Shown here: positions 1-58,930 of the stretch, one piece after another
Layout: each line of letters opens with the position of its first letter
How positions within the stretch are numbered: position 1 is the stretch's first letter
Origin: Magnetococcales bacterium DCbin4
Lineage (GTDB): Bacteria > Pseudomonadota > Magnetococcia > Magnetococcales > UBA8363
DNA: 58,930 bases
NCBI GenBank assembly: GCA_002753735.1
Contig: PEAN01000020.1
Coordinates: 1-58,930 of the forward strand
Direction of reading: 5' to 3'
Translations under genes and position numbers: made by a program
Notes under the pieces: generated by a model
What the model was told of the DNA's origin: nothing
Database searches by the model: none
What the model saw: only the letters and a program-made list of their open reading frames with translations

Positions 1-46
1 ACCCCTTTTTTCTTTTAATAATTTTTCAAATGTCAACACGCCCTGG
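1..46. repeat. Right end of dispersed intergenic repeat
   Basis: CCCC followed by a T-run and then the end motif AATGTCAA...GCCCTGG. The same end motif recurs near 9790-9808, 23134-23142 and 52106-52124, so this is a truncated copy of the dispersed repeat cut by the window edge. Confidence 0.55.
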
Positions 47-54
47 AACGTCAT

Positions 55-82
55 CCCGATCCATCTTCGAGGAGGGATCGGG
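55..82. other. Short hairpin downstream of PilZ gene
   Basis: An 8-bp perfect inverted repeat (CCCGATCC at 55-62, GGATCGGG at 75-82) with a 12-nt loop lies just past the stop codon of the minus-strand PilZ gene. There is no U-tract directly after it in the minus direction, so it may be an RNA 3-prime end stabiliser rather than a classic terminator. Confidence 0.4.
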
Positions 83-94
83 TATTCAACGCGA

Positions 95-913
95 TCAATG
101 CCCCTTTTTCTCCAGGTTCAGTTCCCAATAACCGAACAACGCCTTGCGCCGTTGCAGATGCATGCTTTGGGCGGAGGCGACCAGGCTTTCGATCTGTTGC
201 ATGGATTTGTCATAAATTTCAAAGGTGAACCGGGCACGAAAGAAAGGATCGCCATTCTTGCTGCATGTTTCGATGAGGGTGGTATTGACCCGGGTTTCAA
301 TTTTCATGGAAGGCCAGATGAAATGAACGGTATGTTGGTCACCCGACGCCAATTTCGGGTGATGATTTTGCGCTTTGAAATAGAACCCACCATAACTGAC
401 ATTTTCCAGCCTGGGTTTGAACGCCTCTTTCCGACCCACGGCCACTTCCAACACGATGTTCCAGGCAGAATCAATGTTCACCCGGACCGATTTGCGTTTT
501 TCAGTACGAACGATCACCTCCCGGGGAAAGGTAATCTTCAGAACATTGCCACCTAATCGTTCAATGAAATTGACCTCCATGACCACATTGTACGTTTGGG
601 TGTTCAAACTGATGACGATGATATCGGCATGCCGGATACGCACATTTCCGATGGGCGGTGTCAAAGCATCGATGAGCAGATAGAGACTCTTGTCCGTATG
701 TCCCATTCCCCCTGCCATCTTCAGGTAGGAATGGTAATCAAAAATCTGCTCCCCGATGTGCAGCAGAATCGGCATCTCCCCGTCCATGGTCAGAACAGCC
801 ATCAATTGCTGCAACAGCACCGGGTCATCGACACGCACTGCATCTGGTGAATTCAGGTACCCCTTGGGATAACGAACCCGGGCGGTCTGGTAGACGAAAT
901 CAAGAAAGTCCAT
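95..913 (-). CDS. PilZ domain protein (c-di-GMP effector, YcgR-like layout)
   Basis: A 272-residue cytoplasmic protein with a C-terminal PilZ domain, the receptor module for cyclic di-GMP. The two binding motifs are both visible: RxxxR at R140-R144 and NxSxxG at N171-S173-G176. The first ~125 residues form a separate beta-rich region that resembles the N-terminal flagellar-brake domain of YcgR in position and length, but I cannot assign it firmly. It has no signal peptide or membrane segment. It stands alone, divergent from the small membrane protein at 1094. A role in motility or adhesion control through c-di-GMP is inference from the family. A second, weaker PilZ-like gene sits at 24533. 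Confidence 0.85.
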   Translation of the reverse strand: MDFLDFVYQTARVRYPKGYLNSPDAVRVDDPVLLQQLMAVLTMDGEMPILLHIGEQIFDYHSYLKMAGGMGHTDKSLYLLIDALTPPIGNVRIRHADIIVISLNTQTYNVVMEVNFIERLGGNVLKITFPREVIVRTEKRKSVRVNIDSAWNIVLEVAVGRKEAFKPRLENVSYGGFYFKAQNHHPKLASGDQHTVHFIWPSMKIETRVNTTLIETCSKNGDPFFRARFTFEIYDKSMQQIESLVASAQSMHLQRRKALFGYWELNLEKKGH

Positions 914-1011
914 GGAGTTTACGTTTCCTTATGTAACCTGACCGTGTTGACTACATCATGGAATGTTTCGGCGTTTGAACGCGTGGGGTCAAGTGAAATC
1001 ACATTTTTTTT

Positions 1012-1041
1012 TTGAAGTTTTCCCGTCCACAGTGATAGAAT
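1012..1041 (+). promoter_or_regulatory. Candidate sigma70 promoter
   Basis: TTGAAG at 1012-1017 and TAGAAT at 1036-1041 are separated by 18 bp. They lie about 50 bases before the ATG at 1094. Pattern match only. Confidence 0.4.
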
Positions 1042-1093
1042 ATCCGGTATCGGAAGATTGTTTAAAATAATCCATAAAAAGGAGTTGTTGACC

Positions 1094-1288
1094 ATGAAAG
1101 CCAACGTCGGCGGAATTGATCGGATCTTGCGCATTGTCGCAGGATTGGTCTTGCTTGCCCTGGTATTTGTCGGACCGCAAACACCATGGGGATGGATCGG
1201 CATCATCCCTCTGGTCACCGGTTTGCTGAAGTTCTGTCCGTTCTATCCCCTTATCGGCCTGAACACCTGTCCCACAAAAGAATCCTGA
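1094..1288 (+). CDS. DUF2892 (YgaP-like) small membrane protein
   Basis: A 64-residue inner-membrane protein of the DUF2892 type, the hydrophobic module also found at the C-terminus of rhodanese YgaP. It starts with the family-typical K-A-N-V-G-G-I-D-R-I-L-R stretch and then has two hydrophobic segments. The C-terminus ends in the usual C-P-x-Y/L-P-L-I-G-L-N-T-C pattern, with two cysteines. The ATG at 1094 is preceded by AAGGAG at 1079-1084, which favours it over an in-frame ATG at 1058. It is a single gene. Function in the family is unknown; a link to sulfur metabolism is suggested only by its fusion partners elsewhere. Confidence 0.85.
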   Translation: MKANVGGIDRILRIVAGLVLLALVFVGPQTPWGWIGIIPLVTGLLKFCPFYPLIGLNTCPTKES

Positions 1289-1299
1289 CCAGGAGCCGT

Positions 1300-1677
1300 T
1301 CATCCCCCTGTCGCGAGAAGGTCGGTCACCATTTCCAAAATTTCCTTTCTGGAGAATGGTTTTGCCAAAACGCGCACGGCACCGCACATTTTAGCGACAT
1401 CCAGGGCGAATTGAGCCTTTTCTCCAGGACCACCGCCGGAAATGGCGATGATGGGCAGATTGGGATTTTGTCCGATCAATTCCTCAATGGTTTCCAACCC
1501 ATCCTTGTTGGGCATGAGGATATCGGTGATCACCATGTCGGCAGGCTGTTGGTTGAAATGTTCCAGCCCCAGTCGTCCATCTTCGGCGGTGTCCACCTCG
1601 TACCCCGCCCGTTCGAGAATTTGCTTGAGGACTTCCCGAATCTGGCGCTCATCCTCGATGATGAGAATTCGACTCAT
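1300..1677 (-). CDS. CheY-like response regulator (receiver only)
   Basis: A 125-residue stand-alone receiver domain. The phosphoacceptor is D52 in V-I-T-D-I-L-M-P; the acidic pocket is E8-D9-E10, the switch residue S80 and the conserved lysine K106 in A-K-P-F. There is no output domain, so it must act through protein contacts. It lies 20 bases after the histidine kinase gene on the same strand, the arrangement expected of a cognate kinase-regulator pair. The ATG at 1677 has GGGGAG upstream; a TTG at 1701 overlapping the kinase stop is a weaker alternative start. Confidence 0.93.
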   Translation of the reverse strand: MSRILIIEDERQIREVLKQILERAGYEVDTAEDGRLGLEHFNQQPADMVITDILMPNKDGLETIEELIGQNPNLPIIAISGGGPGEKAQFALDVAKMCGAVRVLAKPFSRKEILEMVTDLLATGG

Positions 1678-1697
1678 GACTGCCTGTCTCCCCTGAT

Positions 1698-3485
1698 TCA
1701 AACCGTTGACGTCGTCTCCGGGTTGCGCACAACCGGTAGAAACACCTGGAATATGGCACCCTGATCTTCAATACTGTCCACCTTGATGGCACCTTCATGG
1801 GTTTGTACGATGCCATGCACAACTGAAAGTCCCAACCCCGATCCTTTACCAATGCTTTTGGTGGTGAAGAAAGGTTCGAAAAGCCGATCCAGGCTCCCCG
1901 GAGCGATCCCCACCCCCTGATCTTTGACACTCAAGACCATATGCGGTCCTGGCTGTAATTTGGCGAGTGCGGCATGACGCTCGATCAATGCCTGATCAAC
2001 CAAGATCCGTTCCAAATGTACCCGGATCACCCCTCCGTTGCGTTCCATGGCCTCTGCGGCATTGGTACACAGGTTCATGACCATCTGATGAATGCGTGTC
2101 GGATCGGCCATGACCTGATCTTCCTTGTCGGAGAAAGAGGCTTCCAACGTAATTTTGTCGGGAAGTGCCGCCTTGAGCAAGGAAATTGTCCCCTTGATCT
2201 CCTGTGACAGGAACAGGGAAATCCGTTCCTGTTCATTTCGTCGGCTGAAGGTGAGCAATTGCTTGACCAATTCCTTGGCACGATTGGCCGCCTCCATGAC
2301 CTCACCCAGATTGCTGTATTCCAGGCTCGACGGATCCAGATCATCCATGGTCAAATCGGTATAGGAAAGAATGGCGGTCAGGATATTATTGAAATCATGG
2401 GCAACGCCCCCGGCCAGGGTTCCAATTGCTTCCAATCGTTTTGACTTTCTGAGTTGCCGCTCCAATTCCAATTCGAAGGTGACATCTCGTCCCACCACGA
2501 CATGACTGGTGATGGCCCCATCGCGGTTGCGGACCGGAGACCAGGTGATATCGGCGTGAAAGATCGACCCATTTTTTTTCACGGCGGGATAACAGTGTCT
2601 GAACGCGATCCCTTGGGACAGTGCCATGGAGATCTGGTGATGCCATTGTTTTCCCAATCCGCCATCGGGCAGATTCAGGATGCACAAGCCGATCACCTCA
2701 TGACGACCATGGCCGGTCATGGTTTCGAATGCGGTATTGACGTAGAGGATGTTTCCTTGAGGATCGATAATGACGACCATCTCTGCAGTTTGATTGACGG
2801 CGGCAGCCAGACGGTTCAATTCCTCCTCGGTGTGCAAGCGTTGCGTGATGTCGCGAAAGGTGACCACGGCACCCGCTGAAGGCTGGTTCGGATCGAGTGG
2901 TGTGACGCTGTACTCGACAGGGAAGGTTGTCCCATCGGTACGATAAAACGATTCCTGGGCACAAAGACGGATCTGACCATCGGCCAAGGTGTGTTCCATG
3001 GCGCTGGAAAGGGGGTCGGCCGGGAGATCGGAGTGCGCCCCCCGGAGGGTACGCGGTTCAATCTCCATCCGTTGGCCCGATGCCGTCCCGAGCATTCGGG
3101 CTGCCGCCGCATTGACAAATGTGATCTGTCCCTTGCCATTCAAACCGAACAAACCGTCACCAACGGCATGAAGAATCGATTCATTGCGGTGATGGAGTTG
3201 GCTGATGTTCTCTGCATCACGCTGCAATGTACGGAAACGTTGGTGCAGATGCCAGATCAGATGGATCATGAACGGCACCCCCCATAAAAGAAGTATGGAA
3301 ATCAGTTCATCCAGATACCCGCCCCCCCCATGCCACAACCAGGAGGAAAACATGCCGAACACGTCAAAATGGATCGTCACGGCAATTGCGGAAAGAAACC
3401 AGAGCAGGAAAAAAATGAAACCGGATTGGGACGGCCAGGGGGTTGCCTGGATCTGGTTTTGGAAATGATCATTGGGTGGCATCAT
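1698..3485 (-). CDS. PAS-PAS sensor histidine kinase
   Basis: A 595-residue membrane-bound sensor kinase. Two hydrophobic segments lie near residues 22-38 and 59-78 with little between them, so it has almost no periplasmic sensor and probably senses in the cytoplasm. Two PAS domains follow (about 101-215 and 225-340). The dimerisation/phosphotransfer helix has H363 in V-A-H-D-F-N-N, and the ATPase domain has an N-box from N471, a D-Q-G-V-G-I G1 box near 522 and G-K-G-S-G-L-G-L-S near 547-555. This NtrB-like kinase core usually feeds a separate receiver, here the gene at 1300. The ATG at 3485 has AGGGGA 7 bases upstream. The signal is unknown. Confidence 0.93.
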   Translation of the reverse strand: MMPPNDHFQNQIQATPWPSQSGFIFFLLWFLSAIAVTIHFDVFGMFSSWLWHGGGGYLDELISILLLWGVPFMIHLIWHLHQRFRTLQRDAENISQLHHRNESILHAVGDGLFGLNGKGQITFVNAAAARMLGTASGQRMEIEPRTLRGAHSDLPADPLSSAMEHTLADGQIRLCAQESFYRTDGTTFPVEYSVTPLDPNQPSAGAVVTFRDITQRLHTEEELNRLAAAVNQTAEMVVIIDPQGNILYVNTAFETMTGHGRHEVIGLCILNLPDGGLGKQWHHQISMALSQGIAFRHCYPAVKKNGSIFHADITWSPVRNRDGAITSHVVVGRDVTFELELERQLRKSKRLEAIGTLAGGVAHDFNNILTAILSYTDLTMDDLDPSSLEYSNLGEVMEAANRAKELVKQLLTFSRRNEQERISLFLSQEIKGTISLLKAALPDKITLEASFSDKEDQVMADPTRIHQMVMNLCTNAAEAMERNGGVIRVHLERILVDQALIERHAALAKLQPGPHMVLSVKDQGVGIAPGSLDRLFEPFFTTKSIGKGSGLGLSVVHGIVQTHEGAIKVDSIEDQGAIFQVFLPVVRNPETTSTV

Positions 3486-3684
3486 GGTCCAATCCCCTGA
3501 GCGCAAAAAAGATTAAAGCAATAGACGCTGCCAAACCGATACACAAGTCTCCCATCTTTGTTTCCCAGCGTCCAGATGGCAACCGCAGGAAAACCTTGTG
3601 GGAAGATCCTCGACAGGAATCATGTTTTTTCAGTATCTTTCGAAAGGGTACGTGGCATCCTGTTCCTTTACCGTCGAGATCATC

Positions 3685-4971
3685 ATGAACTTAAAGATTT
3701 TACTGGTGGGTGGGGGTGGTCGTGAACATGCCCTGGCATGGAAGATCGCCCAATCACCGTGGGTGGAAAAGCTTTACTGCGCCCCTGGCAATCCAGGCAT
3801 CGCCGGGATTGCTGAATGTGTGGACATTGCCGCGGGAGACCTGGAGGCCCTGGAGGTGTTTGCGGTCGAAAAGAAAATCGACCTGACGGTGATCGGTCCG
3901 GAAGCGCCGCTGGTTGCAGGCTTGGCGGATCGCCTGCGGGCGGCGGGCCAGGCGGTATTTGGCCCTTCGGCATCCGCCGCCGCCATCGAGGGATCCAAGG
4001 CGTTCATGAAGGATCTGTTGCAGCGCCACCACATTCCCACCGCGGGTTATCAGGTGTTTTCCCAGCCCAAGGCGGCTCTGGCGTACATCCGGAAACAGAA
4101 GATTCCCATTGTGGTCAAAGCATCGGGTCTGGCCTCGGGAAAAGGTGCGATGGTGTGTCATTCCCTCAAGGAGGCGGAAGAGGCGGTCCACCGGGCCATG
4201 ATCGCCAGGGAATTCGGCGCCGCCGGACAGGAAGTGGTCGTGGAAGAATTCCTGACCGGGGAAGAAGTCTCCTTCATGGCCTTTGCCGATGGCGAACGTC
4301 TCCTGCCACTGGCGAGCGCCCAGGATCACAAAGCCATCGGTGAAGGGGATACCGGTCCCAATACGGGTGGCATGGGTGCCTATTCCCCGGCCCCCATCGT
4401 GACACCCGGGCTCCATGAACGGATCATGAGTGAAATCATGGAACCGGTGATGCGGGCGATGACCATGGAGGGACGACCCTATCGGGGATTGCTGTATGCA
4501 GGCTTGATGATCGATGGCGACCTATTGAAAGTCCTTGAATTCAATGCCCGTTTCGGCGATCCAGAAACCCAGCCCCTTCTGATGCGGATGCGTTCCGACA
4601 TCGTTCCTCACCTGCTGGCATCGGCCAGTGGGACCCTGGCGGGAATGACCATCGATTGGGATCCCCGTCCGGCGGTCTGTGTCGTCATGGCTGCCGGGGG
4701 TTATCCCGGAAGCTACGCGGGCAATCTTCCGATCACCGGCCTCCAATCGGTTCCCCCGCATGGGGATGTTCAGGTATTTCATGCCGGAACCCGTTTTGAC
4801 GGCGGTCAGGTCGTCACTGCGGGAGGGCGGGTATTGGGCGTGACGGGCATGGGGGAAACCATCACCCGGGCGCGAGATGTCACCTATGATGTCGTCCATC
4901 GTATTCACTGGCAGGATGTTTATTTCCGAAGAGACATTGCCCACCGGGCCATCGCCAGGGAGGTTTCATGA
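3685..4971 (+). CDS. purD: Phosphoribosylamine-glycine ligase
   Basis: A 428-residue GAR synthetase that joins glycine to 5-phosphoribosylamine using ATP, the second step of de novo purine synthesis. The N-terminus has the diagnostic glycine-rich loop V-G-G-G-G-R-E-H-A-L-A-W-K. An ATP-grasp domain follows with N-T-G-G-M-G-A-Y-S-P and E-F-N-A-R-F-G-D-P-E-T-Q. Length matches the family (about 420-430). The ATG at 3685 is chosen because the family N-terminus begins M-x-x-K-I-L-L-V-G-G; an upstream in-frame ATG at 3598 would add an unrelated tail. The stop overlaps the purE start by 4 bases, so the two are translationally coupled. Confidence 0.97.
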   Translation: MNLKILLVGGGGREHALAWKIAQSPWVEKLYCAPGNPGIAGIAECVDIAAGDLEALEVFAVEKKIDLTVIGPEAPLVAGLADRLRAAGQAVFGPSASAAAIEGSKAFMKDLLQRHHIPTAGYQVFSQPKAALAYIRKQKIPIVVKASGLASGKGAMVCHSLKEAEEAVHRAMIAREFGAAGQEVVVEEFLTGEEVSFMAFADGERLLPLASAQDHKAIGEGDTGPNTGGMGAYSPAPIVTPGLHERIMSEIMEPVMRAMTMEGRPYRGLLYAGLMIDGDLLKVLEFNARFGDPETQPLLMRMRSDIVPHLLASASGTLAGMTIDWDPRPAVCVVMAAGGYPGSYAGNLPITGLQSVPPHGDVQVFHAGTRFDGGQVVTAGGRVLGVTGMGETITRARDVTYDVVHRIHWQDVYFRRDIAHRAIAREVS

Positions 4972-5486
4972 ATGCTGCCACACCACCCCTTGTAGGAATT
5001 CTCATGGGCTCCGATTCCGACTTCGATGTCATGCGGGAAGCGGGACGGGTGCTCAAGGCTTTCGATATCGCCTTTGAAATGCTGGTCACCTCAGCCCATC
5101 GCACCCCGGAACGGACGCATCAATATGCCATCCGGGCGCGGGAACGAGGTTTACAGGTATTGATCGTGGGTGCAGGAGCCGCAGCGCATCTGGCAGGTGT
5201 CGTCGCTGCGGTGACCCCCTTGCCGGTCATCGGCGTTCCTTTATCGGCCACGGGGCTTCAGGGAATGGATGCATTGCTGGCGACGGTACAGATGCCCGGA
5301 GGGATCCCAGTCGCGACCATGGCCATTGGCAAGGCCGGTGCCACCAATGCCGCGTTGTATGCCATCCGAATCCTCGCCCTGACCCGGCCCGATCTGGCAG
5401 ACCGGTTGAATGCCTATCATTTGGACATGGCGCGGAGCGTCGAGAAAAAAAACCAGTTGCTGCAAGAGCGGCTGGCCGACCTGTAG
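4968..5486 (+). CDS. purE: N5-carboxyaminoimidazole ribonucleotide mutase
   Basis: A 172-residue class I PurE that shifts the carboxyl group of N5-CAIR to give CAIR in purine synthesis. Visible motifs are [10 protein letters not shown] at the start, S-A-H-R-T-P-E-R for substrate binding, and the [11 protein letters not shown] loop. It overlaps purD by ATGA at 4968. No purK, the usual partner making N5-CAIR, is next to it, so purK must be elsewhere or absent. Confidence 0.96.
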
Positions 5487-5504
5487 CACGTATGAACCGT
5501 GATT

Positions 5505-5572
5505 GATTGGAAAAAGGGGACCCGCCTTCCCGGGGGCGATCCCCAGCCCCCTCTTTCTCGAAATATTTTTAT
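5505..5572. repeat. Dispersed intergenic repeat, partial copy
   Basis: Poly-A plus GGGGACCC, then the core CCCGGGGGCGATCCCC and CCCCCTCTTT. It shows the same order of short motifs as the copies at 15085-15130 and 45541-45590, more degenerate. It fills the purE-tsaC gap and makes a spurious N-terminal extension of the next gene possible. Confidence 0.6.
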
Positions 5573-5597
5573 CCCGGCCCCAAGGGCATCACCATTC

Positions 5598-6248
5598 ATG
5601 ACAAACCCAATGCCCTCCCCCCACGAACTGACGCATGCCCTCGAAACCCTTCATTCCGGGGGCATCATCGCCTACCCGACCGAAACCGTCTACGGCATCG
5701 GAGCCGACCCCTTTCAACCCCGGGGACTCGACCAAATCCTCCGCCTGAAAGGACGCGACGCCACCAAAGGATTCATCCTTCTGATCCCGAATCGCCGCAC
5801 CCTCGAAACCATCGTCACCCCCCCCTCCCCCCGGGCGGAACGACTCATACAACAATTCTGGCCCGGTCCACTGACACTGGTCCTGCCCGCACAACCCGGA
5901 TTACCCGAACAGGTCACCGGGGGACGAACCACCGTCGCCGTCCGACATTCCTCATCCCAACGGGTCGCCACCCTGCTGAATGCCTGGGGCCGTCCACTGG
6001 TATCCACCAGTGCCAACCCTTCCGGTCATCCCCCATTCCGCAACCACCTCCAGGTTCAGGATTTCTTCGGATCCCAAATCCCCTGCATCATGACGGGACA
6101 TTGCCCAACCCATACCCCCCCCAGCACCATCGTTGCTTTCGAAAATGACCAGCCCGTCATCGTGCGCCAGGGAGCCATCACGGCAGTCATGCTGGGCATC
6201 GCGCCACATCCGCGGATCGATCCCAATAAAATGGAAAAGGAACGTTGA
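5598..6248 (+). CDS. tsaC: YrdC-family threonylcarbamoyl-AMP synthase (TsaC type)
   Basis: A 216-residue YrdC/Sua5-family protein. The family makes threonylcarbamoyl-adenylate from threonine, bicarbonate and ATP for the t6A37 modification of ANN-decoding tRNAs. Signature stretches are G-G-I-I-A-Y-P-T-E-T-V-Y-G-I-G, R-L-K-G-R-D-A-T-K-G-F and V-S-T-S-A-N-P-S-G. Its length covers only the YrdC domain, so it is TsaC-like and lacks the C-terminal Sua5 domain. The ATG at 5598 is preferred; an in-frame start at 5499 would translate the intergenic repeat. It is downstream of purDE but separated by that repeat. Confidence 0.9.
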   Translation: MTNPMPSPHELTHALETLHSGGIIAYPTETVYGIGADPFQPRGLDQILRLKGRDATKGFILLIPNRRTLETIVTPPSPRAERLIQQFWPGPLTLVLPAQPGLPEQVTGGRTTVAVRHSSSQRVATLLNAWGRPLVSTSANPSGHPPFRNHLQVQDFFGSQIPCIMTGHCPTHTPPSTIVAFENDQPVIVRQGAITAVMLGIAPHPRIDPNKMEKER

Positions 6249-6386
6249 ACCCGGATCGGGAAATGTGCTAAGGAGTGAAGTGTCAAAGGAGAGGCGATCT
6301 GTTGATCAAATGATTTTGAAGGGCTACGGGGTACCCGCCACTGCGACGGTTCCTGACATGCCACTCAAAGTTGTCGTTCACGGGTT

Positions 6387-6415
6387 TTGACAAACTTCTC
6401 CGAAACTCCATCAAT
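6387..6415 (+). promoter_or_regulatory. Weak candidate promoter for atp operon
   Basis: A perfect TTGACA at 6387-6392 is followed after 17 bp by ATCAAT at 6410-6415, a poor -10 (3 of 6 matches). It is 24 bases before the atpH GTG start. The 190-base gap 6249-6438 shows no other element. Confidence 0.3.
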
Positions 6416-6438
6416 CGTTTCCCAAGGATTCCCCTATC

Positions 6439-6978
6439 GTGCATTCAAGCACCCTGGCCAAACGTTATGCTTCGGCGCTGGCTGATCTGGCTCAGGACCG
6501 GAGTCTGTTGCAAAAGATCGGTGAGGACCTGCGTGGATTCCTGTCGGTATTGGCAGCCACCCCCGAATGGCGCGCCCTGGTCAACAATCCGACCATCTCC
6601 CGTGAAAAACAGTCCAAGGTCGTCGATGTCTTCCTCGCCAAGGTCGAAACCGATCCCTTGACGATCAGTTTTCTTAAACTTTTGATCCAGAAAAGACGCA
6701 TGATCCTGATTGATGATGTCGTCACCGCCTATACCCGGATCGAAGAAGAACACAGCGGTGTCATCACCGTTCGGGTTTCCGCCCCCAAACCCCTGATCAA
6801 AGCCCACGAAGAACGTTTGATCAAAACTCTTTCCACCAGCACCGGCAAGGAGGTCCATCTCGACTTCGAGCTGGATCCGGAACTTCTGGGTGGCATGATC
6901 GTGCGGATTGGCAGCGTCATGATGGATTATTCCGTGCGTGGTCAATTGAACCGGTTGAAAGCGCAATTGAGAGGGTGA
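6439..6978 (+). CDS. atpH: ATP synthase F1 delta subunit
   Basis: A 179-residue OSCP/delta subunit linking the F1 head to the peripheral stalk of ATP synthase. The N-terminus [14 protein letters not shown] is typical, as is the C-terminal [14 protein letters not shown] stretch. It starts with GTG at 6439, the only start that fits the family length. It is the first gene of the F1 cluster and is followed 4 bases later by atpA. The F0 genes atpI/B/E/F are not here, a split arrangement common in alphaproteobacteria. Confidence 0.96.
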
Positions 6979-6982
6979 TTCG

Positions 6983-8542
<1,560 letters not shown>

Positions 8543-8606
8543 ACGCGATGAACGCAATACGGCAGAAACGCACATGCACATCACACGCTGACCGGAAAGC
8601 CAAACG

Positions 8607-9479
8607 ATGGCCAATCTGAAAAGCCTGCGCAACCGGATCCGCTCGGTCAAAAATACCCAGCAGATCACCAAAGCGATGAAAATGGTCTCTGCGGCCAAAC
8701 TTCGCCGTTCCCAGGAACGGGCACAGTCGGCTCGTCCCTACAGCCAACACATCCGCCGAATGATCGGAACCATCGCTGCCCAGATGGATCCCCATTCCGC
8801 CCCGGCGTTGTTGGCACCGGCCAAGGGGAAACGGGTGGAATTGTTGGTATTCACTGCCGACAGGGGATTATGCGGCAGTTTTAACAGTACCATCATCCGG
8901 TCGGTCCGCGCCAAAATCAAATCCCTCCAGGAGGGTGGCCATACGGTCACCATCACCTGTGTCGGCCGCAAAGGTTTGGATGTGCTCAAACGGCAGTTCA
9001 AACCATTGATTCGCCGGTCGCATATCGGCATGGCCCGGAACCTGACCTTTGCCCGTGTCGATTCGATCATTGCAACCCGGGTGTTGTCCGATTTCGGCAA
9101 GGGGGAATTCGATACTTGCCTGATGGTGTACAACACGTTCAAATCAGCCTTGAACGTCGAGTTGACCTGGAAACAGATCATCCCCATGACGGTCGATTCC
9201 ACGGAAGTATCCCGTGGCAGCGCCCCCATGTATGAACCCGAAGAAGCGGAAGTCCTGACCGAGTTGTTGCCTCATGGTGTCTCGATGCAACTCTATCAGG
9301 CCATGGTGGAGTCAGATGCATCGGAACAGGGAGCACGCATGACCGCCATGGACAACGCGGTGCGCAACGCGGGCGATATGATTCGCAAGCTGGGCATCAA
9401 GTATAACCGGACGCGTCAAGCTGCCATCACAACCGAACTGATGGAAATCATCGGTGGTGCCGAATCCCTCAAGGGCTAG
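8607..9479 (+). CDS. atpG: ATP synthase F1 gamma subunit
   Basis: A 290-residue central-stalk subunit that rotates inside the alpha-beta hexamer. The N-terminal helix has the typical L-K-x-L-R-N-R-I-R-S-V-K-N-T-Q-Q-I-T-K-A-M-K-M-V start. The C-terminal helix has A-M-D-N-A-x-x-N-A and a final I-T-T-E-L-M-E-I-I-G-G-A-E-S-L-K-G. Full length. A 64-base gap separates it from atpA. Downstream the operon is interrupted by a 371-base non-coding gap before atpD. Confidence 0.97.
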   Translation: MANLKSLRNRIRSVKNTQQITKAMKMVSAAKLRRSQERAQSARPYSQHIRRMIGTIAAQMDPHSAPALLAPAKGKRVELLVFTADRGLCGSFNSTIIRSVRAKIKSLQEGGHTVTITCVGRKGLDVLKRQFKPLIRRSHIGMARNLTFARVDSIIATRVLSDFGKGEFDTCLMVYNTFKSALNVELTWKQIIPMTVDSTEVSRGSAPMYEPEEAEVLTELLPHGVSMQLYQAMVESDASEQGARMTAMDNAVRNAGDMIRKLGIKYNRTRQAAITTELMEIIGGAESLKG

Positions 9480-9654
9480 GGTGTCCTGGCATTCATGATC
9501 AGGGAAAGACCCGGCCTCACCTCCGCGGGACGGACGGTTGCCCCTGTGGGTTTTGATTTTGATGTGGCTTTAGTCACTTGAAGCGCGTCGGCATACTGAG
9601 CATTTTGACGAATCAATTGGAACAACGGATGACCTTTCAAATCAGGATCAATGG

Positions 9655-11269
<1,615 letters not shown>

Positions 11270-11286
11270 CGGATGAGGGTCGTCTC

Positions 11287-11709
11287 ATGATGGGAACTAC
11301 CTTTCAACTGGATGTGGTCACACCTGAAAGTCTTCTGGTGTCTGGACAGGCGACATTCATCACCGCACCCGGCAAGGATGGCCGCTTTGGTGTTTTGGCA
11401 GGGCACACCCCGTTTGTTTCCCTGCTCATGGCAGGGGAATTGACGATTGTCATGGAACGTGGCACGCCGGAACAACGTTATGCCTTGAGTGGCGGCTTTG
11501 CCGAAGTTGCAAATGACCGAGTGACACTGTTGGTGGAGCGTGCCCTGGAAAAGAGCCAGATCGATCTCAACGCAGCCGTGCGGGAAGAACAGGAAGCGAT
11601 AGAACGACTGGCGCAATTGCCACAAGGGGGACATGAAGCGCTGGTCTGGGGCAAACGTCGTGATTTTGCCAAGACCTGCCAACAGCTTGCCCGGGCGACG
11701 AACGCTTGA
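11287..11709 (+). CDS. atpC: ATP synthase F1 epsilon subunit
   Basis: A 140-residue epsilon subunit with the N-terminal beta-sandwich (F-Q-L-D-V-V-T-P-E..., G-x-F-G-V-L-A-G-H-T-P-F-V) and a C-terminal helical part. It couples the gamma shaft to the c-ring and can inhibit ATP hydrolysis. Two adjacent ATGs (11287, 11290) both suit. It lies 17 bases after atpD and closes the F1 cluster; glmU follows 34 bases later and may be co-transcribed. Confidence 0.95.
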   Translation: MMGTTFQLDVVTPESLLVSGQATFITAPGKDGRFGVLAGHTPFVSLLMAGELTIVMERGTPEQRYALSGGFAEVANDRVTLLVERALEKSQIDLNAAVREEQEAIERLAQLPQGGHEALVWGKRRDFAKTCQQLARATNA

Positions 11710-11743
11710 TCGGACACATCTCCAGGCCAAACCAAATCAAACC

Positions 11744-13114
11744 ATGACCCAACTCACCGTCCTCATCCTGGCGGCGGGCCAGGGCACAAGAATGTGTTCC
11801 GACCGCCCCAAGGTATTACATGAACTGGCATGGCAGCCGTTGCTGCAACATGTGATCAGCGCTGTCAAACCACTTGCGCCCGAAAGAATGTTGATTGTCA
11901 CGGGGCACGGTGCCGAACAGGTGGAACAAGCCTTTGCGGATCAGGCGATCACCTGGATACGCCAGAAGGAACAGAAAGGGACAGGGGATGCGGTACGCAG
12001 TGCGTTGCCCACATTGCACGGCGCTTCGGGAAATCTGCTGATCCTGGCTGGAGATATTCCCCTGATCCGTTCAGAGATCCTTGACCGGATGGTTCATGCC
12101 CATGATGCAGCGGGACGGCCTTTGACCTTGTTGAGTACCACTTTGGAGCATCCGACCGGTTATGGACGTGTCGTTCGGGGTTTGGATGGTGAAGTGCAGG
12201 CGGTGGTTGAAGAACGGGATGCCAATGCGGAAATTCGGACCATTCGTGAGATCAATTCAGGAATTTATCTGGTTGCTCTTTCACATCTCGAGGGCTGGAT
12301 CAACCGATTGAATCCCAACAATGCCCAGGGCGAGTATTATCTGCCCGACATTGTCGCCATGGCACTTGAAGAAGGTGGCATTCATGCCATGCATCATACC
12401 GACTCCCAATCGCTTGAGGGAATCAATGACCGCAGTCAACTGGCGCGGGCGGAACGGGTCTTTCGTGACCGCAAGGTTGCAGCATTGATGGCTTCAGGGG
12501 TCACCTTTACCGATCCCGAATCCTGCTGGGTCGCAGCCGATGTTACCATTGGACGCGATACCAACATCGCCCCGCACAACATCCTGGGGCCGGGTGTGGT
12601 CATTGGATCCCAATGCCAGATTGGACCTTTTTGCCATTTGGTCGATACCACCATCGGACCCGAAGTTCATATTGACGCATTCAGCCACCTGGAGGGGGCC
12701 AACATTGTTGGTCACAGTGGCGTAGGTCCTTTCGCCCGTCTGCGACCGGGGGCCTTGTTGGAACGGGGGGCCAAGGTTGGCAACTTTTGCGAAATCAAAA
12801 AGTCGAGAATCGGCGAAGGTTCCAAGGTCAGTCATCTGGCCTATATCGGCGATGCCGACATTGGCCGCAAGGTCAATGTGGGCGCGGGAACCATCACATG
12901 TAATTATGATGGCAAAAACAAGTTCAAAACGGTGATCGAGGATGGGGTGTTCATCGGCTCGGATACCCAGTTGATTGCGCCGGTACGTTTGGGAAGGGAT
13001 GCAGTCATCGCTGCAGGAACTTCCGTATCCAAGGATGTTCCCGAGGGGGCCTTGGCCATTACCCGAGTTCCACAAAGACACATTCCGGACTGGCACCAAC
13101 GCAAAAAAAAATAA
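11744..13114 (+). CDS. glmU: Bifunctional UDP-GlcNAc pyrophosphorylase / GlcN-1-P acetyltransferase
   Basis: A 456-residue enzyme making UDP-N-acetylglucosamine for peptidoglycan and LPS. The N-terminal half is the uridylyltransferase, starting L-I-L-A-A-G-Q-G-T-R-M. The C-terminal half is a left-handed beta-helix of hexapeptide repeats that acetylates glucosamine-1-phosphate, ending in the acetyl-CoA site around G-A-G-T-I-T-C-N-Y-D-G and G-S-D-T-Q-L-I-A-P-V. The start at 11744 fits the family; an upstream in-frame start would read into atpC. glmS, the supplier of glucosamine-6-phosphate, is the next gene. Confidence 0.97.
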   Translation: MTQLTVLILAAGQGTRMCSDRPKVLHELAWQPLLQHVISAVKPLAPERMLIVTGHGAEQVEQAFADQAITWIRQKEQKGTGDAVRSALPTLHGASGNLLILAGDIPLIRSEILDRMVHAHDAAGRPLTLLSTTLEHPTGYGRVVRGLDGEVQAVVEERDANAEIRTIREINSGIYLVALSHLEGWINRLNPNNAQGEYYLPDIVAMALEEGGIHAMHHTDSQSLEGINDRSQLARAERVFRDRKVAALMASGVTFTDPESCWVAADVTIGRDTNIAPHNILGPGVVIGSQCQIGPFCHLVDTTIGPEVHIDAFSHLEGANIVGHSGVGPFARLRPGALLERGAKVGNFCEIKKSRIGEGSKVSHLAYIGDADIGRKVNVGAGTITCNYDGKNKFKTVIEDGVFIGSDTQLIAPVRLGRDAVIAAGTSVSKDVPEGALAITRVPQRHIPDWHQRKKK

Positions 13115-13166
13115 GTCCTGAATCGCCCTCAATATCCATGTCCATCCATCATGAGCATAGACAACC

Positions 13167-14996
13167 ATGTGTGGCATCATTGGCGTCATTGGAGAACGTA
13201 ACGCCACTCCGGTACTCCTGGAAGGGCTGAAACGTCTGGAATACCGCGGATATGATTCCGCCGGCATTGCCATTGCGCATGACGGACGCATCGACATTCG
13301 GCGCTCCGAAGGAAAGTTGCTCAAGTTGGAACAACTGGTCAAGGAAGAACCGCTGACCGGACTTTTGGGAATCGGCCACACCCGCTGGGCCACTCATGGT
13401 CCGCCAACCTGCGCCAACGCCCACCCCCACCGATCGAAACATGTTGTCGTTGTTCATAATGGAATCATTGAAAATTTTCGTCAGCTTCGCAAGGAACTGA
13501 CGGAGGAAGGGGTTACGTTTCTTTCCGAGACCGATACCGAGGTCATCCCTCACCTGGTGGAGCGGGAGCTTCAAAAGGGTCTGGCGCCCCAAAATGCTGT
13601 GCGAGCCGCCATCCATCATCTCGAAGGGGCGTTTGCACTGGGGATCCTGATCCAGGGGGTCGAAGATCGAATCTTCGCCGTACGCCGGGGATCACCCTTG
13701 ATTGTCGGCTTGGGGGTGGGTGAACAATTTCTGGCCTCTGATGCCCAACCCCTGGTTCCCTATACCCGGAAGATGATTTTTCTTGAAGACAATGATTTCG
13801 TCACCCTTGGCCGCAATTCCGTCGAGATCACTGATCTGCAAGGCCGGCCCGTAGATCGGCCCATCAAGCAATCGAGCGTCAGTGCCGAAACCGCCGACAA
13901 ATGGCCCTATCGCCATTACATGCAAAAGGAAATTTTTGAGCAGCCATCCGTCATCGGTGAGACGCTCAAGGGGTTGATCCATTCCTACCACCGCACCGTG
14001 GAAGTGGCCTCTTTGATTGAGAAGATTGATTTGGCGCACATTTCCTTTCTGACCATCGTTGCCTGTGGCACCTCTTTGCATGCAGGAATGGTGGCGCGGT
14101 ATTGGATCGAAAAGCTGGCGAAAATCCCGGTTGGAGTGGAGATTGCTTCGGAATACCGTTACCGTGAGCCACCCAAGGTTCCCGGCTCGATGATGGTGGT
14201 GATCTCCCAGAGTGGCGAGACCGCCGATACCATCGCTGCATTGCGGTATGCCAAACAGGATGGACAGCAGGTATTGGGAATCGTCAACGTTCCCGAATCG
14301 ACCATCGCCCGGGAATCGGATGGTGTCCTGTATACCCAGGCAGGCCCTGAAATCGGCGTTGCTTCAACCAAAGCTTTTACGACGCAGTTGATGGTATTGG
14401 CGTGTTTTGCGATTGCCTGTGGCAGACTCAACGGTCAACTTTCCCGGGACCAGGAAAAAAAATTGGTGGAAGAGTTGATGCAGATCCCTGCATTGATGGA
14501 ACAGGTATTGGTTCGGGATCGAGACATTCAAAATTTGGCGCAAAAATTGATGCACGCCAATGGTTTCCTGTTTCTGGGACGGGGATCCTGTTATCCCATT
14601 GCCCTTGAGGGGGCGTTGAAGCTGAAGGAAATTTCCTATATTCACGCTGAAGGTTATGCTGCCGGGGAAATGAAACACGGCCCAATCGCCTTGATCGACG
14701 AGGAATTGCCGGTCATTGTGGTTGCACCACAGGATCCGTTGTTCGAGAAAGTCATGAGCAATTTGGAAGAAGCACGGGCGCGCGGTGGCCGGTTGGTGGT
14801 CATCACCGAGGACTTTCAGGATGAGCAACGCAAATGTAAAGCGGACGACTTGATCCCCATGAGTCCTTGCGGAGAATTGACCGCACCGATGTTATATGTC
14901 ATTCCGTTGCAACTGATCGCCTACCACATCGCCGTATTCAAGGGGACGGATGTCGATCAACCGCGCAACCTGGCCAAAAGTGTCACGGTGGAATGA
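13167..14996 (+). CDS. glmS: Glutamine-fructose-6-phosphate aminotransferase
   Basis: A 609-residue enzyme that converts fructose-6-phosphate and glutamine to glucosamine-6-phosphate, the entry step to amino-sugar synthesis. The N-terminal glutaminase has the catalytic Cys2 in M-C-G-I-I-G. Two SIS domains follow, with C-G-T-S-L-H-A-G, S-Q-S-G-E-T-A-D-T and the C-terminal L-A-K-S-V-T-V-E. It is 52 bases after glmU. No glmS ribozyme-like leader is evident. Confidence 0.98.
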   Translation: MCGIIGVIGERNATPVLLEGLKRLEYRGYDSAGIAIAHDGRIDIRRSEGKLLKLEQLVKEEPLTGLLGIGHTRWATHGPPTCANAHPHRSKHVVVVHNGIIENFRQLRKELTEEGVTFLSETDTEVIPHLVERELQKGLAPQNAVRAAIHHLEGAFALGILIQGVEDRIFAVRRGSPLIVGLGVGEQFLASDAQPLVPYTRKMIFLEDNDFVTLGRNSVEITDLQGRPVDRPIKQSSVSAETADKWPYRHYMQKEIFEQPSVIGETLKGLIHSYHRTVEVASLIEKIDLAHISFLTIVACGTSLHAGMVARYWIEKLAKIPVGVEIASEYRYREPPKVPGSMMVVISQSGETADTIAALRYAKQDGQQVLGIVNVPESTIARESDGVLYTQAGPEIGVASTKAFTTQLMVLACFAIACGRLNGQLSRDQEKKLVEELMQIPALMEQVLVRDRDIQNLAQKLMHANGFLFLGRGSCYPIALEGALKLKEISYIHAEGYAAGEMKHGPIALIDEELPVIVVAPQDPLFEKVMSNLEEARARGGRLVVITEDFQDEQRKCKADDLIPMSPCGELTAPMLYVIPLQLIAYHIAVFKGTDVDQPRNLAKSVTVE

Positions 14997-14998
14997 TC

Positions 14999-15144
14999 GA
15001 GAAAAAAAAGGGTTCCCAGGGTGTTGACTTTAGAAACAAAATCAAAAGCGGGGCATGGAAACCTTTTTGTTTAAATTCAAGATCAAAGTCAACACCCTGG
15101 GGGCAATCCCCCAGACCCCTTTTTTTTCTTAATTATTTTTTATT
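14999..15144. repeat. Dispersed repeat between convergent genes
   Basis: Flanked on the left by an A-run plus GGG and on the right by ACCCC plus a T-run, with the core CCCTGGGGGCAATCCCCCAG at 15095-15114. A perfect 17-bp inverted repeat pairs 15015-15031 with 15085-15101. It separates convergent glmS and the DJ-1 family gene and could terminate transcription from both sides. Confidence 0.7.
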
Positions 15145-15691
15145 TGCGTTGCAGGGGCAATTCAACTTTTTGACGCACCTCGCCCCCCGCCAGCAGCTCC
15201 ACCAGTTTCAAGGCGAAATCCAAAGCGGTCCCCGGCCCCCGGGAGGTGATCACCGTACCATCCACCACCACAGCCGTCTCCTGATAATCCACCCCCTCCA
15301 GGAGTTTCCCGGACAAAGCCCCGGGAAAACTGGTCCCCTTCCTACCCTTGAGCAGTCCCGCCGAAGCCAACACCAACGGAGCAGCACAAATCGCTGCCGT
15401 CATCCGCCCTTCCCGTGAAAGACGATCCAACAATCGATGAATGCGTGGATCGGCATTGAGATTGGTACTCCCCGGCAACCCACCCGGGAGCGCAATCATG
15501 TCAAACGCCGTATCCATCACCTGGTCCAGGGTCGTATCGGGAATGATCACCGTCCGCCGACTACCCCGCACCGGCCCCTCCTTCAACCCGGCCACCACAA
15601 CCTCGATCTCGGCCCGGCGCAAAATATCAATGATGGTCACCGCCTCCAACTCTTCAAACCCCTCGGCCAGAGGGACCAGTACCTTGGACAT
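15140..15691 (-). CDS. DJ-1/PfpI (YajL/ThiJ) family protein
   Basis: A 183-residue DJ-1 superfamily protein. The nucleophile is C102 in the A-I-C-A-A-P elbow, with the acidic partner near E13-E14 in A-E-G-F-E-E-L-E-A. The P-G-G-L-P-G-S-T-N-L loop matches the YajL/DJ-1 branch of oxidative-stress or glyoxalase-type proteins rather than proteases. The ATG at 15691 is preferred because family members begin M-x-K-V-L-V-P-L-A-E-G; a start at 15706 adds five residues. The precise activity cannot be read from sequence. Confidence 0.9.
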   Translation of the reverse strand: MSKVLVPLAEGFEELEAVTIIDILRRAEIEVVVAGLKEGPVRGSRRTVIIPDTTLDQVMDTAFDMIALPGGLPGSTNLNADPRIHRLLDRLSREGRMTAAICAAPLVLASAGLLKGRKGTSFPGALSGKLLEGVDYQETAVVVDGTVITSRGPGTALDFALKLVELLAGGEVRQKVELPLQRK

Positions 15692-15732
15692 GTCAACCTC
15701 CCTCAACGCTCAAAAACCCATGCCGAACCAGT

Positions 15733-16104
15733 TCATCTGCAATATTGCTCATGAATACGTTCCAAACCCACCGACACCGCATCGAAGCTACGGCGGAACG
15801 CATTGCGTTGTTTGTTGTTCCATTCATCCATGTTCCACAATTTTTTCATCGCTTGGACAGAACTGGTGAATTGAGGTTTTTCTTCATCTCTGGCAATGGT
15901 GTCCAAGACATCCACGATCGTATTCATTCCCGACTCAAACCTGGGAGATTCATCAAATTTGGGTGTTTTTGCAATGAAATCACCCAGCTCATACAAACTG
16001 TCCACAAAATCTTTCATATCCGAGCAACTCCAATCCAGAGCCGCCGCAGGGGAGGAGAACAACAACATTCCAGAAAACATGACCAATTTCAGCATCTTAA
16101 GCAT
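15733..16104 (-). CDS. Small secreted protein of unknown function
   Basis: A 123-residue protein with a clear signal peptide (charged K-x-x-K start, hydrophobic run to about residue 22, A-A-A-L cleavage region). The mature part is helical and polar, with one cysteine near each end (C27 and C122) that could form a disulfide in the periplasm. I do not recognise a family. It lies between thiD and the DJ-1 gene on the same strand, 22 bases after thiD. Confidence 0.7.
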   Translation of the reverse strand: MLKMLKLVMFSGMLLFSSPAAALDWSCSDMKDFVDSLYELGDFIAKTPKFDESPRFESGMNTIVDVLDTIARDEEKPQFTSSVQAMKKLWNMDEWNNKQRNAFRRSFDAVSVGLERIHEQYCR

Positions 16105-16126
16105 TTCAATATCTCCTCCAGAAAAA

Positions 16127-16927
16127 TCAAACCCCTAACATGCGTTGCCCCCGACCCAATGATGAACCATTGTCCATGGCTTTCAGAACGGTCGCAAGTC
16201 CTTTCGACACCGCCTGGTCCAAAGGGATGGCAAACGCCAGGAAGGTTGCGATGGCGGAAGCCAGGGCACAACCGGTACCATGAAACGAATGGCCGCCGAG
16301 ACGAGGATGCCGATGGTGAATCAGGCGTCCCTGGTGGCACAGGAGGTCCAACACCTCAGGTCCTTGGCCATGCCCCCCCTTGAGCAAAACGGAACATCCC
16401 TTGGAAGCCAAGGAGAGCGCCAACGATTCTGGCGACACCGAAGGGGGATGATTGGGATGTTCGCCCAGGAGGAGATGGGCCTCGGGCAGATTGGGGGTCA
16501 CCAGGGTGACACGGGGGAGGAGATACCGGCGCCACAGCGCCAACCCTTCCGGGTCCAGAAGGATTCCGCCACCCGTTCCGGCGACCACGGGATCGGCAAC
16601 GACAGGAATTTTTGGATAACGCTCCAGGAGATCAATGACTGCCTGAACCGTGTCAGCGGTGGCCAGCATGCCCAACTTGATGCAATCGACCCCGATATCA
16701 TCCAATGCCGCCTGCATCTGCCGGGCGACAAGGGGTCCGGGGAGGGGATGGACCACGGTGACGTGGGAGGTATCCTGCACCGTGACGGCGGTGACGGCCG
16801 CCTGGGGGATCCCCCCCAAATGTTTGATCATGCGAATATCCAACGGCAACCCGGCACCACAGGTGGGATCGGTACCGGCGACCGTCAATACCCGGCCTTT
16901 GACGTGTTGATCGATCACAGTTGTCAA
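16127..16927 (-). CDS. thiD: Hydroxymethylpyrimidine / phosphomethylpyrimidine kinase
   Basis: A 266-residue ribokinase-fold kinase that phosphorylates HMP and HMP-phosphate in thiamine synthesis. Visible motifs are A-G-T-D-P-T-C-G-A-G near the N-terminus, V-V-A-D-P-V-V-A-G-T-G-G, T-P-N-L-P-E-A and the anion-hole signature H-S-F-H-G-T-G-C-A-L-A-S-A-I. Family members usually have S-G-G-A-G where this has C-G-A-G. No TPP riboswitch-like sequence appears in the 141-base gap upstream. Confidence 0.92.
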   Translation of the reverse strand: MTTVIDQHVKGRVLTVAGTDPTCGAGLPLDIRMIKHLGGIPQAAVTAVTVQDTSHVTVVHPLPGPLVARQMQAALDDIGVDCIKLGMLATADTVQAVIDLLERYPKIPVVADPVVAGTGGGILLDPEGLALWRRYLLPRVTLVTPNLPEAHLLLGEHPNHPPSVSPESLALSLASKGCSVLLKGGHGQGPEVLDLLCHQGRLIHHRHPRLGGHSFHGTGCALASAIATFLAFAIPLDQAVSKGLATVLKAMDNGSSLGRGQRMLGV

Positions 16928-17068
16928 GCGTTCCCCGCTGTGTCAGACTGAGCCTTTTTTGATCATCTTCGGTTTCAATCTTCAAGTTGAGCGATTGGAA
17001 TCGCGAATCCCAGGCAAGAAATCCGCGGCTCGGTTGTCGATCATAGCCGCGCCAACGAGGTATTGACC

Positions 17069-18655
17069 ATGGCAAAAGTCCTTATTTCCGATAAAATGTC
17101 CCCCGAAGCGGAAAAGTTGTTTCGCTCCCGGGGTGTGGAAGTCGATTATCTCCCCGGCCTGACCCCCGAGGAATTGAAGAAGAAGCTCCCCGAATATGAT
17201 GGCATCGCCATCCGCTCCGCCACCCGTTTGACCCGGGATTTGATCCAGGCGGCCACCCGGCTCAAAGTGATCGGGCGGGCGGGCATCGGGGTGGACAATG
17301 TGGACATTCCCGCCGCATCCAAACAGGGGGTCATCGTCATGAATGCCCCCTTCGGCAATTCGGTCACCACCGCAGAACATACCATGGCCCTGATGCTGGC
17401 CGCTGCACGGCACATTCCCGCCGCAACCGCCTCCACGCGGGCGGGAAAATGGGAAAAGAACGGTTTCATGGGACGGGAACTCGCCGGCAAGACCCTGGGG
17501 ATCATCGGCACCGGCAACATCGGTACGCTGGTGATCGAGCGCTGCAAAGGGATGAAGATGAACATCCTGGCCTTCGATCCGTTTATCAGCAAAGCCAAGG
17601 CCCAGGATCTTGAGATCGAGCTGGTGGAGGACCTGGAAGGGTTCTGGCCCCGGGTTGATGTCCTCACCATTCATTCCCCTCTGACCCCCAAGACCCGGCA
17701 CATGGTCAATGCCGATGCCTTCGGTAAAATGAAAAAGGGAGTGATCGTCATCAACTGCGCCCGAGGTGGCATTGTTGATGAAGCGGCGCTGTATGATGCC
17801 CTGAAATCGGGCAAGGTGTTTGCAGCGGGATTGGATGTCTTCGAGAAGGAACCGGCGAAGGAAAGCCCATTGTTTGAATTGGACAATGTGGTGTTCACCC
17901 CCCACCTGGGAGCTTCCACGACCGAGGCCCAGATCAAGGTGGCGGTTCAGATCGCCGAGCAGATCTCCGATTTCCTGCTCAAGGGAACGGTTCAGAACGC
18001 ACTCAACATTCCCGCCGTTTCGGAAATGGAACTGCCCGCCCTGCGTCCTTATCTCAACCTTGCCGACAAATTGGGGACCACCCTGGGTCAATTGACCGAA
18101 GCGGGGGTTCAATCGATTGAAGTGATCTATGAAGGGGGGGTTGCAAAACTCAACCATAAACCGATCACCAATACGGTGCTGAACGCACTGTTGACCCCGA
18201 TGCTCGAAACGGGGGTCAATCTGGTCAATGCCCCCCTGATCGCCAAGGAACGGGGGATCACCGTCACTGAAACGACCCGGGATCAGTCGAAAAAGGGCTT
18301 CACCTCCCTGATTTCAGTGGTCATCACCACCGAGAAACGGCAGCGGTTCATCGCGGGAACCCTGTCGTTCGACCAACGGCCCCGCATCGTCTCCATGAAC
18401 GAAATCCCGGTCGAAGCGACCCCCGAAGGCAATCTGTTGTTCGTCGCCAACCAGGACGCCCCGGGATTGATCGGTCGGGTTGGCACCCTGCTTGGCGAAG
18501 CGGGAATCAACATAGCCAACTTTCATCTGGGACGGACGCACCAGGGAGGGTCGGCCATCGCCTTCATCAACATTGACCAGGATGTCCCCAAGGAAGTCAT
18601 GGATCAACTGCTCAAAATCCCCAATGTTCTTGAGGTCAAACTGGTTCGTTATTAA
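17069..18655 (+). CDS. serA: D-3-phosphoglycerate dehydrogenase
   Basis: A 528-residue long-form SerA that oxidises 3-phosphoglycerate with NAD to start serine synthesis. The NAD-binding fold has G-I-I-G-T-G-N-I-G; catalytic stretches N-C-A-R-G-G-I-V-D-E and P-H-L-G-A-S-T follow. After an intervening domain, a C-terminal ACT domain (D-A-P-G-L-I-G-R-V-G) offers serine feedback control. The ATG at 17069 has GAGG 8 bases upstream; a TTG two codons earlier is less likely. Confidence 0.97.
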   Translation: MAKVLISDKMSPEAEKLFRSRGVEVDYLPGLTPEELKKKLPEYDGIAIRSATRLTRDLIQAATRLKVIGRAGIGVDNVDIPAASKQGVIVMNAPFGNSVTTAEHTMALMLAAARHIPAATASTRAGKWEKNGFMGRELAGKTLGIIGTGNIGTLVIERCKGMKMNILAFDPFISKAKAQDLEIELVEDLEGFWPRVDVLTIHSPLTPKTRHMVNADAFGKMKKGVIVINCARGGIVDEAALYDALKSGKVFAAGLDVFEKEPAKESPLFELDNVVFTPHLGASTTEAQIKVAVQIAEQISDFLLKGTVQNALNIPAVSEMELPALRPYLNLADKLGTTLGQLTEAGVQSIEVIYEGGVAKLNHKPITNTVLNALLTPMLETGVNLVNAPLIAKERGITVTETTRDQSKKGFTSLISVVITTEKRQRFIAGTLSFDQRPRIVSMNEIPVEATPEGNLLFVANQDAPGLIGRVGTLLGEAGINIANFHLGRTHQGGSAIAFINIDQDVPKEVMDQLLKIPNVLEVKLVRY

Positions 18656-18664
18656 TCACCCGCT

Positions 18665-19858
18665 GTGGGTTCCATTTCCCGGCTCATCGTCGTGATTCCC
18701 TGCCGCGATGAGCCGGATCCCGTAGCCACGTTGTCCTCTCTGGCGCAGTGTCAGCCACCCGCGGCCACGGTCGAGGTGATTGTCGTCGTCAACGGTTCCG
18801 ACGGTGACCCGCCAGAGGTGCAGCAACACAACCTGCATTCCCTGGAAACGTTGGCCTCGTGGGCCGAAACCTGCCACGATTCCTTCTTCAAGCTATCGCT
18901 GCAATATCACCCCCATCTGCCCCAACGGCAGGCGGGGGTGGGGCTGGCACGACGGTTGGGGATGGATGAGGCGGCGCAACGTTTGTTGCATGCCAGGCAG
19001 GCGGATACCGGCATCATTGTCGCCCTCGATGCCGATTGTCGGGTCGCCCCCAATTATTTCATCGCCCTGGAGAATCATTTCAGCAACCGGCCTGAAACGG
19101 TCGGGGCTTCGATTTATTTTGAACACCCCCTGGAACATCTGACGCCACGGCATCGAGCGGGGATCGTCGGTTATGAATTGTTTTTGCGAATCCATCTCCA
19201 GGGGTTGCGTCACGCCGGTTCGCCCCATGCCTTTCACACCGTCGGTTCCGCCATGGCGGTCCGCGCCGGGGTCTACCGCCGGGTCGGGGGGATGAACCGT
19301 CGCCAGGCGGGGGAAGATTTTTACTTTTTGCAAAAAGTGATGGCCCATGGCCCGTTTTCCGATCTGACCACAACCACGGTCTTTCCCTCGCCCCGCATCT
19401 CCCACCGGGTCCCCTTCGGCACCGGACGCGCCATGGGACAATGGCACCAAAATCCAGACGAAACCTACACCACCTACGACCCATGCATTTATTCGGAGCT
19501 ACGTACCTTTTTCATGAATGCCAAGGAGACGCTCCACCTTCAAGGCGATCTTCTGGCACACGCTTCGACAAGCTTGGTCTCATTTTTGGAACAGCAACAG
19601 TTTGCTGCGGCACTGGAGGAAATGCGTGCCAACACCTCCAGCCTCGATTCCTTGATGAAACGGTTCCACCTTTGGTTCAATCCATTTAGATTATTAAAAT
19701 TTGTCCATTTTGCAACGGAGCGGTATCATCCACGGGTACCGGTCACGCAAGGGGCGGTGACATTGCTTGAACAGATGGGAATTTCTACGGAAGGTTGTGA
19801 TGGTCATGCCGAACAATCATTGATGATCTTTCGGAAATTGGATCGATTGGCGCCTTAA
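18665..19858 (+). CDS. GT-A fold glycosyltransferase-like protein (family 2 type)
   Basis: A 397-residue cytoplasmic protein starting with GTG 9 bases after serA. The N-terminus R-L-I-V-V-I-P-C-R-D-E-P begins a GT-A fold, D-A-D-C near residue 120 is the metal-binding DxD-type motif, and G-E-D-F-Y-F-L supplies the catalytic acid region seen in family 2 enzymes. The last ~130 residues are helical and unassigned. No membrane anchor is evident. Sugar and acceptor are unknown. It may be co-transcribed with serA. Confidence 0.75.
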   Translation: MGSISRLIVVIPCRDEPDPVATLSSLAQCQPPAATVEVIVVVNGSDGDPPEVQQHNLHSLETLASWAETCHDSFFKLSLQYHPHLPQRQAGVGLARRLGMDEAAQRLLHARQADTGIIVALDADCRVAPNYFIALENHFSNRPETVGASIYFEHPLEHLTPRHRAGIVGYELFLRIHLQGLRHAGSPHAFHTVGSAMAVRAGVYRRVGGMNRRQAGEDFYFLQKVMAHGPFSDLTTTTVFPSPRISHRVPFGTGRAMGQWHQNPDETYTTYDPCIYSELRTFFMNAKETLHLQGDLLAHASTSLVSFLEQQQFAAALEEMRANTSSLDSLMKRFHLWFNPFRLLKFVHFATERYHPRVPVTQGAVTLLEQMGISTEGCDGHAEQSLMIFRKLDRLAP

Positions 19859-19903
19859 GCCGATGGATGAGGACAACCGCCATGATGCATGGGAGTGAAT
19901 CAT

Positions 19904-20273
19904 CATGCTCAAACGATTGACATTGACCCATGTGGGACCCGCGCCAAAAATGAACCTGGAGTTTGGCGACCGCCTGAATCCTGTCACCCCTGAACCGGAC
20001 CCCTCTGATTATGATACGCTCGTGCACCAACCAAGCCGGGCTTGGCTCACCCAGTAGGGAATCGACTTCGACCAACCTCCCCCTGTCGCCTCGGAACCAC
20101 CCCCTTTCTGGCAAAGATCGTTGAGCCGTCTCTGGGAATCCTACGGCAGGGTATGTGCGTATCCATGTATTTATTTTGAGACGGCGACCTCAAAAGAGCG
20201 GTTTTCCGTGTCATACCTGGAAAAAAAATCCCCCTTTGTCTGGACCGAGGCCAGGCGTCAAGGGTTGCTTTGA
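19904..20273 (+). pseudogene. Remnant of an AAA/SMC-like ATPase gene (N-terminus only)
   Basis: An ATG at 19904 with GGGAGTGA upstream begins M-L-K-R-L-T-L-T-H-V-G-P-A-P, then M-N-L-E-F-G-D-R-L-N, the usual first strand pair of ABC/AAA15-type ATPases. The P-loop that should follow (a G-D-N-G-x-G-K-T type) is missing. The reading meets TAG at 20054-20056 and stays open in the same frame to TGA at 20271-20273. I read this as a decayed or internally deleted gene. It fills most of the 399-base gap before xerC; nothing else is seen in that gap. Confidence 0.45.
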
Positions 20274-21265
20274 CCCTTTTCTCCAGCCTGTTCGACTTCA
20301 TTCCTCCCGGTTTCCCTCTTGTGCGCCCGGGGATGGGCGGCGTCGTAGATGCGGGCGAGTCCGGCGCGGTCCAGGTGGGTATAGCGTTGGGTGGTGGAAA
20401 GGCTGCCGTGGCCCAACATTTCCTGGATCGACCGCAGATCGGCGCCCGCCTGGAGCAGATGGGTGGCGAAGGCATGGCGCAAGGCGTGGGGGGTGATCTT
20501 TTCCGGCAGGCCAAGCCAGCGCCGGCGCTGTTGCACCAACCGTTGCACCTGTCTCGGGTTGAGACGCTGCTGTAATTCGGGCCACTTTTGACCAATGAAC
20601 ACCGGTTTGTCGGATTCAAGCACCCCCACCCGGTTTTTCAACAACCCCAGATAGCGTTCCAAAGTCGCCAACGATACCGTACTCAACGGAACGATCCGTT
20701 CCTTGTTCCCCTTGCCGATCACCCGGACCTCCCGCATCGCCATCTGGAGACGGCCGTGATCCAGGCCACACAGTTCACCGATACGCAAACCCGAACCATA
20801 CAACAATTCCATGATGGCGGCATCGCGGGCGGCCAGCCATGGTTGATCCTGCGCACGTTCCGCCTCGCCCGGTGCCGGAATTTCAATGAGACGGATGGTA
20901 TCTTCCTCACTGGGGGCGCGCGGCAGACGAATGCCGGTCTTGGGCGTCGCGATCAATCGCGCCGGGTTGCCGGTGACCCGGCCATGCCGTTGCAAATAAA
21001 CGAACCACGAACGGATGGCGGCAACCCGCCGCTGCATCGTGCTCTTGGCCAGTTTTTCCCGCAAACAATGGCCCAGATAGGCGCGCAAATGGGTCGGACG
21101 AATGCGCTGCGCCAAGGCAACCGTCAGTTCCTCCCCCGTCGATTGGTGCCAGAACCGGGCAAAATGTAATAAATCCCTTTGATAGGCGAGCCGGGTGTTG
21201 ACGGCAGCCCCTTTTTCCAATTCCAGGCTCGTTATAAAATCATGAAAAACAGGAGATGCGTCCAT
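20258..21265 (-). CDS. xerC: Tyrosine recombinase XerC
   Basis: A 335-residue site-specific recombinase that resolves chromosome dimers at dif with XerD. The N-terminal SAM-like core-binding domain is about residues 5-95. The catalytic domain has R161 (G-S-G-L-R-I-G-E-L), K185, H260, R263, H286 and the nucleophile Y295 in T-Q-R-Y-T-H-L. All six residues are present. The A-L-R-H-A-F-A-T-H-L-L pattern fits Xer rather than phage integrases. A ~30-residue charged tail extends past the usual end. Its role at dif is family knowledge; an integron- or phage-type recombinase is less likely. Confidence 0.88.
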   Translation of the reverse strand: MDASPVFHDFITSLELEKGAAVNTRLAYQRDLLHFARFWHQSTGEELTVALAQRIRPTHLRAYLGHCLREKLAKSTMQRRVAAIRSWFVYLQRHGRVTGNPARLIATPKTGIRLPRAPSEEDTIRLIEIPAPGEAERAQDQPWLAARDAAIMELLYGSGLRIGELCGLDHGRLQMAMREVRVIGKGNKERIVPLSTVSLATLERYLGLLKNRVGVLESDKPVFIGQKWPELQQRLNPRQVQRLVQQRRRWLGLPEKITPHALRHAFATHLLQAGADLRSIQEMLGHGSLSTTQRYTHLDRAGLARIYDAAHPRAHKRETGRNEVEQAGEKGQSNP

Positions 21266-21407
21266 GGAACACCAGGTTCTATTGTATTTTCAATGGCATG
21301 ATGAAATGACCATCACGATGGCCATGGACTACTTGCAAATTTCTGGCCGATTATTGAAATCACCACGGACACACACCGCGGAACATCATTGCCACGCGAC
21401 GAAAAGA

Positions 21408-21436
21408 TTGACGCCATACCTGAACCTTCTTATTAT
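21408..21436 (+). promoter_or_regulatory. Sigma70 promoter for arsR-rhodanese pair
   Basis: TTGACG at 21408-21413 and TATTAT at 21431-21436 are separated by exactly 17 bp. Predicted initiation near 21443 fits the regulator start at 21462 or 21480 and argues against starts further upstream. Confidence 0.6.
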
Positions 21437-21461
21437 CAGAAGAGTCCGGCAGTCCGGCAAA

Positions 21462-21815
21462 ATGGCCTGTAAAAAAATAATGTACAATAAGCGTTTCCAC
21501 CCTGAACAAAAACGATTGCGTGCCGTGGATTTCGAAGAAAACAACATAGAAAAAGTGGCCCGTTGCATGAAGGCCCTCGCCCATCCACTCCGGTTGAAGG
21601 TTCTGGTCGCTCTTAACGATCAGGAACTGAGCGTCCAGGATCTCGTGGATGCGGTCGGTACGACCCAATCCAATGTTTCGCAGCACTTGACGATCATGCG
21701 CGATAAAAACATTCTGTCCTCCAGGCGTGAAGCCAACCAGGTGTTCTATCGTGTGGGTGACTGCAAGGTGCTGGAACTGGTTGCGTTGACCAAATCCATT
21801 TTTTGCACTCCTTGA
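21462..21815 (+). CDS. ArsR-family winged-helix regulator
   Basis: A 117-residue repressor of the ArsR/SmtB type. The helix-turn-helix is L-S-V-Q-D-L-V-D-A-V-G-T-T-Q-S-N-V-S-Q-H-L, preceded by A-L-A-H-P-L-R-L. There is no metal-type C-V-C-x-D motif. Cysteines lie in V-A-R-C-M-K just before the core, in V-G-D-C-K after the wing, and near the C-terminus, so a dithiol or persulfide sensor of the SqrR/BigR kind is possible. The rhodanese gene 44 bases downstream supports sulfur sensing. Start is ATG 21462, or 21480, both just downstream of the predicted promoter. Confidence 0.82.
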   Translation: MACKKIMYNKRFHPEQKRLRAVDFEENNIEKVARCMKALAHPLRLKVLVALNDQELSVQDLVDAVGTTQSNVSQHLTIMRDKNILSSRREANQVFYRVGDCKVLELVALTKSIFCTP

Positions 21816-21859
21816 ACCCCAGGGGCGGGCATCATGGACTTTGACGTAAGGAGTTGATC

Positions 21860-22279
21860 ATGGCGTGGTTGCAGGAAAACGGCGCGTTGGTGCTGATGGG
21901 AATGGTGTTTTTATTTCTCATGTTGCGCGGCCCGCTGCTTGCCCATTATTACCGGATCGGCTCCATGAGTGTGCATGAACTGTCGCAACGTCTGGCGGCC
22001 TCCCCTTCGCCGCTCCTCATCGATGTCCGCACCCCTGCCGAATACGCCGGTGGCCATGTCCGCGAAGCGCGATCCTATCCCCTGGGCAGCCTGGGATCCA
22101 AGGTGGAGGAGGTGAAAAAAGCGGCACGAGATAAAGATGTGGTGGTCATCTGCCGCACCGGCAACCGTTCGCTCATGGGATCGGTTACCTTGAAACGTCA
22201 CGGCATGCAAAAGGTGTACAATGTCCCGGGCGGAATGATGCATTGGGAAGGACAGGGATACCCTGTCAAACGGGGTTGA
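21860..22279 (+). CDS. Membrane-anchored rhodanese
   Basis: A 139-residue single-domain sulfurtransferase with an N-terminal membrane helix (about residues 9-27). The active-site loop is C98-R-T-G-N-R-S, with the cysteine that carries the persulfide, and the D-V-R-T-P-A-E-Y-x-x-G-H motif (residues 55-66) is intact. GGAG precedes the ATG at 21860. It is downstream of the ArsR regulator, which probably controls it. Substrate is unknown; handling of thiosulfate or persulfide at the inner membrane is inference. Confidence 0.9.
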   Translation: MAWLQENGALVLMGMVFLFLMLRGPLLAHYYRIGSMSVHELSQRLAASPSPLLIDVRTPAEYAGGHVREARSYPLGSLGSKVEEVKKAARDKDVVVICRTGNRSLMGSVTLKRHGMQKVYNVPGGMMHWEGQGYPVKRG

Positions 22280-22299
22280 TTGTGGATCATCGCGCCTCA

Positions 22300-22929
22300 A
22301 TGGAACAGGAAGTCAAGCTGACCGCCCCCGATGGGGATACCTTGGAACAAATTTCTCTGGACGCTGACATCCTGAAACGATGCAACGGTGCCCCATGGAC
22401 CGCCAAACCTTTGGTCACGACCTATCTGGACACTCCTGGACGCGCATTGCTGGCCCACGGATTCGGATTCAGGTTTCGTATCGAAACCCAGACCCAACGA
22501 TGGCAGGCTTGTCTCAAGGGTGAAGGAAATATCGTCGATGGCTTCAGTGTCCGCCAGGAGTGGGAACAACCGATCGATGGTCCGGTTGATCGACTCTCGC
22601 TACTGCCGGAGGGGCCTTTACGGCAACAGGTGTTGACCCTCGCCCCGGGGGGCGAATTTCTGGCCCCACTGGTGGAAACCGCTTTTCTGCGCCGTCTGTT
22701 GCTCTTGACCCTTGAAGAGGGGTGCATCATGGAACTCGCGCTGGATCAGGGAGAAATTCGCGCCGGGGGTAAAACCCTGCCGCTGTTCGAAGTCGAACTG
22801 GAATGCAAATCGGGACCCACCGCACCCATGCTTCGCTTTTCGCATGCGTTGCGCCAGCGGTACCCCCTCATTCCCTCGTGGAATTCCAAATTTGCGTTGG
22901 GATTGACCCTGTTGACGCCAAGGCCATGA
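22300..22929 (+). CDS. CYTH domain protein (triphosphate tunnel enzyme family)
   Basis: A 209-residue CYTH protein. The family-defining E-x-E-x-K motif is E-Q-E-V-K at residues 2-6, and acidic/basic strands such as T-Y-L-D-T-P, R-F-R-I-E and F-E-V-E-L-E-C-K that line the tunnel are present. Bacterial members hydrolyse inorganic triphosphate or related compounds. It lacks the CHAD domain that often follows. The ATG at 22300 places the motif at the N-terminus as usual, but has no clear ribosome site; GTG at 22282 is an alternative. Confidence 0.85.
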   Translation: MEQEVKLTAPDGDTLEQISLDADILKRCNGAPWTAKPLVTTYLDTPGRALLAHGFGFRFRIETQTQRWQACLKGEGNIVDGFSVRQEWEQPIDGPVDRLSLLPEGPLRQQVLTLAPGGEFLAPLVETAFLRRLLLLTLEEGCIMELALDQGEIRAGGKTLPLFEVELECKSGPTAPMLRFSHALRQRYPLIPSWNSKFALGLTLLTPRP

Positions 22930-22944
22930 TAAAGATTAAAATGG

Positions 22945-23142
22945 AGTCTGGGGATTGCCCCCAAGGTTTTGATTTTGGTGGTCAATCACAATCATAAAGA
23001 AGAATCTTGGGGGACTTCGTCCCCCACACCCCCTGTGGGGAGATGTGAAAACAAACATCAAGGTCAAAATCAAAGTCAAAACCCCGGGGGCGATCCCCCA
23101 GACCCCTTTATTTTGTTAATAATTCATCATAGTGAATGTCAA
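22945..23142. repeat. Dispersed repeat, long two-part copy
   Basis: A reversed core (GTCTGGGGATTGCCCCCAAGG) is followed by the hairpin GGGGGACTTCGTCCCCC (23009-23025), CCCCCTGTGGGG, AAAC/AAATC runs, then a forward core with CAGACCCC and the end motif GAATGTCAA. This is one of the most complete copies. Its right end abuts the thrC ribosome site. Confidence 0.75.
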
Positions 23143-23153
23143 GGAGCCTGACT

Positions 23154-24533
23154 TTGAAGTACTTGAGTACCCGCGGAGGCATTCAACCCATCCCTTTTTC
23201 CCAGGCGGTCATGATGGGACTGGCGACCGACGGTGGATTGACCCTGCCCGTATCCATCCCCACAGTCACCACGGCCACCCTCAAACACTGGGCCGATCTT
23301 GAATTCATCCCGCTGGCCTTGGAAATCATCTCCCTGTTCGTTGCCGAAGATGATATCCCCCGCCATGATCTTGACCGATTAATTCACAAAGCATTTGCCA
23401 GCTTTACACACCCTGAAATCACCCCCCTGGTCACGGTCGGAAACCATCACGTCCTGGAACTGTTTCACGGACCCACCCTTGCCTTCAAGGATGTCGCCCT
23501 GCAATTGCTGGGCAACCTGTTCGAATACCTTTTGCAACGCGATGGTGGAACACTCAACATCCTCGGAGCCACTTCGGGTGATACCGGTTCCGCCGCCATC
23601 CATGGCGTGCGTGGCAAAAAAGGGATGGAAATTTTCATCCTCCATCCCCATCGCCGGGTCTCCCCCATCCAGGAACGGCAAATGACCACCGTCCTGGATG
23701 CCAACGTCCATAATATCGCCATCGAAGGAACCTTCGATGATGGCCAGGCGATCGTGAAAAAATTGTTCAACGATCTCGCGTTCAAGAAGAAATATCATCT
23801 GGGTGCCGTCAATTCCATCAACTGGGCCAGGATCGTCGCCCAGGTGGTCTATTATTTTTATGCCTGGGGCCGCCTTGCACATGGGGATGCCACACGACCT
23901 GTGGAATTCTCTGTCCCAACAGGAAACTTTGGTGACATTTTTGCCGGGTACATTGCCAAACGAATGGGATTACCCATGGGAAAATTGCTGTTGGCAACCA
24001 ACCGTAATGATATCCTGACCCGGTTTTTCTCTACCGGAAGTTATCGCATCGGTCAAGCCCATCCCACCATCAGCCCCTCAATGGACATTCAAGTTTCTTC
24101 GAACTTTGAACGATACTTGTACTATCTTTTGCACGAAGACCCCGTGGCTGTGGGTCAAAAGATGGCCGAACTGGATGCCACAGGCGCATTTCAGGTTCCA
24201 CGGTCGGTCATCGACGCCGCTGGCGAATTCAGAGCCACGGCGGTGGGGGAAGAGGAAACCGTGACCACCATCCGTTCCGTCCACCAACGATACGGATACC
24301 TTCTGGATCCCCATACGGCAGTCGGATTTGCGGCTGCCAAAGAGACACCGGGGATGGTCTGTCTGGCTACCGCCCATCCGGCCAAGTTTGGAGATGCCGT
24401 CAAACAGGCCATCGGGCGTGAACCCCAGCGTCCCCCGCTTTTGGATGGATTGGAACAACGCCCTTACCGCTGCCAGGTGATGGCGGCCAGTGTACAGGCA
24501 GTTCGTGATTTCATTGCAGGTCAGTTGGGCTGA
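23154..24533 (+). CDS. thrC: Threonine synthase
   Basis: A 459-residue PLP enzyme converting O-phosphohomoserine to threonine. The N-terminus K-Y-L-S-T-R-G-G and the PLP lysine motif H-G-P-T-L-A-F-K-D-V-A-L-Q-L identify the long (type 1) ThrC. I start at TTG 23154: AAGGAG lies 7 bases upstream and the family begins M-K-Y-x-S-T-R-G. An in-frame ATG at 23136 lies upstream of that ribosome site, inside the repeat. Confidence 0.95.
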   Translation: MKYLSTRGGIQPIPFSQAVMMGLATDGGLTLPVSIPTVTTATLKHWADLEFIPLALEIISLFVAEDDIPRHDLDRLIHKAFASFTHPEITPLVTVGNHHVLELFHGPTLAFKDVALQLLGNLFEYLLQRDGGTLNILGATSGDTGSAAIHGVRGKKGMEIFILHPHRRVSPIQERQMTTVLDANVHNIAIEGTFDDGQAIVKKLFNDLAFKKKYHLGAVNSINWARIVAQVVYYFYAWGRLAHGDATRPVEFSVPTGNFGDIFAGYIAKRMGLPMGKLLLATNRNDILTRFFSTGSYRIGQAHPTISPSMDIQVSSNFERYLYYLLHEDPVAVGQKMAELDATGAFQVPRSVIDAAGEFRATAVGEEETVTTIRSVHQRYGYLLDPHTAVGFAAAKETPGMVCLATAHPAKFGDAVKQAIGREPQRPPLLDGLEQRPYRCQVMAASVQAVRDFIAGQLG

Positions 24534-24895
24534 TGTTTTCACGTCTCATTGGCCGTTTAAGAAAAGATCGAGGTCAGGATCAACGTTCGTTGTCCCGTTT
24601 TCCTCTGAATGTTCGAATCTCCCTGGTCTTGGAAAACGGTGCGGTTGTGCATGGAACCCTCAAGGAAATGACGACCCGAAGTTTGTTTCTCCAAACCCGG
24701 GACCGTCCCTTCGGCTTGGTGGCCGGAGAAGAGGGAGATGTCGGTCTGGAAGCGGATAACCCCATCGAAGGAGCGCAAATGCGTTTCCCATGCGAAGTTG
24801 TCCGGGTGGACCGTACAGGCGTTGCCTTACGTTTTTTAGTTAATACCGAGAGTCAAGGAGAAAATTTTTACCCGGAAGATTTTATGGCAAAATAA
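24533..24895 (+). CDS. PilZ-like domain protein
   Basis: A 120-residue protein overlapping the thrC stop by one base (TGATG), so translation is coupled. R-F-P-L-N-V-R at 22-28 and A-L-R-F-L near 98-102 match the start and end of a PilZ barrel. The D/N-x-S-x-x-G motif is not conserved (the region reads E-M-T-T-R-S-L-F-L). It may therefore not bind c-di-GMP itself. Assignment to PilZ is moderate. Confidence 0.6.
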   Translation: MFSRLIGRLRKDRGQDQRSLSRFPLNVRISLVLENGAVVHGTLKEMTTRSLFLQTRDRPFGLVAGEEGDVGLEADNPIEGAQMRFPCEVVRVDRTGVALRFLVNTESQGENFYPEDFMAK

Positions 24896-24965
24896 TCGCA
24901 TACCACTCCTCGCGAAATGAGGGCTTCTTCACTCCCAGGACTGGTTCAACCATTATTGAGACACG

Positions 24966-25673
24966 ATGAAGCATAACTCTTCCATGAAAAAATCACATAT
25001 CCGGTCGCAGGTCGGCAGCATCGTCATCCTGGCCATGTTCCTGGTCCAAGGTTCGGCCCAAGGCGACATCTATACCTATGTCGATGCACGAGGCGTCGTC
25101 CATCTCACGGATCGGCCAACCGATCCACGCTACCAACTGCTGATGCGGACTCAGCCGTTGGAACCGCGTACCGACCGCAAGGCCAACGCCAAAAACCGAT
25201 ATAGTTATGGTTATGATTATGACAGCGAAAAATATGACGCCAGCCTGGGCAATGCTTTCAGTTCCTGGGGCAATTCGGTCGAACCTTACATTTCCATCAT
25301 CCGTGACGCCGCCAAACGGACCGGAATCAACGATGCCCTCTTGAAAGCGGTCATCCGTGCCGAATCGGCGTTCAACCCCCTGGCGGTCTCGCGTAAAGGT
25401 GCGGTCGGCCTGATGCAGCTCATGCCCGACACGGCAAAAAGATATGGTGTCAAAAATCGGCTGGATCCACACGCCAACATTCATGCAGGCGCCAGTTTCC
25501 TCAGGGATCTGCTGTTCCAATTCGATAACGACTTGAAACTCTCCCTGGCAGCCTACAACGCGGGTGAAGGGGCTGTTCGCAAGCATGGCAACATTATCCC
25601 TCCCTACCCCGAGACACAACGGTATGTTGCCAAAGTGTTGCAGTTCTACAAGCAATATCGATATGCAATGTAA
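24966..25673 (+). CDS. DUF4124 plus SLT lytic transglycosylase
   Basis: A 235-residue exported peptidoglycan lyase. A signal peptide covers about residues 1-33. A short DUF4124 segment (I-Y-T-Y-V-D-A-R-G-V-V-H-L-T-D-R-P) follows. The SLT domain begins near 105 with the catalytic E133 in V-I-R-A-E-S-A-F-N-P, then G-L-M-Q-L-M-P and L-A-A-Y-N-A-G-E-G-A-V. Its end overlaps the next gene by 11 bases. It probably cleaves glycan strands for envelope growth or insertion of a trans-envelope machine. Confidence 0.92.
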   Translation: MKHNSSMKKSHIRSQVGSIVILAMFLVQGSAQGDIYTYVDARGVVHLTDRPTDPRYQLLMRTQPLEPRTDRKANAKNRYSYGYDYDSEKYDASLGNAFSSWGNSVEPYISIIRDAAKRTGINDALLKAVIRAESAFNPLAVSRKGAVGLMQLMPDTAKRYGVKNRLDPHANIHAGASFLRDLLFQFDNDLKLSLAAYNAGEGAVRKHGNIIPPYPETQRYVAKVLQFYKQYRYAM

Positions 25674-26769
25674 ATCAAGACAGATTCGCCTTCATCGGCC
25701 ATGGTTGAACCTTCCCCATCACCTCCTCCCGGCGGTCCTGGGAATATCATCGCTCCTGCTGACCAGTTCCGCCTTGGCTGAACAAAAGCTGTCCGATTCA
25801 TTCAACCGTCCTGACAGTACGGTTCTGGGTGAAGGATGGGTCGCAGTGCCCAATCAACAATCGTGTATCCAGCTTGATGAAGAAGCTCAAGAGTTTCGAA
25901 AAACCCCTGAAGGAAGCAAGGAACCTCAGAAAGGTCACGAACTTTTTTCAGAAATTTCCCGGGAAATCGAAGAGACCACTGCCAAATCACGCCCCCCCAG
26001 GACGGCAGCTCCCGGCGATCCAACGGCTGAAATCAGCCATGGCATGCTCTATCTTCATTATGGCAACGGTCAAAGCCCGGTCATGGTACAACGGCTTATC
26101 GACAAAAAGGTGATGCAGCTTTCATTGGATCTGACCCCGCTCTATGCCATGGCCGGAGAAGATGATCGAGCCTGGATGGCGATCAAGATCCTCTACCTGG
26201 ACAACACCAACCATCCATTGGGTGAGATACGGTATTATCATTATCATTCAGTGTTGGAAGAAAATATTAATTCCGACACCATCCATTCCATCCTGGTCAA
26301 GGAACCTTTTGATGGCGAGTTGCGTCACGTCGTCATTGATGCGGGAACGATTCTGAAACAAAAACTTCCCGGGATCGATCACCGAAAAATTGCCCAGAGC
26401 CGCATTTCCCTCGAAATTTCTTCCACCCTGTGTGATGCAACCGTAGAAGGTTATTTTGACAACGTGGTTGCCGTTTTGGCCGATGGTGCAGGGCTGTTGC
26501 GGTTTACCAAGGAAGAATTGAACCAATTGGTTCAGTCCGGAATCAAACTGCACGCCAAAGATCCCGTCAATTTTCAAAAAGTCTGGATCGATGGGTTGAT
26601 CAAAACCTTCGGCAGAGAAAAAATCGTCGCCTGGCTCAGTGAAATTCCCCTGGAGGCACGAACCAATCCGGCAAAGCTGTTGACCATGATCAAAACGACC
26701 TATGGCTTTTCGGGGCAACAGGCATTCGATACGGCCTTTGTCATTCAATATTTATTGCAAGCGATGTAG
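25663..26769 (+). CDS. Secreted protein with N-terminal LamG-like start
   Basis: A 368-residue exported protein. The signal peptide ends near S-S-A-L-A-E (residue 40). The mature N-terminus D-S-F-N-R-P-D-S-T-V-L-G-E-G-W is the typical first strand of concanavalin/LamG-like jelly-roll domains, and D-N-V-V-A-V-L-A is its usual last strand. A helical C-terminal ~110 residues is unassigned. The ATG at 25663 lies inside the lytic transglycosylase gene, which suggests coupled expression and possibly a shared role in the cell wall. No catalytic motif is seen. Confidence 0.7.
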   Translation: MQCKSRQIRLHRPWLNLPHHLLPAVLGISSLLLTSSALAEQKLSDSFNRPDSTVLGEGWVAVPNQQSCIQLDEEAQEFRKTPEGSKEPQKGHELFSEISREIEETTAKSRPPRTAAPGDPTAEISHGMLYLHYGNGQSPVMVQRLIDKKVMQLSLDLTPLYAMAGEDDRAWMAIKILYLDNTNHPLGEIRYYHYHSVLEENINSDTIHSILVKEPFDGELRHVVIDAGTILKQKLPGIDHRKIAQSRISLEISSTLCDATVEGYFDNVVAVLADGAGLLRFTKEELNQLVQSGIKLHAKDPVNFQKVWIDGLIKTFGREKIVAWLSEIPLEARTNPAKLLTMIKTTYGFSGQQAFDTAFVIQYLLQAM

Positions 26770-26843
26770 GATCTTCAGGCATATTGAAAACATTGGAAAG
26801 AAATATAGATTTGGGGCAATTCACAGCCTCCGCCCTTAATTGA

Positions 26844-27173
26844 TCAATTCCTGGCGTCAAGATCCTCCACCGGCAACGTCGCATGTCCCAGGCGAATGTT
26901 TTTCTCCTCGGTCGCCTGACGCCGTTTTCCCTGCCATATTCCCGCCTGAATCCGCAGTTCCTCCAGCCGTCGCTCCAAGATCACCCGCTCGTCCTCATTT
27001 GCATTTTTCAATTGTCCCTTAACCTCCCTCGCATGCTGCGTCAGTTCCCGCAAGTGTGCCAATGCCGCCAATTCATCCGCTGACACGGCATCCATGGTCG
27101 AACAAAAACTGCCAGCAATACGGTTACTATTGGCTTCGACAATGGGGATGGTACGAAAAGTTTTCAAGCTCAT
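26844..27173 (-). CDS. Small coiled-coil protein, unknown function
   Basis: A 109-residue cytoplasmic protein with no recognised domain. Residues 34-92 are rich in Leu, Glu, Arg and Gln with heptad spacing, so a helical hairpin or coiled coil is likely. GGGAG sits 6 bases before the ATG at 27173, which supports expression. It could be a small flagellar or regulatory helper, but this is only a guess. Confidence 0.6.
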   Translation of the reverse strand: MSLKTFRTIPIVEANSNRIAGSFCSTMDAVSADELAALAHLRELTQHAREVKGQLKNANEDERVILERRLEELRIQAGIWQGKRRQATEEKNIRLGHATLPVEDLDARN

Positions 27174-27555
27174 AGACGACTCCCATCAGACACACCCATG
27201 TTTCCATATCCCGACATCCATCATGCATTTAAAATAATACAATTTTATTCTGAAAATGACGGCCCCTATTCACACCATTTTCCAGAAATACTAAAATTAG
27301 AGGAACAAATTTTCAAAAATTAGTACTGTTTGCGGAGTATTTCAATAGATCTACATTTCATGAAGCAGAATTAAATACAGAACAACTCCAATACACAATA
27401 TGCACTTAAGCAGATGTAAAATATTCTATTTTCACTCAAATGACAATATTTGGGAACCATCTACCAACAAGGAAGTCTTATTCAAGTAAAAATCAATGTT
27501 ACAGTGTGGGGTATAAGACCGAGGGTATGGGGATTTGATTTGGGAGACTTGGCAA
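27174..27555. other. A+T-rich intergenic patch, no gene seen
   Basis: These 382 bases carry no convincing gene on either strand. Counted G+C is 19 of 60 both at 27241-27300 and at 27361-27420, against well over 50% in flanking genes. It looks like acquired DNA or a large regulatory region for the XRE gene that follows; TATAAG near 27510 is a possible -10. Confidence 0.5.
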
Positions 27556-27870
27556 ATGGATGTCAACATGTTCGCAACCCGGTTGCGTATGGCGCGGGAA
27601 CGAATGGGATTTACCCAAAAGAAACTCGGAATACTGATCGGACTGACCCCATCGGTAGCTTCCCCCCGGATCAATCGATATGAACGCGAATCCCGACAAC
27701 CCAATGTGACCACTGTGGCGCGCATCTCCAAGGTGCTACAAGTATCTCCATCCTATTTTTATGAACCTGATGACCTCATCGCCGAAATCATCTTGCGCCT
27801 CAACCGTATGCCAAGAACCCACATTGAAGCCTTGCTGTCGTCACTACCGCCCTTGGAGCCCAAGCAGTAA
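27556..27870 (+). CDS. XRE-family helix-turn-helix regulator
   Basis: A 104-residue cro/C1-type DNA-binding protein. The HTH spans about residues 6-62: L-R-M-A-R-E-R-M-G-F-T-Q-K-K-L-G, then N-R-Y-E-R-E-S-R-Q-P and V-L-Q-V-S-P-S-Y-F. The remaining ~40 residues are helical. ATG 27556 or 27568 both fit. It stands alone behind the A+T-rich patch, which suggests a horizontally acquired orphan regulator or a phage-like repressor remnant. Target genes are unknown. Confidence 0.88.
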   Translation: MDVNMFATRLRMARERMGFTQKKLGILIGLTPSVASPRINRYERESRQPNVTTVARISKVLQVSPSYFYEPDDLIAEIILRLNRMPRTHIEALLSSLPPLEPKQ

Positions 27871-27998
27871 GAAAAACAGCTTGGGGAAAGTACCGGAATC
27901 AAGGGGACGGCGACGTGTGTGTCTGAAAAATGAAGGGCCTCCATGAGCCAGCCCCAAGGTGTAGATTTTGCAGGATCATCCGCCGCAGGCGGTTAAGC

Positions 27999-28079
27999 GA
28001 TCAGCCTCAACCCCTTGGAAGCCACTCCCCGTCATTCCTGCGAAGGAGGATCCACTTTTTCAGCAGCATGGATCCTTTT
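27999..28079. repeat. Degenerate dispersed repeat
   Basis: CCCCGTCATTCCTGCGAAGGAGGATCCA with a later TGGATCC and a five-T run. CCCCGTCATTCC is shared with the copies at 9741 and 36851. It separates the XRE gene from the convergent lpd gene; the GGATCCA/TGGATCC pair may form a weak terminator. Confidence 0.4.
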
Positions 28080-29486
28080 TCACACATGCAACGCACGACC
28101 ATCCACCGCCAAGGCCGCCTCTTTGACCGCTTCGGCCAATGAGGGATGGGCATGACAGGTACGCGCCATATCCTCTGCCGTCAAATCACTCTCCATCGCC
28201 AAAACCACCTCGGCAATCAAATCACCCGCCTGCGGTCCAATGATGTGCGCACCCAGGATTTGATCGGTATCGGCATCGGCCAATAACTTCACCCATCCCT
28301 CGGTCTGATCCACCGCCCGACCCCGGGAATTGGCCGAAAACGGAAATTTACCCACCCGATAAGCGATCCCTTCCTTGTTCAAGGATTCCTCAGTTCGCCC
28401 CACCGCCGCAATCTCGGGATCGGTATAAACCACACCGGGAATGCGATTCCAATGAACGTTCCCCCCCTGTCCCACCAAGCGCTCTACGGCACATACCCCC
28501 TCCTCCTCCGCTTTGTGCGCCAACATGGGTCCTCCAATGACATCACCAATGGCAAGAATACCCGGAACCACCGTCCGATAATTGCCATCCACCGGAATAA
28601 ACCCACGCCCGTCCAATGCAATCCCCAACCCCTCCAATCCCAATGATTGGGTACACGCAACCCGCCCCACCGCGACCAATACCTTGTCCACGACCAGGGA
28701 TTCCGGTTCGCCGACAGCGGGTTTCAAGGTCAATGCCACCTCATCCCCCCTGACCTCCATCGCCTCGGCCGACGTGGACAGGCGCAATTGCAACCCCTGT
28801 TTTTTGAAAATACGCGCCGCCTGCTTGCGCAATTCACCATCCATCCCCGGCAACACATTATCGGTGAATTCGATCACCGTCACCGCACTGCCAAGGCGCC
28901 GCCAAACCGATCCCAGTTCCAAGCCGATCACGCCAGCACCAATGATCGCCAATCGCCCAGGGACCTGGGAAAACGCAAGTGCTTCCGTCGAACTGACCAC
29001 CCGCTGGCCATCGAAGGGAACTCCGGGAAGCGCTGCCGGCACCGACCCCGTCGCAATCAATATGTTTTTTCCCTGTAACTGATGGCGTACCCCCGCATCA
29101 TCAAGCACGGTCACCGTATCGGTCGCCGTAAGGGTGGCAAGCCCCCGAAGACGGGTCACTTTGTTTTTCTTGAATAGGAAATCGATGCCCCCCGTCAACT
29201 GAGTCACGATGCGCTGTTTGCGTGCCATCATGGCATCAAGATCCACCTCAACCGCACCCCCACAGCGGATCCCATGTCCCGCAAGCCCGCCACGAGCCAT
29301 CTCCAACAGATGAGTTGAATGGAGCAATGCCTTGGACGGGATACACCCTACATTCAGACAGGTCCCCCCCAAATTCGGCCCCTTCTCCACGACAATCGTC
29401 TTCAAGCCCAATTGTGCTGCCCGGATGGCCGCCACATATCCCCCCGGTCCCGCACCAATGACGATCAGATCACAGGTCTCCGACAT
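28080..29486 (-). CDS. lpd: Dihydrolipoamide dehydrogenase (E3)
   Basis: A 468-residue FAD flavoprotein that reoxidises the lipoyl groups of the 2-oxoglutarate dehydrogenase complex with NAD. It has the FAD loop G-A-G-P-G-G-Y, the redox disulfide C43-L-N-V-G-C48, a second dinucleotide motif G-A-G-V-I-G-L-E and the C-terminal H-A-H-P-S-L-A-E with the catalytic histidine. The ATG at 29486 is chosen; a start at 29606 would only add the intergenic region and the end of sucB. It is last in sucA-sucB-lpd. Confidence 0.97.
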   Translation of the reverse strand: MSETCDLIVIGAGPGGYVAAIRAAQLGLKTIVVEKGPNLGGTCLNVGCIPSKALLHSTHLLEMARGGLAGHGIRCGGAVEVDLDAMMARKQRIVTQLTGGIDFLFKKNKVTRLRGLATLTATDTVTVLDDAGVRHQLQGKNILIATGSVPAALPGVPFDGQRVVSSTEALAFSQVPGRLAIIGAGVIGLELGSVWRRLGSAVTVIEFTDNVLPGMDGELRKQAARIFKKQGLQLRLSTSAEAMEVRGDEVALTLKPAVGEPESLVVDKVLVAVGRVACTQSLGLEGLGIALDGRGFIPVDGNYRTVVPGILAIGDVIGGPMLAHKAEEEGVCAVERLVGQGGNVHWNRIPGVVYTDPEIAAVGRTEESLNKEGIAYRVGKFPFSANSRGRAVDQTEGWVKLLADADTDQILGAHIIGPQAGDLIAEVVLAMESDLTAEDMARTCHAHPSLAEAVKEAALAVDGRALHV

Positions 29487-29508
29487 GAACCCCTCCGTCA
29501 GGAAAAAG

Positions 29509-30744
29509 TCAGGCCCCGAGCATGATCCGGCTGGGATCCTCGATACATTCCTTGATACGCACCAAAAAAGAAACCGCTTCCCGACCATCCACGACCCGAT
29601 GGTCATAAGTCAAGGCCAGATACATCATGGGCCTGGCAGCGATGGAACCATCCGGCATCACCATGGGCCGCTGCTGAATCTTGTGCATCCCCAGAATACC
29701 CACCTGCGGCGTATTCAAAATCGGGGTCGAAAGAAGAGAACCAAAAATGCCACCATTGGTAATGGTGAACGTCCCCCCCTGCAACTCCTCCAATGTCAGA
29801 CGCCCCCCTTCGGCACGGCGTCCAAATTCGGTAATCTGCTGTTCGATCCCCGCCAACGATAGGAGATCCGCCTCACGCAATACCGGGACCACCAATCCGT
29901 TGCTCCCCCCCACCGCAATGCCAATATCGTAATAGTTGCGATAAACCAGCTCATCCCCTTGAATCTCGGCATTGACCGCAGGGAATTCCTGCAATGCCGC
30001 AACCGCCGCCTTGACAAAAAACGACATGAACCCCAAACGGACACCATGTCGCTTCTCAAAACTGTCACGATACGACTGCCGGAGCGCCATCACTGCCGTC
30101 ATATCGACTTCATTGAAGGTCGTCAACATGGCAGCGGTATTTTGTGCCTCTTTCAACCGCTGAGCAATCCGCTGGCGCAACCGCGACATCCGTACCCGAT
30201 GTTCCCGCGGGCCCACAACAGCAGGAGGAAACTGCCCCACCCCCGGTTTCCTGACCGTACCCGGACTGCTTGAAGCGGCCTGATCCCCCCCCTGCGCGAC
30301 AAACGCCCGAACATCCCCCTTGGTCAGGCGATTGCCAGCACCGGTTGCAGGAATCTGGGACAGGTTGAGATCATTTTCCTCAAGGATCTTGCGCACCGAT
30401 GGTGACAACTTCGGAGATTTGGCAGGAGTCGCCGCCACGGGAACAGAAGTGTCCTTGCCATCAAGGTCCTCAACAGCAACACGCGTCATCGGCGACGAAC
30501 CCTGACCCTCGGCATCCAGTTGCCCCAGCAGGGCACCCACCGCAACATCCGTATCCACCGGGGAAACGATTCGCCTGAGGATTCCTCCAGCCGGGGCAGG
30601 CACCTCCAGGGTCACCTTGTCGGTTTCCAGTTCGCACAACACCTCGCCCGCCGCCACCGGGTCACCTTCCGCCTTGTGCCATTTGACGACGGTCGCTTCC
30701 ATGATGGATTCCCCCAGCGAGGGAACGATGATATCGATTGCCAT
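29509..30744 (-). CDS. sucB: 2-oxoglutarate dehydrogenase E2 (dihydrolipoyl succinyltransferase)
   Basis: A 411-residue core subunit that moves succinyl groups to CoA. One lipoyl domain has the attachment lysine K43 in E-T-D-K-V-T-L. A peripheral subunit-binding domain lies near residues 110-148 (S-P-S-V-R-K-I-L, G[10 protein letters not shown]). The catalytic domain ends with the [10 protein letters not shown] active-site motif. It lies 37 bases after sucA and 22 before lpd. Confidence 0.97.
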
Positions 30745-30781
30745 TATTCCACCTGTCCCATGATGACTGTTACATCCACGT

Positions 30782-33697
30782 TCACCTGCCCGAAACCCGT
30801 CGGAACGGTACCGGCAATGCCTTCATTTCCCAACTCAGCGCCTGCTCGACAAGGAGCGCCTGTTCGATCACATGTTTCTTATGCAGACCCGTCGCCGGAG
30901 AGGCGGATGCACCACGGCCCGCATAGCCGGGTTGAAGTTGCGTCCGGCCCAGATCCTGAAGAAGATAGATCAATCTGGGTAATACGAACATCCACGCCCC
31001 CATGTTGGCCGGTTCCTCTTGACACCATACCACTTCGGCGCCCGCATAGCGTTCCATAATTTCAGACAGCGTGTCCCGGGGCCAGGGATAGAGTTGTTCC
31101 ACGCGAATCAGTGCCACATCATTGATCCCCTTCTGGGTACGTGCTTCCAGCAGGTCGTAATAGATTTTGCCCGTACACATGACCACACGCCGTATCCTGG
31201 CATCCTCCACCAGGGGAACCGTCTCCTGCAACACCCGCATGAATCGCGATCCGGTGGACATTTCCTCAAGTTTGGAAACACAACCTGGATGCCGCAACAA
31301 CGATTTCGGGGTGAACAGGACCAGCGGTTTGCGGAAATTGCGCCGGATCTGCCGCCGCAGGACATGAAAATAATTGGCCGGCGTACTCACATTGCAGACC
31401 TGAAGATTATCCTGGGCACACAATTGCAAAAACCGTTCGGGCCGGGCTGATGAATGTTCGGGACCCTGCCCTTCATAACCATGCGGCAACAAAAGCGTCA
31501 CCCCGTTGAGCCGCAACCATTTGGATTCCCCGGCACTCAAAAATTGATCGATGATCATCTGGGCACCGTTGGCGAAATCGCCAAACTGGGCTTCCCACAG
31601 GACCAGGGTAAATGGGTCATCGGATGCATAGCCATATTCATACCCCAGGACCGATGCCTCGGCCAAAGGGGAATCGTACACCTTATAGAGTGCCTGTCCC
31701 GGGCGGATGTGGTTGAGCGGATAGTAGCGGGATTCATTTTCCTGGTCCACGATCACCGACTGCCGTTGGGAAAAGGTGCCACGCCCACAATCCTGCCCCG
31801 ACAAACGGACCCCCACCCCTTCCACCAGCAAAGAACCAAACGCCAACGCTTCGGCGGTCGCCCAATCCAATCCGATGCCGGAATTGATCATCTCCTGTTT
31901 ACTACGCAGTTGCCGGGCAATTTTGGAATTGACCGCAAACCCCACAGGCATCGTCACGATTGCCCGCCCGATCTCCTTCAAGGTATCGAGGGCGACATCG
32001 GTTTGATATTCTTCATACTCTTCCTCACGTCCCAAGGGTGACAGCCCTTTCCATCCCCCTTCCAGCCAATCCGCCTTGTCGGCCTTGTAATTTTTCGCCT
32101 TGGCAAACTCTTCCTCCAGGAGCGTTTCGAAGGAGGCCCGGATGTTGGCTGCCATATCAGAACCACTCAACCCTTCACGGTCGAGCTGCCGGGCATACAG
32201 TTCGGGAGTGGACAAATGTTTGGCAATGGTACGATACATGATCGGCTGGGTGAACATCGGCTCGTCACTTTCGTTGTGACCATACCGGCGATAACAAAAC
32301 ATGTCGATGATCACATCCCAGCCGAACTGCTGTCGGAATTCGACCGCCAACCGCACCGCATGCACCACCGCTTCGGGATCATCTCCGTTGACGTGGAAAA
32401 TGGGGGCCTGAATCATTTTGCCGACATCGGAAGGATAAGGTGAGGAACGAGAGGAGGAGGGATTGGTGGTAAACCCGATCTGATTGTTGATGATGAGGTG
32501 GATGGTCCCCCCGGTGGAGTATCCTTCCAACCCCGAAAGGGCCAGACTCTCGGCCACCAACCCCTGCCCCGCGAACGCGGCATCTCCGTGCAGCAACACC
32601 GCCATGACTTCCCGCCGCCCCTGATGCCCCCTGCGATTTTGTTTGGAGCGTACCTTGCCCAACACCACGGGATTGACGAGCTCCAGATGGGATGGGTTGG
32701 GATTGAGGGTCAGATGGACCGGGTGACCATCAAGAATCCGATCCGCCGACGATCCCAGGTGATAGCGCACGTCGCCGGAACCCTGGACATCCTCGGGATT
32801 GGCCGATCCTCCCTGGAATTCGTGGAAAATCACACGGTAAGGCTTTTGCATGATGTTGGCCAGGACATTGAGCCGCCCACGGTGTGCCATCCCCAACACC
32901 ACCTCGCGCACCCCCAACTTCGCACCCCGTTCAAGCAACTGTTCCAGGGCGGGGATCAACGATTCCCCCCCCTCCAGGCCAAACCGTTTGGTCCCGGTAA
33001 ATTTTTTCTGCAAAAATTTTTCATACTGTTCCGCATGGATCAACCGCTCCAGGATCGCCTTCTTCCCCTTGACCGAGAATACGGTACGATTGCCATTGCT
33101 TTCGATGTGACGTTGAATCCAGGCTTTCTGTTCCGCATCCTGGATGTGCATGAATTCCACCCCGACCGAGCTGCAATAGGTCTTTTCCAAAATCTGGAGG
33201 ATTTCACGCATGGTGGCCGATTCCCGGCCCAGGACATGATCGATGAAAATCGGCCGGTCCATATCCTCTTCATGAAACCCATAGGTTTCGGGCTTCAATT
33301 CGGGGAACTCACCCTTTCCTTCCAATCCCAGGGGATCGAAGCGGGCATGAAGGTGACCACGGACCCGGTACGAGCGGATCAACATCAGCGCACGCAGGGA
33401 ATCGAGGGTCGCCTTGCGGATCTCCTGGGGATCCTGTGCTGCGTGTTGCGACAGGGCGGCATTTCTGCCGGCATCGACATCCGGATCCCCGCGCCCCAGA
33501 ATCCCGGGACGGTGCCGGTTCCAGAGTGCCCCCTGCAACTCCTGGAAAATCTCGTCAGCACGATCTGCCCGCCACTGAGCGAACAACCGGGCACTCGCGG
33601 GGTCCACCGAACGTTGGTCCTCAAGAAATCGTGCATACAGCTCACTGACATAAAGGGCATTCGCACCATTCAAAAAGGAATCCACCGGATCAGACAT
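30782..33697 (-). CDS. sucA: 2-oxoglutarate dehydrogenase E1
   Basis: A 971-residue thiamine-diphosphate enzyme that decarboxylates 2-oxoglutarate in the TCA cycle. Family marks include [28 protein letters not shown] and the [21 protein letters not shown] region. A short N-terminal helix (N-A-L-Y-V-S-E-L-Y) binds E2. The ATG at 33697 is preceded by a purine stretch GGGGGTGG. It heads the three-gene operon. Confidence 0.97.
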
Positions 33698-33852
33698 GTC
33701 CACCCCCAAAAGAGACCTTGCCAACGTTCAATTGCCCGACGACCCATTCCGTAGCATGCCGGTGCCGCGGCCAGCAAAAACCAAAACGTCCCCCCCCGGT
33801 CCCCAGCAAGCGGAAGACAGGGGGAGACACCCCCTTGAAGCTGCATGGATCA

Positions 33853-34872
33853 TCAAGGTTGTTGGAATATCTTCATCAGTTGATCGCCATATCGTTCCAC
33901 CAGTTCCATTTCCACCTTGGGCAACGAACCGGCCTCGGAATGATCAGCACGCATCCCTTCCTCCATCTTCTGGAGGTATTGATCCATGTTCCGTTTCATC
34001 AGCTCACGTTGCTGGGGCGGGATGAACGGATTGTTGGCCACTGCCGCTTTTTGTCTGGCCACCCAGGCCTTCTGCTGTTTGAACATGGATTCCCGGTCCA
34101 TTCCAGGACCCATGTGATGTTCACCTCCGTGCATCATCGCCGCCTTGTTGCTTGGAGTTGCAGTCACCTTATTGGCCTGCATTTGCCGGATCATCCAATA
34201 TTTTTGCGCTGCAGAAATATAAGGATTGCGCAGGATGGCCTGTTTTTGGGATTGGCGCATCTGTTCCTGCCAATCCTGCATGGAGCTGCCGGGATTGACG
34301 GATTGTTTCATGAATTGGCGCTGTTGCTGAAGCAAATCAAGGGCCTGACGCCGTTGCATCGGATTCATATAGGGATTTTGACGAATGCGACGTTCTTCAG
34401 CATCGAGTTGCTCGGTCATCGAAGCCACCCTTTGCTGGGCCGCCGCCGCCATTTCTTCCTGGTTGGACGCTGCACGGGCACGCGATTCAGCCTGTAACCG
34501 CTTCATCTGTTCCTGCATCCGTTTCCGGGACTCCAATTCCTGCTGTTGGGTTTTCCGGATCATGAGGCCCTGGTTCAGATGATTGAAAATATAGAAAAAT
34601 CGGTCCGATTTCCACCCTTTTGCCGCCAATTGTTCGACGAATTCCTTATTGTAGCGCAGGCCGGCAATCATCCAAGGATGATTCTGCCACGCCTGATCAC
34701 CCTGTTTTTTGCGATTCCATTGGATCATTGCGGGATAGTCGGCCATGAAACGTTGGATTTCATCCGCAGAAAATGGTTTCTCGCCCTCCTGAGCCAACAC
34801 GACGGTGCTCAAGGAAACGGACACCCCCAGCACCATGGCCAACACCCCTCTTTTCACCATTTTTCCCAACAT
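33853..34872 (-). CDS. Met/Gln/His-rich periplasmic protein with N-P-(Y/F) repeats
   Basis: A 339-residue exported protein of unknown function. The signal peptide ends at V-V-L-A-Q (about residue 27). Residues 105-190 are a long, highly charged helical region. Three similar segments recur: R-Q-N-P-Y-M-N-P-M-Q-R-R near 164, L-R-N-P-Y-I-S-A-A-Q-K-Y near 214 and A-N-N-P-F-I-P-P-Q-Q-R near 279, each followed by a Met-rich helix. Between the last two is M-M-H-G-G-E-H-H-M-G-P-G-M, a pattern often seen in copper-binding proteins. It starts 156 bases downstream of the sucA operon head, divergent to nothing, on the same strand as gmhA. No enzyme motif. Confidence 0.75.
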   Translation of the reverse strand: MLGKMVKRGVLAMVLGVSVSLSTVVLAQEGEKPFSADEIQRFMADYPAMIQWNRKKQGDQAWQNHPWMIAGLRYNKEFVEQLAAKGWKSDRFFYIFNHLNQGLMIRKTQQQELESRKRMQEQMKRLQAESRARAASNQEEMAAAAQQRVASMTEQLDAEERRIRQNPYMNPMQRRQALDLLQQQRQFMKQSVNPGSSMQDWQEQMRQSQKQAILRNPYISAAQKYWMIRQMQANKVTATPSNKAAMMHGGEHHMGPGMDRESMFKQQKAWVARQKAAVANNPFIPPQQRELMKRNMDQYLQKMEEGMRADHSEAGSLPKVEMELVERYGDQLMKIFQQP

Positions 34873-34999
34873 GAGAACACTCCTTCAAGAATCACACAGT
34901 ACCAATTTGGCAAAACAATCCACCCCTGCCCACCATGACGCAAACCTACATTGCGAGGATTGCACATGATTCAATGTTTATCAACCAAATCCTTGAAAA

Positions 35000-35617
35000 T
35001 CATCGTGCTGTGTTCCCGGATCCGAACATGGCCTGTTCCACATGTGCTGCGATGAGATGCCCCACCAGAATATGCCCCTCCTGGATTCTGGGGGTCGAAT
35101 CGCTGGCAACGCGGATGCAACAATCGCACAATGGCGCCATCCCCCCCCCCGAACGCCCTGTCAGGCCGATGATGCGCATCGATCTTTTCCTGGCCGCCTC
35201 GATGGCCGCGATGATGTTGGGTGAATTGCCGGAGGTGGAAATCGCCATGAACAGATCCCCTGCCCTCCCATGGGCCTCAATCTGACGACTGAACACATGT
35301 TCAAAGCCATAATCATTGCCAATGGCGGTCAGGATGGAGGTATCGGTCGTCAAGGCGAGGGCGGACAATGCGGGGCGGTCAAAGAAAAAACGACTGACCA
35401 GTTCAGCGGCGATATGCTGGGCATCGGCGGCGGAACCACCATTGCCGGCGATGAGAATCCGATGTCCATGCCGGCAGGTTTCCTCCGCCATGGTGCAGGC
35501 CCGGACCAACTCGGCAAACAATGAGGCATCATCAAGGAACGCCTGTTTGGCCTCCAGGCTCATCCTGATTTGTTGGCGCAAACGATCTTCCCACCCTGAG
35601 TTCTCCGTGTGGTCCAT
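35000..35617 (-). CDS. gmhA: Sedoheptulose-7-phosphate isomerase (SIS domain)
   Basis: A 205-residue SIS-domain protein that converts sedoheptulose-7-phosphate to D-glycero-D-manno-heptose-7-phosphate for LPS core synthesis. The substrate loops G-N-G-G-S-A-A-D-A-Q-H-I-A-A-E-L and S-T-S-G-N-S-P-N are intact. The C-terminal E-G-H-I-L-V-G-H-L-I-A-A-H-V-E matches GmhA. The ATG at 35617 is preferred to 35659. DiaA, a close SIS relative, is the main alternative. No other heptose genes are adjacent. Confidence 0.9.
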   Translation of the reverse strand: MDHTENSGWEDRLRQQIRMSLEAKQAFLDDASLFAELVRACTMAEETCRHGHRILIAGNGGSAADAQHIAAELVSRFFFDRPALSALALTTDTSILTAIGNDYGFEHVFSRQIEAHGRAGDLFMAISTSGNSPNIIAAIEAARKRSMRIIGLTGRSGGGMAPLCDCCIRVASDSTPRIQEGHILVGHLIAAHVEQAMFGSGNTAR

Positions 35618-35735
35618 GCCCCGGCCTTTCCGCTTAGACAGAGTTAATTTGGCATGCAAGATGCTAAGCGCTTCATGAAGAAACGCATTACCTCAGGGAA
35701 TCGCACTTCCCCATGGTCAGTCAACGGAAAAAACA

Positions 35736-35987
35736 ATGTCCAACAGAAATGCCAGCCAAAGATTTTACGGCGTCTGCGAACGATGCTTCAAAGAACAGTG
35801 GAAACATCACCCCCCCGGGCAGGCCAGGCATTGCTATTGTCCCCACCATCAGGCACTCGCCTACGAATCGCCCGAAGGGGTCTCCATCCGCACCAACGTG
35901 ACCATCGAGGAATACAACCAGATCATCGCCCGCTCCACCGCCACCCCCCAACACCTTTCCGTTCCCCGGCGCAAATGGGGACGATGA
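35736..35987 (+). CDS. Small Cys/His-rich protein, possible zinc ribbon
   Basis: An 83-residue protein with C14-x-x-C17 and C33-x-C35-x-H-H, a pattern able to hold a zinc ion. The rest is polar with no known domain. It overlaps no other likely gene and sits in an accessory patch beside the higBA locus, which suggests acquired DNA. I do not recognise a family; it may be a small DNA-associated protein. Confidence 0.5.
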   Translation: MSNRNASQRFYGVCERCFKEQWKHHPPGQARHCYCPHHQALAYESPEGVSIRTNVTIEEYNQIIARSTATPQHLSVPRRKWGR

Positions 35988-36017
35988 CCCATTCCAAAGA
36001 TCAAAAACCACGACGGA

Positions 36018-36338
36018 TCAGGCGATTTGGAACACTTCGACTTCGGTTTCCAGGATGCCTGATGCCTCCAAACGATCCCGTTCCAACTCCATTTCATAAT
36101 GGACTTGCAGGTTGATCCAGAAATCAGCTTCCATGTTGAAAAACCGGCCCAGACGCAAAGCGGCTTCGGCAGTGATCGAACGATGGCCATTGATGATCTG
36201 GTTGACCCAGGTCGGCTGTACGCCCAAACCCTTGGCCAGCCTGTACTGGGTAATGTTCATGGGGGTCATGAACTCTTCCAGCAAAATTTTTCCCGGATGA
36301 ATCGGTTTGAGCTTGTCTCTTGTTTCAACCGTGTCCAT
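36018..36338 (-). CDS. higA: HigA-type antitoxin (XRE HTH)
   Basis: A 106-residue HigA/VapI antitoxin. The N-terminus I-H-P-G-K-I-L-L-E-E-F-M-T-P-M-N-I-T and the HTH that follows (Y-R-L-A-K-G-L-G-V, I-I-N-G-H-R-S-I-T-A-E-A-A-L-R-L) are diagnostic, ending F-W-I-N-L-Q. It would bind HigB and repress the operon. AGGAGG lies 6 bases before the ATG at 36338; the ATG at 36344 is too close to that site. The gene is intact although the toxin gene upstream is broken. Confidence 0.92.
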   Translation of the reverse strand: MDTVETRDKLKPIHPGKILLEEFMTPMNITQYRLAKGLGVQPTWVNQIINGHRSITAEAALRLGRFFNMEADFWINLQVHYEMELERDRLEASGILETEVEVFQIA

Positions 36339-36655
36339 GGACATCCTCCTGATACGGACTTGAAGGTAAGGGTGGATTCATGGTAATCAACGATTTCTAC
36401 CGCATCCACGCCCCCGTCCTTCCAGACAAAGCAAATTCTCCATTGATCATTGATCCGAATGCTGTATCGCCCCAACCGATCACCTCCCAACGCTTCCAAC
36501 CGATTGCCCGGAGGAATTCGAAGGGTTTCAAGCTTGGTCGTTGCGTGCAGCATGTTCAGTTTGCGTTAAGCGATGATTTGAATAGACTGAAATTTTTTGC
36601 AGAAAATGCGCAGAAAAATCTTTTGGGTATCGGAACAACGAAATGAACGAATCAT
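36266..36655 (-). pseudogene. higB: HigB toxin gene with premature stop
   Basis: From ATG 36655 the frame reads M-I-R-S-F-R-C-S-D-T-Q-K-I-F, the normal HigB N-terminus, but meets TAA at 36566-36568 after 29 codons. The same frame continues without shift as R-K-L-N-M-L-H-A, then I-P-P-G-N-R-L-E-A-L, Y-S-I-R-I-N-D-Q-W-R-I-C-F and V-E-I-V-D-Y-H, the full RelE-fold core of this ribosome-dependent mRNase. HigB normally ends about at D-Y-H; here the frame runs on 38 codons through the higA ribosome site into higA, so its own stop also seems lost. An internal ATG at 36553 would give a 95-residue product lacking the first helix, unlikely to be active. Confidence 0.8.
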
Positions 36656-36823
36656 GCCAGGAAGTTCGGAAAGGGGAATTGGAACAAAACCCGCAACCAC
36701 TGAAGACATGAAGATATCACGGCGCAATCATATCGAAAAGCGCCATGATGCCAAAAACAGGTTTCAAGGAAAGACATGGATCCTTCCTGGTCCCTCACTT
36801 CGGATGCCGGGTGCCCTTCAGGC

Positions 36824-36895
36824 AAAAAACCAAACCCCCGGGGGCAATCCCCCGTCATTCCAAATAAAAGTGGGCCTCCCTTTTTTTCATGATCG
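36824..36895. repeat. Dispersed intergenic repeat
   Basis: AAACCCCCGGGGGCAATCCCCCGTCATTCC followed by a T-run and CATGATC, as in other copies. It overlaps the last codons of the Rieske gene and lies at the downstream end of the suf operon, where its hairpin and run could end transcription. The stretch 36656-36823 holds nothing I recognise. Confidence 0.6.
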
Positions 36896-37198
36896 CCGCA
36901 CCTGCACCATCCCATGATCGACCCGTACCGCTACCACCTTGACATCCTCCTCGGCGGGCGGGACCAACACCGCCCCGGTCTTGATGTCGAACCGGGCACC
37001 GTGCAGGGGACAAATGATGTCGCTTCCTTCGACGTCGCCGCTGGATAAATCACTGCCGTCGTGGGTGCAACAATCCTCCAGGCCGTAGAACCCGTCGTCC
37101 AGATGGAACACCACGACCGCCTGACCCTCCAACATCAACGTCTGCCAGGTCCCTGACGCAAATTCAGCCACCGGAAGTACATCTACCCATTCGTTCAT
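36887..37198 (-). CDS. Rieske [2Fe-2S] ferredoxin of the suf operon
   Basis: A 103-residue soluble Rieske protein. Cluster ligands are C-T-H (about residues 44-46) and C-P-L-H (about 63-66), in C-C-T-H-D-G and C-P-L-H-G-A-R-F-D. It resembles the small ferredoxin subunits of aromatic dioxygenases, but the context (last gene of a suf operon) argues for electron transfer in cluster assembly or repair. It begins 18 bases after sufT. Confidence 0.9.
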   Translation of the reverse strand: MNEWVDVLPVAEFASGTWQTLMLEGQAVVVFHLDDGFYGLEDCCTHDGSDLSSGDVEGSDIICPLHGARFDIKTGAVLVPPAEEDVKVVAVRVDHGMVQVRRS

Positions 37199-37216
37199 GG
37201 TCGTTCTCCTTGCAGA

Positions 37217-37531
37217 TCAAAGCATTTCCATCTGCCAACGTGCTTTTTCATTCATCATGTCGCGGTTCCATGGGGGATCCCATACGATCTCGACCTCCAC
37301 CTCGCGCACACCGGGAATCCGGCCCAGCGTCACCTTGACCGTGTCCGGCAAGGATTGCGCCACCGGACAACCAGGGGCCGTCAAGGTCATGCGCACCATC
37401 ACCACACCCAGCGGCGTCACCTCCAGGTCGTACACCAATCCCAGGTCGTAAATATTGATGGGAAACTCCGGATCGACAATGGTACACAAGGCGGCGATCA
37501 CCTGTTCTTTGAGTTTTTCAGTCGGTGGCAT
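37217..37531 (-). CDS. sufT: SufT-like MIP18/DUF59 Fe-S assembly factor
   Basis: A 104-residue DUF59 protein with the family marks I-V-D-P-E-F-P-I-N-I-Y-D-L-G-L-V-Y and L-T-A-P-G-C-P-V-A, whose cysteine is the conserved functional residue. The C-terminus V-W-D-P-P-W-N is also typical. SufT-type proteins assist maturation of Fe-S enzymes. The ATG at 37531 is chosen; it is 10 bases after sufU. Confidence 0.92.
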   Translation of the reverse strand: MPPTEKLKEQVIAALCTIVDPEFPINIYDLGLVYDLEVTPLGVVMVRMTLTAPGCPVAQSLPDTVKVTLGRIPGVREVEVEIVWDPPWNRDMMNEKARWQMEML

Positions 37532-37541
37532 GTCATGGCCC

Positions 37542-38000
37542 CTATTCGGTACACACGGTGTTGGCATCCTTTTTCAGGGCGGCATGGAGGATGAACCAGG
37601 CAAGGTTGGCGCATTTGATGCGGTCTGGGAAATCAAGGACCCCACCCAACACCTGCAGTTTTCCCAAATTTTGAATCTCTTCGTCGGAAATGGCGGAATC
37701 TCCGTGCAAAAACGCGGTCATGCGCCGAAACCGTGCCTCCGCCTCATCCATGTGCAAACCCTCCAGGGATTCGATCATCATCGAGGTGGAAGCGACGGAA
37801 ACGGCACATCCCACCCCCTCAAACCCCGCCTCCCGGATCACCCCATCCTCGATTCGCAGATGAATCGTGAATTCATCACCACAAAGGGGATTGAATCCAC
37901 AGGCATGATGGTTGGCATCCCGCGGTATCTGCATATAGTGGACAGGCCGCCGGTTGTGATCCAGAATCATCTCTTCATACAATTCCCGGTCGATCTTCAT
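37542..38000 (-). CDS. sufU: SufU/IscU-like Fe-S scaffold or sulfur acceptor
   Basis: A 152-residue U-type protein. Conserved ligands are C40-G-D42, C65 (G-V-G-C-A-V-S) and C130 (R-I-K-C-A-N-L). Spacing and the R-x-P-x-H/N start match SufU. In SUF systems it takes sulfur from the cysteine desulfurase SufS. AAGGAG lies 6 bases before ATG 38000, and the gene overlaps sufD by 26 bases. No sufS is next to it, which is unusual. Confidence 0.92.
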   Translation of the reverse strand: MKIDRELYEEMILDHNRRPVHYMQIPRDANHHACGFNPLCGDEFTIHLRIEDGVIREAGFEGVGCAVSVASTSMMIESLEGLHMDEAEARFRRMTAFLHGDSAISDEEIQNLGKLQVLGGVLDFPDRIKCANLAWFILHAALKKDANTVCTE

Positions 38001-39315
38001 CACGAACTCCTTCCCCCGGATTGAGACTTCTCCCAACCCATCCCCGGACCTCGGCGGGCGCCACCCGTTGCAGCAATTCTTCGGCAAATCCGTGAATCAG
38101 CAATGCACGGGCTGCGTTGACATCCAGGCCACGACTTTGCAGATAAAACAATGCATCCGGGTCCAGGCTGCCTACCGTGGCACCATGGCTGCATTGGACG
38201 GCGTCAGAGTGAATCTCCAGTTGCGGCCTGGCGTCGATCTCCGCAGTGTCGGACAAGAGCAGATTGGCGGTCGTCTGCCGGGATTGGGTGTGATGCACCC
38301 CCGGCGGCACACGAATCACACCGTTGAACACCCCCCGTGACTGTTCGTCCAAGATCCCCTTGTACAACTGACGTGACCGGGTATGGCCACAGGCATGGTG
38401 CATCGACGTTTGAAAATCCATGTGCTGACGCCCGCTGGCAAAGAACAATCCATCGAGTGCGCATTCCGCCTCCGCGCCCGCCAGGGTGACATGAACCTCC
38501 TGGCGGGTCCGTTCCCCACCATTGGCAAACAGATGGGAACCCAGATGGCTGCCCGCTTTCTGGGTAACCTGCACCGTCCCCACATGGTTGGCGGGGAGAC
38601 GCTCCCCCAGCAGCAACAGATGGTGTACATGCGCCCGGTCATCCAGGATCAACGAGGTGTAGGGATTGGTCAAATGGTGGGTGGTATGGCCCAGGGTGAC
38701 ATAATGTTCCACGACCAGCGCATGGGTATCGCTCCCGAAGATCAACACATTCCAAGGTTGGGTGATCATCGGTTCCCTGGAGGCGGTCGTGATGAACAAC
38801 AGGTGCAACGGTTGCGTCAACCGGGTTCCCGTCGACACATGGACAAAGGCACCATCCGGCCACAAGGCATGGTTCAACTCGGAAAATCCTTGATCATCGC
38901 CGGTCGGAAAGGTTTCAATGCACCCCGCCACCACACCGGGCGACTCATTGACGACCCGTGCCAGACTTCCTGCCTGAACCCCGCCGGGCAAGGCACTCAT
39001 GTCGGACAACGAATTCACGAACAGACCATTGATGAACACCAGACGATGGATCCCTTGCCGGGCGATCAGATGGGGATCGAGATCGGCCGGGTCCAATCCG
39101 ACGCAACCGGGATTGACGTGTCGATATACGGTTTGGGCAATGACCCGGGTCGAAGTATGCTTCCAACGTTCCAGCTTTCTCGTCGGGAACCCCATCCCCA
39201 TGAACCGCTGCATCGCCGCCTGTCGGCTGGCATGGATGAGCGCGGAATCATGTCCCGGAAGGGTTGCCGCATGTGCGATGAAATGGGCCTGGTGGCTGTT
39301 CATGGCGGTATTCAT
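37975..39315 (-). CDS. sufD: SufD, Fe-S assembly complex subunit
   Basis: A 446-residue SufD, partner of SufB in the SufBC2D scaffold. It has the N-terminal F-P-T-R-K-L-E-R-W-K-H-T segment and the C-terminal beta-helix with H-G-A-T-V-G-S-L-D-P-D-A-L-F-Y-L-Q-S-R-G. The start overlaps the sufC stop by ATGA. The R-G-L-D-x-x-x-A-R-A-L-L-I-H-G-F-A motif near the end is intact. Confidence 0.95.
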   Translation of the reverse strand: MNTAMNSHQAHFIAHAATLPGHDSALIHASRQAAMQRFMGMGFPTRKLERWKHTSTRVIAQTVYRHVNPGCVGLDPADLDPHLIARQGIHRLVFINGLFVNSLSDMSALPGGVQAGSLARVVNESPGVVAGCIETFPTGDDQGFSELNHALWPDGAFVHVSTGTRLTQPLHLLFITTASREPMITQPWNVLIFGSDTHALVVEHYVTLGHTTHHLTNPYTSLILDDRAHVHHLLLLGERLPANHVGTVQVTQKAGSHLGSHLFANGGERTRQEVHVTLAGAEAECALDGLFFASGRQHMDFQTSMHHACGHTRSRQLYKGILDEQSRGVFNGVIRVPPGVHHTQSRQTTANLLLSDTAEIDARPQLEIHSDAVQCSHGATVGSLDPDALFYLQSRGLDVNAARALLIHGFAEELLQRVAPAEVRGWVGRSLNPGEGVRDEDRPGIV

Positions 39316-40067
39316 GAGTGTTCCTCCGCAAGCCAGCCATACCCCCGCGCTTCCAGTTGACCCGCCAACTCCGGGCCACCGGTCAGAACGATCCGGCCAC
39401 CGATGAGGACATGGACCTTGTCCGGGACAACCAGGTCGAGCAACCGGGGATAGTGGGTGATGAGGAGCATGGCACGTTGCGCATCCCGCAGGGAATTGAT
39501 CCCTTCCGCCACCGTGGTCAGGGCATCGATGTCCAACCCAGAATCGATCTCGTCGAGGATGGCCAGATGCGGTTCCAACACCAACATCTGCAACAGCTCA
39601 TTGCGTTTTTTTTCACCGCCGGAAAAACCGACATTGACCGCCCGGAGCAACCAGTCATCGGCCAGTCCCAAACGTCGTGCCCGGTCCTGGAGCTGACTGC
39701 GGAAGGTCATGGCATCCATTTCCGGCAACTGGAGATAACGCCGATGGGCGTTGGAGGCTTCCTTCAGCAGGCGGACATTGCTGACCCCGGGAATCTCCAC
39801 CGGATTTTGAAAGGCGAGAAACATCCCTGCCCCGGCCCGTATTTCCGGGGTCATGGCCAGCACATCCATTCCCTGATAAAGCATCGTTCCGGCAGTGACC
39901 TGAGCATCGTCCCGTCCCGCCAGGACATGGGCCAGAGTACTTTTGCCGGAACCGTTGGGTCCCATGATGGCATGGATCCCCCCCCCGTGCAGCACCAGGT
40001 CCACCCCCCGCAGGACAGGCTTGTGCATGACGGACACGTGCAGGTCGCGAACTTCCAGAATGTTCAT
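39312..40067 (-). CDS. sufC: SufC, Fe-S assembly ATPase
   Basis: A 251-residue ABC ATPase. Walker A is G-P-N-G-S-G-K-S, the signature is [10 protein letters not shown], and Walker B is [12 protein letters not shown], the SufC-specific form. It drives conformational change of SufBD during cluster assembly. It overlaps both sufB and sufD by four bases, indicating tight coupling. Confidence 0.97.
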
Positions 40068-41509
40068 CCCACACTCCCCTCCAGGTTGACTTCAAGGAGT
40101 TTGCGCGCCTCAACGGAAAATTCCATGGGCAGTTCGCGCAACACCTCCTGACAAAAACCGTTGACGATCAGGGCGACCGCCTCCTCACGGGTCAGCCCCC
40201 GTTGACGACAATAAAACAGTTGCTCCTCTCCGATCCGGGAGGTCGTGGCTTCATGTTCCACCTTGGCACTGTGATTCCGGACCTCGATGCAGGGATAGGT
40301 ATGGGCGGAACACTCCGACCCCAAGAGCAGGGAATCACATTGACTGTGATTACGCGCCCCATTCGCCCCGGCCAGCACCTTGACCAGGCCCCGATAGGCA
40401 TTATGGCCATGTCCGGCGGAAATCCCCTTGGAAAGGATGGTGCTGTGGGTATCGCGTCCGATATGGATCATCTTGGTGCCGGTATCGGCCTGCTGGTAAT
40501 GGTGGGTCAGGGCCACGGAATGAAAACGACCGATGGAACCGGCACCCCGCAGGATGACGCTGGGATATTTCCAGGTGATGGCGGAACCGGTCTCGACCTG
40601 GGTCCAGGAAATGCGGGCACGATCTTCCCGGCATTCACCCCGTTTGGTCACGAAATTGTAGATCCCGCCCCGCCCCCGGGCATCTCCCGGATACCAGTTC
40701 TGCACGGTGGCATAGTTGATCTCCGCCCCTTCCAGGGCGATCAATTCCACCACGGCCGCATGGAGTTGATGGCGGTCACGCTGGGGCGCGGTGCATCCTT
40801 CCAGATAGCTGACGTAACTGTTGCGATCGGCGATGATCAGGGTGCGTTCAAACTGGCCGGTGCGGGCGGCGTTGATGCGAAAATAGGTGGAAAGTTCCAT
40901 CGGACAACGGACCCCGGGGGGGATATAACAAAAGGTGCCATCACTGAAAACCGCCGCATTGAGGGCGGCAAAAAAATTGTCCCCGGCGGGGACGACCGAG
41001 CCTAAATAACGGCGCACCAGTTCACTGTGTTCCCGGACCGCCTCGGACATGGAACAAAAAATGATTCCCAGTTGCGCCAGTTTCTTTTGATGGGTCGTCG
41101 CCACCGAAACGCTGTCGAATACCGCATCCACCGCCACCCCCGCCAGACTCAACCGTTCATCCAGGGGGATGCCCAGTTTGGCATAGGTGGCCAACAAGGC
41201 GGGATCCACGTCTTCCAGGGCTACCGCATCTTGATTTTTGGCAAACGGCGAGGAGTAATAGCTGATCCCCTGATAATCAATGGGGGGATAGCGCACGCTG
41301 GACCAGTGGGGTTCGGTCATGTCACACCAGTGACGATACGCAGCCAGGCGCCACGCCAGCATGAATTCCGGTTCCTGTTTTCGGGACGATATCTGCTGGA
41401 TCACCGCTTCGTCGAGTCCTTCAGGAAGGGTATCGGCATGGATGGAGGTCACAAATCCATGTTTGTAGCTGCGAGAAAGCGCACTGGAAAGGATGGTTGC
41501 GTCGTTCAT
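40064..41509 (-). CDS. sufB: SufB, Fe-S assembly scaffold
   Basis: A 481-residue SufB that holds the nascent cluster in SufBC2D. Family marks are [14 protein letters not shown]-x-x-V-x-Y-P-P-I-D-Y-Q, N-F-V-T-K-R-G, and the C-terminal [16 protein letters not shown]-x-x-R-G. The ATG at 41509 is preferred; a longer frame to 41593 lacks homology to the family. It heads the suf operon, with no iscR- or sufR-like regulator upstream. Confidence 0.97.
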
Positions 41510-41658
41510 GGCACGTGGACCTTGAGTTTCGACTTGAACATGAATGATGCTTGCGCCGCATCCCACAACATGCCGGGATGCGGCGCCAGCCACCCTTCAC
41601 ATTGGCACCGGGAGATGCCGGAGGGGGTGAAAACCTCCATCCTTCGTAGCGTCGAACC

Positions 41659-41871
41659 CTATCCTTCGTCCACCCATTCGGCGGAATCGCTGGACAGATC
41701 CAGGGAGGAGGGTTCAGTGGGAATGGCCAGGTATTCCTGGCGGTTGGCTTCCGATTCAAAATAGACGGTCAGATAGTCGTCGCCCCGCCCATCGACATAA
41801 CAAGGCAAATCGTCGGTGCAGCCATGCAATTCCTTGAAACTGATCGGATCCGTGGTAGAGACAATGTTCAT
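41659..41871 (-). CDS. Small hypothetical protein upstream of sufB
   Basis: A 70-residue acidic protein with two cysteines and an aromatic Y-L-T-V-Y-F-E-S stretch. GGAG lies 6 bases before the ATG at 41871, better than the GTG at 41901. It is 149 bases upstream of sufB on the same strand. No family recognised. Another frame on the same strand (41756-42019) overlaps it; the ribosome site and acidic composition favour this one. Confidence 0.5.
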   Translation of the reverse strand: MNIVSTTDPISFKELHGCTDDLPCYVDGRGDDYLTVYFESEANRQEYLAIPTEPSSLDLSSDSAEWVDEG

Positions 41872-42019
41872 TGTATGCTCCATGAATTCCTGAAATGTCA
41901 CACGTTAACAAGGATTTTGCAATCTTCGGCAATCCTTTGGCAGCCGTTTGTTCCTGCGTGATTGTTTCATTGGACAAAACTTGTACCATTTGGTTCATCG
42001 AAGATGCTGCCACGGTCAT
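41756..42019 (-). CDS. Uncertain small frame overlapping the previous one
   Basis: An 87-codon frame whose first ~40 residues (M-T-V-A-A-S-S-M-N-Q-M-V-Q-V-L-S-N-E-T-I, then Q-E-Q-T-A-A-K-G) look like a short helical protein. The second half only repeats the DNA of the 70-residue gene in another frame and looks non-coding. It may be a short gene whose end was lost to a frameshift, or chance. Low confidence. Confidence 0.25.
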   Translation of the reverse strand: MTVAASSMNQMVQVLSNETITQEQTAAKGLPKIAKSLLTCDISGIHGAYNEHCLYHGSDQFQGIAWLHRRFALLCRWAGRRLSDRLF

Positions 42020-42071
42020 GGGGGAACCTGTTATATTTTGATTGTATTGACTCTGAAAATATTGGATCCTA

Positions 42072-42143
42072 TCATGATCGAAGAAAAAAAGGGGTTCCCG
42101 CCTTCGCGGGAATGAAGGGGGGATTGTCCCCAGGATTTTGATC
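42072..42143. repeat. Dispersed intergenic repeat, reversed copy
   Basis: TCATGATC, an A-run, GGGG, the hairpin TTCCCGCCTTCGCGGGAA, then GGGGGGATTGTCCCCAGG and TTTTGATC. It has the same parts as other copies in reverse order. It lies just upstream of the esterase gene. Confidence 0.65.
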
Positions 42144-42168
42144 TTTCTTTCAGTTCCGAAGGGCATTC

Positions 42169-43011
42169 ATGCGCAAACTCGCCCCCATCATCCTTGCATT
42201 TGTGCTGTTTCTATCCGGAACGAAGGCCCATGCCGATCAAATCGTTCTGATCCATGGCTACCTGGGCGAAGCCTACTCCTGGCAGGCGAGTGGTGTCGTA
42301 CCCATCCTTGAATCCCGTGGCTGGCCTTTGGCGGATCTGCTCCTGCCGAATCCGCCATGGATCCTGCCGGTGCAACGGCCCGATACGGCAAAGGCCCCCG
42401 CCGCCAAACACACCGTCCACCTGGCCCAACTCCCTTCGTTGGCACCGTTGGCCCTGCAAGCGGTGATTCTGGAAGCGGAACTGCAACAACTCGGCCGTGC
42501 CCATCCGGGTCAGGAGATGATCCTCGTTGGTCATTCGGCGGGTGGCGTCGTCGCCCGGCTGGCGCTGATCCGGCACCAACTCCCCCCCGTCAAGGCATTG
42601 ATCACCATCGCCGCCCCCCACCTGGGAACCCCCCGGGCGGAATCAGCCCTGGATGCCATTTCCGACCCTTGGCCGCTTGAGGTCATCAAGGAATTTTTTG
42701 TCGGCGGTCCCTATCCCTTGTTGCGGGAGTCAAGCGGCCTGTTGTTCGACCTGACCCGTCCCTTTCCCGGATCGCTCCTGTTCGCCCTCAACAACACCCC
42801 CCACCCCGACATCCGCTACATTTCCCTGATCCGCAGCCAACCTTTCGCCTTCGGCGACACCCTGGTCCCCGGCTTCAGCCAGGACATGAACCAAGTCCCC
42901 GCCCTCCATGGCAAATCCCAGGTCACCCTCATCCCCGGCGATCACCCCCTCCACCCGGGAGATGGCTGGGCACTGGAACGGATCCTTCGGGAGTTGACCC
43001 GGTCGCGGTAG
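42169..43011 (+). CDS. Exported alpha/beta hydrolase (lipase/esterase-like)
   Basis: A 280-residue secreted hydrolase. The signal peptide ends at A-H-A-D (about residue 22). The oxyanion motif is H29-G30-Y and the nucleophile S123 lies in G-H-S-A-G-G. A late G-D-H-P-L-H-P offers the catalytic histidine. The A-P-H-L-G-T-P segment after the nucleophile is typical of PGAP1/triacylglycerol lipase-like proteins. Substrate is unknown; a periplasmic esterase or lipase is likely. Confidence 0.85.
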   Translation: MRKLAPIILAFVLFLSGTKAHADQIVLIHGYLGEAYSWQASGVVPILESRGWPLADLLLPNPPWILPVQRPDTAKAPAAKHTVHLAQLPSLAPLALQAVILEAELQQLGRAHPGQEMILVGHSAGGVVARLALIRHQLPPVKALITIAAPHLGTPRAESALDAISDPWPLEVIKEFFVGGPYPLLRESSGLLFDLTRPFPGSLLFALNNTPHPDIRYISLIRSQPFAFGDTLVPGFSQDMNQVPALHGKSQVTLIPGDHPLHPGDGWALERILRELTRSR

Positions 43012-43090
43012 CGGGAATGCAACCGTTAGAGGTGCTGGTTTCGTGATATTCAGTCTGGAATAGAAACCACGTCCGATGGACGCTTGGGTC

Positions 43091-43414
43091 TCATCTGAGA
43101 AAGCGACGTTTGAGAAGCGTTTGGAAATCACGACGGCCATCGGCAATCAGGAGGATGTAAACGCGCTGCCCTTGGATCCGATAAATCACCCGATAGGGCT
43201 TGAAGCAGATCTCGCGAAATTCCTTGATACCAAGGGAATGAAGTTCCTGGGGATGGGTGCCGCGCCCCGGAAACCGGGCCAGACTGTCAATGACATCGGT
43301 AACGGCATCCAGTACATGGTCTGCCTTTCCAGGTGCGTCATGACGTGCGATGTAGTCGTGGAGTTCCTCCAGGTCGCGCATGGCACTACGGGTCATCAGC
43401 ACTTCAAAGTGCAT
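43091..43414 (-). CDS. RelE/ParE-family toxin
   Basis: A 107-residue RelE/ParE fold protein: M-T-R-S-A-M-R-D-L-E-E-L-H-D-Y-I at the start, then F-P-G-R-G-T-H-P-Q-E-L, Y-R-V-I-Y-R-I and a final I-A-D-G-R-R-D-F-Q-T-L-L. ParE members poison gyrase, RelE members cut mRNA on the ribosome; the sequence alone does not decide. It is 4 bases downstream of the Phd-type antitoxin gene, the usual order. Confidence 0.9.
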   Translation of the reverse strand: MHFEVLMTRSAMRDLEELHDYIARHDAPGKADHVLDAVTDVIDSLARFPGRGTHPQELHSLGIKEFREICFKPYRVIYRIQGQRVYILLIADGRRDFQTLLKRRFLR

Positions 43415-43418
43415 GAAG

Positions 43419-43682
43419 TCACCCCTTGCGCAAATGCTGGATGACCTCCACGGCAGGCATCACCTCCCCTTGCTCAATCTCTTGATTGCCCATGACCAAA
43501 AGTTTGAGCAAGGCCAGCGTCTCCTGGGTCTGCTCGTAGGTTCCGATGTCCTGCAACACCGCCTTCGCCTCACCATGGAGGGTGATGATCATCGGACCGT
43601 TGCCTTCAGCCAAACCACGAATGACCTCGGGAGCGTGGGCTTTCAGATAGCTGATGGGTTTGACCTGCTCGGACAGTTTCAT
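43419..43682 (-). CDS. Phd/YefM-family antitoxin
   Basis: An 87-residue antitoxin. The N-terminal DNA-binding Phd fold shows V-K-P-I-S-Y-L-K-A-H-A-P-E-V and P-M-I-I-T-L-H-G-E-A-K-A-V-L-Q-D. The C-terminal helix binds the toxin. An AGGAGA-type ribosome site precedes ATG 43682. It should repress its own operon. Confidence 0.92.
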   Translation of the reverse strand: MKLSEQVKPISYLKAHAPEVIRGLAEGNGPMIITLHGEAKAVLQDIGTYEQTQETLALLKLLVMGNQEIEQGEVMPAVEVIQHLRKG

Positions 43683-43728
43683 GACCGGATCTCCTTTTCG
43701 ACCAAAATAGGGTCTTTCTCTGATCCGA

Positions 43729-43836
43729 TCAAGCGTAAAGAATCGAATCGTTCGGAAACTGGCGATCTGCGCTGGCCAGGCTGAATCTTTTGCCCTTCAG
43801 ACGCCCGGACAGGTTTTGATCACGCCACTCATGCAT
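43729..43836 (-). CDS. Possible 35-residue peptide or gene fragment
   Basis: A frame starting at the ATG 43836 reads W-R-D-Q-N-L-S-G-R-L-K-G-K-R-F-S-L-A-S-A, then D-R-Q-F-P-N-D-S-I-L-Y-A before TGA. It looks protein-like and has AAGGAGG directly before it, but the spacing is too short for this ATG (a second ATG gives only 11 codons). It may be a remnant of another accessory gene. The rest of the gap 43683-43983 holds the left efflux-flanking repeat. Confidence 0.25.
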   Translation of the reverse strand: MHEWRDQNLSGRLKGKRFSLASADRQFPNDSILYA

Positions 43837-43902
43837 CCTCCTTGATGTATGGCTGTGAATCGATTAGGGTCGACTTCGCTGCCATTTCGGGGATTGCATC
43901 CC

Positions 43903-43957
43903 GATCAAAATCAAAGCCCTGGGGGCAATCCCTTGAGACCCCTTTTTTTTCTTGATC
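43903..43957 (+). repeat. 55-bp repeat, left arm bracketing tolC-like gene
   Basis: Begins and ends with GATC (GATCAAAA ... CTTGATC) and contains the core CCCTGGGGGCAATCCCTTGAGACCCC... and an eight-T run. It matches the reverse complement of 45347-45401 at 53 of 55 positions by direct comparison. The variant CCCTTGAG in place of CCCCCAG is shared only by these two copies. Confidence 0.85.
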
Positions 43958-43983
43958 GTTTGTTCTGCTGACCCGGGACCCGC

Positions 43984-45342
43984 ATGGTTTGGTATACCAC
44001 CTCACTGATCCTGGTTGCCCTGGGTGTCGCCGCCTGTATCGGACCGCCCCCGCAACCAACACCGTTGCCCCCGGTGCCACCACGCTGGAGTGTCCCCTCC
44101 GCCTCCATGGAAAAGATCTCCCATGGATGGTTGCAGGATTTCGCAGCCCCCGAACTCGAAATCATGGTCGCCCAGGCCCTGCGTGACAGCCCCGACCTGC
44201 GCTCGATCCATCTGCGGATGGAAGCGGCACGGGCACGGATCCTCATCGCCGACAGTGCACGTTGGCCCCGGGTCACCCTGGATGCCGATGTCCAGCGCAG
44301 TGGGACGTCGAGCGTGCAAACAACGTCCCATGGTCTGGACACAACGGTCGCATGGGAAGTCGATCTGTGGCAACGATTGTCGCTGAACCGGCAAGGGGCC
44401 GAGGCGGACTGGCGCGCAACCGAGGCCGATGTCCGCGCTGCGCGCCTCGCCCTGGCCGCCAAGGTGGCCCGCGGATGGTTCCGGGTGGTGGAAACGGGCG
44501 GACAGATCGGCTTGGCCCAACACCATCTGGAGAACCTGCGCCGCGCCCTGACGGTCATCGAAGAACGTTACCGCATGGGCCTCGCCACCACCCTCGACCT
44601 GCGTCTGGCCCGAACCGACATCGCCCAGGGCGAAGAACGACTGGCCTCCCGGCGGATGGAACTGGATGAAGCCAAACGAACCCTGGAAACCCTGTTGGGA
44701 CGTTATCCCGAAGGGACACTGGAAGAACGATCTTCATTGCCCACCCGCTTCCGCCCCGTCCCCGCGGGATTGCCGGCGGAACTGTTGGAACGCCGCTGCG
44801 ATCTGGTCGCGGCCCGGCATCGCCTGGACGGTGCCACAACCCGTCTCGAAGAGGCTCGGCGCAACCGCCTGCCAACCCTCAAACTGACCACCACCGGCGG
44901 CTATTCCAGTCCCGAACTGCGTGACATGCTGGATTGGGACCATCTGGTATGGCGTCTGGTGGGGGGATTGACCCAACCGTTATTTCAGGGGGGACGGCTG
45001 AAGGGGGAAGAGGCACTGGCCCGGGTCGAACACCAACAGGCATGGACCGACTATGCCAAGGCGGTGTTGAATGCCTTGCGCGAAGTGGAAACCGCCCTGG
45101 CCGCCACACCCCGGCTCCAGGAACGTGAAGCGGCCCTGGAAGACCAGGTGCGCGAAGCCAACGCGGCAGTCACTGAGGCGGTCGCCCGCTATCAGGAAGG
45201 ATTGATCGGCCTCGTCACCCTGCTTGACACCCAACGCCGGGCATTCACCGCTGAAAGTTCCCGCCTGAGCGTCGCACGGGAACGGTTGGACAACCGCATC
45301 GACCTCTACCTCGCCCTGGGAGGCGATTTTGGCACCCAATAA
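43984..45342 (+). CDS. Outer-membrane efflux lipoprotein (TolC/NodT family)
   Basis: A 452-residue outer-membrane channel subunit of a tripartite efflux pump. The signal peptide has a lipobox ending at C18 (L-G-V-A-A-C), followed by a Pro-rich linker, as in NodT/OprM lipoproteins. Two long helical-repeat halves follow with typical Y-R-M-G-L-A-T-T-L-D-L and Y-Q-E-G-L-I-G-L-V-T-L-L-D marks, and L-T-Q-P-L-F-Q-G-G-R in the middle. It precedes the adaptor and RND genes but is separated from them by a 285-base, repeat-filled gap and is bracketed by inverted 55-bp repeats. Confidence 0.92.
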   Translation: MVWYTTSLILVALGVAACIGPPPQPTPLPPVPPRWSVPSASMEKISHGWLQDFAAPELEIMVAQALRDSPDLRSIHLRMEAARARILIADSARWPRVTLDADVQRSGTSSVQTTSHGLDTTVAWEVDLWQRLSLNRQGAEADWRATEADVRAARLALAAKVARGWFRVVETGGQIGLAQHHLENLRRALTVIEERYRMGLATTLDLRLARTDIAQGEERLASRRMELDEAKRTLETLLGRYPEGTLEERSSLPTRFRPVPAGLPAELLERRCDLVAARHRLDGATTRLEEARRNRLPTLKLTTTGGYSSPELRDMLDWDHLVWRLVGGLTQPLFQGGRLKGEEALARVEHQQAWTDYAKAVLNALREVETALAATPRLQEREAALEDQVREANAAVTEAVARYQEGLIGLVTLLDTQRRAFTAESSRLSVARERLDNRIDLYLALGGDFGTQ

Positions 45343-45346
45343 AAAT

Positions 45347-45401
45347 GATCAAGAAAAAAAAGGGGTCTCAAGGGATTGCCCCCAGGGTTTTGACTTTGAT
45401 C
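45347..45401 (-). repeat. 55-bp repeat, right arm bracketing tolC-like gene
   Basis: Inverted near-copy (53 of 55) of 43903-43957. It starts 4 bases after the tolC stop codon. Read on the plus strand it opens GATCAAG plus an A-run and ends TTTGATC. Confidence 0.85.
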
Positions 45402-45466
45402 GTATTACATCTTGCCTGAACTATTGGATAATGCGGATGATCCATCAAAAATGCCATCCTTCAAAG

Positions 45467-45590
45467 GCAAAACCTTGGGGGACTTCGTCCCCCGAACCCC
45501 CTGTGGGGGATGGGAAAACAAACTCAAAATCAAAAAAACAAAATCAAAACCCTGGGGGCAATCCCCCAGACCCCTTTTCTTTTTTAATAA
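45467..45590. repeat. Dispersed intergenic repeat, near-complete copy
   Basis: Contains the hairpin GGGGGACTTCGTCCCCC (45477-45493), CCCCCTGTGGGGG, AAATC runs, then CCCTGGGGGCAATCCCCCAGACCCC and a T-run. Same order as the copy at 23009-23115. It lies just before the adaptor gene and would otherwise be read as a false 72-residue N-terminal extension. Confidence 0.75.
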
Positions 45591-45627
45591 TAAAAGGCAC
45601 AAACATCGCCGCCCCGGATTGCCCTTG

Positions 45628-46824
45628 ATGAACGCCTTTGTCAAAACCCTTTTGGCCGTGATGGTTCTGGGGGGATCGGCAGCCATCGGGCTGAACCTCC
45701 TCACCACCGCCCCCAGGCCCGAAAAGAAAAAGATCCCCCCGATGGTACCGGTAGTCGAGGTCATTCAGGCCCAACCCACCCATTACCGGATCCAGGTACC
45801 CAGCCAAGGGAGTGTCACCCCCCGGACCCGGATCACCCTGGCGGCCCAGGTGGCAGGGGTCGTCATGGAAATCGATCCCAGCCTGCGCAACGGCGGTTTT
45901 TTCGACCAGGGACAAACCCTGGCCCGCATTGATGGGGTCGATTACGAACATGCCGTCACCATTGCAGCGGCGGAAGTGGCCAAGGCCCGCCTCTCCCTGA
46001 GCGAAGCCCGGGCCCAGGCGGATCAAGCCCGACGGGATTGGAAAAAATCGGGACTGGATGGGACACCGGGAGACCTGGCGGTGCATCGGCCCCAATTGGA
46101 ACAGGCCCAGGCACTCCTGGCAGCGGCCCGGGCCCGGTTGAACCAGGCCCGGGTTGATCAGGAACGGACCCGGATCCAGGCCCCCTTCGCGGGACGGGTG
46201 CTGGAAAAGATGGTGGATGTGGGACAATTCGTCTCCCGGGGAACCGTCATCGCGTCCATCTATGCGGTGGACAGCGTCGAAGTCCGCCTTCCCATTACCG
46301 ATACCCACGCCGCGTTTCTCCGTCTGCCCGAAAGTTATCCTGGCGAAACGACCCCGGAAGGACCACCGGTCACCCTCAAGGGGGTTGTCGGAGGGAGGAT
46401 GCAACAGTGGCAGGGACGGATCGTCCGGACCGAAGGGACCCTCGATACCCGTACCCGCCAACTGTGGGTCATCGCCCAGATCGACGCCCCCTATGCCCGC
46501 GCCGCCGAAGGTCGGGCACCGCTCAAGGTGGGTCAGCATGTCGAGGCGACCATCAAGGGATCCATCCTGAAAAACGTGTTCGTCATCCCCCGGCATGCAC
46601 TGTTGGAAGACCAGCATCTGCGCATCGTGACCGAAACCATGGAACTCATGACCCGTGCGGTACAGGTGGCATGGATGGACCGGGAACAGGCGGTCCTGAC
46701 CGCGGGACTCCGCACGGGTGAATCGATCTGTCTGACCCCCCTTCCCTATGCCATCGATGGCATGAAGGTCCGGATCCATCGACCCGAAACCCCGGTCACC
46801 GCAACACGTCGAGGTCGACCCTGA
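45628..46824 (+). CDS. RND efflux periplasmic adaptor (membrane fusion protein)
   Basis: A 398-residue HlyD/AcrA-type adaptor joining the RND pump to the outer-membrane channel. An N-terminal membrane anchor (residues 5-26) is followed by the lipoyl-like half (S-Q-G-S-V-T-P-R-T-R, L-A-R-I-D), a long helical hairpin rich in Ala, Glu, Arg (about 110-185), the second lipoyl half (A-P-F-A-G-R-V) and beta-barrel domains. The stop is one base before the RND start, so the two are coupled. Confidence 0.93.
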   Translation: MNAFVKTLLAVMVLGGSAAIGLNLLTTAPRPEKKKIPPMVPVVEVIQAQPTHYRIQVPSQGSVTPRTRITLAAQVAGVVMEIDPSLRNGGFFDQGQTLARIDGVDYEHAVTIAAAEVAKARLSLSEARAQADQARRDWKKSGLDGTPGDLAVHRPQLEQAQALLAAARARLNQARVDQERTRIQAPFAGRVLEKMVDVGQFVSRGTVIASIYAVDSVEVRLPITDTHAAFLRLPESYPGETTPEGPPVTLKGVVGGRMQQWQGRIVRTEGTLDTRTRQLWVIAQIDAPYARAAEGRAPLKVGQHVEATIKGSILKNVFVIPRHALLEDQHLRIVTETMELMTRAVQVAWMDREQAVLTAGLRTGESICLTPLPYAIDGMKVRIHRPETPVTATRRGRP

Positions 46825-46825
46825 C

Positions 46826-49800
46826 ATGGACCACGGCATGATCGCATGGTTTGCCAGGAATGGGGTTGCAGCCAACCTGCTGATGCTGGTGATCTGCCTG
46901 TTGGGATTGTGGGCGGTATCGGACCGGATCGTCCTGGAGGTATTCCCCGAATTCGAACGGGATGCGGTGACGATTTCGGTGCAGTATCGGGGAGCGACCC
47001 CCGCCGAAGTCGAAGAAGGGGCGCTCATCCGCATCGAAGAGGCGATTGCCGACCTGGAAGGGATCGAGGAAATCACCGCCAGTGCCAAGGAGGGGAGCGG
47101 GCGGGTGACCGTCGAGGTTGCCGCGGGACGGGCACGGGAACTGTTGGACGACATCAAAGGCCGGGTCGATGCCGTCGGCACCTTTCCGGCAGATATGGAA
47201 CGACCCGTCTACACCTTCCAATCCTTTCACCGGGAAGTGATCGGGGTCGTGGTGGCGGGAAATCTGCCCGAACGGGAGCTGCGTCGCCTGAGTCAGGAGG
47301 TGCATGACGAGCTGGCAGCGCTGCCCGAAGTCAGCCAGGTGGAACGCTCCGGCCTCCGGCCGGCGGAAATTTCCATCGAGGTGGCGGAACAAACCCTCAC
47401 CCGCCATGGTTTGACCCTTGATGGCATCGTCAATGTCATCCGCCAACATTCGGTCGATCTGCCCGCCGGTTCGATCAAGACCCGGGCACGGGAAATCCAG
47501 CTGCGCACCACCGGCCAGGCCCGGAACGCCCAAGATTTCGCCCGCATCCCCATCATCTCCAACCTCGATGGTACCCGTCTGACCCTGGGAGAAATCGCCA
47601 CCCTCCGGGATGGCTTTGAGGAGGAACCCCTCTCCTCCCGTTTCAATGGCCAACCGGCAGTGATGCTGTCGGTCTACCGTGGCAGCCATCAAAGCGTCAT
47701 CAAGGTGGCACAGGCGGTGCGCGATTACGTCGCGGCCAAACAGGAATCCCTGCCAAAGGGGATCCATCTCGATTATTGGCGGGATCATTCCCGAGTCGTC
47801 AAACTGCGGCTCAATACCCTGTTGGACAACGCCGTCCAGGGGGGAATCCTGATCTTCCTCTGTCTTGCCTTGTTTCTCCGGCTGTCGGTGGCCATCTGGG
47901 TGTGCATCGGTATCCCCATCTCCTTCATGGGGGCGCTCGCGGTCATGCCGGAATTGGGGATCACCCTGAACCTCATGAGCCTGTTCGCCTTCATCCTGGT
48001 CGAAGGGATCGTCGTAGACGATTCCATCGTCACCAGCGAAAACATCCATGCCCACATGCGCCGCGGAACCGACGGCCTCACCGCCGCCATTCGCGGAACC
48101 CGGGAAGTCTCGGTCCCGGTCACGTTTGGCTTCCTGACCACGGTGGTGGCATTCCTGCCCCTCATGTTTCTGGGCGGGGTGCGTGGCCCGATCTTCGCAG
48201 AGATTCCGATGATCGTGATCCCGGTGCTGATCGCCTCCTGGGTGGAAACCAAATTGATTCTCCCCGCCCACCTGAGCCATGTCCGCCTCAACCACTCCCG
48301 CCCCCCCGGCCCCCTGGTCCGAACCCTGGAAACGGTCGCCAATGGCCTGGAACGGTTCATCCTTCGCGGGTATCAACCCTTTTTGGAACGGGTATTGGTG
48401 TTCCGCTACCTGACCCTGGCCCTTTTTTTCGGGCTGTCATTCATCATTGTCGCCTACGTCGTCAGCGGTCGCCACGGATTCACCTTCTTTCCCCGGATCC
48501 AAAGCGAAGTGGCACGGGCCTCGCTCACCATGGAATCGGGGACCCCCGAGGCGATCACCGCCCGTCATCTGGAACGGATCACCCGGGCCGCCACCACACT
48601 TGCCAATCAGTATCGTGATCCCACAACGGGCGTTTCCGTCATTCACAACATCCTGACCACCCTTGGTTCAACCTCCAGCACCCCTGGTGGTCGAAGCTCC
48701 GGAGGCAGCCCCGAGCTGGGTTCGGTCAGTCTGGAACTGGTCCCACCCGAAGAACGAACCCTGGAAGTGGACACCACCCGACTGGTCAACGAATGGCGCA
48801 CCGCCATCGGAGCCATTCCCGGGGCCAAGGAACTCAATTTCAGAGCAGAAATCGGCCGCGGTGGCGATCCCATCGCCATCCAGCTCATCGGTCAGGATTT
48901 TACCACCCTGGGACAGGTCGCCCATCAGGTACGGCAACGCCTGGGCACCTATTCAGGGGTGTTCGACATCCAGGATTCCCTGGACGACAGCAAGCGGGAA
49001 ATCAATCTGACCCTCCGCCCCGAGGCGCAACACCTGGGACTGACGACCCAGGATCTGGGCCGGCAGGTACGGCAGGCGTTCTTCGGCGCCGAAGTACAAC
49101 GTTTTGTCCGGGGGGAAGACGATATCCGGGTCATGGTGCGCTATCCCCCCGATGAACGGCATTCCCTGGAACAGTTGGAATCGATGCGCATCCGCACGAC
49201 CGACGGTCAGGAAATCCCCATCGGTCAGATCAGCGATATCGAATTGAAGAAAGGATTGGCCCGGATCGACCGGATCGACCGGCAGCGTACCGTAGAGATC
49301 ACCGCCGACCTCGACAAGGAAAAGGTGGATGCCAACCGCATCGTCAAGGAGATGGATGAATTCCTGACCGAACTGACCCGGACCCACCCCGGATTCCGCT
49401 ACCGTTTTGAAGGGGAAACCCGCGAACAGCGGGAATCCTTCGGCAACCTGTTCCATGGCGCCCTGTTGACCCTTTTCGCCATCTATGCCCTGTTGGCGAT
49501 CCCCCTGCGATCCTACCTCCAACCGCTGCTCGTCATGCTGGTGATTCCCCTGAGCATCGTGGGTGCCATCATCGGCCACCTTCTGCTGGGGATGAACCTG
49601 AGCCTGATGAGCCTCATGGGAATGCTCGCCCTGGCCGGGGTCGTGGTCAACGACAGCCTGGTCCTGATGGATTGGATCAATCAACGGCGGCAGGAAGGTG
49701 CCGGTCCCCTGGAGGCGGCGCGAAGCTGCGGCGTCGCGCGATTCCGGGCCATCTTTCTGACCGCGCTCACCATTTTCGTCGGACTGGTCCCTCTGATCCT

Positions 49801-49966
49801 GGAACAAAGCACCCAGGCCCAATTTCTCATCCCGATGGCGGTTTCCCTGGGGTGTGGGGTCGTCTATGGGGCCTTCCTGAGTCTGCTCCTCGTCCCCTCG
49901 GGCTACATGATCCTGGAGGACATCAAAGCTTTGGTGACAAAAATCACCTCCGCGAAGCATTCATGA
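46826..49966 (+). CDS. RND-family efflux pump, HAE1 type
   Basis: A 1046-residue inner-membrane proton-driven exporter of the AcrB type. Twelve membrane segments are expected: TM1 near residues 13-33, a periplasmic loop, a cluster near 330-480, TM7 near 535, and a second loop before the last cluster (about 870-1035). The proton-relay D-D pair is present in V-V-D-D-S-I-V-T-S-E-N, and the second half has V-V-V-N-D-S-L-V-L-M-D. Substrates are unknown. Its 3-prime end overlaps the convergent ferredoxin gene by 6 bases. Confidence 0.95.
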   Translation: MDHGMIAWFARNGVAANLLMLVICLLGLWAVSDRIVLEVFPEFERDAVTISVQYRGATPAEVEEGALIRIEEAIADLEGIEEITASAKEGSGRVTVEVAAGRARELLDDIKGRVDAVGTFPADMERPVYTFQSFHREVIGVVVAGNLPERELRRLSQEVHDELAALPEVSQVERSGLRPAEISIEVAEQTLTRHGLTLDGIVNVIRQHSVDLPAGSIKTRAREIQLRTTGQARNAQDFARIPIISNLDGTRLTLGEIATLRDGFEEEPLSSRFNGQPAVMLSVYRGSHQSVIKVAQAVRDYVAAKQESLPKGIHLDYWRDHSRVVKLRLNTLLDNAVQGGILIFLCLALFLRLSVAIWVCIGIPISFMGALAVMPELGITLNLMSLFAFILVEGIVVDDSIVTSENIHAHMRRGTDGLTAAIRGTREVSVPVTFGFLTTVVAFLPLMFLGGVRGPIFAEIPMIVIPVLIASWVETKLILPAHLSHVRLNHSRPPGPLVRTLETVANGLERFILRGYQPFLERVLVFRYLTLALFFGLSFIIVAYVVSGRHGFTFFPRIQSEVARASLTMESGTPEAITARHLERITRAATTLANQYRDPTTGVSVIHNILTTLGSTSSTPGGRSSGGSPELGSVSLELVPPEERTLEVDTTRLVNEWRTAIGAIPGAKELNFRAEIGRGGDPIAIQLIGQDFTTLGQVAHQVRQRLGTYSGVFDIQDSLDDSKREINLTLRPEAQHLGLTTQDLGRQVRQAFFGAEVQRFVRGEDDIRVMVRYPPDERHSLEQLESMRIRTTDGQEIPIGQISDIELKKGLARIDRIDRQRTVEITADLDKEKVDANRIVKEMDEFLTELTRTHPGFRYRFEGETREQRESFGNLFHGALLTLFAIYALLAIPLRSYLQPLLVMLVIPLSIVGAIIGHLLLGMNLSLMSLMGMLALAGVVVNDSLVLMDWINQRRQEGAGPLEAARSCGVARFRAIFLTALTIFVGLVPLILEQSTQAQFLIPMAVSLGCGVVYGAFLSLLLVPSGYMILEDIKALVTKITSAKHS

Positions 49967-50239
49967 AGCATCCGCTGCCAGTGCCACCTCGATCTTCTGA
50001 ATGATGCCATCGATATCCCCGGGGCCGACCCCGCGAAAAAATTCCCCTCCGGGGGCCAGACGCATGTTGGGACCCTTCTTGCATTGACCCAGGCATTGAA
50101 TTTTCTCAAGATCGATGTTCAAACCACGCTCTTGAATGATCCGTGTCATTTGTTCAAGCAGGGCCAGGCTGCCGCGACCGCCACACGAATCAGCACCCGT
50201 GGTGCGTTCCTTAACACAGACAATCAACCTGGGCTTCAT
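49961..50239 (-). CDS. Thioredoxin-like [2Fe-2S] ferredoxin
   Basis: A 92-residue ferredoxin with cluster cysteines C8, C19, C49 and C53, the C-x10-C ... C-x3-C layout of the thioredoxin-like (2Fe-2S) family (NuoE-like fold). The loop C-L-G-Q-C-K-K-G-P-N-M is characteristic. ATG 50239 is chosen so that the first strand is K-P-R-L-I-V-C-V. Partners are unknown; it is convergent with the RND gene. Confidence 0.9.
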   Translation of the reverse strand: MKPRLIVCVKERTTGADSCGGRGSLALLEQMTRIIQERGLNIDLEKIQCLGQCKKGPNMRLAPGGEFFRGVGPGDIDGIIQKIEVALAADAS

Positions 50240-50481
50240 GGCCAGCCTCCACACCCTTCAATAAATATCCTTCGGGGTTTTCCAACACATGGACCGGGAA
50301 AACGCAAACGATTCGTGATGAAAGGTACCCAGTTTCTTGCAAATCATGCTAGATTTGAATATTGAGTCCGTCAGGCAGAATCTTTTGACATCCCTGTTCA
50401 TCTATTCGTTCGCCGACACAAAAAAAACTGCAATAATCCTCTCATAAAATCAATGAAAGGGCAAAACGCTGGGAGCAGACC

Positions 50482-51129
50482 ATGGAAAAAAATGAAAGCA
50501 AGAAAAAGATCGGCATTGTCGGTGGTGGTGACCGGAGCAAGGAACTCCTGGAAATATTTCATAAGAGCAAAGGGGCGGAGCCGGTCTATGTCGTCGATCC
50601 CGATGCCAACGCACCGGCCATGACCCTGGCGATGAAACTGGGAATCAAAACGTTGACCAAACCGGAAATGGCGATCAAAAATTTCTCCGCCGACCTGATC
50701 CTGGACGCATCGGAATCAACGGAAACCTCCGCATTCCTCCATGAAAATCGTGGCGCAGCCAAGATCATCGACATTGATGCCGCCATGATGTTCCTTGAAA
50801 TCATGGAAGAAAACCGCAGCAAGGCCAATGATCAGGTCTTCACCGACCTGTCGAGTGTGCGCCAGGAGATCGACCGCAACACCCGTGATGTTTCCAAAAC
50901 CTTGCATGGAATCGAGAAAATTTCCAATGAACTGGAAGTTTTGGCCATCAATGCCGGCATTCAGGCATCGCGTGCCGGTGAATTCGGCAAAGGGTTTGCG
51001 GTCGTCGCCGGCGAAGTCAAAAGCACCGCCCGCGTCGCCCGGGATCTTGCAGGGGACATCGACCGGGTCATCAGTGAAATTTCTTCCATGTCCAACAAGA
51101 TCGAGCAATCCTTGAAAAAGGTTTTGTAG
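50482..51129 (+). CDS. Rossmann-domain protein fused to chemoreceptor signalling tip
   Basis: A 215-residue soluble protein. Residues 9-105 form a Rossmann-like domain (I-G-I-V-G-G-G-D-R-S-K-E-L-L at the start, V-V-D-P-D-A-N-A-P at the second strand end, L-I-L-D-A-S further on), suggesting NAD or a related ligand. Residues 115-212 are helical and contain L-E-V-L-A-I-N-A-G-I-Q-A-S-R-A-G-E-F-G-K, then G-F-A-V-V-A-G-E-V-K, the hairpin tip of methyl-accepting chemotaxis proteins that contacts CheA/CheW. There is no membrane segment and the hairpin is far shorter than usual. A cytoplasmic redox or metabolite sensor for chemotaxis is possible. Confidence 0.75.
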   Translation: MEKNESKKKIGIVGGGDRSKELLEIFHKSKGAEPVYVVDPDANAPAMTLAMKLGIKTLTKPEMAIKNFSADLILDASESTETSAFLHENRGAAKIIDIDAAMMFLEIMEENRSKANDQVFTDLSSVRQEIDRNTRDVSKTLHGIEKISNELEVLAINAGIQASRAGEFGKGFAVVAGEVKSTARVARDLAGDIDRVISEISSMSNKIEQSLKKVL

Positions 51130-51153
51130 CCCGGTTCAATGAGAGGGTATGCC

Positions 51154-52026
51154 TTACGCGGAACGCCACCCATGGCCGAACAGGATTTCAACGGTCACGG
51201 GCAATGGCTTTTGGGTGGGCGCATGGCGGGATTGATACAGGGTTTGCACCTCGGTAAAAAATTGTTGCCCCGTCAGGGTGTTTTTTTGATCGGAATGAGG
51301 GTTGCAGCCGCCCAGGGTTCGCAAGTGTCGGATCAGGGACCGGGTATCGGCAAAGGTTGGATGGATGACCTCCCGGTCCACCACCGGCAAGCGGAATCCC
51401 AATTCGAACAGTTCGTCGCCCAATTGGTGCAGCGTTGGGAATTGGGGAATACGGGGCCAGGTCCGTTGCCAACGTTGTTGGTCCACGGTCGCCAGGCAAT
51501 CCCGCAATTCCATCAAGGTTTCCGCGCCCGACATGGTGAAGAGAAAAACCCCTTCCGGCTTCAATACCCGGCGAATTTCCCTTAACGCCCCTTTTCGGTC
51601 ACCGATCCAGTGCAGGGCCATGTTGGAAAGGATGGCATCGAAGGTGTGGGTGGCGAAGGGGAGGGCCAACGGGTTGAGACAAGTGACTGCCGGTCGTTTT
51701 TTGAACAGGGTGAAGGGACCCTGGTGACCACGGAGGGTGATGGCACAACTTTCGGCAAAACTGGCCGAAACCACCCGGGGAATGTTTTTTTCTGATTGTT
51801 TCAATCGTTCCCGGAGGATGCCACTGCGACATCCCAGATCCAGAACCATGGCGGGTTGCATGCGCAATTCCAGCAGACGTTCCACCAACCATTCCCCAAC
51901 GCGGTTGATGAGCGACCGTTGCCACACGTCTGAACCTTGTTTCCCGGCCCGTTCCCAGGCATGTCGGACCCGGGCGAATTCGAGGGTGGACTCATCAGAA
52001 ACCGGCTGAATCGGAATCATTCGCAT
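51154..52026 (-). CDS. SAM-dependent methyltransferase (BioC/NDUFAF5-like)
   Basis: A 290-residue class I methyltransferase. The SAM motif is V-L-D-L-G-C-R-S-G, and the S-N-M-A-L-H-W segment after the fourth strand matches BioC and NDUFAF5-type proteins, followed by R-E-I-R-R-V-L-K-P-E-G. BioC methylates malonyl-ACP for biotin synthesis; NDUFAF5 homologues act on complex I. Position next to comF favours the NDUFAF5-like branch seen in alphaproteobacteria, but sequence alone does not decide. The start is ATG 52026 or 52020. Confidence 0.8.
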   Translation of the reverse strand: MRMIPIQPVSDESTLEFARVRHAWERAGKQGSDVWQRSLINRVGEWLVERLLELRMQPAMVLDLGCRSGILRERLKQSEKNIPRVVSASFAESCAITLRGHQGPFTLFKKRPAVTCLNPLALPFATHTFDAILSNMALHWIGDRKGALREIRRVLKPEGVFLFTMSGAETLMELRDCLATVDQQRWQRTWPRIPQFPTLHQLGDELFELGFRLPVVDREVIHPTFADTRSLIRHLRTLGGCNPHSDQKNTLTGQQFFTEVQTLYQSRHAPTQKPLPVTVEILFGHGWRSA

Positions 52027-52030
52027 TTTT

Positions 52031-52124
52031 TGATTCTTTTTTTGGGATCAAACCAAAACCCTGAAGGTAATCTCATCGACCCGATGCTCATTCCAATCAC
52101 TTTTTGAATGTCAACAGGCCCCGG
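52031..52124. repeat. Degenerate dispersed repeat at comF start
   Basis: A T-run, GGGATCAAACCAAAACCCTGAAGG and the end motif GAATGTCAACAGGCCCCGG, comparable to 9787-9808. It spans the gap between divergent methyltransferase and comF genes and reaches the assumed comF start codon. Confidence 0.5.
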
Positions 52125-52875
52125 ATTGAAGCGACTGCCAACCACATTCAGTCGAACCTTGCCACAAATCAAACCGGCACTGCACGGACTTTTGGATCTG
52201 TTGTTTCCCACGTTTTGTCCTGCCTGCGGCATTCCCGTCCCCCATCCGCAACTGTTTTGCTTCGACTGTATCCGGACCCTTCCTCCTTTGCCGGAACACC
52301 ATTGCCTTTACTGTGGCACGACCACCAGTGGACCCGTGCTGGGATGTGGTTCCTGTCTTCTGGTACCCAACCGGCCTGACCGGGTCTGTTTTCCGTTCAC
52401 CTACACCGAGCCTATCGCCAGATTGATCGTCCAATTCAAGTTCAGCGACCGGACCGAATGGGCTGCCAGCCTGATTGACCTGGCCATGGAACGGGTGGGT
52501 GATCTTTTGATCTGGGAAGATTTGGAACTGGTCGTCCCAGTACCGCTTCATCCATTGCGTCTGGTGTGGCGTGGCTACAACCAGGCGGCGTTATTGGCGG
52601 GAGCCTTGGCACGGCGGCTTGATCGGCCCCTGGTGACAAACGGATTATATCGGATCAAGATGACCCGGCCACAGACCAGGTTGCGGCAAAAAGAGCGTCT
52701 GATCAATGTTCGTAACGCCTTTACCACCCATAACGATGTGATCGCAAACCGCACAATCCTACTGGTGGATGATGTCTTCACCACCGGTTCCACGATATGG
52801 TCTGCAACCCGTGCCTTGAAAAAGGGAGGTGCCCGGCGTGTGGTGATCTTCTGTCTGGCGCGTGTAGATCATTAG
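52108..52875 (+). CDS. comF: ComF-family phosphoribosyltransferase-like protein
   Basis: A 255-residue ComF protein. The N-terminal zinc ribbon has F-C-P-A-C-G and C-F-D-C, followed by C-L-Y-C-G. The C-terminal PRTase domain has V-V-P-V-P-L-H-P-L-R-L-V-W-R-G-Y-N-Q and the PRPP loop V-L-L-V-D-D-V-F-T-T-G-S-T. ComF members are tied to DNA uptake. The start is uncertain because ATG 52108 lies in the tail of a repeat. In relatives it is usually close to grxC and a nitrilase gene, here displaced by 3.8 kb. Confidence 0.9.
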   Translation: MSTGPGLKRLPTTFSRTLPQIKPALHGLLDLLFPTFCPACGIPVPHPQLFCFDCIRTLPPLPEHHCLYCGTTTSGPVLGCGSCLLVPNRPDRVCFPFTYTEPIARLIVQFKFSDRTEWAASLIDLAMERVGDLLIWEDLELVVPVPLHPLRLVWRGYNQAALLAGALARRLDRPLVTNGLYRIKMTRPQTRLRQKERLINVRNAFTTHNDVIANRTILLVDDVFTTGSTIWSATRALKKGGARRVVIFCLARVDH

Positions 52876-53168
52876 CGCGTATTGTTTGACATTCATGACC
52901 TTGATTTTCAATTTCTGGTTCATGTCCCCTTGACCCCGTCCTCTTTAGTGATTTCCCTGGCCATTTCCCCCTTGAAGACCAAAAAACGAAAAAGTCCCAC
53001 GAGTCACAAAACGGTGAAATCCCGAAATAATTCCAATGACATCCACCTTATATTCTGATAAAAACGCATTCACGGCGTGCCCTTCCCGTCAAGGCGTCAC
53101 GCCCACTTCCCGTCTTGGTTATGGAACCTCCCCAACAAGGCGGTACAGGCCCGGAATGAGGATTGAAC
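52876..53168. other. comF to ATPase gap with repeat end and possible promoter
   Basis: No gene. Bases 52885-52911 (TTGACATTCATGA ... TTTTCAA) are a reversed end of the dispersed repeat. ATGACA at 53036-53041 and TAAAAA 17 bp later form a weak promoter candidate for the ATPase-protease pair. This gap is the likely left junction of that insert. Confidence 0.4.
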
Positions 53169-54164
53169 ATGGCATCAGGCAACTTGCTCAGACAGCTTAT
53201 TCGATCAGGTGCGGAAGGAAACCTGGAGGCATTCAAGAAGGCTTCCGAGGATGTCATCCGAGAAGAGCGGGAAAAACATCACCATCTGCTCGCCAGCGAT
53301 CTGGAAAAAATCCTGTATGGCCGGTCCAATGTCACCAGTCAGCCATTCATCTCCCTGATCAAGCAGGTTCCAAGTGACAAGGAGCGGGGTCTTCCACTCC
53401 TCCATATCAAAGAACCCCTGCGGCGACTGGAAGATGTCATCCTTTCCGATGACAACCGATCCCTGATCGACGAGATCCTCCAGGAACATCATCGACAGGA
53501 GGTGTTGAAAAGTCATGGGCTTGCGCCAGCGGATCGCCTGCTTTTCTGTGGACCTCCCGGGTGCGGGAAGACCCTGACGGCGGAAGTCCTGGCTTCAGAA
53601 CTCGGTTTGCCATTGGCCATCGTGCGTATCGATAGTGTGGTTTCCTCCTATCTGGGAGAAACGGCCTCCAACCTGCGTCAGGTTCTGGATTTCGTGGCTT
53701 CCGTCCCCATGGTGGCTCTGTTCGACGAGTTTGACGCCCTGGCCAAGGAACGCGCCGATGCGGCGGACCATGGCGAACTGAAAAGAGTGGTCAATGCCTT
53801 CTTGCAGCTCCTCGATGCCTACAATGGAAGAAGCCTGCTCATCGCCGCCACCAATCACGAAGGCATTCTGGATGCCGCCGTTTGGCGCAGATTCGACGAG
53901 GTTCTGGTTTTCGAACTGCCCAACCTGGAACAGTTGCGAAAATTGCTGACCTGCAAACTGCGCGGTCTGCGACGGGATTTCGATGTGGACAGTAACAAGA
54001 TTACCAGCCTCTTCAAAGGGATGAGTCAGGCTGATGTGGAACGGGTTGTACGCCGTGCCGCCAAGGAGATGGTGCTGTCCGGCAAGGAGTTTCTGGACGA
54101 ACGACACATCAAATCGGCCATCCGTCGGGAAGATGCACGCCAAGCCCGGATGAAGAGGGGTTGA
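53169..54164 (+). CDS. ietA: AAA ATPase, IetA-like (defence pair)
   Basis: A 331-residue AAA+ ATPase. An N-terminal helical ~85 residues is followed by the ATPase core: Walker A G-P-P-G-C-G-K-T (128-135), Walker B L-F-D-E-F-D (184-189), sensor-1 N229 in A-A-T-N-H, and R240-R241 as the arginine-finger pair. The FtsH/spastin-like core would form a hexamer. It is 6 bases before a subtilase gene. Such a pair is known as IetAS, first linked to plasmid incompatibility and later to phage defence; the name here is inferred from pair architecture and sizes. ATG 53169 has GAGG upstream. Confidence 0.85.
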   Translation: MASGNLLRQLIRSGAEGNLEAFKKASEDVIREEREKHHHLLASDLEKILYGRSNVTSQPFISLIKQVPSDKERGLPLLHIKEPLRRLEDVILSDDNRSLIDEILQEHHRQEVLKSHGLAPADRLLFCGPPGCGKTLTAEVLASELGLPLAIVRIDSVVSSYLGETASNLRQVLDFVASVPMVALFDEFDALAKERADAADHGELKRVVNAFLQLLDAYNGRSLLIAATNHEGILDAAVWRRFDEVLVFELPNLEQLRKLLTCKLRGLRRDFDVDSNKITSLFKGMSQADVERVVRRAAKEMVLSGKEFLDERHIKSAIRREDARQARMKRG

Positions 54165-54170
54165 TGACTC

Positions 54171-56513
54171 ATGGCTGAATCCTATCCTCATCTGCCGCTG
54201 CAAAGGGAAACTCGGGTCAATGAGAAACGACCGGGCACGCCACCCAGATTTCCTGTTCCGGAAGATACACGTAGCCACGGTCGAAAATTGCAGCAATCGC
54301 TCACCCGAGCCAAAGAGCGAGCAGCCGGTGATGTGGGCGGTTTCGATGAGCGCCGATTGTTCCGCTTTTCCGTACAGAAGGGGTTCAATCCCGACGATCT
54401 GAGCAAAATTTCTCCGGAGATCGAGTTCGTCAGTCAGGAAGATGAGACGGTTGTGGTCGGTTTCGCCAGTGACACAGCCCTTGCAGAGTTTGAATCCCGA
54501 CTGGCCACCATGGCCAGCGGAAGTGACGTCACCAACAAGCAGGTCATTTATGCCCTGCGAAGCGTGGATGGATGGAGTTCTGAGGATCGCAAAGGGTGGG
54601 CGCTGAGAAAACATGGCCTTCCAGAATCGGACACCTTCCTGTTGGATGTAGAACTGTGGCCACTGGAGGATCATCGCCAGGAACGCGAACAGGAATGGGA
54701 GGCGTTCGAGAGATGGCTAACTCAGGCAGGTATCCACAAGGAGGACCAGATCAAGCAGTCCGGTTTGACGCTCTATCGGGTTCGTTGCGACGCCATCCAA
54801 GCTGAAAGGCTTCTGCGACATCGGGACGTGCGATCCGTCGATCTGCCGCCCAACTTCGGTTTGGATTATTCGCTTCTGATCCAGGATATTCAGAAGATTC
54901 CCCCCATTACGAATCCTGGTCAGAATGCGCCCGGAGTGGTGATCCTCGATAGTGGATTGGCTACGGGGCATCCTCTAATTGGGGCTGCCGTTGGTGAGTC
55001 GGATAATTTCTTGCCGAATGAATCAAGTGCCGCTGATGAACATGGCCATGGAACCCGGGTAGCAGGATTGGCGCTTTATGGAGACGTTGAAACCAGTTTG
55101 AAATCAAACCTATTTATTCCTACCCTTCGATTATTCAGCGGTCGGATTCTTGACAGAAACAAGCAAAACGCAACTGGTCTCATTGAAAAACAGATAGAAG
55201 CGGCTGTTCGGTATTTTTCAAATGAATATCAATGTCGGGTATTCAATCTCTCCGTCAACGATGACAATAAGCCCTATCTGGGCGGTCATCTGAGTGGGGT
55301 ATCTCTGACCCTGGATCACCTTGCCAGGGAACTTGGTGTTTTATTCGTGGTATCAGCAGGCAATCACAGGGTTGATGCTGATTCTCCAAAAGGGATGGAG
55401 TGGCGAGACCAATATCCCGACTATCTGTTATCTGACTCCTGGAAAATTACCGAACCTGCTCCGGCACTAAATGTTCTTACTGTAGGTGGTTTGGCTAAGC
55501 ACAACAAACCATTCACTACGACTCCAGATGAAATAGCTCTTGCCCAGCCGGGGCAACCATCTCCGTTTACCCGTCATGGACCTTCTATAGGTGGAGCGAT
55601 CAAACCCGAGTTAATCGCTCATGGTGGAAATTGGGGGATCAAAGTCCATGATATCGATGCGAGGTTACTGGAACAAAATCATGGATTGGGAGTCGCCACT
55701 TTAAACCTCCAATTTGCCCTTGGATATCCATTCAGCGAAGGCACTGGCACGAGTATGGCCGCGCCCCAGGTGGCCCATCTGGCGGCGTCCATCCTGCGGG
55801 AACATCCCGACGCCAGCGCCAGCCTGTTACGGGCGTTGCTCTGCGCCCATGCCGTCATGCCAGAAGAAAGCCAAGCCCTGATAGAACGCGACAAGGAGTT
55901 CAGAAAGGTTTGCGGCTACGGACAAGTGGATGTCACCGCGCTTCACCGCTCTCTTGAAAGCGCGGTGACTCTTATCGCCGATGGTTCCATCGAAAACAAG
56001 CGCCATCACTTTTACGAAGTTCCCATTCCAGATGAGTTTACCAGCGGTGGCCGACGTCGATTGCGGGAAATCGCCGTGGGGCTGGCCTATGCGCCCATCG
56101 TTCGTTCGACCAGAATCAAGTACCGAGCCACCCGCATCGACTTCCGACTGGTGACGGCATCAGATCTGGAACATATCACTACCATGTTCAACAAGGCCAC
56201 CGAGAAGGACGATTACGAGAACATCCCCGAGTTAAAGACCGCTACCGTTGGCCAGCAAGCCCGCAGCAAAGGCACGGTGCAGGCGGATACCTGGCGGTTC
56301 AATCAGTTCAACAAAAAATCGAGGTTGAAGAAGGATCGGCTGTTCGTCGTGGTCACCCGCAACGATTTTCCGTGGGGTGAGCCGCTTTGTGCCACCGAAG
56401 AGGATTATGCCCTGGTGGTCTGCCTGCGTGACCGGGAAAATGAAGAGGCTCGGCTTTATACTCAGGTCAGGAATCAGCTTCAGGCACGGATGCGAGGGAG
56501 GGCAAAAGTATGA
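54171..56513 (+). CDS. ietS: Subtilisin-like (S8) serine protease, IetS-like
   Basis: A 780-residue intracellular subtilase with no signal peptide. The catalytic triad is intact: D260 (V-V-I-L-D-S-G), H293 (H-G-H-G-T-R-V-A-G) and S528 (G-T-G-T-S-M-A-A-P), with oxyanion N398 in S-A-G-N. A ~245-residue N-terminal region and ~200-residue C-terminal region flank the protease domain. With the ATPase 6 bases upstream it probably forms a regulated cytoplasmic protease. G+C drops sharply in the middle (23 of 60 at 55081-55140; 25 of 60 at 55201-55260) compared with the ends (31 of 60 at 54241-54300; 40 of 60 at 55801-55860), so the catalytic part may have been exchanged separately. Confidence 0.9.
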   Translation: MAESYPHLPLQRETRVNEKRPGTPPRFPVPEDTRSHGRKLQQSLTRAKERAAGDVGGFDERRLFRFSVQKGFNPDDLSKISPEIEFVSQEDETVVVGFASDTALAEFESRLATMASGSDVTNKQVIYALRSVDGWSSEDRKGWALRKHGLPESDTFLLDVELWPLEDHRQEREQEWEAFERWLTQAGIHKEDQIKQSGLTLYRVRCDAIQAERLLRHRDVRSVDLPPNFGLDYSLLIQDIQKIPPITNPGQNAPGVVILDSGLATGHPLIGAAVGESDNFLPNESSAADEHGHGTRVAGLALYGDVETSLKSNLFIPTLRLFSGRILDRNKQNATGLIEKQIEAAVRYFSNEYQCRVFNLSVNDDNKPYLGGHLSGVSLTLDHLARELGVLFVVSAGNHRVDADSPKGMEWRDQYPDYLLSDSWKITEPAPALNVLTVGGLAKHNKPFTTTPDEIALAQPGQPSPFTRHGPSIGGAIKPELIAHGGNWGIKVHDIDARLLEQNHGLGVATLNLQFALGYPFSEGTGTSMAAPQVAHLAASILREHPDASASLLRALLCAHAVMPEESQALIERDKEFRKVCGYGQVDVTALHRSLESAVTLIADGSIENKRHHFYEVPIPDEFTSGGRRRLREIAVGLAYAPIVRSTRIKYRATRIDFRLVTASDLEHITTMFNKATEKDDYENIPELKTATVGQQARSKGTVQADTWRFNQFNKKSRLKKDRLFVVVTRNDFPWGEPLCATEEDYALVVCLRDRENEEARLYTQVRNQLQARMRGRAKV

Positions 56514-56580
56514 ACCACCATGCAGGTCATTCCGGTTCCAGACCAAACGAAAATTCAACGATCCAGATTTTTCGCGGCTC

Positions 56581-56628
56581 GATCAAAACCCTGGAGGCGA
56601 TTCCCGAGACCCATTTCTTTTCTTGACC
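56581..56628 (+). repeat. Degenerate dispersed repeat at right edge of ATPase-protease pair
   Basis: GATCAAAACCCTGGAGGCGATTCC, GAGACCC, a T-rich run and CTTGACC. It aligns with the 55-bp unit at 43903-43957. It marks the right junction of the comF-grxC insert. Confidence 0.65.
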
Positions 56629-56657
56629 ATTCTTTCAATATCCAAAAGGAGCATCTC

Positions 56658-56918
56658 ATGCCCAAGATTGAAATCTACTCCACCACTGTCTGCCCCTACT
56701 GTATCCGGGCCAAAATGTTATTGGACAAGAAAAAGGTTCCCTATGAGGAAATCAATCTGACCCATTATCCCGAACGACGCGATGAGATGCTCAAACGGGC
56801 CAACGGCAAAAAAACGGTTCCACAAATATTCATCAATGGCAAACATATCGGCGGTTGTGACGATATGTACGAACTGGATCAGAAAGGACAACTCGACCCC
56901 TTGCTGGTGGACAAATGA
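56658..56918 (+). CDS. grxC: Glutaredoxin 3
   Basis: An 86-residue dithiol glutaredoxin. The active site is C-P-Y-C at residues 12-15, with T-V-P-Q-I-F-I-N and G-G-C-D-D for glutathione binding. It reduces disulfides with glutathione. AAAAGGAG precedes the ATG at 56658. Its stop overlaps the hydrolase start by ATGA. Confidence 0.97.
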   Translation: MPKIEIYSTTVCPYCIRAKMLLDKKKVPYEEINLTHYPERRDEMLKRANGKKTVPQIFINGKHIGGCDDMYELDQKGQLDPLLVDK

Positions 56919-57730
56919 ATGCACCCGTTGCCATCATTCAAATGAATTCAGGTTCCAACCGATCAGACAATCTGTCTCAGGCGGGGCACCTGATGGAACA
57001 AGCGCTGGCCCAAGGAGCGGGATTGCTGGCATTGCCGGAAAATTTTTCGCACATGGGCAGCAACGAGGAGGAAAAGCGCCAGCATGCAGAAAACCCGGTC
57101 GATGGCCCATCGCTGGCATTTTTGCGTGATTTTTCCCGCCGTCACAAAGTTTGGATGGTTGGAGGCACCATTCCACTGGCCACGCCCACGGGTGAAAAGA
57201 TCACCAATACCTGTTTTGTCCTCGACGATCAGGGAGAAATCAAAGCCCGTTACGACAAGATGCATCTGTTCGACGTGGTCCTCCCACAGGATCGCGGTTA
57301 CCGGGAATCCAGCCTGGTTCACCCCGGGGACACACCCGTCGTCTGCGACACCCCCTGGGGACGGCTGGGACTGGCCATCTGTTTCGACATCCGTTTCCCG
57401 GCTCTGTTTTCCCATCTGGTCCGGCAAGGAGCGACGTTTTTCACCTTGCCCTCTGCCTTTACCGCCGTTACCGGCGCTGCACATTGGGAATTGTTGGTGC
57501 GTTGCCGGGCGGTCGAAAATTTTTGCTACCTGCTGGCCCCTGGCCAGAGCGGCCGCCACCCGGGGGGACGCATGACCCATGGCCATTCCATGATGGTGGA
57601 ACCCTGGGGCACCATCATTGCTCAATGCCCCGAAGGACCCGGGTTCGCCATCGGCCACATCGACCAGGAGCGCATCACCTCCTGCCGGCAACAGATCCCT
57701 TCATGGAAGGGAAGCAGCACCCTTCCTTAA
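56915..57730 (+). CDS. Carbon-nitrogen hydrolase (Nit1/Nit2-like)
   Basis: A 271-residue nitrilase-superfamily enzyme. The triad is E42 (L-P-E-N-F), K115 (Y-D-K-M-H-L-F-D) and C156 (A-I-C-F-D-I-R-F-P). The close match around K-M-H-L-F-D and the second F-P segment resembles Nit2 and deaminated-glutathione amidase (Nit1) types. The latter fits its coupling to grxC, since both act on glutathione-related compounds. Confidence 0.93.
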   Translation: MNAPVAIIQMNSGSNRSDNLSQAGHLMEQALAQGAGLLALPENFSHMGSNEEEKRQHAENPVDGPSLAFLRDFSRRHKVWMVGGTIPLATPTGEKITNTCFVLDDQGEIKARYDKMHLFDVVLPQDRGYRESSLVHPGDTPVVCDTPWGRLGLAICFDIRFPALFSHLVRQGATFFTLPSAFTAVTGAAHWELLVRCRAVENFCYLLAPGQSGRHPGGRMTHGHSMMVEPWGTIIAQCPEGPGFAIGHIDQERITSCRQQIPSWKGSSTLP

Positions 57731-57761
57731 ACCGCACCCTTTTCCTGCCCAGATCATGTTC

Positions 57762-57804
57762 ATGCGCTCTGGATTCCAAACCTTCGCACCAATCCAGAGC
57801 GCAT
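57762..57804. other. Perfect 14-bp inverted repeat
   Basis: ATGCGCTCTGGATT (57762-57775) and its exact complement AATCCAGAGCGCAT (57791-57804) enclose a 15-nt loop. It lies 31 bases after the hydrolase gene. No T-run follows on the plus strand, so an operator or RNA-stabilising stem is as likely as a terminator. The rest of the gap 57731-58018 shows no gene. Confidence 0.6.
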
Positions 57805-58018
57805 CACTCTGTTGAACAAAAAACCTTGTTTGATCAATGGATCTGCCCCAGCGTCCGGGAAGCCCGCCATCCTTGCTTTCCATGGATTTTCACAGAGGGT
57901 GCATTTTTTTTCTCTGAAACGCATTTTTTTGTTAAGGCCATTCCACGATATTCCGATAAATTGAATAGAGGAATTGTTAACCCATAATTTTCAGGCTTCA
58001 AGCACCAGGAACAAGACC

Positions 58019-58795
58019 ATGTCCGAAAACACTGAACAGGTTCTGGATCAGGTTTTGGCCCGCGTACAAGGAATCTGGGCTTCACCGATTCCAACCTCCC
58101 GTTTTGAATTTGAGTTGAAACGGTTGGTACGTGTCGTCAAGGAATATCGTCGCCGTGAACCCACGCGCGCTTTTTACCTTCTGGGCCTTCTGGCAACATT
58201 GCTGGAAGATCCACAAACCATGAGGGCAAGTTTCAAAAACGCACTCGTCCATTCGGGCAACGATTTCGATGTTCGCCATGGATTCGGTTCATGCTTGGCA
58301 CGTCTGGGATTTTTTTCCGAATCCCGTAACCAGTATGAAATTTTGTACCATGAGAACCCTGAAGATTTGGACGTGCTGGCGGAATTGATCGTCTCTTCCC
58401 TGGCGGCGGGACGGATCCAGGAAGGGGTCAAATGGATCCAATGCTGGAGCGAACTGAACCCGGATCGACCGTTCGAAGAGGCGGAAACCATTGCCAAGAG
58501 CGGAGCGTTGCTGGAAAAATTCGGCATTTCCGACGATCAGGTCGAACGCCTGCAAGGTTTGGCACTGAAGATCCTCGAAAAAGAACGCAAAGAGGTCAAG
58601 ACGATCAACTATCGCGGCATGCCGGAAGAAAATCCTCAATGGATCGATGCCAGTCTGGTTTTGGATGAACCGGCGGATGTGGTCGAGGAATTGAATTCCA
58701 AACTGGCCTCGGCGCTTTCAAGTACCGCCACGCCACGCAAGGTTGCCGACCTGGTGGTCTTCAATTATGCCCGGGAACACCAGTCGGTTTCCTGA
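58019..58795 (+). CDS. TPR-like helical repeat protein, unknown function
   Basis: A 258-residue cytoplasmic protein rich in paired helices, with L-L-G-L-L-A-T-L-L-E-D and L-A-R-L-G-F-F-S-E-S-R-N-Q-Y-E stretches typical of tetratricopeptide-type repeats (about residues 45-150). The C-terminal third is not assigned. No enzyme motif, signal peptide or membrane segment. ATG 58019 is preferred to 57974. It probably acts as a protein-binding scaffold. It is not clearly in an operon. Confidence 0.6.
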   Translation: MSENTEQVLDQVLARVQGIWASPIPTSRFEFELKRLVRVVKEYRRREPTRAFYLLGLLATLLEDPQTMRASFKNALVHSGNDFDVRHGFGSCLARLGFFSESRNQYEILYHENPEDLDVLAELIVSSLAAGRIQEGVKWIQCWSELNPDRPFEEAETIAKSGALLEKFGISDDQVERLQGLALKILEKERKEVKTINYRGMPEENPQWIDASLVLDEPADVVEELNSKLASALSSTATPRKVADLVVFNYAREHQSVS

Positions 58796-58829
58796 AAGGC
58801 AGGTCTTCCAGCCCCCTTTTGAAAAAAAT

Positions 58830-58850
58830 GATCAAGAAAAAAAGGGGTCT
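58830..58850 (-). repeat. Truncated dispersed repeat
   Basis: GATCAAG, an A-run and GGGGTCT, identical to the start of the unit at 45347 and then diverging. Nothing recognised from 58851 to the window end. Confidence 0.55.
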
Positions 58851-58930
58851 AATGGTATGGTCCGCCCCGTTCCCAACGGCCTCGAAATGGGCCAAGATGG
58901 AGTTTCTAACCAACCATCGAACAGAGAACG

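Follow-up and report, generated by a model that had tools for sequence, protein, structure and literature searches.

SgiAT of Salmonella genomic island 1 joins an AAA antitoxin to a subtilase toxin, and in E. coli the two behave as a toxin-antitoxin pair, SgiT being toxic and SgiA protective; the role shown for it is maintenance of the island (PMC5006074). In a homologous pair from a mycoplasma, the subtilase is again toxic and the ATPase neutralizes it (PMC8562856). The IetAS pair of plasmid pTiC58 is known from Yamamoto et al. (2009), here as reported in PMC5006074 and PMC8562856. A Pf phage carrying IetAS is associated with phage resistance (PMC11878078), and the antiphage mechanism of IetAS has been described as unknown (PMC9958689, PMC11878078). 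That defense modules can reside within type I restriction-modification (RM) operons is also a known theme: DarTG2 of EPEC, a toxin-antitoxin defense module, lies within such an operon (PMC12255303), and TgvAB of Vibrio cholerae VPI-2 is a two-gene defense system that is nested in one and active alone (PMC11411939). The passages of these papers that cite Payne et al. attribute the same theme to that work.

The window analyzed here is a stretch of 58,930 nt, contig C124 of G000, a Magnetococcales metagenome-assembled genome (4.5 Mb, 95.9% completeness). The initial annotation had placed in it an AAA+ ATPase and a subtilase with an intact catalytic triad, 6 bases apart, between comF and a grxC-nitrilase segment; the coordinates, motifs, gap and flanking domain matches all agree with that description (Table 1). 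The ATG start of ietA is the same in all homologues, and IetA retains intact Walker A (GPPGCGKT, residue 128) and Walker B (LFDEFDAL, residue 184) motifs. In IetS, motif location places the catalytic residues at D260, H293, N398 and S528, all of them intact. Both genes lie on one strand with ietA first, an order identical in homologous loci, and a dN/dS of 0.03-0.07 for ietA among the Magnetococcales copies indicates strong purifying selection on IetA.

Table 1. Coordinates of the ietAS pair, its flanks and the segments of ietS, in window positions.
Feature	Position	Strand	Evidence or remark
comF, left flank of insertion	52108..52875	+	DZR_2 + phosphoribosyltransferase domains
probable hsdM 3'-end remnant, open frame VMEPPQQGGTGPE*	53118..53159	+	stop 9 nt before ietA ATG
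ietA, AAA+ ATPase, 331 aa	53169..54164	+	PADLOC IetA PDLC02196 E 1.5e-99; Pfam AAA 7e-29
ietS, S8 subtilase, 780 aa	54171..56513	+	PADLOC IetS PDLC02198 E 1.7e-263, 874 bits; Pfam Peptidase_S8 8e-37
N-terminal exchange block, ~residues 7-130	54189..54560	+	allele common to G000 and G030
protease-core exchange block, ~residues 205-517 (D260, H293, N398)	54783..55721	+	allele common to G000 and G001
constant segment, residues 520-604, with catalytic Ser528	55728..55982	+	mostly 80-96%, all pairs of five
C-terminal exchange block, ~residues 605-705	55983..56285	+	G003 with different allele
constant C-terminal segment, residues 727-780	56349..56510	+	84-99%, all pairs of five
ATGA at ietS stop	56510..56513	+	junction sequences; overlap begins hsdS in RM-embedded copies, no hsdS here
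dispersed genomic repeat copy, right of pair	56583..56638	+	~47 genome copies
grxC (glutaredoxin), right flank of insertion	56655..56918	+	
nitrilase, after grxC	56915-57730		

In a profile search, the PADLOC models for IetA and IetS covered residues 4-325 of the ATPase (nearly full length) and 4-779 of the 780 residues of the protease, and both stood far ahead of other families, which bears out the IetAS identity that had been proposed. The NCBIfam antiphage equivalogs IteA and IteS (NF042959 and NF042956) were also the top matches, but scored far below their curated cut-offs of 510 and 900 bits, at 255 and 135.8 respectively. The pTiC58 pair (L086 in our comparison) shares the layout of an ATPase followed, near-abutting, by an S8 protease with the same domains, and its IetA shares 35% identity across most of the protein; it differs in being plasmid-borne beside a DUF6088 gene, and its IetS is only 30% identical, over residues 246-617 only. 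Because the equivalog cut-offs are missed and identity to the pTiC58 pair is modest, we classify the window pair, on sequence grounds, as an IetAS subtype distinct from the characterized ones and outside NCBI's experimentally anchored equivalogs. SgiAT is likened to it here by description, not by sequence, and is island-borne.

The pair had initially been read as inserted between genes that are usually neighbors in alphaproteobacteria. The insertion holds, and the lineage in which this gene order is conserved is the Magnetococcales: the order comF-grxC-nitrilase recurs in 28 other genomes of the group. In none of the 28 other Magnetococcales with both genes in view is the pair found at this site; their comF-grxC spacers measure 27-316 nt and vary in length and in content, against 3,779 nt in the window. 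In G001, from the same genus, the site is empty (54 nt) and the pair lies on another contig, encoding proteins 97% (IetA) and 86% (IetS) identical to those of the window. Because 28/28 relatives lack the pair between comF and grxC, its presence there marks an insertion. Neither outcome named in the initial annotation as refuting, best matches to a non-defense ATPase or protease family or conservation of the pair here in all relatives, was observed. Similarity to other ietAS copies runs from about 53122 to the ietS stop at 56513.

A close IetA is present in 8/48 Magnetococcales genomes. Because the window IetA is 94% identical to that of G033 and 92% to that of G030, members of two other families, whereas the nitrilases of these genomes are only 60% and 56% identical to the window nitrilase, IetAS has moved horizontally between families. 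Recombination between repeat copies had been put forward as the route, with repeat remnants at both junctions. On the right, the repeat is real and dispersed, with two more copies inside the window (45341-45393 and 45543-45583). For the left stretch (52885-52911), a search of the window allowing up to 3 mismatches turned up no second copy, nor did queries of the genome with the DNA around it give a meaningful one. Because that stretch lacks copies, leaving a repeat on one side only, repeat-mediated acquisition is unsupported; nor does the pair by itself amount to the defense island that had been suggested.

The close relatives of the pair lie in a setting that the initial annotation had not seen, just as it had not seen the hsdM remnant and the IetS mosaic described below. 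In three other Magnetococcales (G001, G033 and G003), ietAS is flanked by hsdM and hsdS within a type I RM operon, and the start of hsdS overlaps the ietS stop. The gene order in G001 and G033 is hsdM-hsdM-ietA-ietS-hsdS-Fic-hsdR, with Fic broken in G033; G003 follows this order through hsdS to the start of Fic, within which its contig stops. PADLOC calls a type I methyltransferase, specificity subunit and restriction enzyme in the operon, and SoFic for the Fic gene. Two-hsdM operons without an insert, in which hsdS comes directly next, occur in G061, G284, G283, G315 and two plasmids. In G039 and G028 the slot holds a gene with HTH and/or M78 domains, and in G108 such a gene follows hsdM; it scores as a HigA antitoxin in G039 and as PD-Lambda-2_B in G039 and G108. 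At the same point of its two-hsdM operon, G069 carries an unrelated 423-aa gene. The hsdM-hsdS gap of the two-hsdM operon, to judge from these arrangements, behaves as a cassette slot.

Type III RM operons carry the pair as well: ietAS comes directly before mod in Marinobacter (L019) and in an IMG/VR contig (L149), and before mod with a small gene between in Pusillimonas (L018). Most of the non-Magnetococcales IetAS homologues examined are solo, outside RM operons. The window locus contains no RM genes, so the pair is not RM-embedded here, and G000 holds no relative of this hsdM at E 1e-80. DarTG2, by comparison, belongs to another toxin family and lies between hsdS and hsdR rather than between hsdM and hsdS, and the window is without RM genes; TgvAB is a modification-dependent nuclease (GmrSD-like) and includes no protease.

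Just before the window ietA, 48 nt match the G001 hsdM-ietA junction at 79% identity (blastn, 53122-53168, E 7e-6) and coincide with a short open frame whose counterpart at the G001 junction reads SVEPPQQGLTGPE*. Over twelve codons, third positions hold 7/9 of the differences between the window and G001 (p about 0.008), the bias to be expected of a segment that had been coding through most of its history. Longer stretches persist beside two other solo copies: G030 retains 205 nt of hsdM similarity (1e-23), and G020 retains 148 nt of hsdM upstream (4e-26) together with 34 nt of hsdS downstream, including the hsdS start (2e-9). The solo copies of G004 and G031 have no hsdM remnants. No hsdS remnant lies beside the window pair, similarity to other copies ending at the ietS stop. 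Because a probable remnant of an hsdM 3' end precedes ietA, the window copy is most likely derived from a type I-embedded copy whose RM genes have since been lost.

We consider it unlikely that this is instead an ordinary solo IetAS inserted at comF-grxC, with the 48-nt leader as the module's own and RM embedding a separate event elsewhere, in which the module went into hsdM and supplied it with a new tail. The remnant is short and could be such a leader, taken up by hsdM on entry of the module: in two operons of this RM kind that lack IetAS, the hsdM tail is different and shorter, so the module may have brought along the tail seen in the embedded operons, and many IetAS homologues are solo. 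Against this, the open frame of the window leader matches the hsdM tail with changes mostly at third positions, and the G030 and G020 copies, likewise solo, retain hsdM stretches, with the hsdS start as well in G020.

We then compared the five closest copies (G000, G001, G003, G030 and G033) in 80-nt windows. Along its whole length, ietA is 71-99% identical among them, and ietS breaks into blocks. The N-terminal block is 74-91% identical between G000 and G030, 46-79% between G000 and G001, and 86-94% between G001 and G033. In the core block, G000 is 97% identical to G001 and 64-65% to G003, G033 and G030, which carry a second allele that is 87-90% identical among themselves; the core block also has a lower G+C, 0.41-0.52 over 54969-55718. 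The segment that follows is constant, with its minimum of 71% at its 3' end. In the C-terminal block, over 56049-56229, G003 is 54-64% identical to the others and the remaining copies are 79-99% identical. Every one of the four possible pairings of N allele and core allele is represented among G000, G001, G030 and G033. AU tests rejected a common tree: for the N data, the tree of the protease-core (P) data at 6e-126 and that of ietA at 5e-12, and for the P data, that of ietA at 5e-39. The core block has a dS of 0.064 between G000 and G001, compared with 0.37 for residues 520-604 and 0.40 for ietA, which indicates that the core was exchanged later. Because all four N/core combinations occur, simple descent does not account for the pattern, and Magnetococcales IetS is, by these comparisons, a mosaic of swapped blocks next to a near-constant IetA.

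The Magnetococcales copies compared are all from draft assemblies, largely metagenome-assembled, and G001 and G004 come by name from one sample series, so the mosaic might in principle reflect chimeric contigs of co-occurring strains, or else uneven substitution rates. Either would be very improbable: the shared IetS blocks are 86-97% rather than 100% identical and carry synonymous changes, the tree incongruence spans genomes of three families, and four N/core allele combinations cannot come from rate differences. Nor is the mosaic general to IetAS, because the Ti-plasmid family shows mild recombination tracts only, with no deep alternative blocks. Pseudomonas plasmid IetAS has no deep alternative blocks, and the L025/L027 pair shows a milder tract; the E. 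coli genomes, which gave few matches of useful length, were left out of this test.

An arrangement of variable domains swapped between constant anchors is familiar from the target-recognition domains of HsdS, with the difference that the exchanged IetS core carries three (D260, H293, N398) of the protease's four catalytic-site residues. The constant parts of IetS would be those that contact IetA and the exchanged parts those that determine what is sensed or cut, so that the swapped blocks may mark where specificity lies.

Together, these findings make it probable that the window holds a horizontally acquired, complete and probably functional IetAS that was once a type I RM passenger and whose protease has been diversified in blocks. 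The best reading of the system is a putative mobile toxin-antitoxin-like abortive-infection module that rides as an RM passenger while diversifying its protease. By analogy with experiments on IetAS and SgiAT homologues, IetS would act in the cytoplasm as a subtilase harmful to the cell and be restrained by the IetA ATPase; phage infection or another disturbance would free IetS, giving abortive-infection or addiction-like protection. Close relatives travel in RM operons, occupying the hsdM-hsdS slot in type I and the position directly ahead of mod in type III, and the window copy most likely descends from a type I-embedded ancestor of which the hsdM 3' end is left. Intragenic recombination at the N-terminal region, the protease core and the C-terminal block has diversified IetS around constant anchor segments, with IetA unchanged. 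A housekeeping or stress protease system for proteostasis with no defense role, as might be suspected since an AAA+ ATPase paired with a protease is a frequent arrangement in protein quality control and IetA also scores against Cdc48/PAN-type models, is highly improbable given the wide lead of the IetA and IetS models, the patchy occurrence of the pair (8/48 genomes), its movement between families, its presence in RM operons and its sharing of a slot with a HigA-type antitoxin gene.

A cell-damaging effector encoded in an RM operon has a precedent in the PrrC anticodon nuclease of type Ic systems, which suggests a guard role; unlike IetS, this RNase is kept inactive by the RM complex itself, without a separate ATPase antitoxin. 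RM embedding of IetAS opens a guard hypothesis to test, in which IetS would be set off once the RM complex is lost or inhibited. A more ambitious version, possible but doubtful in our view, would make the subtype a dedicated RM companion: a predicted tripwire protease, triggered once the RM complex is lost or disabled, its specificity reset by N-terminal and core swaps, with one near-invariant IetA controlling all versions and the window copy having become RM-independent.

A keyword literature search covering few subscription papers and no preprints found no report of IetAS inside RM operons or of a mosaic IetS. The window pair itself is of a known kind, and its relatives add an apparently new setting, RM operons, and an apparently new mode of diversification, block exchange. 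Recurrent embedding in type I and type III operons would extend the known RM passengers to a protease-based toxin-antitoxin module, and solo copies with remnants would show how such passengers gain independence. The natural IetS chimeras, which indicate which parts swap without change in IetA, would serve as a map for the regions that contact IetA, act as the trigger or set the substrate.

Three Magnetococcales copies have a broken ietS, through frameshifts in G030 and G004 and a stop in G031, with ietA intact in each; this is suggestive of toxin loss, with chance (ietS is more than twice as long) or assembly errors as possible causes. AlphaFold models of the two proteins were poor (pLDDT 57.5 for IetA and 40.9 for IetS); in the poor model, residues ~155-224 of IetS resemble a ferredoxin-type, prodomain-like fold, with a Foldseek probability of 1.0 but an E of 0.03. 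Among the few cases available, the LDYF N-terminal type of IetS occurs in all three RM-embedded copies and also in the solo copy of G031.

The gap between hsdM and hsdS in a type I restriction-modification (RM) operon carrying two hsdM genes behaves as a slot that takes different cassettes. It holds IetAS, the pair of an AAA+ ATPase gene (ietA) and an S8 subtilase gene (ietS), in genomes G001, G033 and G003 (loci L081, L078 and L079), a HigA-type gene, accompanied by a small ORF, in G039 and G028 (L119 and L120) and, after hsdM, in G108 (L139), and an unrelated 423-aa gene in G069 (L138); the gap can also be empty. At three type III RM loci, from an IMG/VR sequence (3300025270_001884; L149), Marinobacter (L019) and Pusillimonas (L018), mod lies directly 3' of IetAS, and the mod-res interval contains additional variable genes, namely RhuM/PDC-S05, PDC-S02 and a 397-aa gene. 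Two of these three loci have a Snf2-type helicase gene and a 223-aa gene upstream, the latter being DUF4391 in L149.

On Ti plasmids and one Pseudomonadaceae plasmid, IetAS is preceded by a DUF6088 gene (L086, the pTiC58 locus, L096 and L100), which may be a regulator.

Three of seven full-length Magnetococcales copies combine an intact ietA with a disrupted ietS, by frameshift in G030 (L022) and G004 (L026) and by a stop in G031 (L007). On Pseudomonas aeruginosa plasmid pF061_1 (L097), an IS30-family transposase gene splits ietS beside an intact ietA. Between loci L025 and L027, ietA is 95-100% identical, whereas IetS residues 100-380 form a stretch at ~77-95%; the stretch marks local exchange on a milder scale, in a different lineage.

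The window's own genome carries a dispersed repeat of ~40-57 nt, with ~45 further places beyond those tabulated; inverted pairs are frequent, their members a few hundred bases apart.

Copies of the dispersed repeat in the window
Feature	Positions	Location
Repeat copy	45341-45393	
Repeat copy	45543-45583	
Repeat copy	56583-56638	right of the IetAS pair
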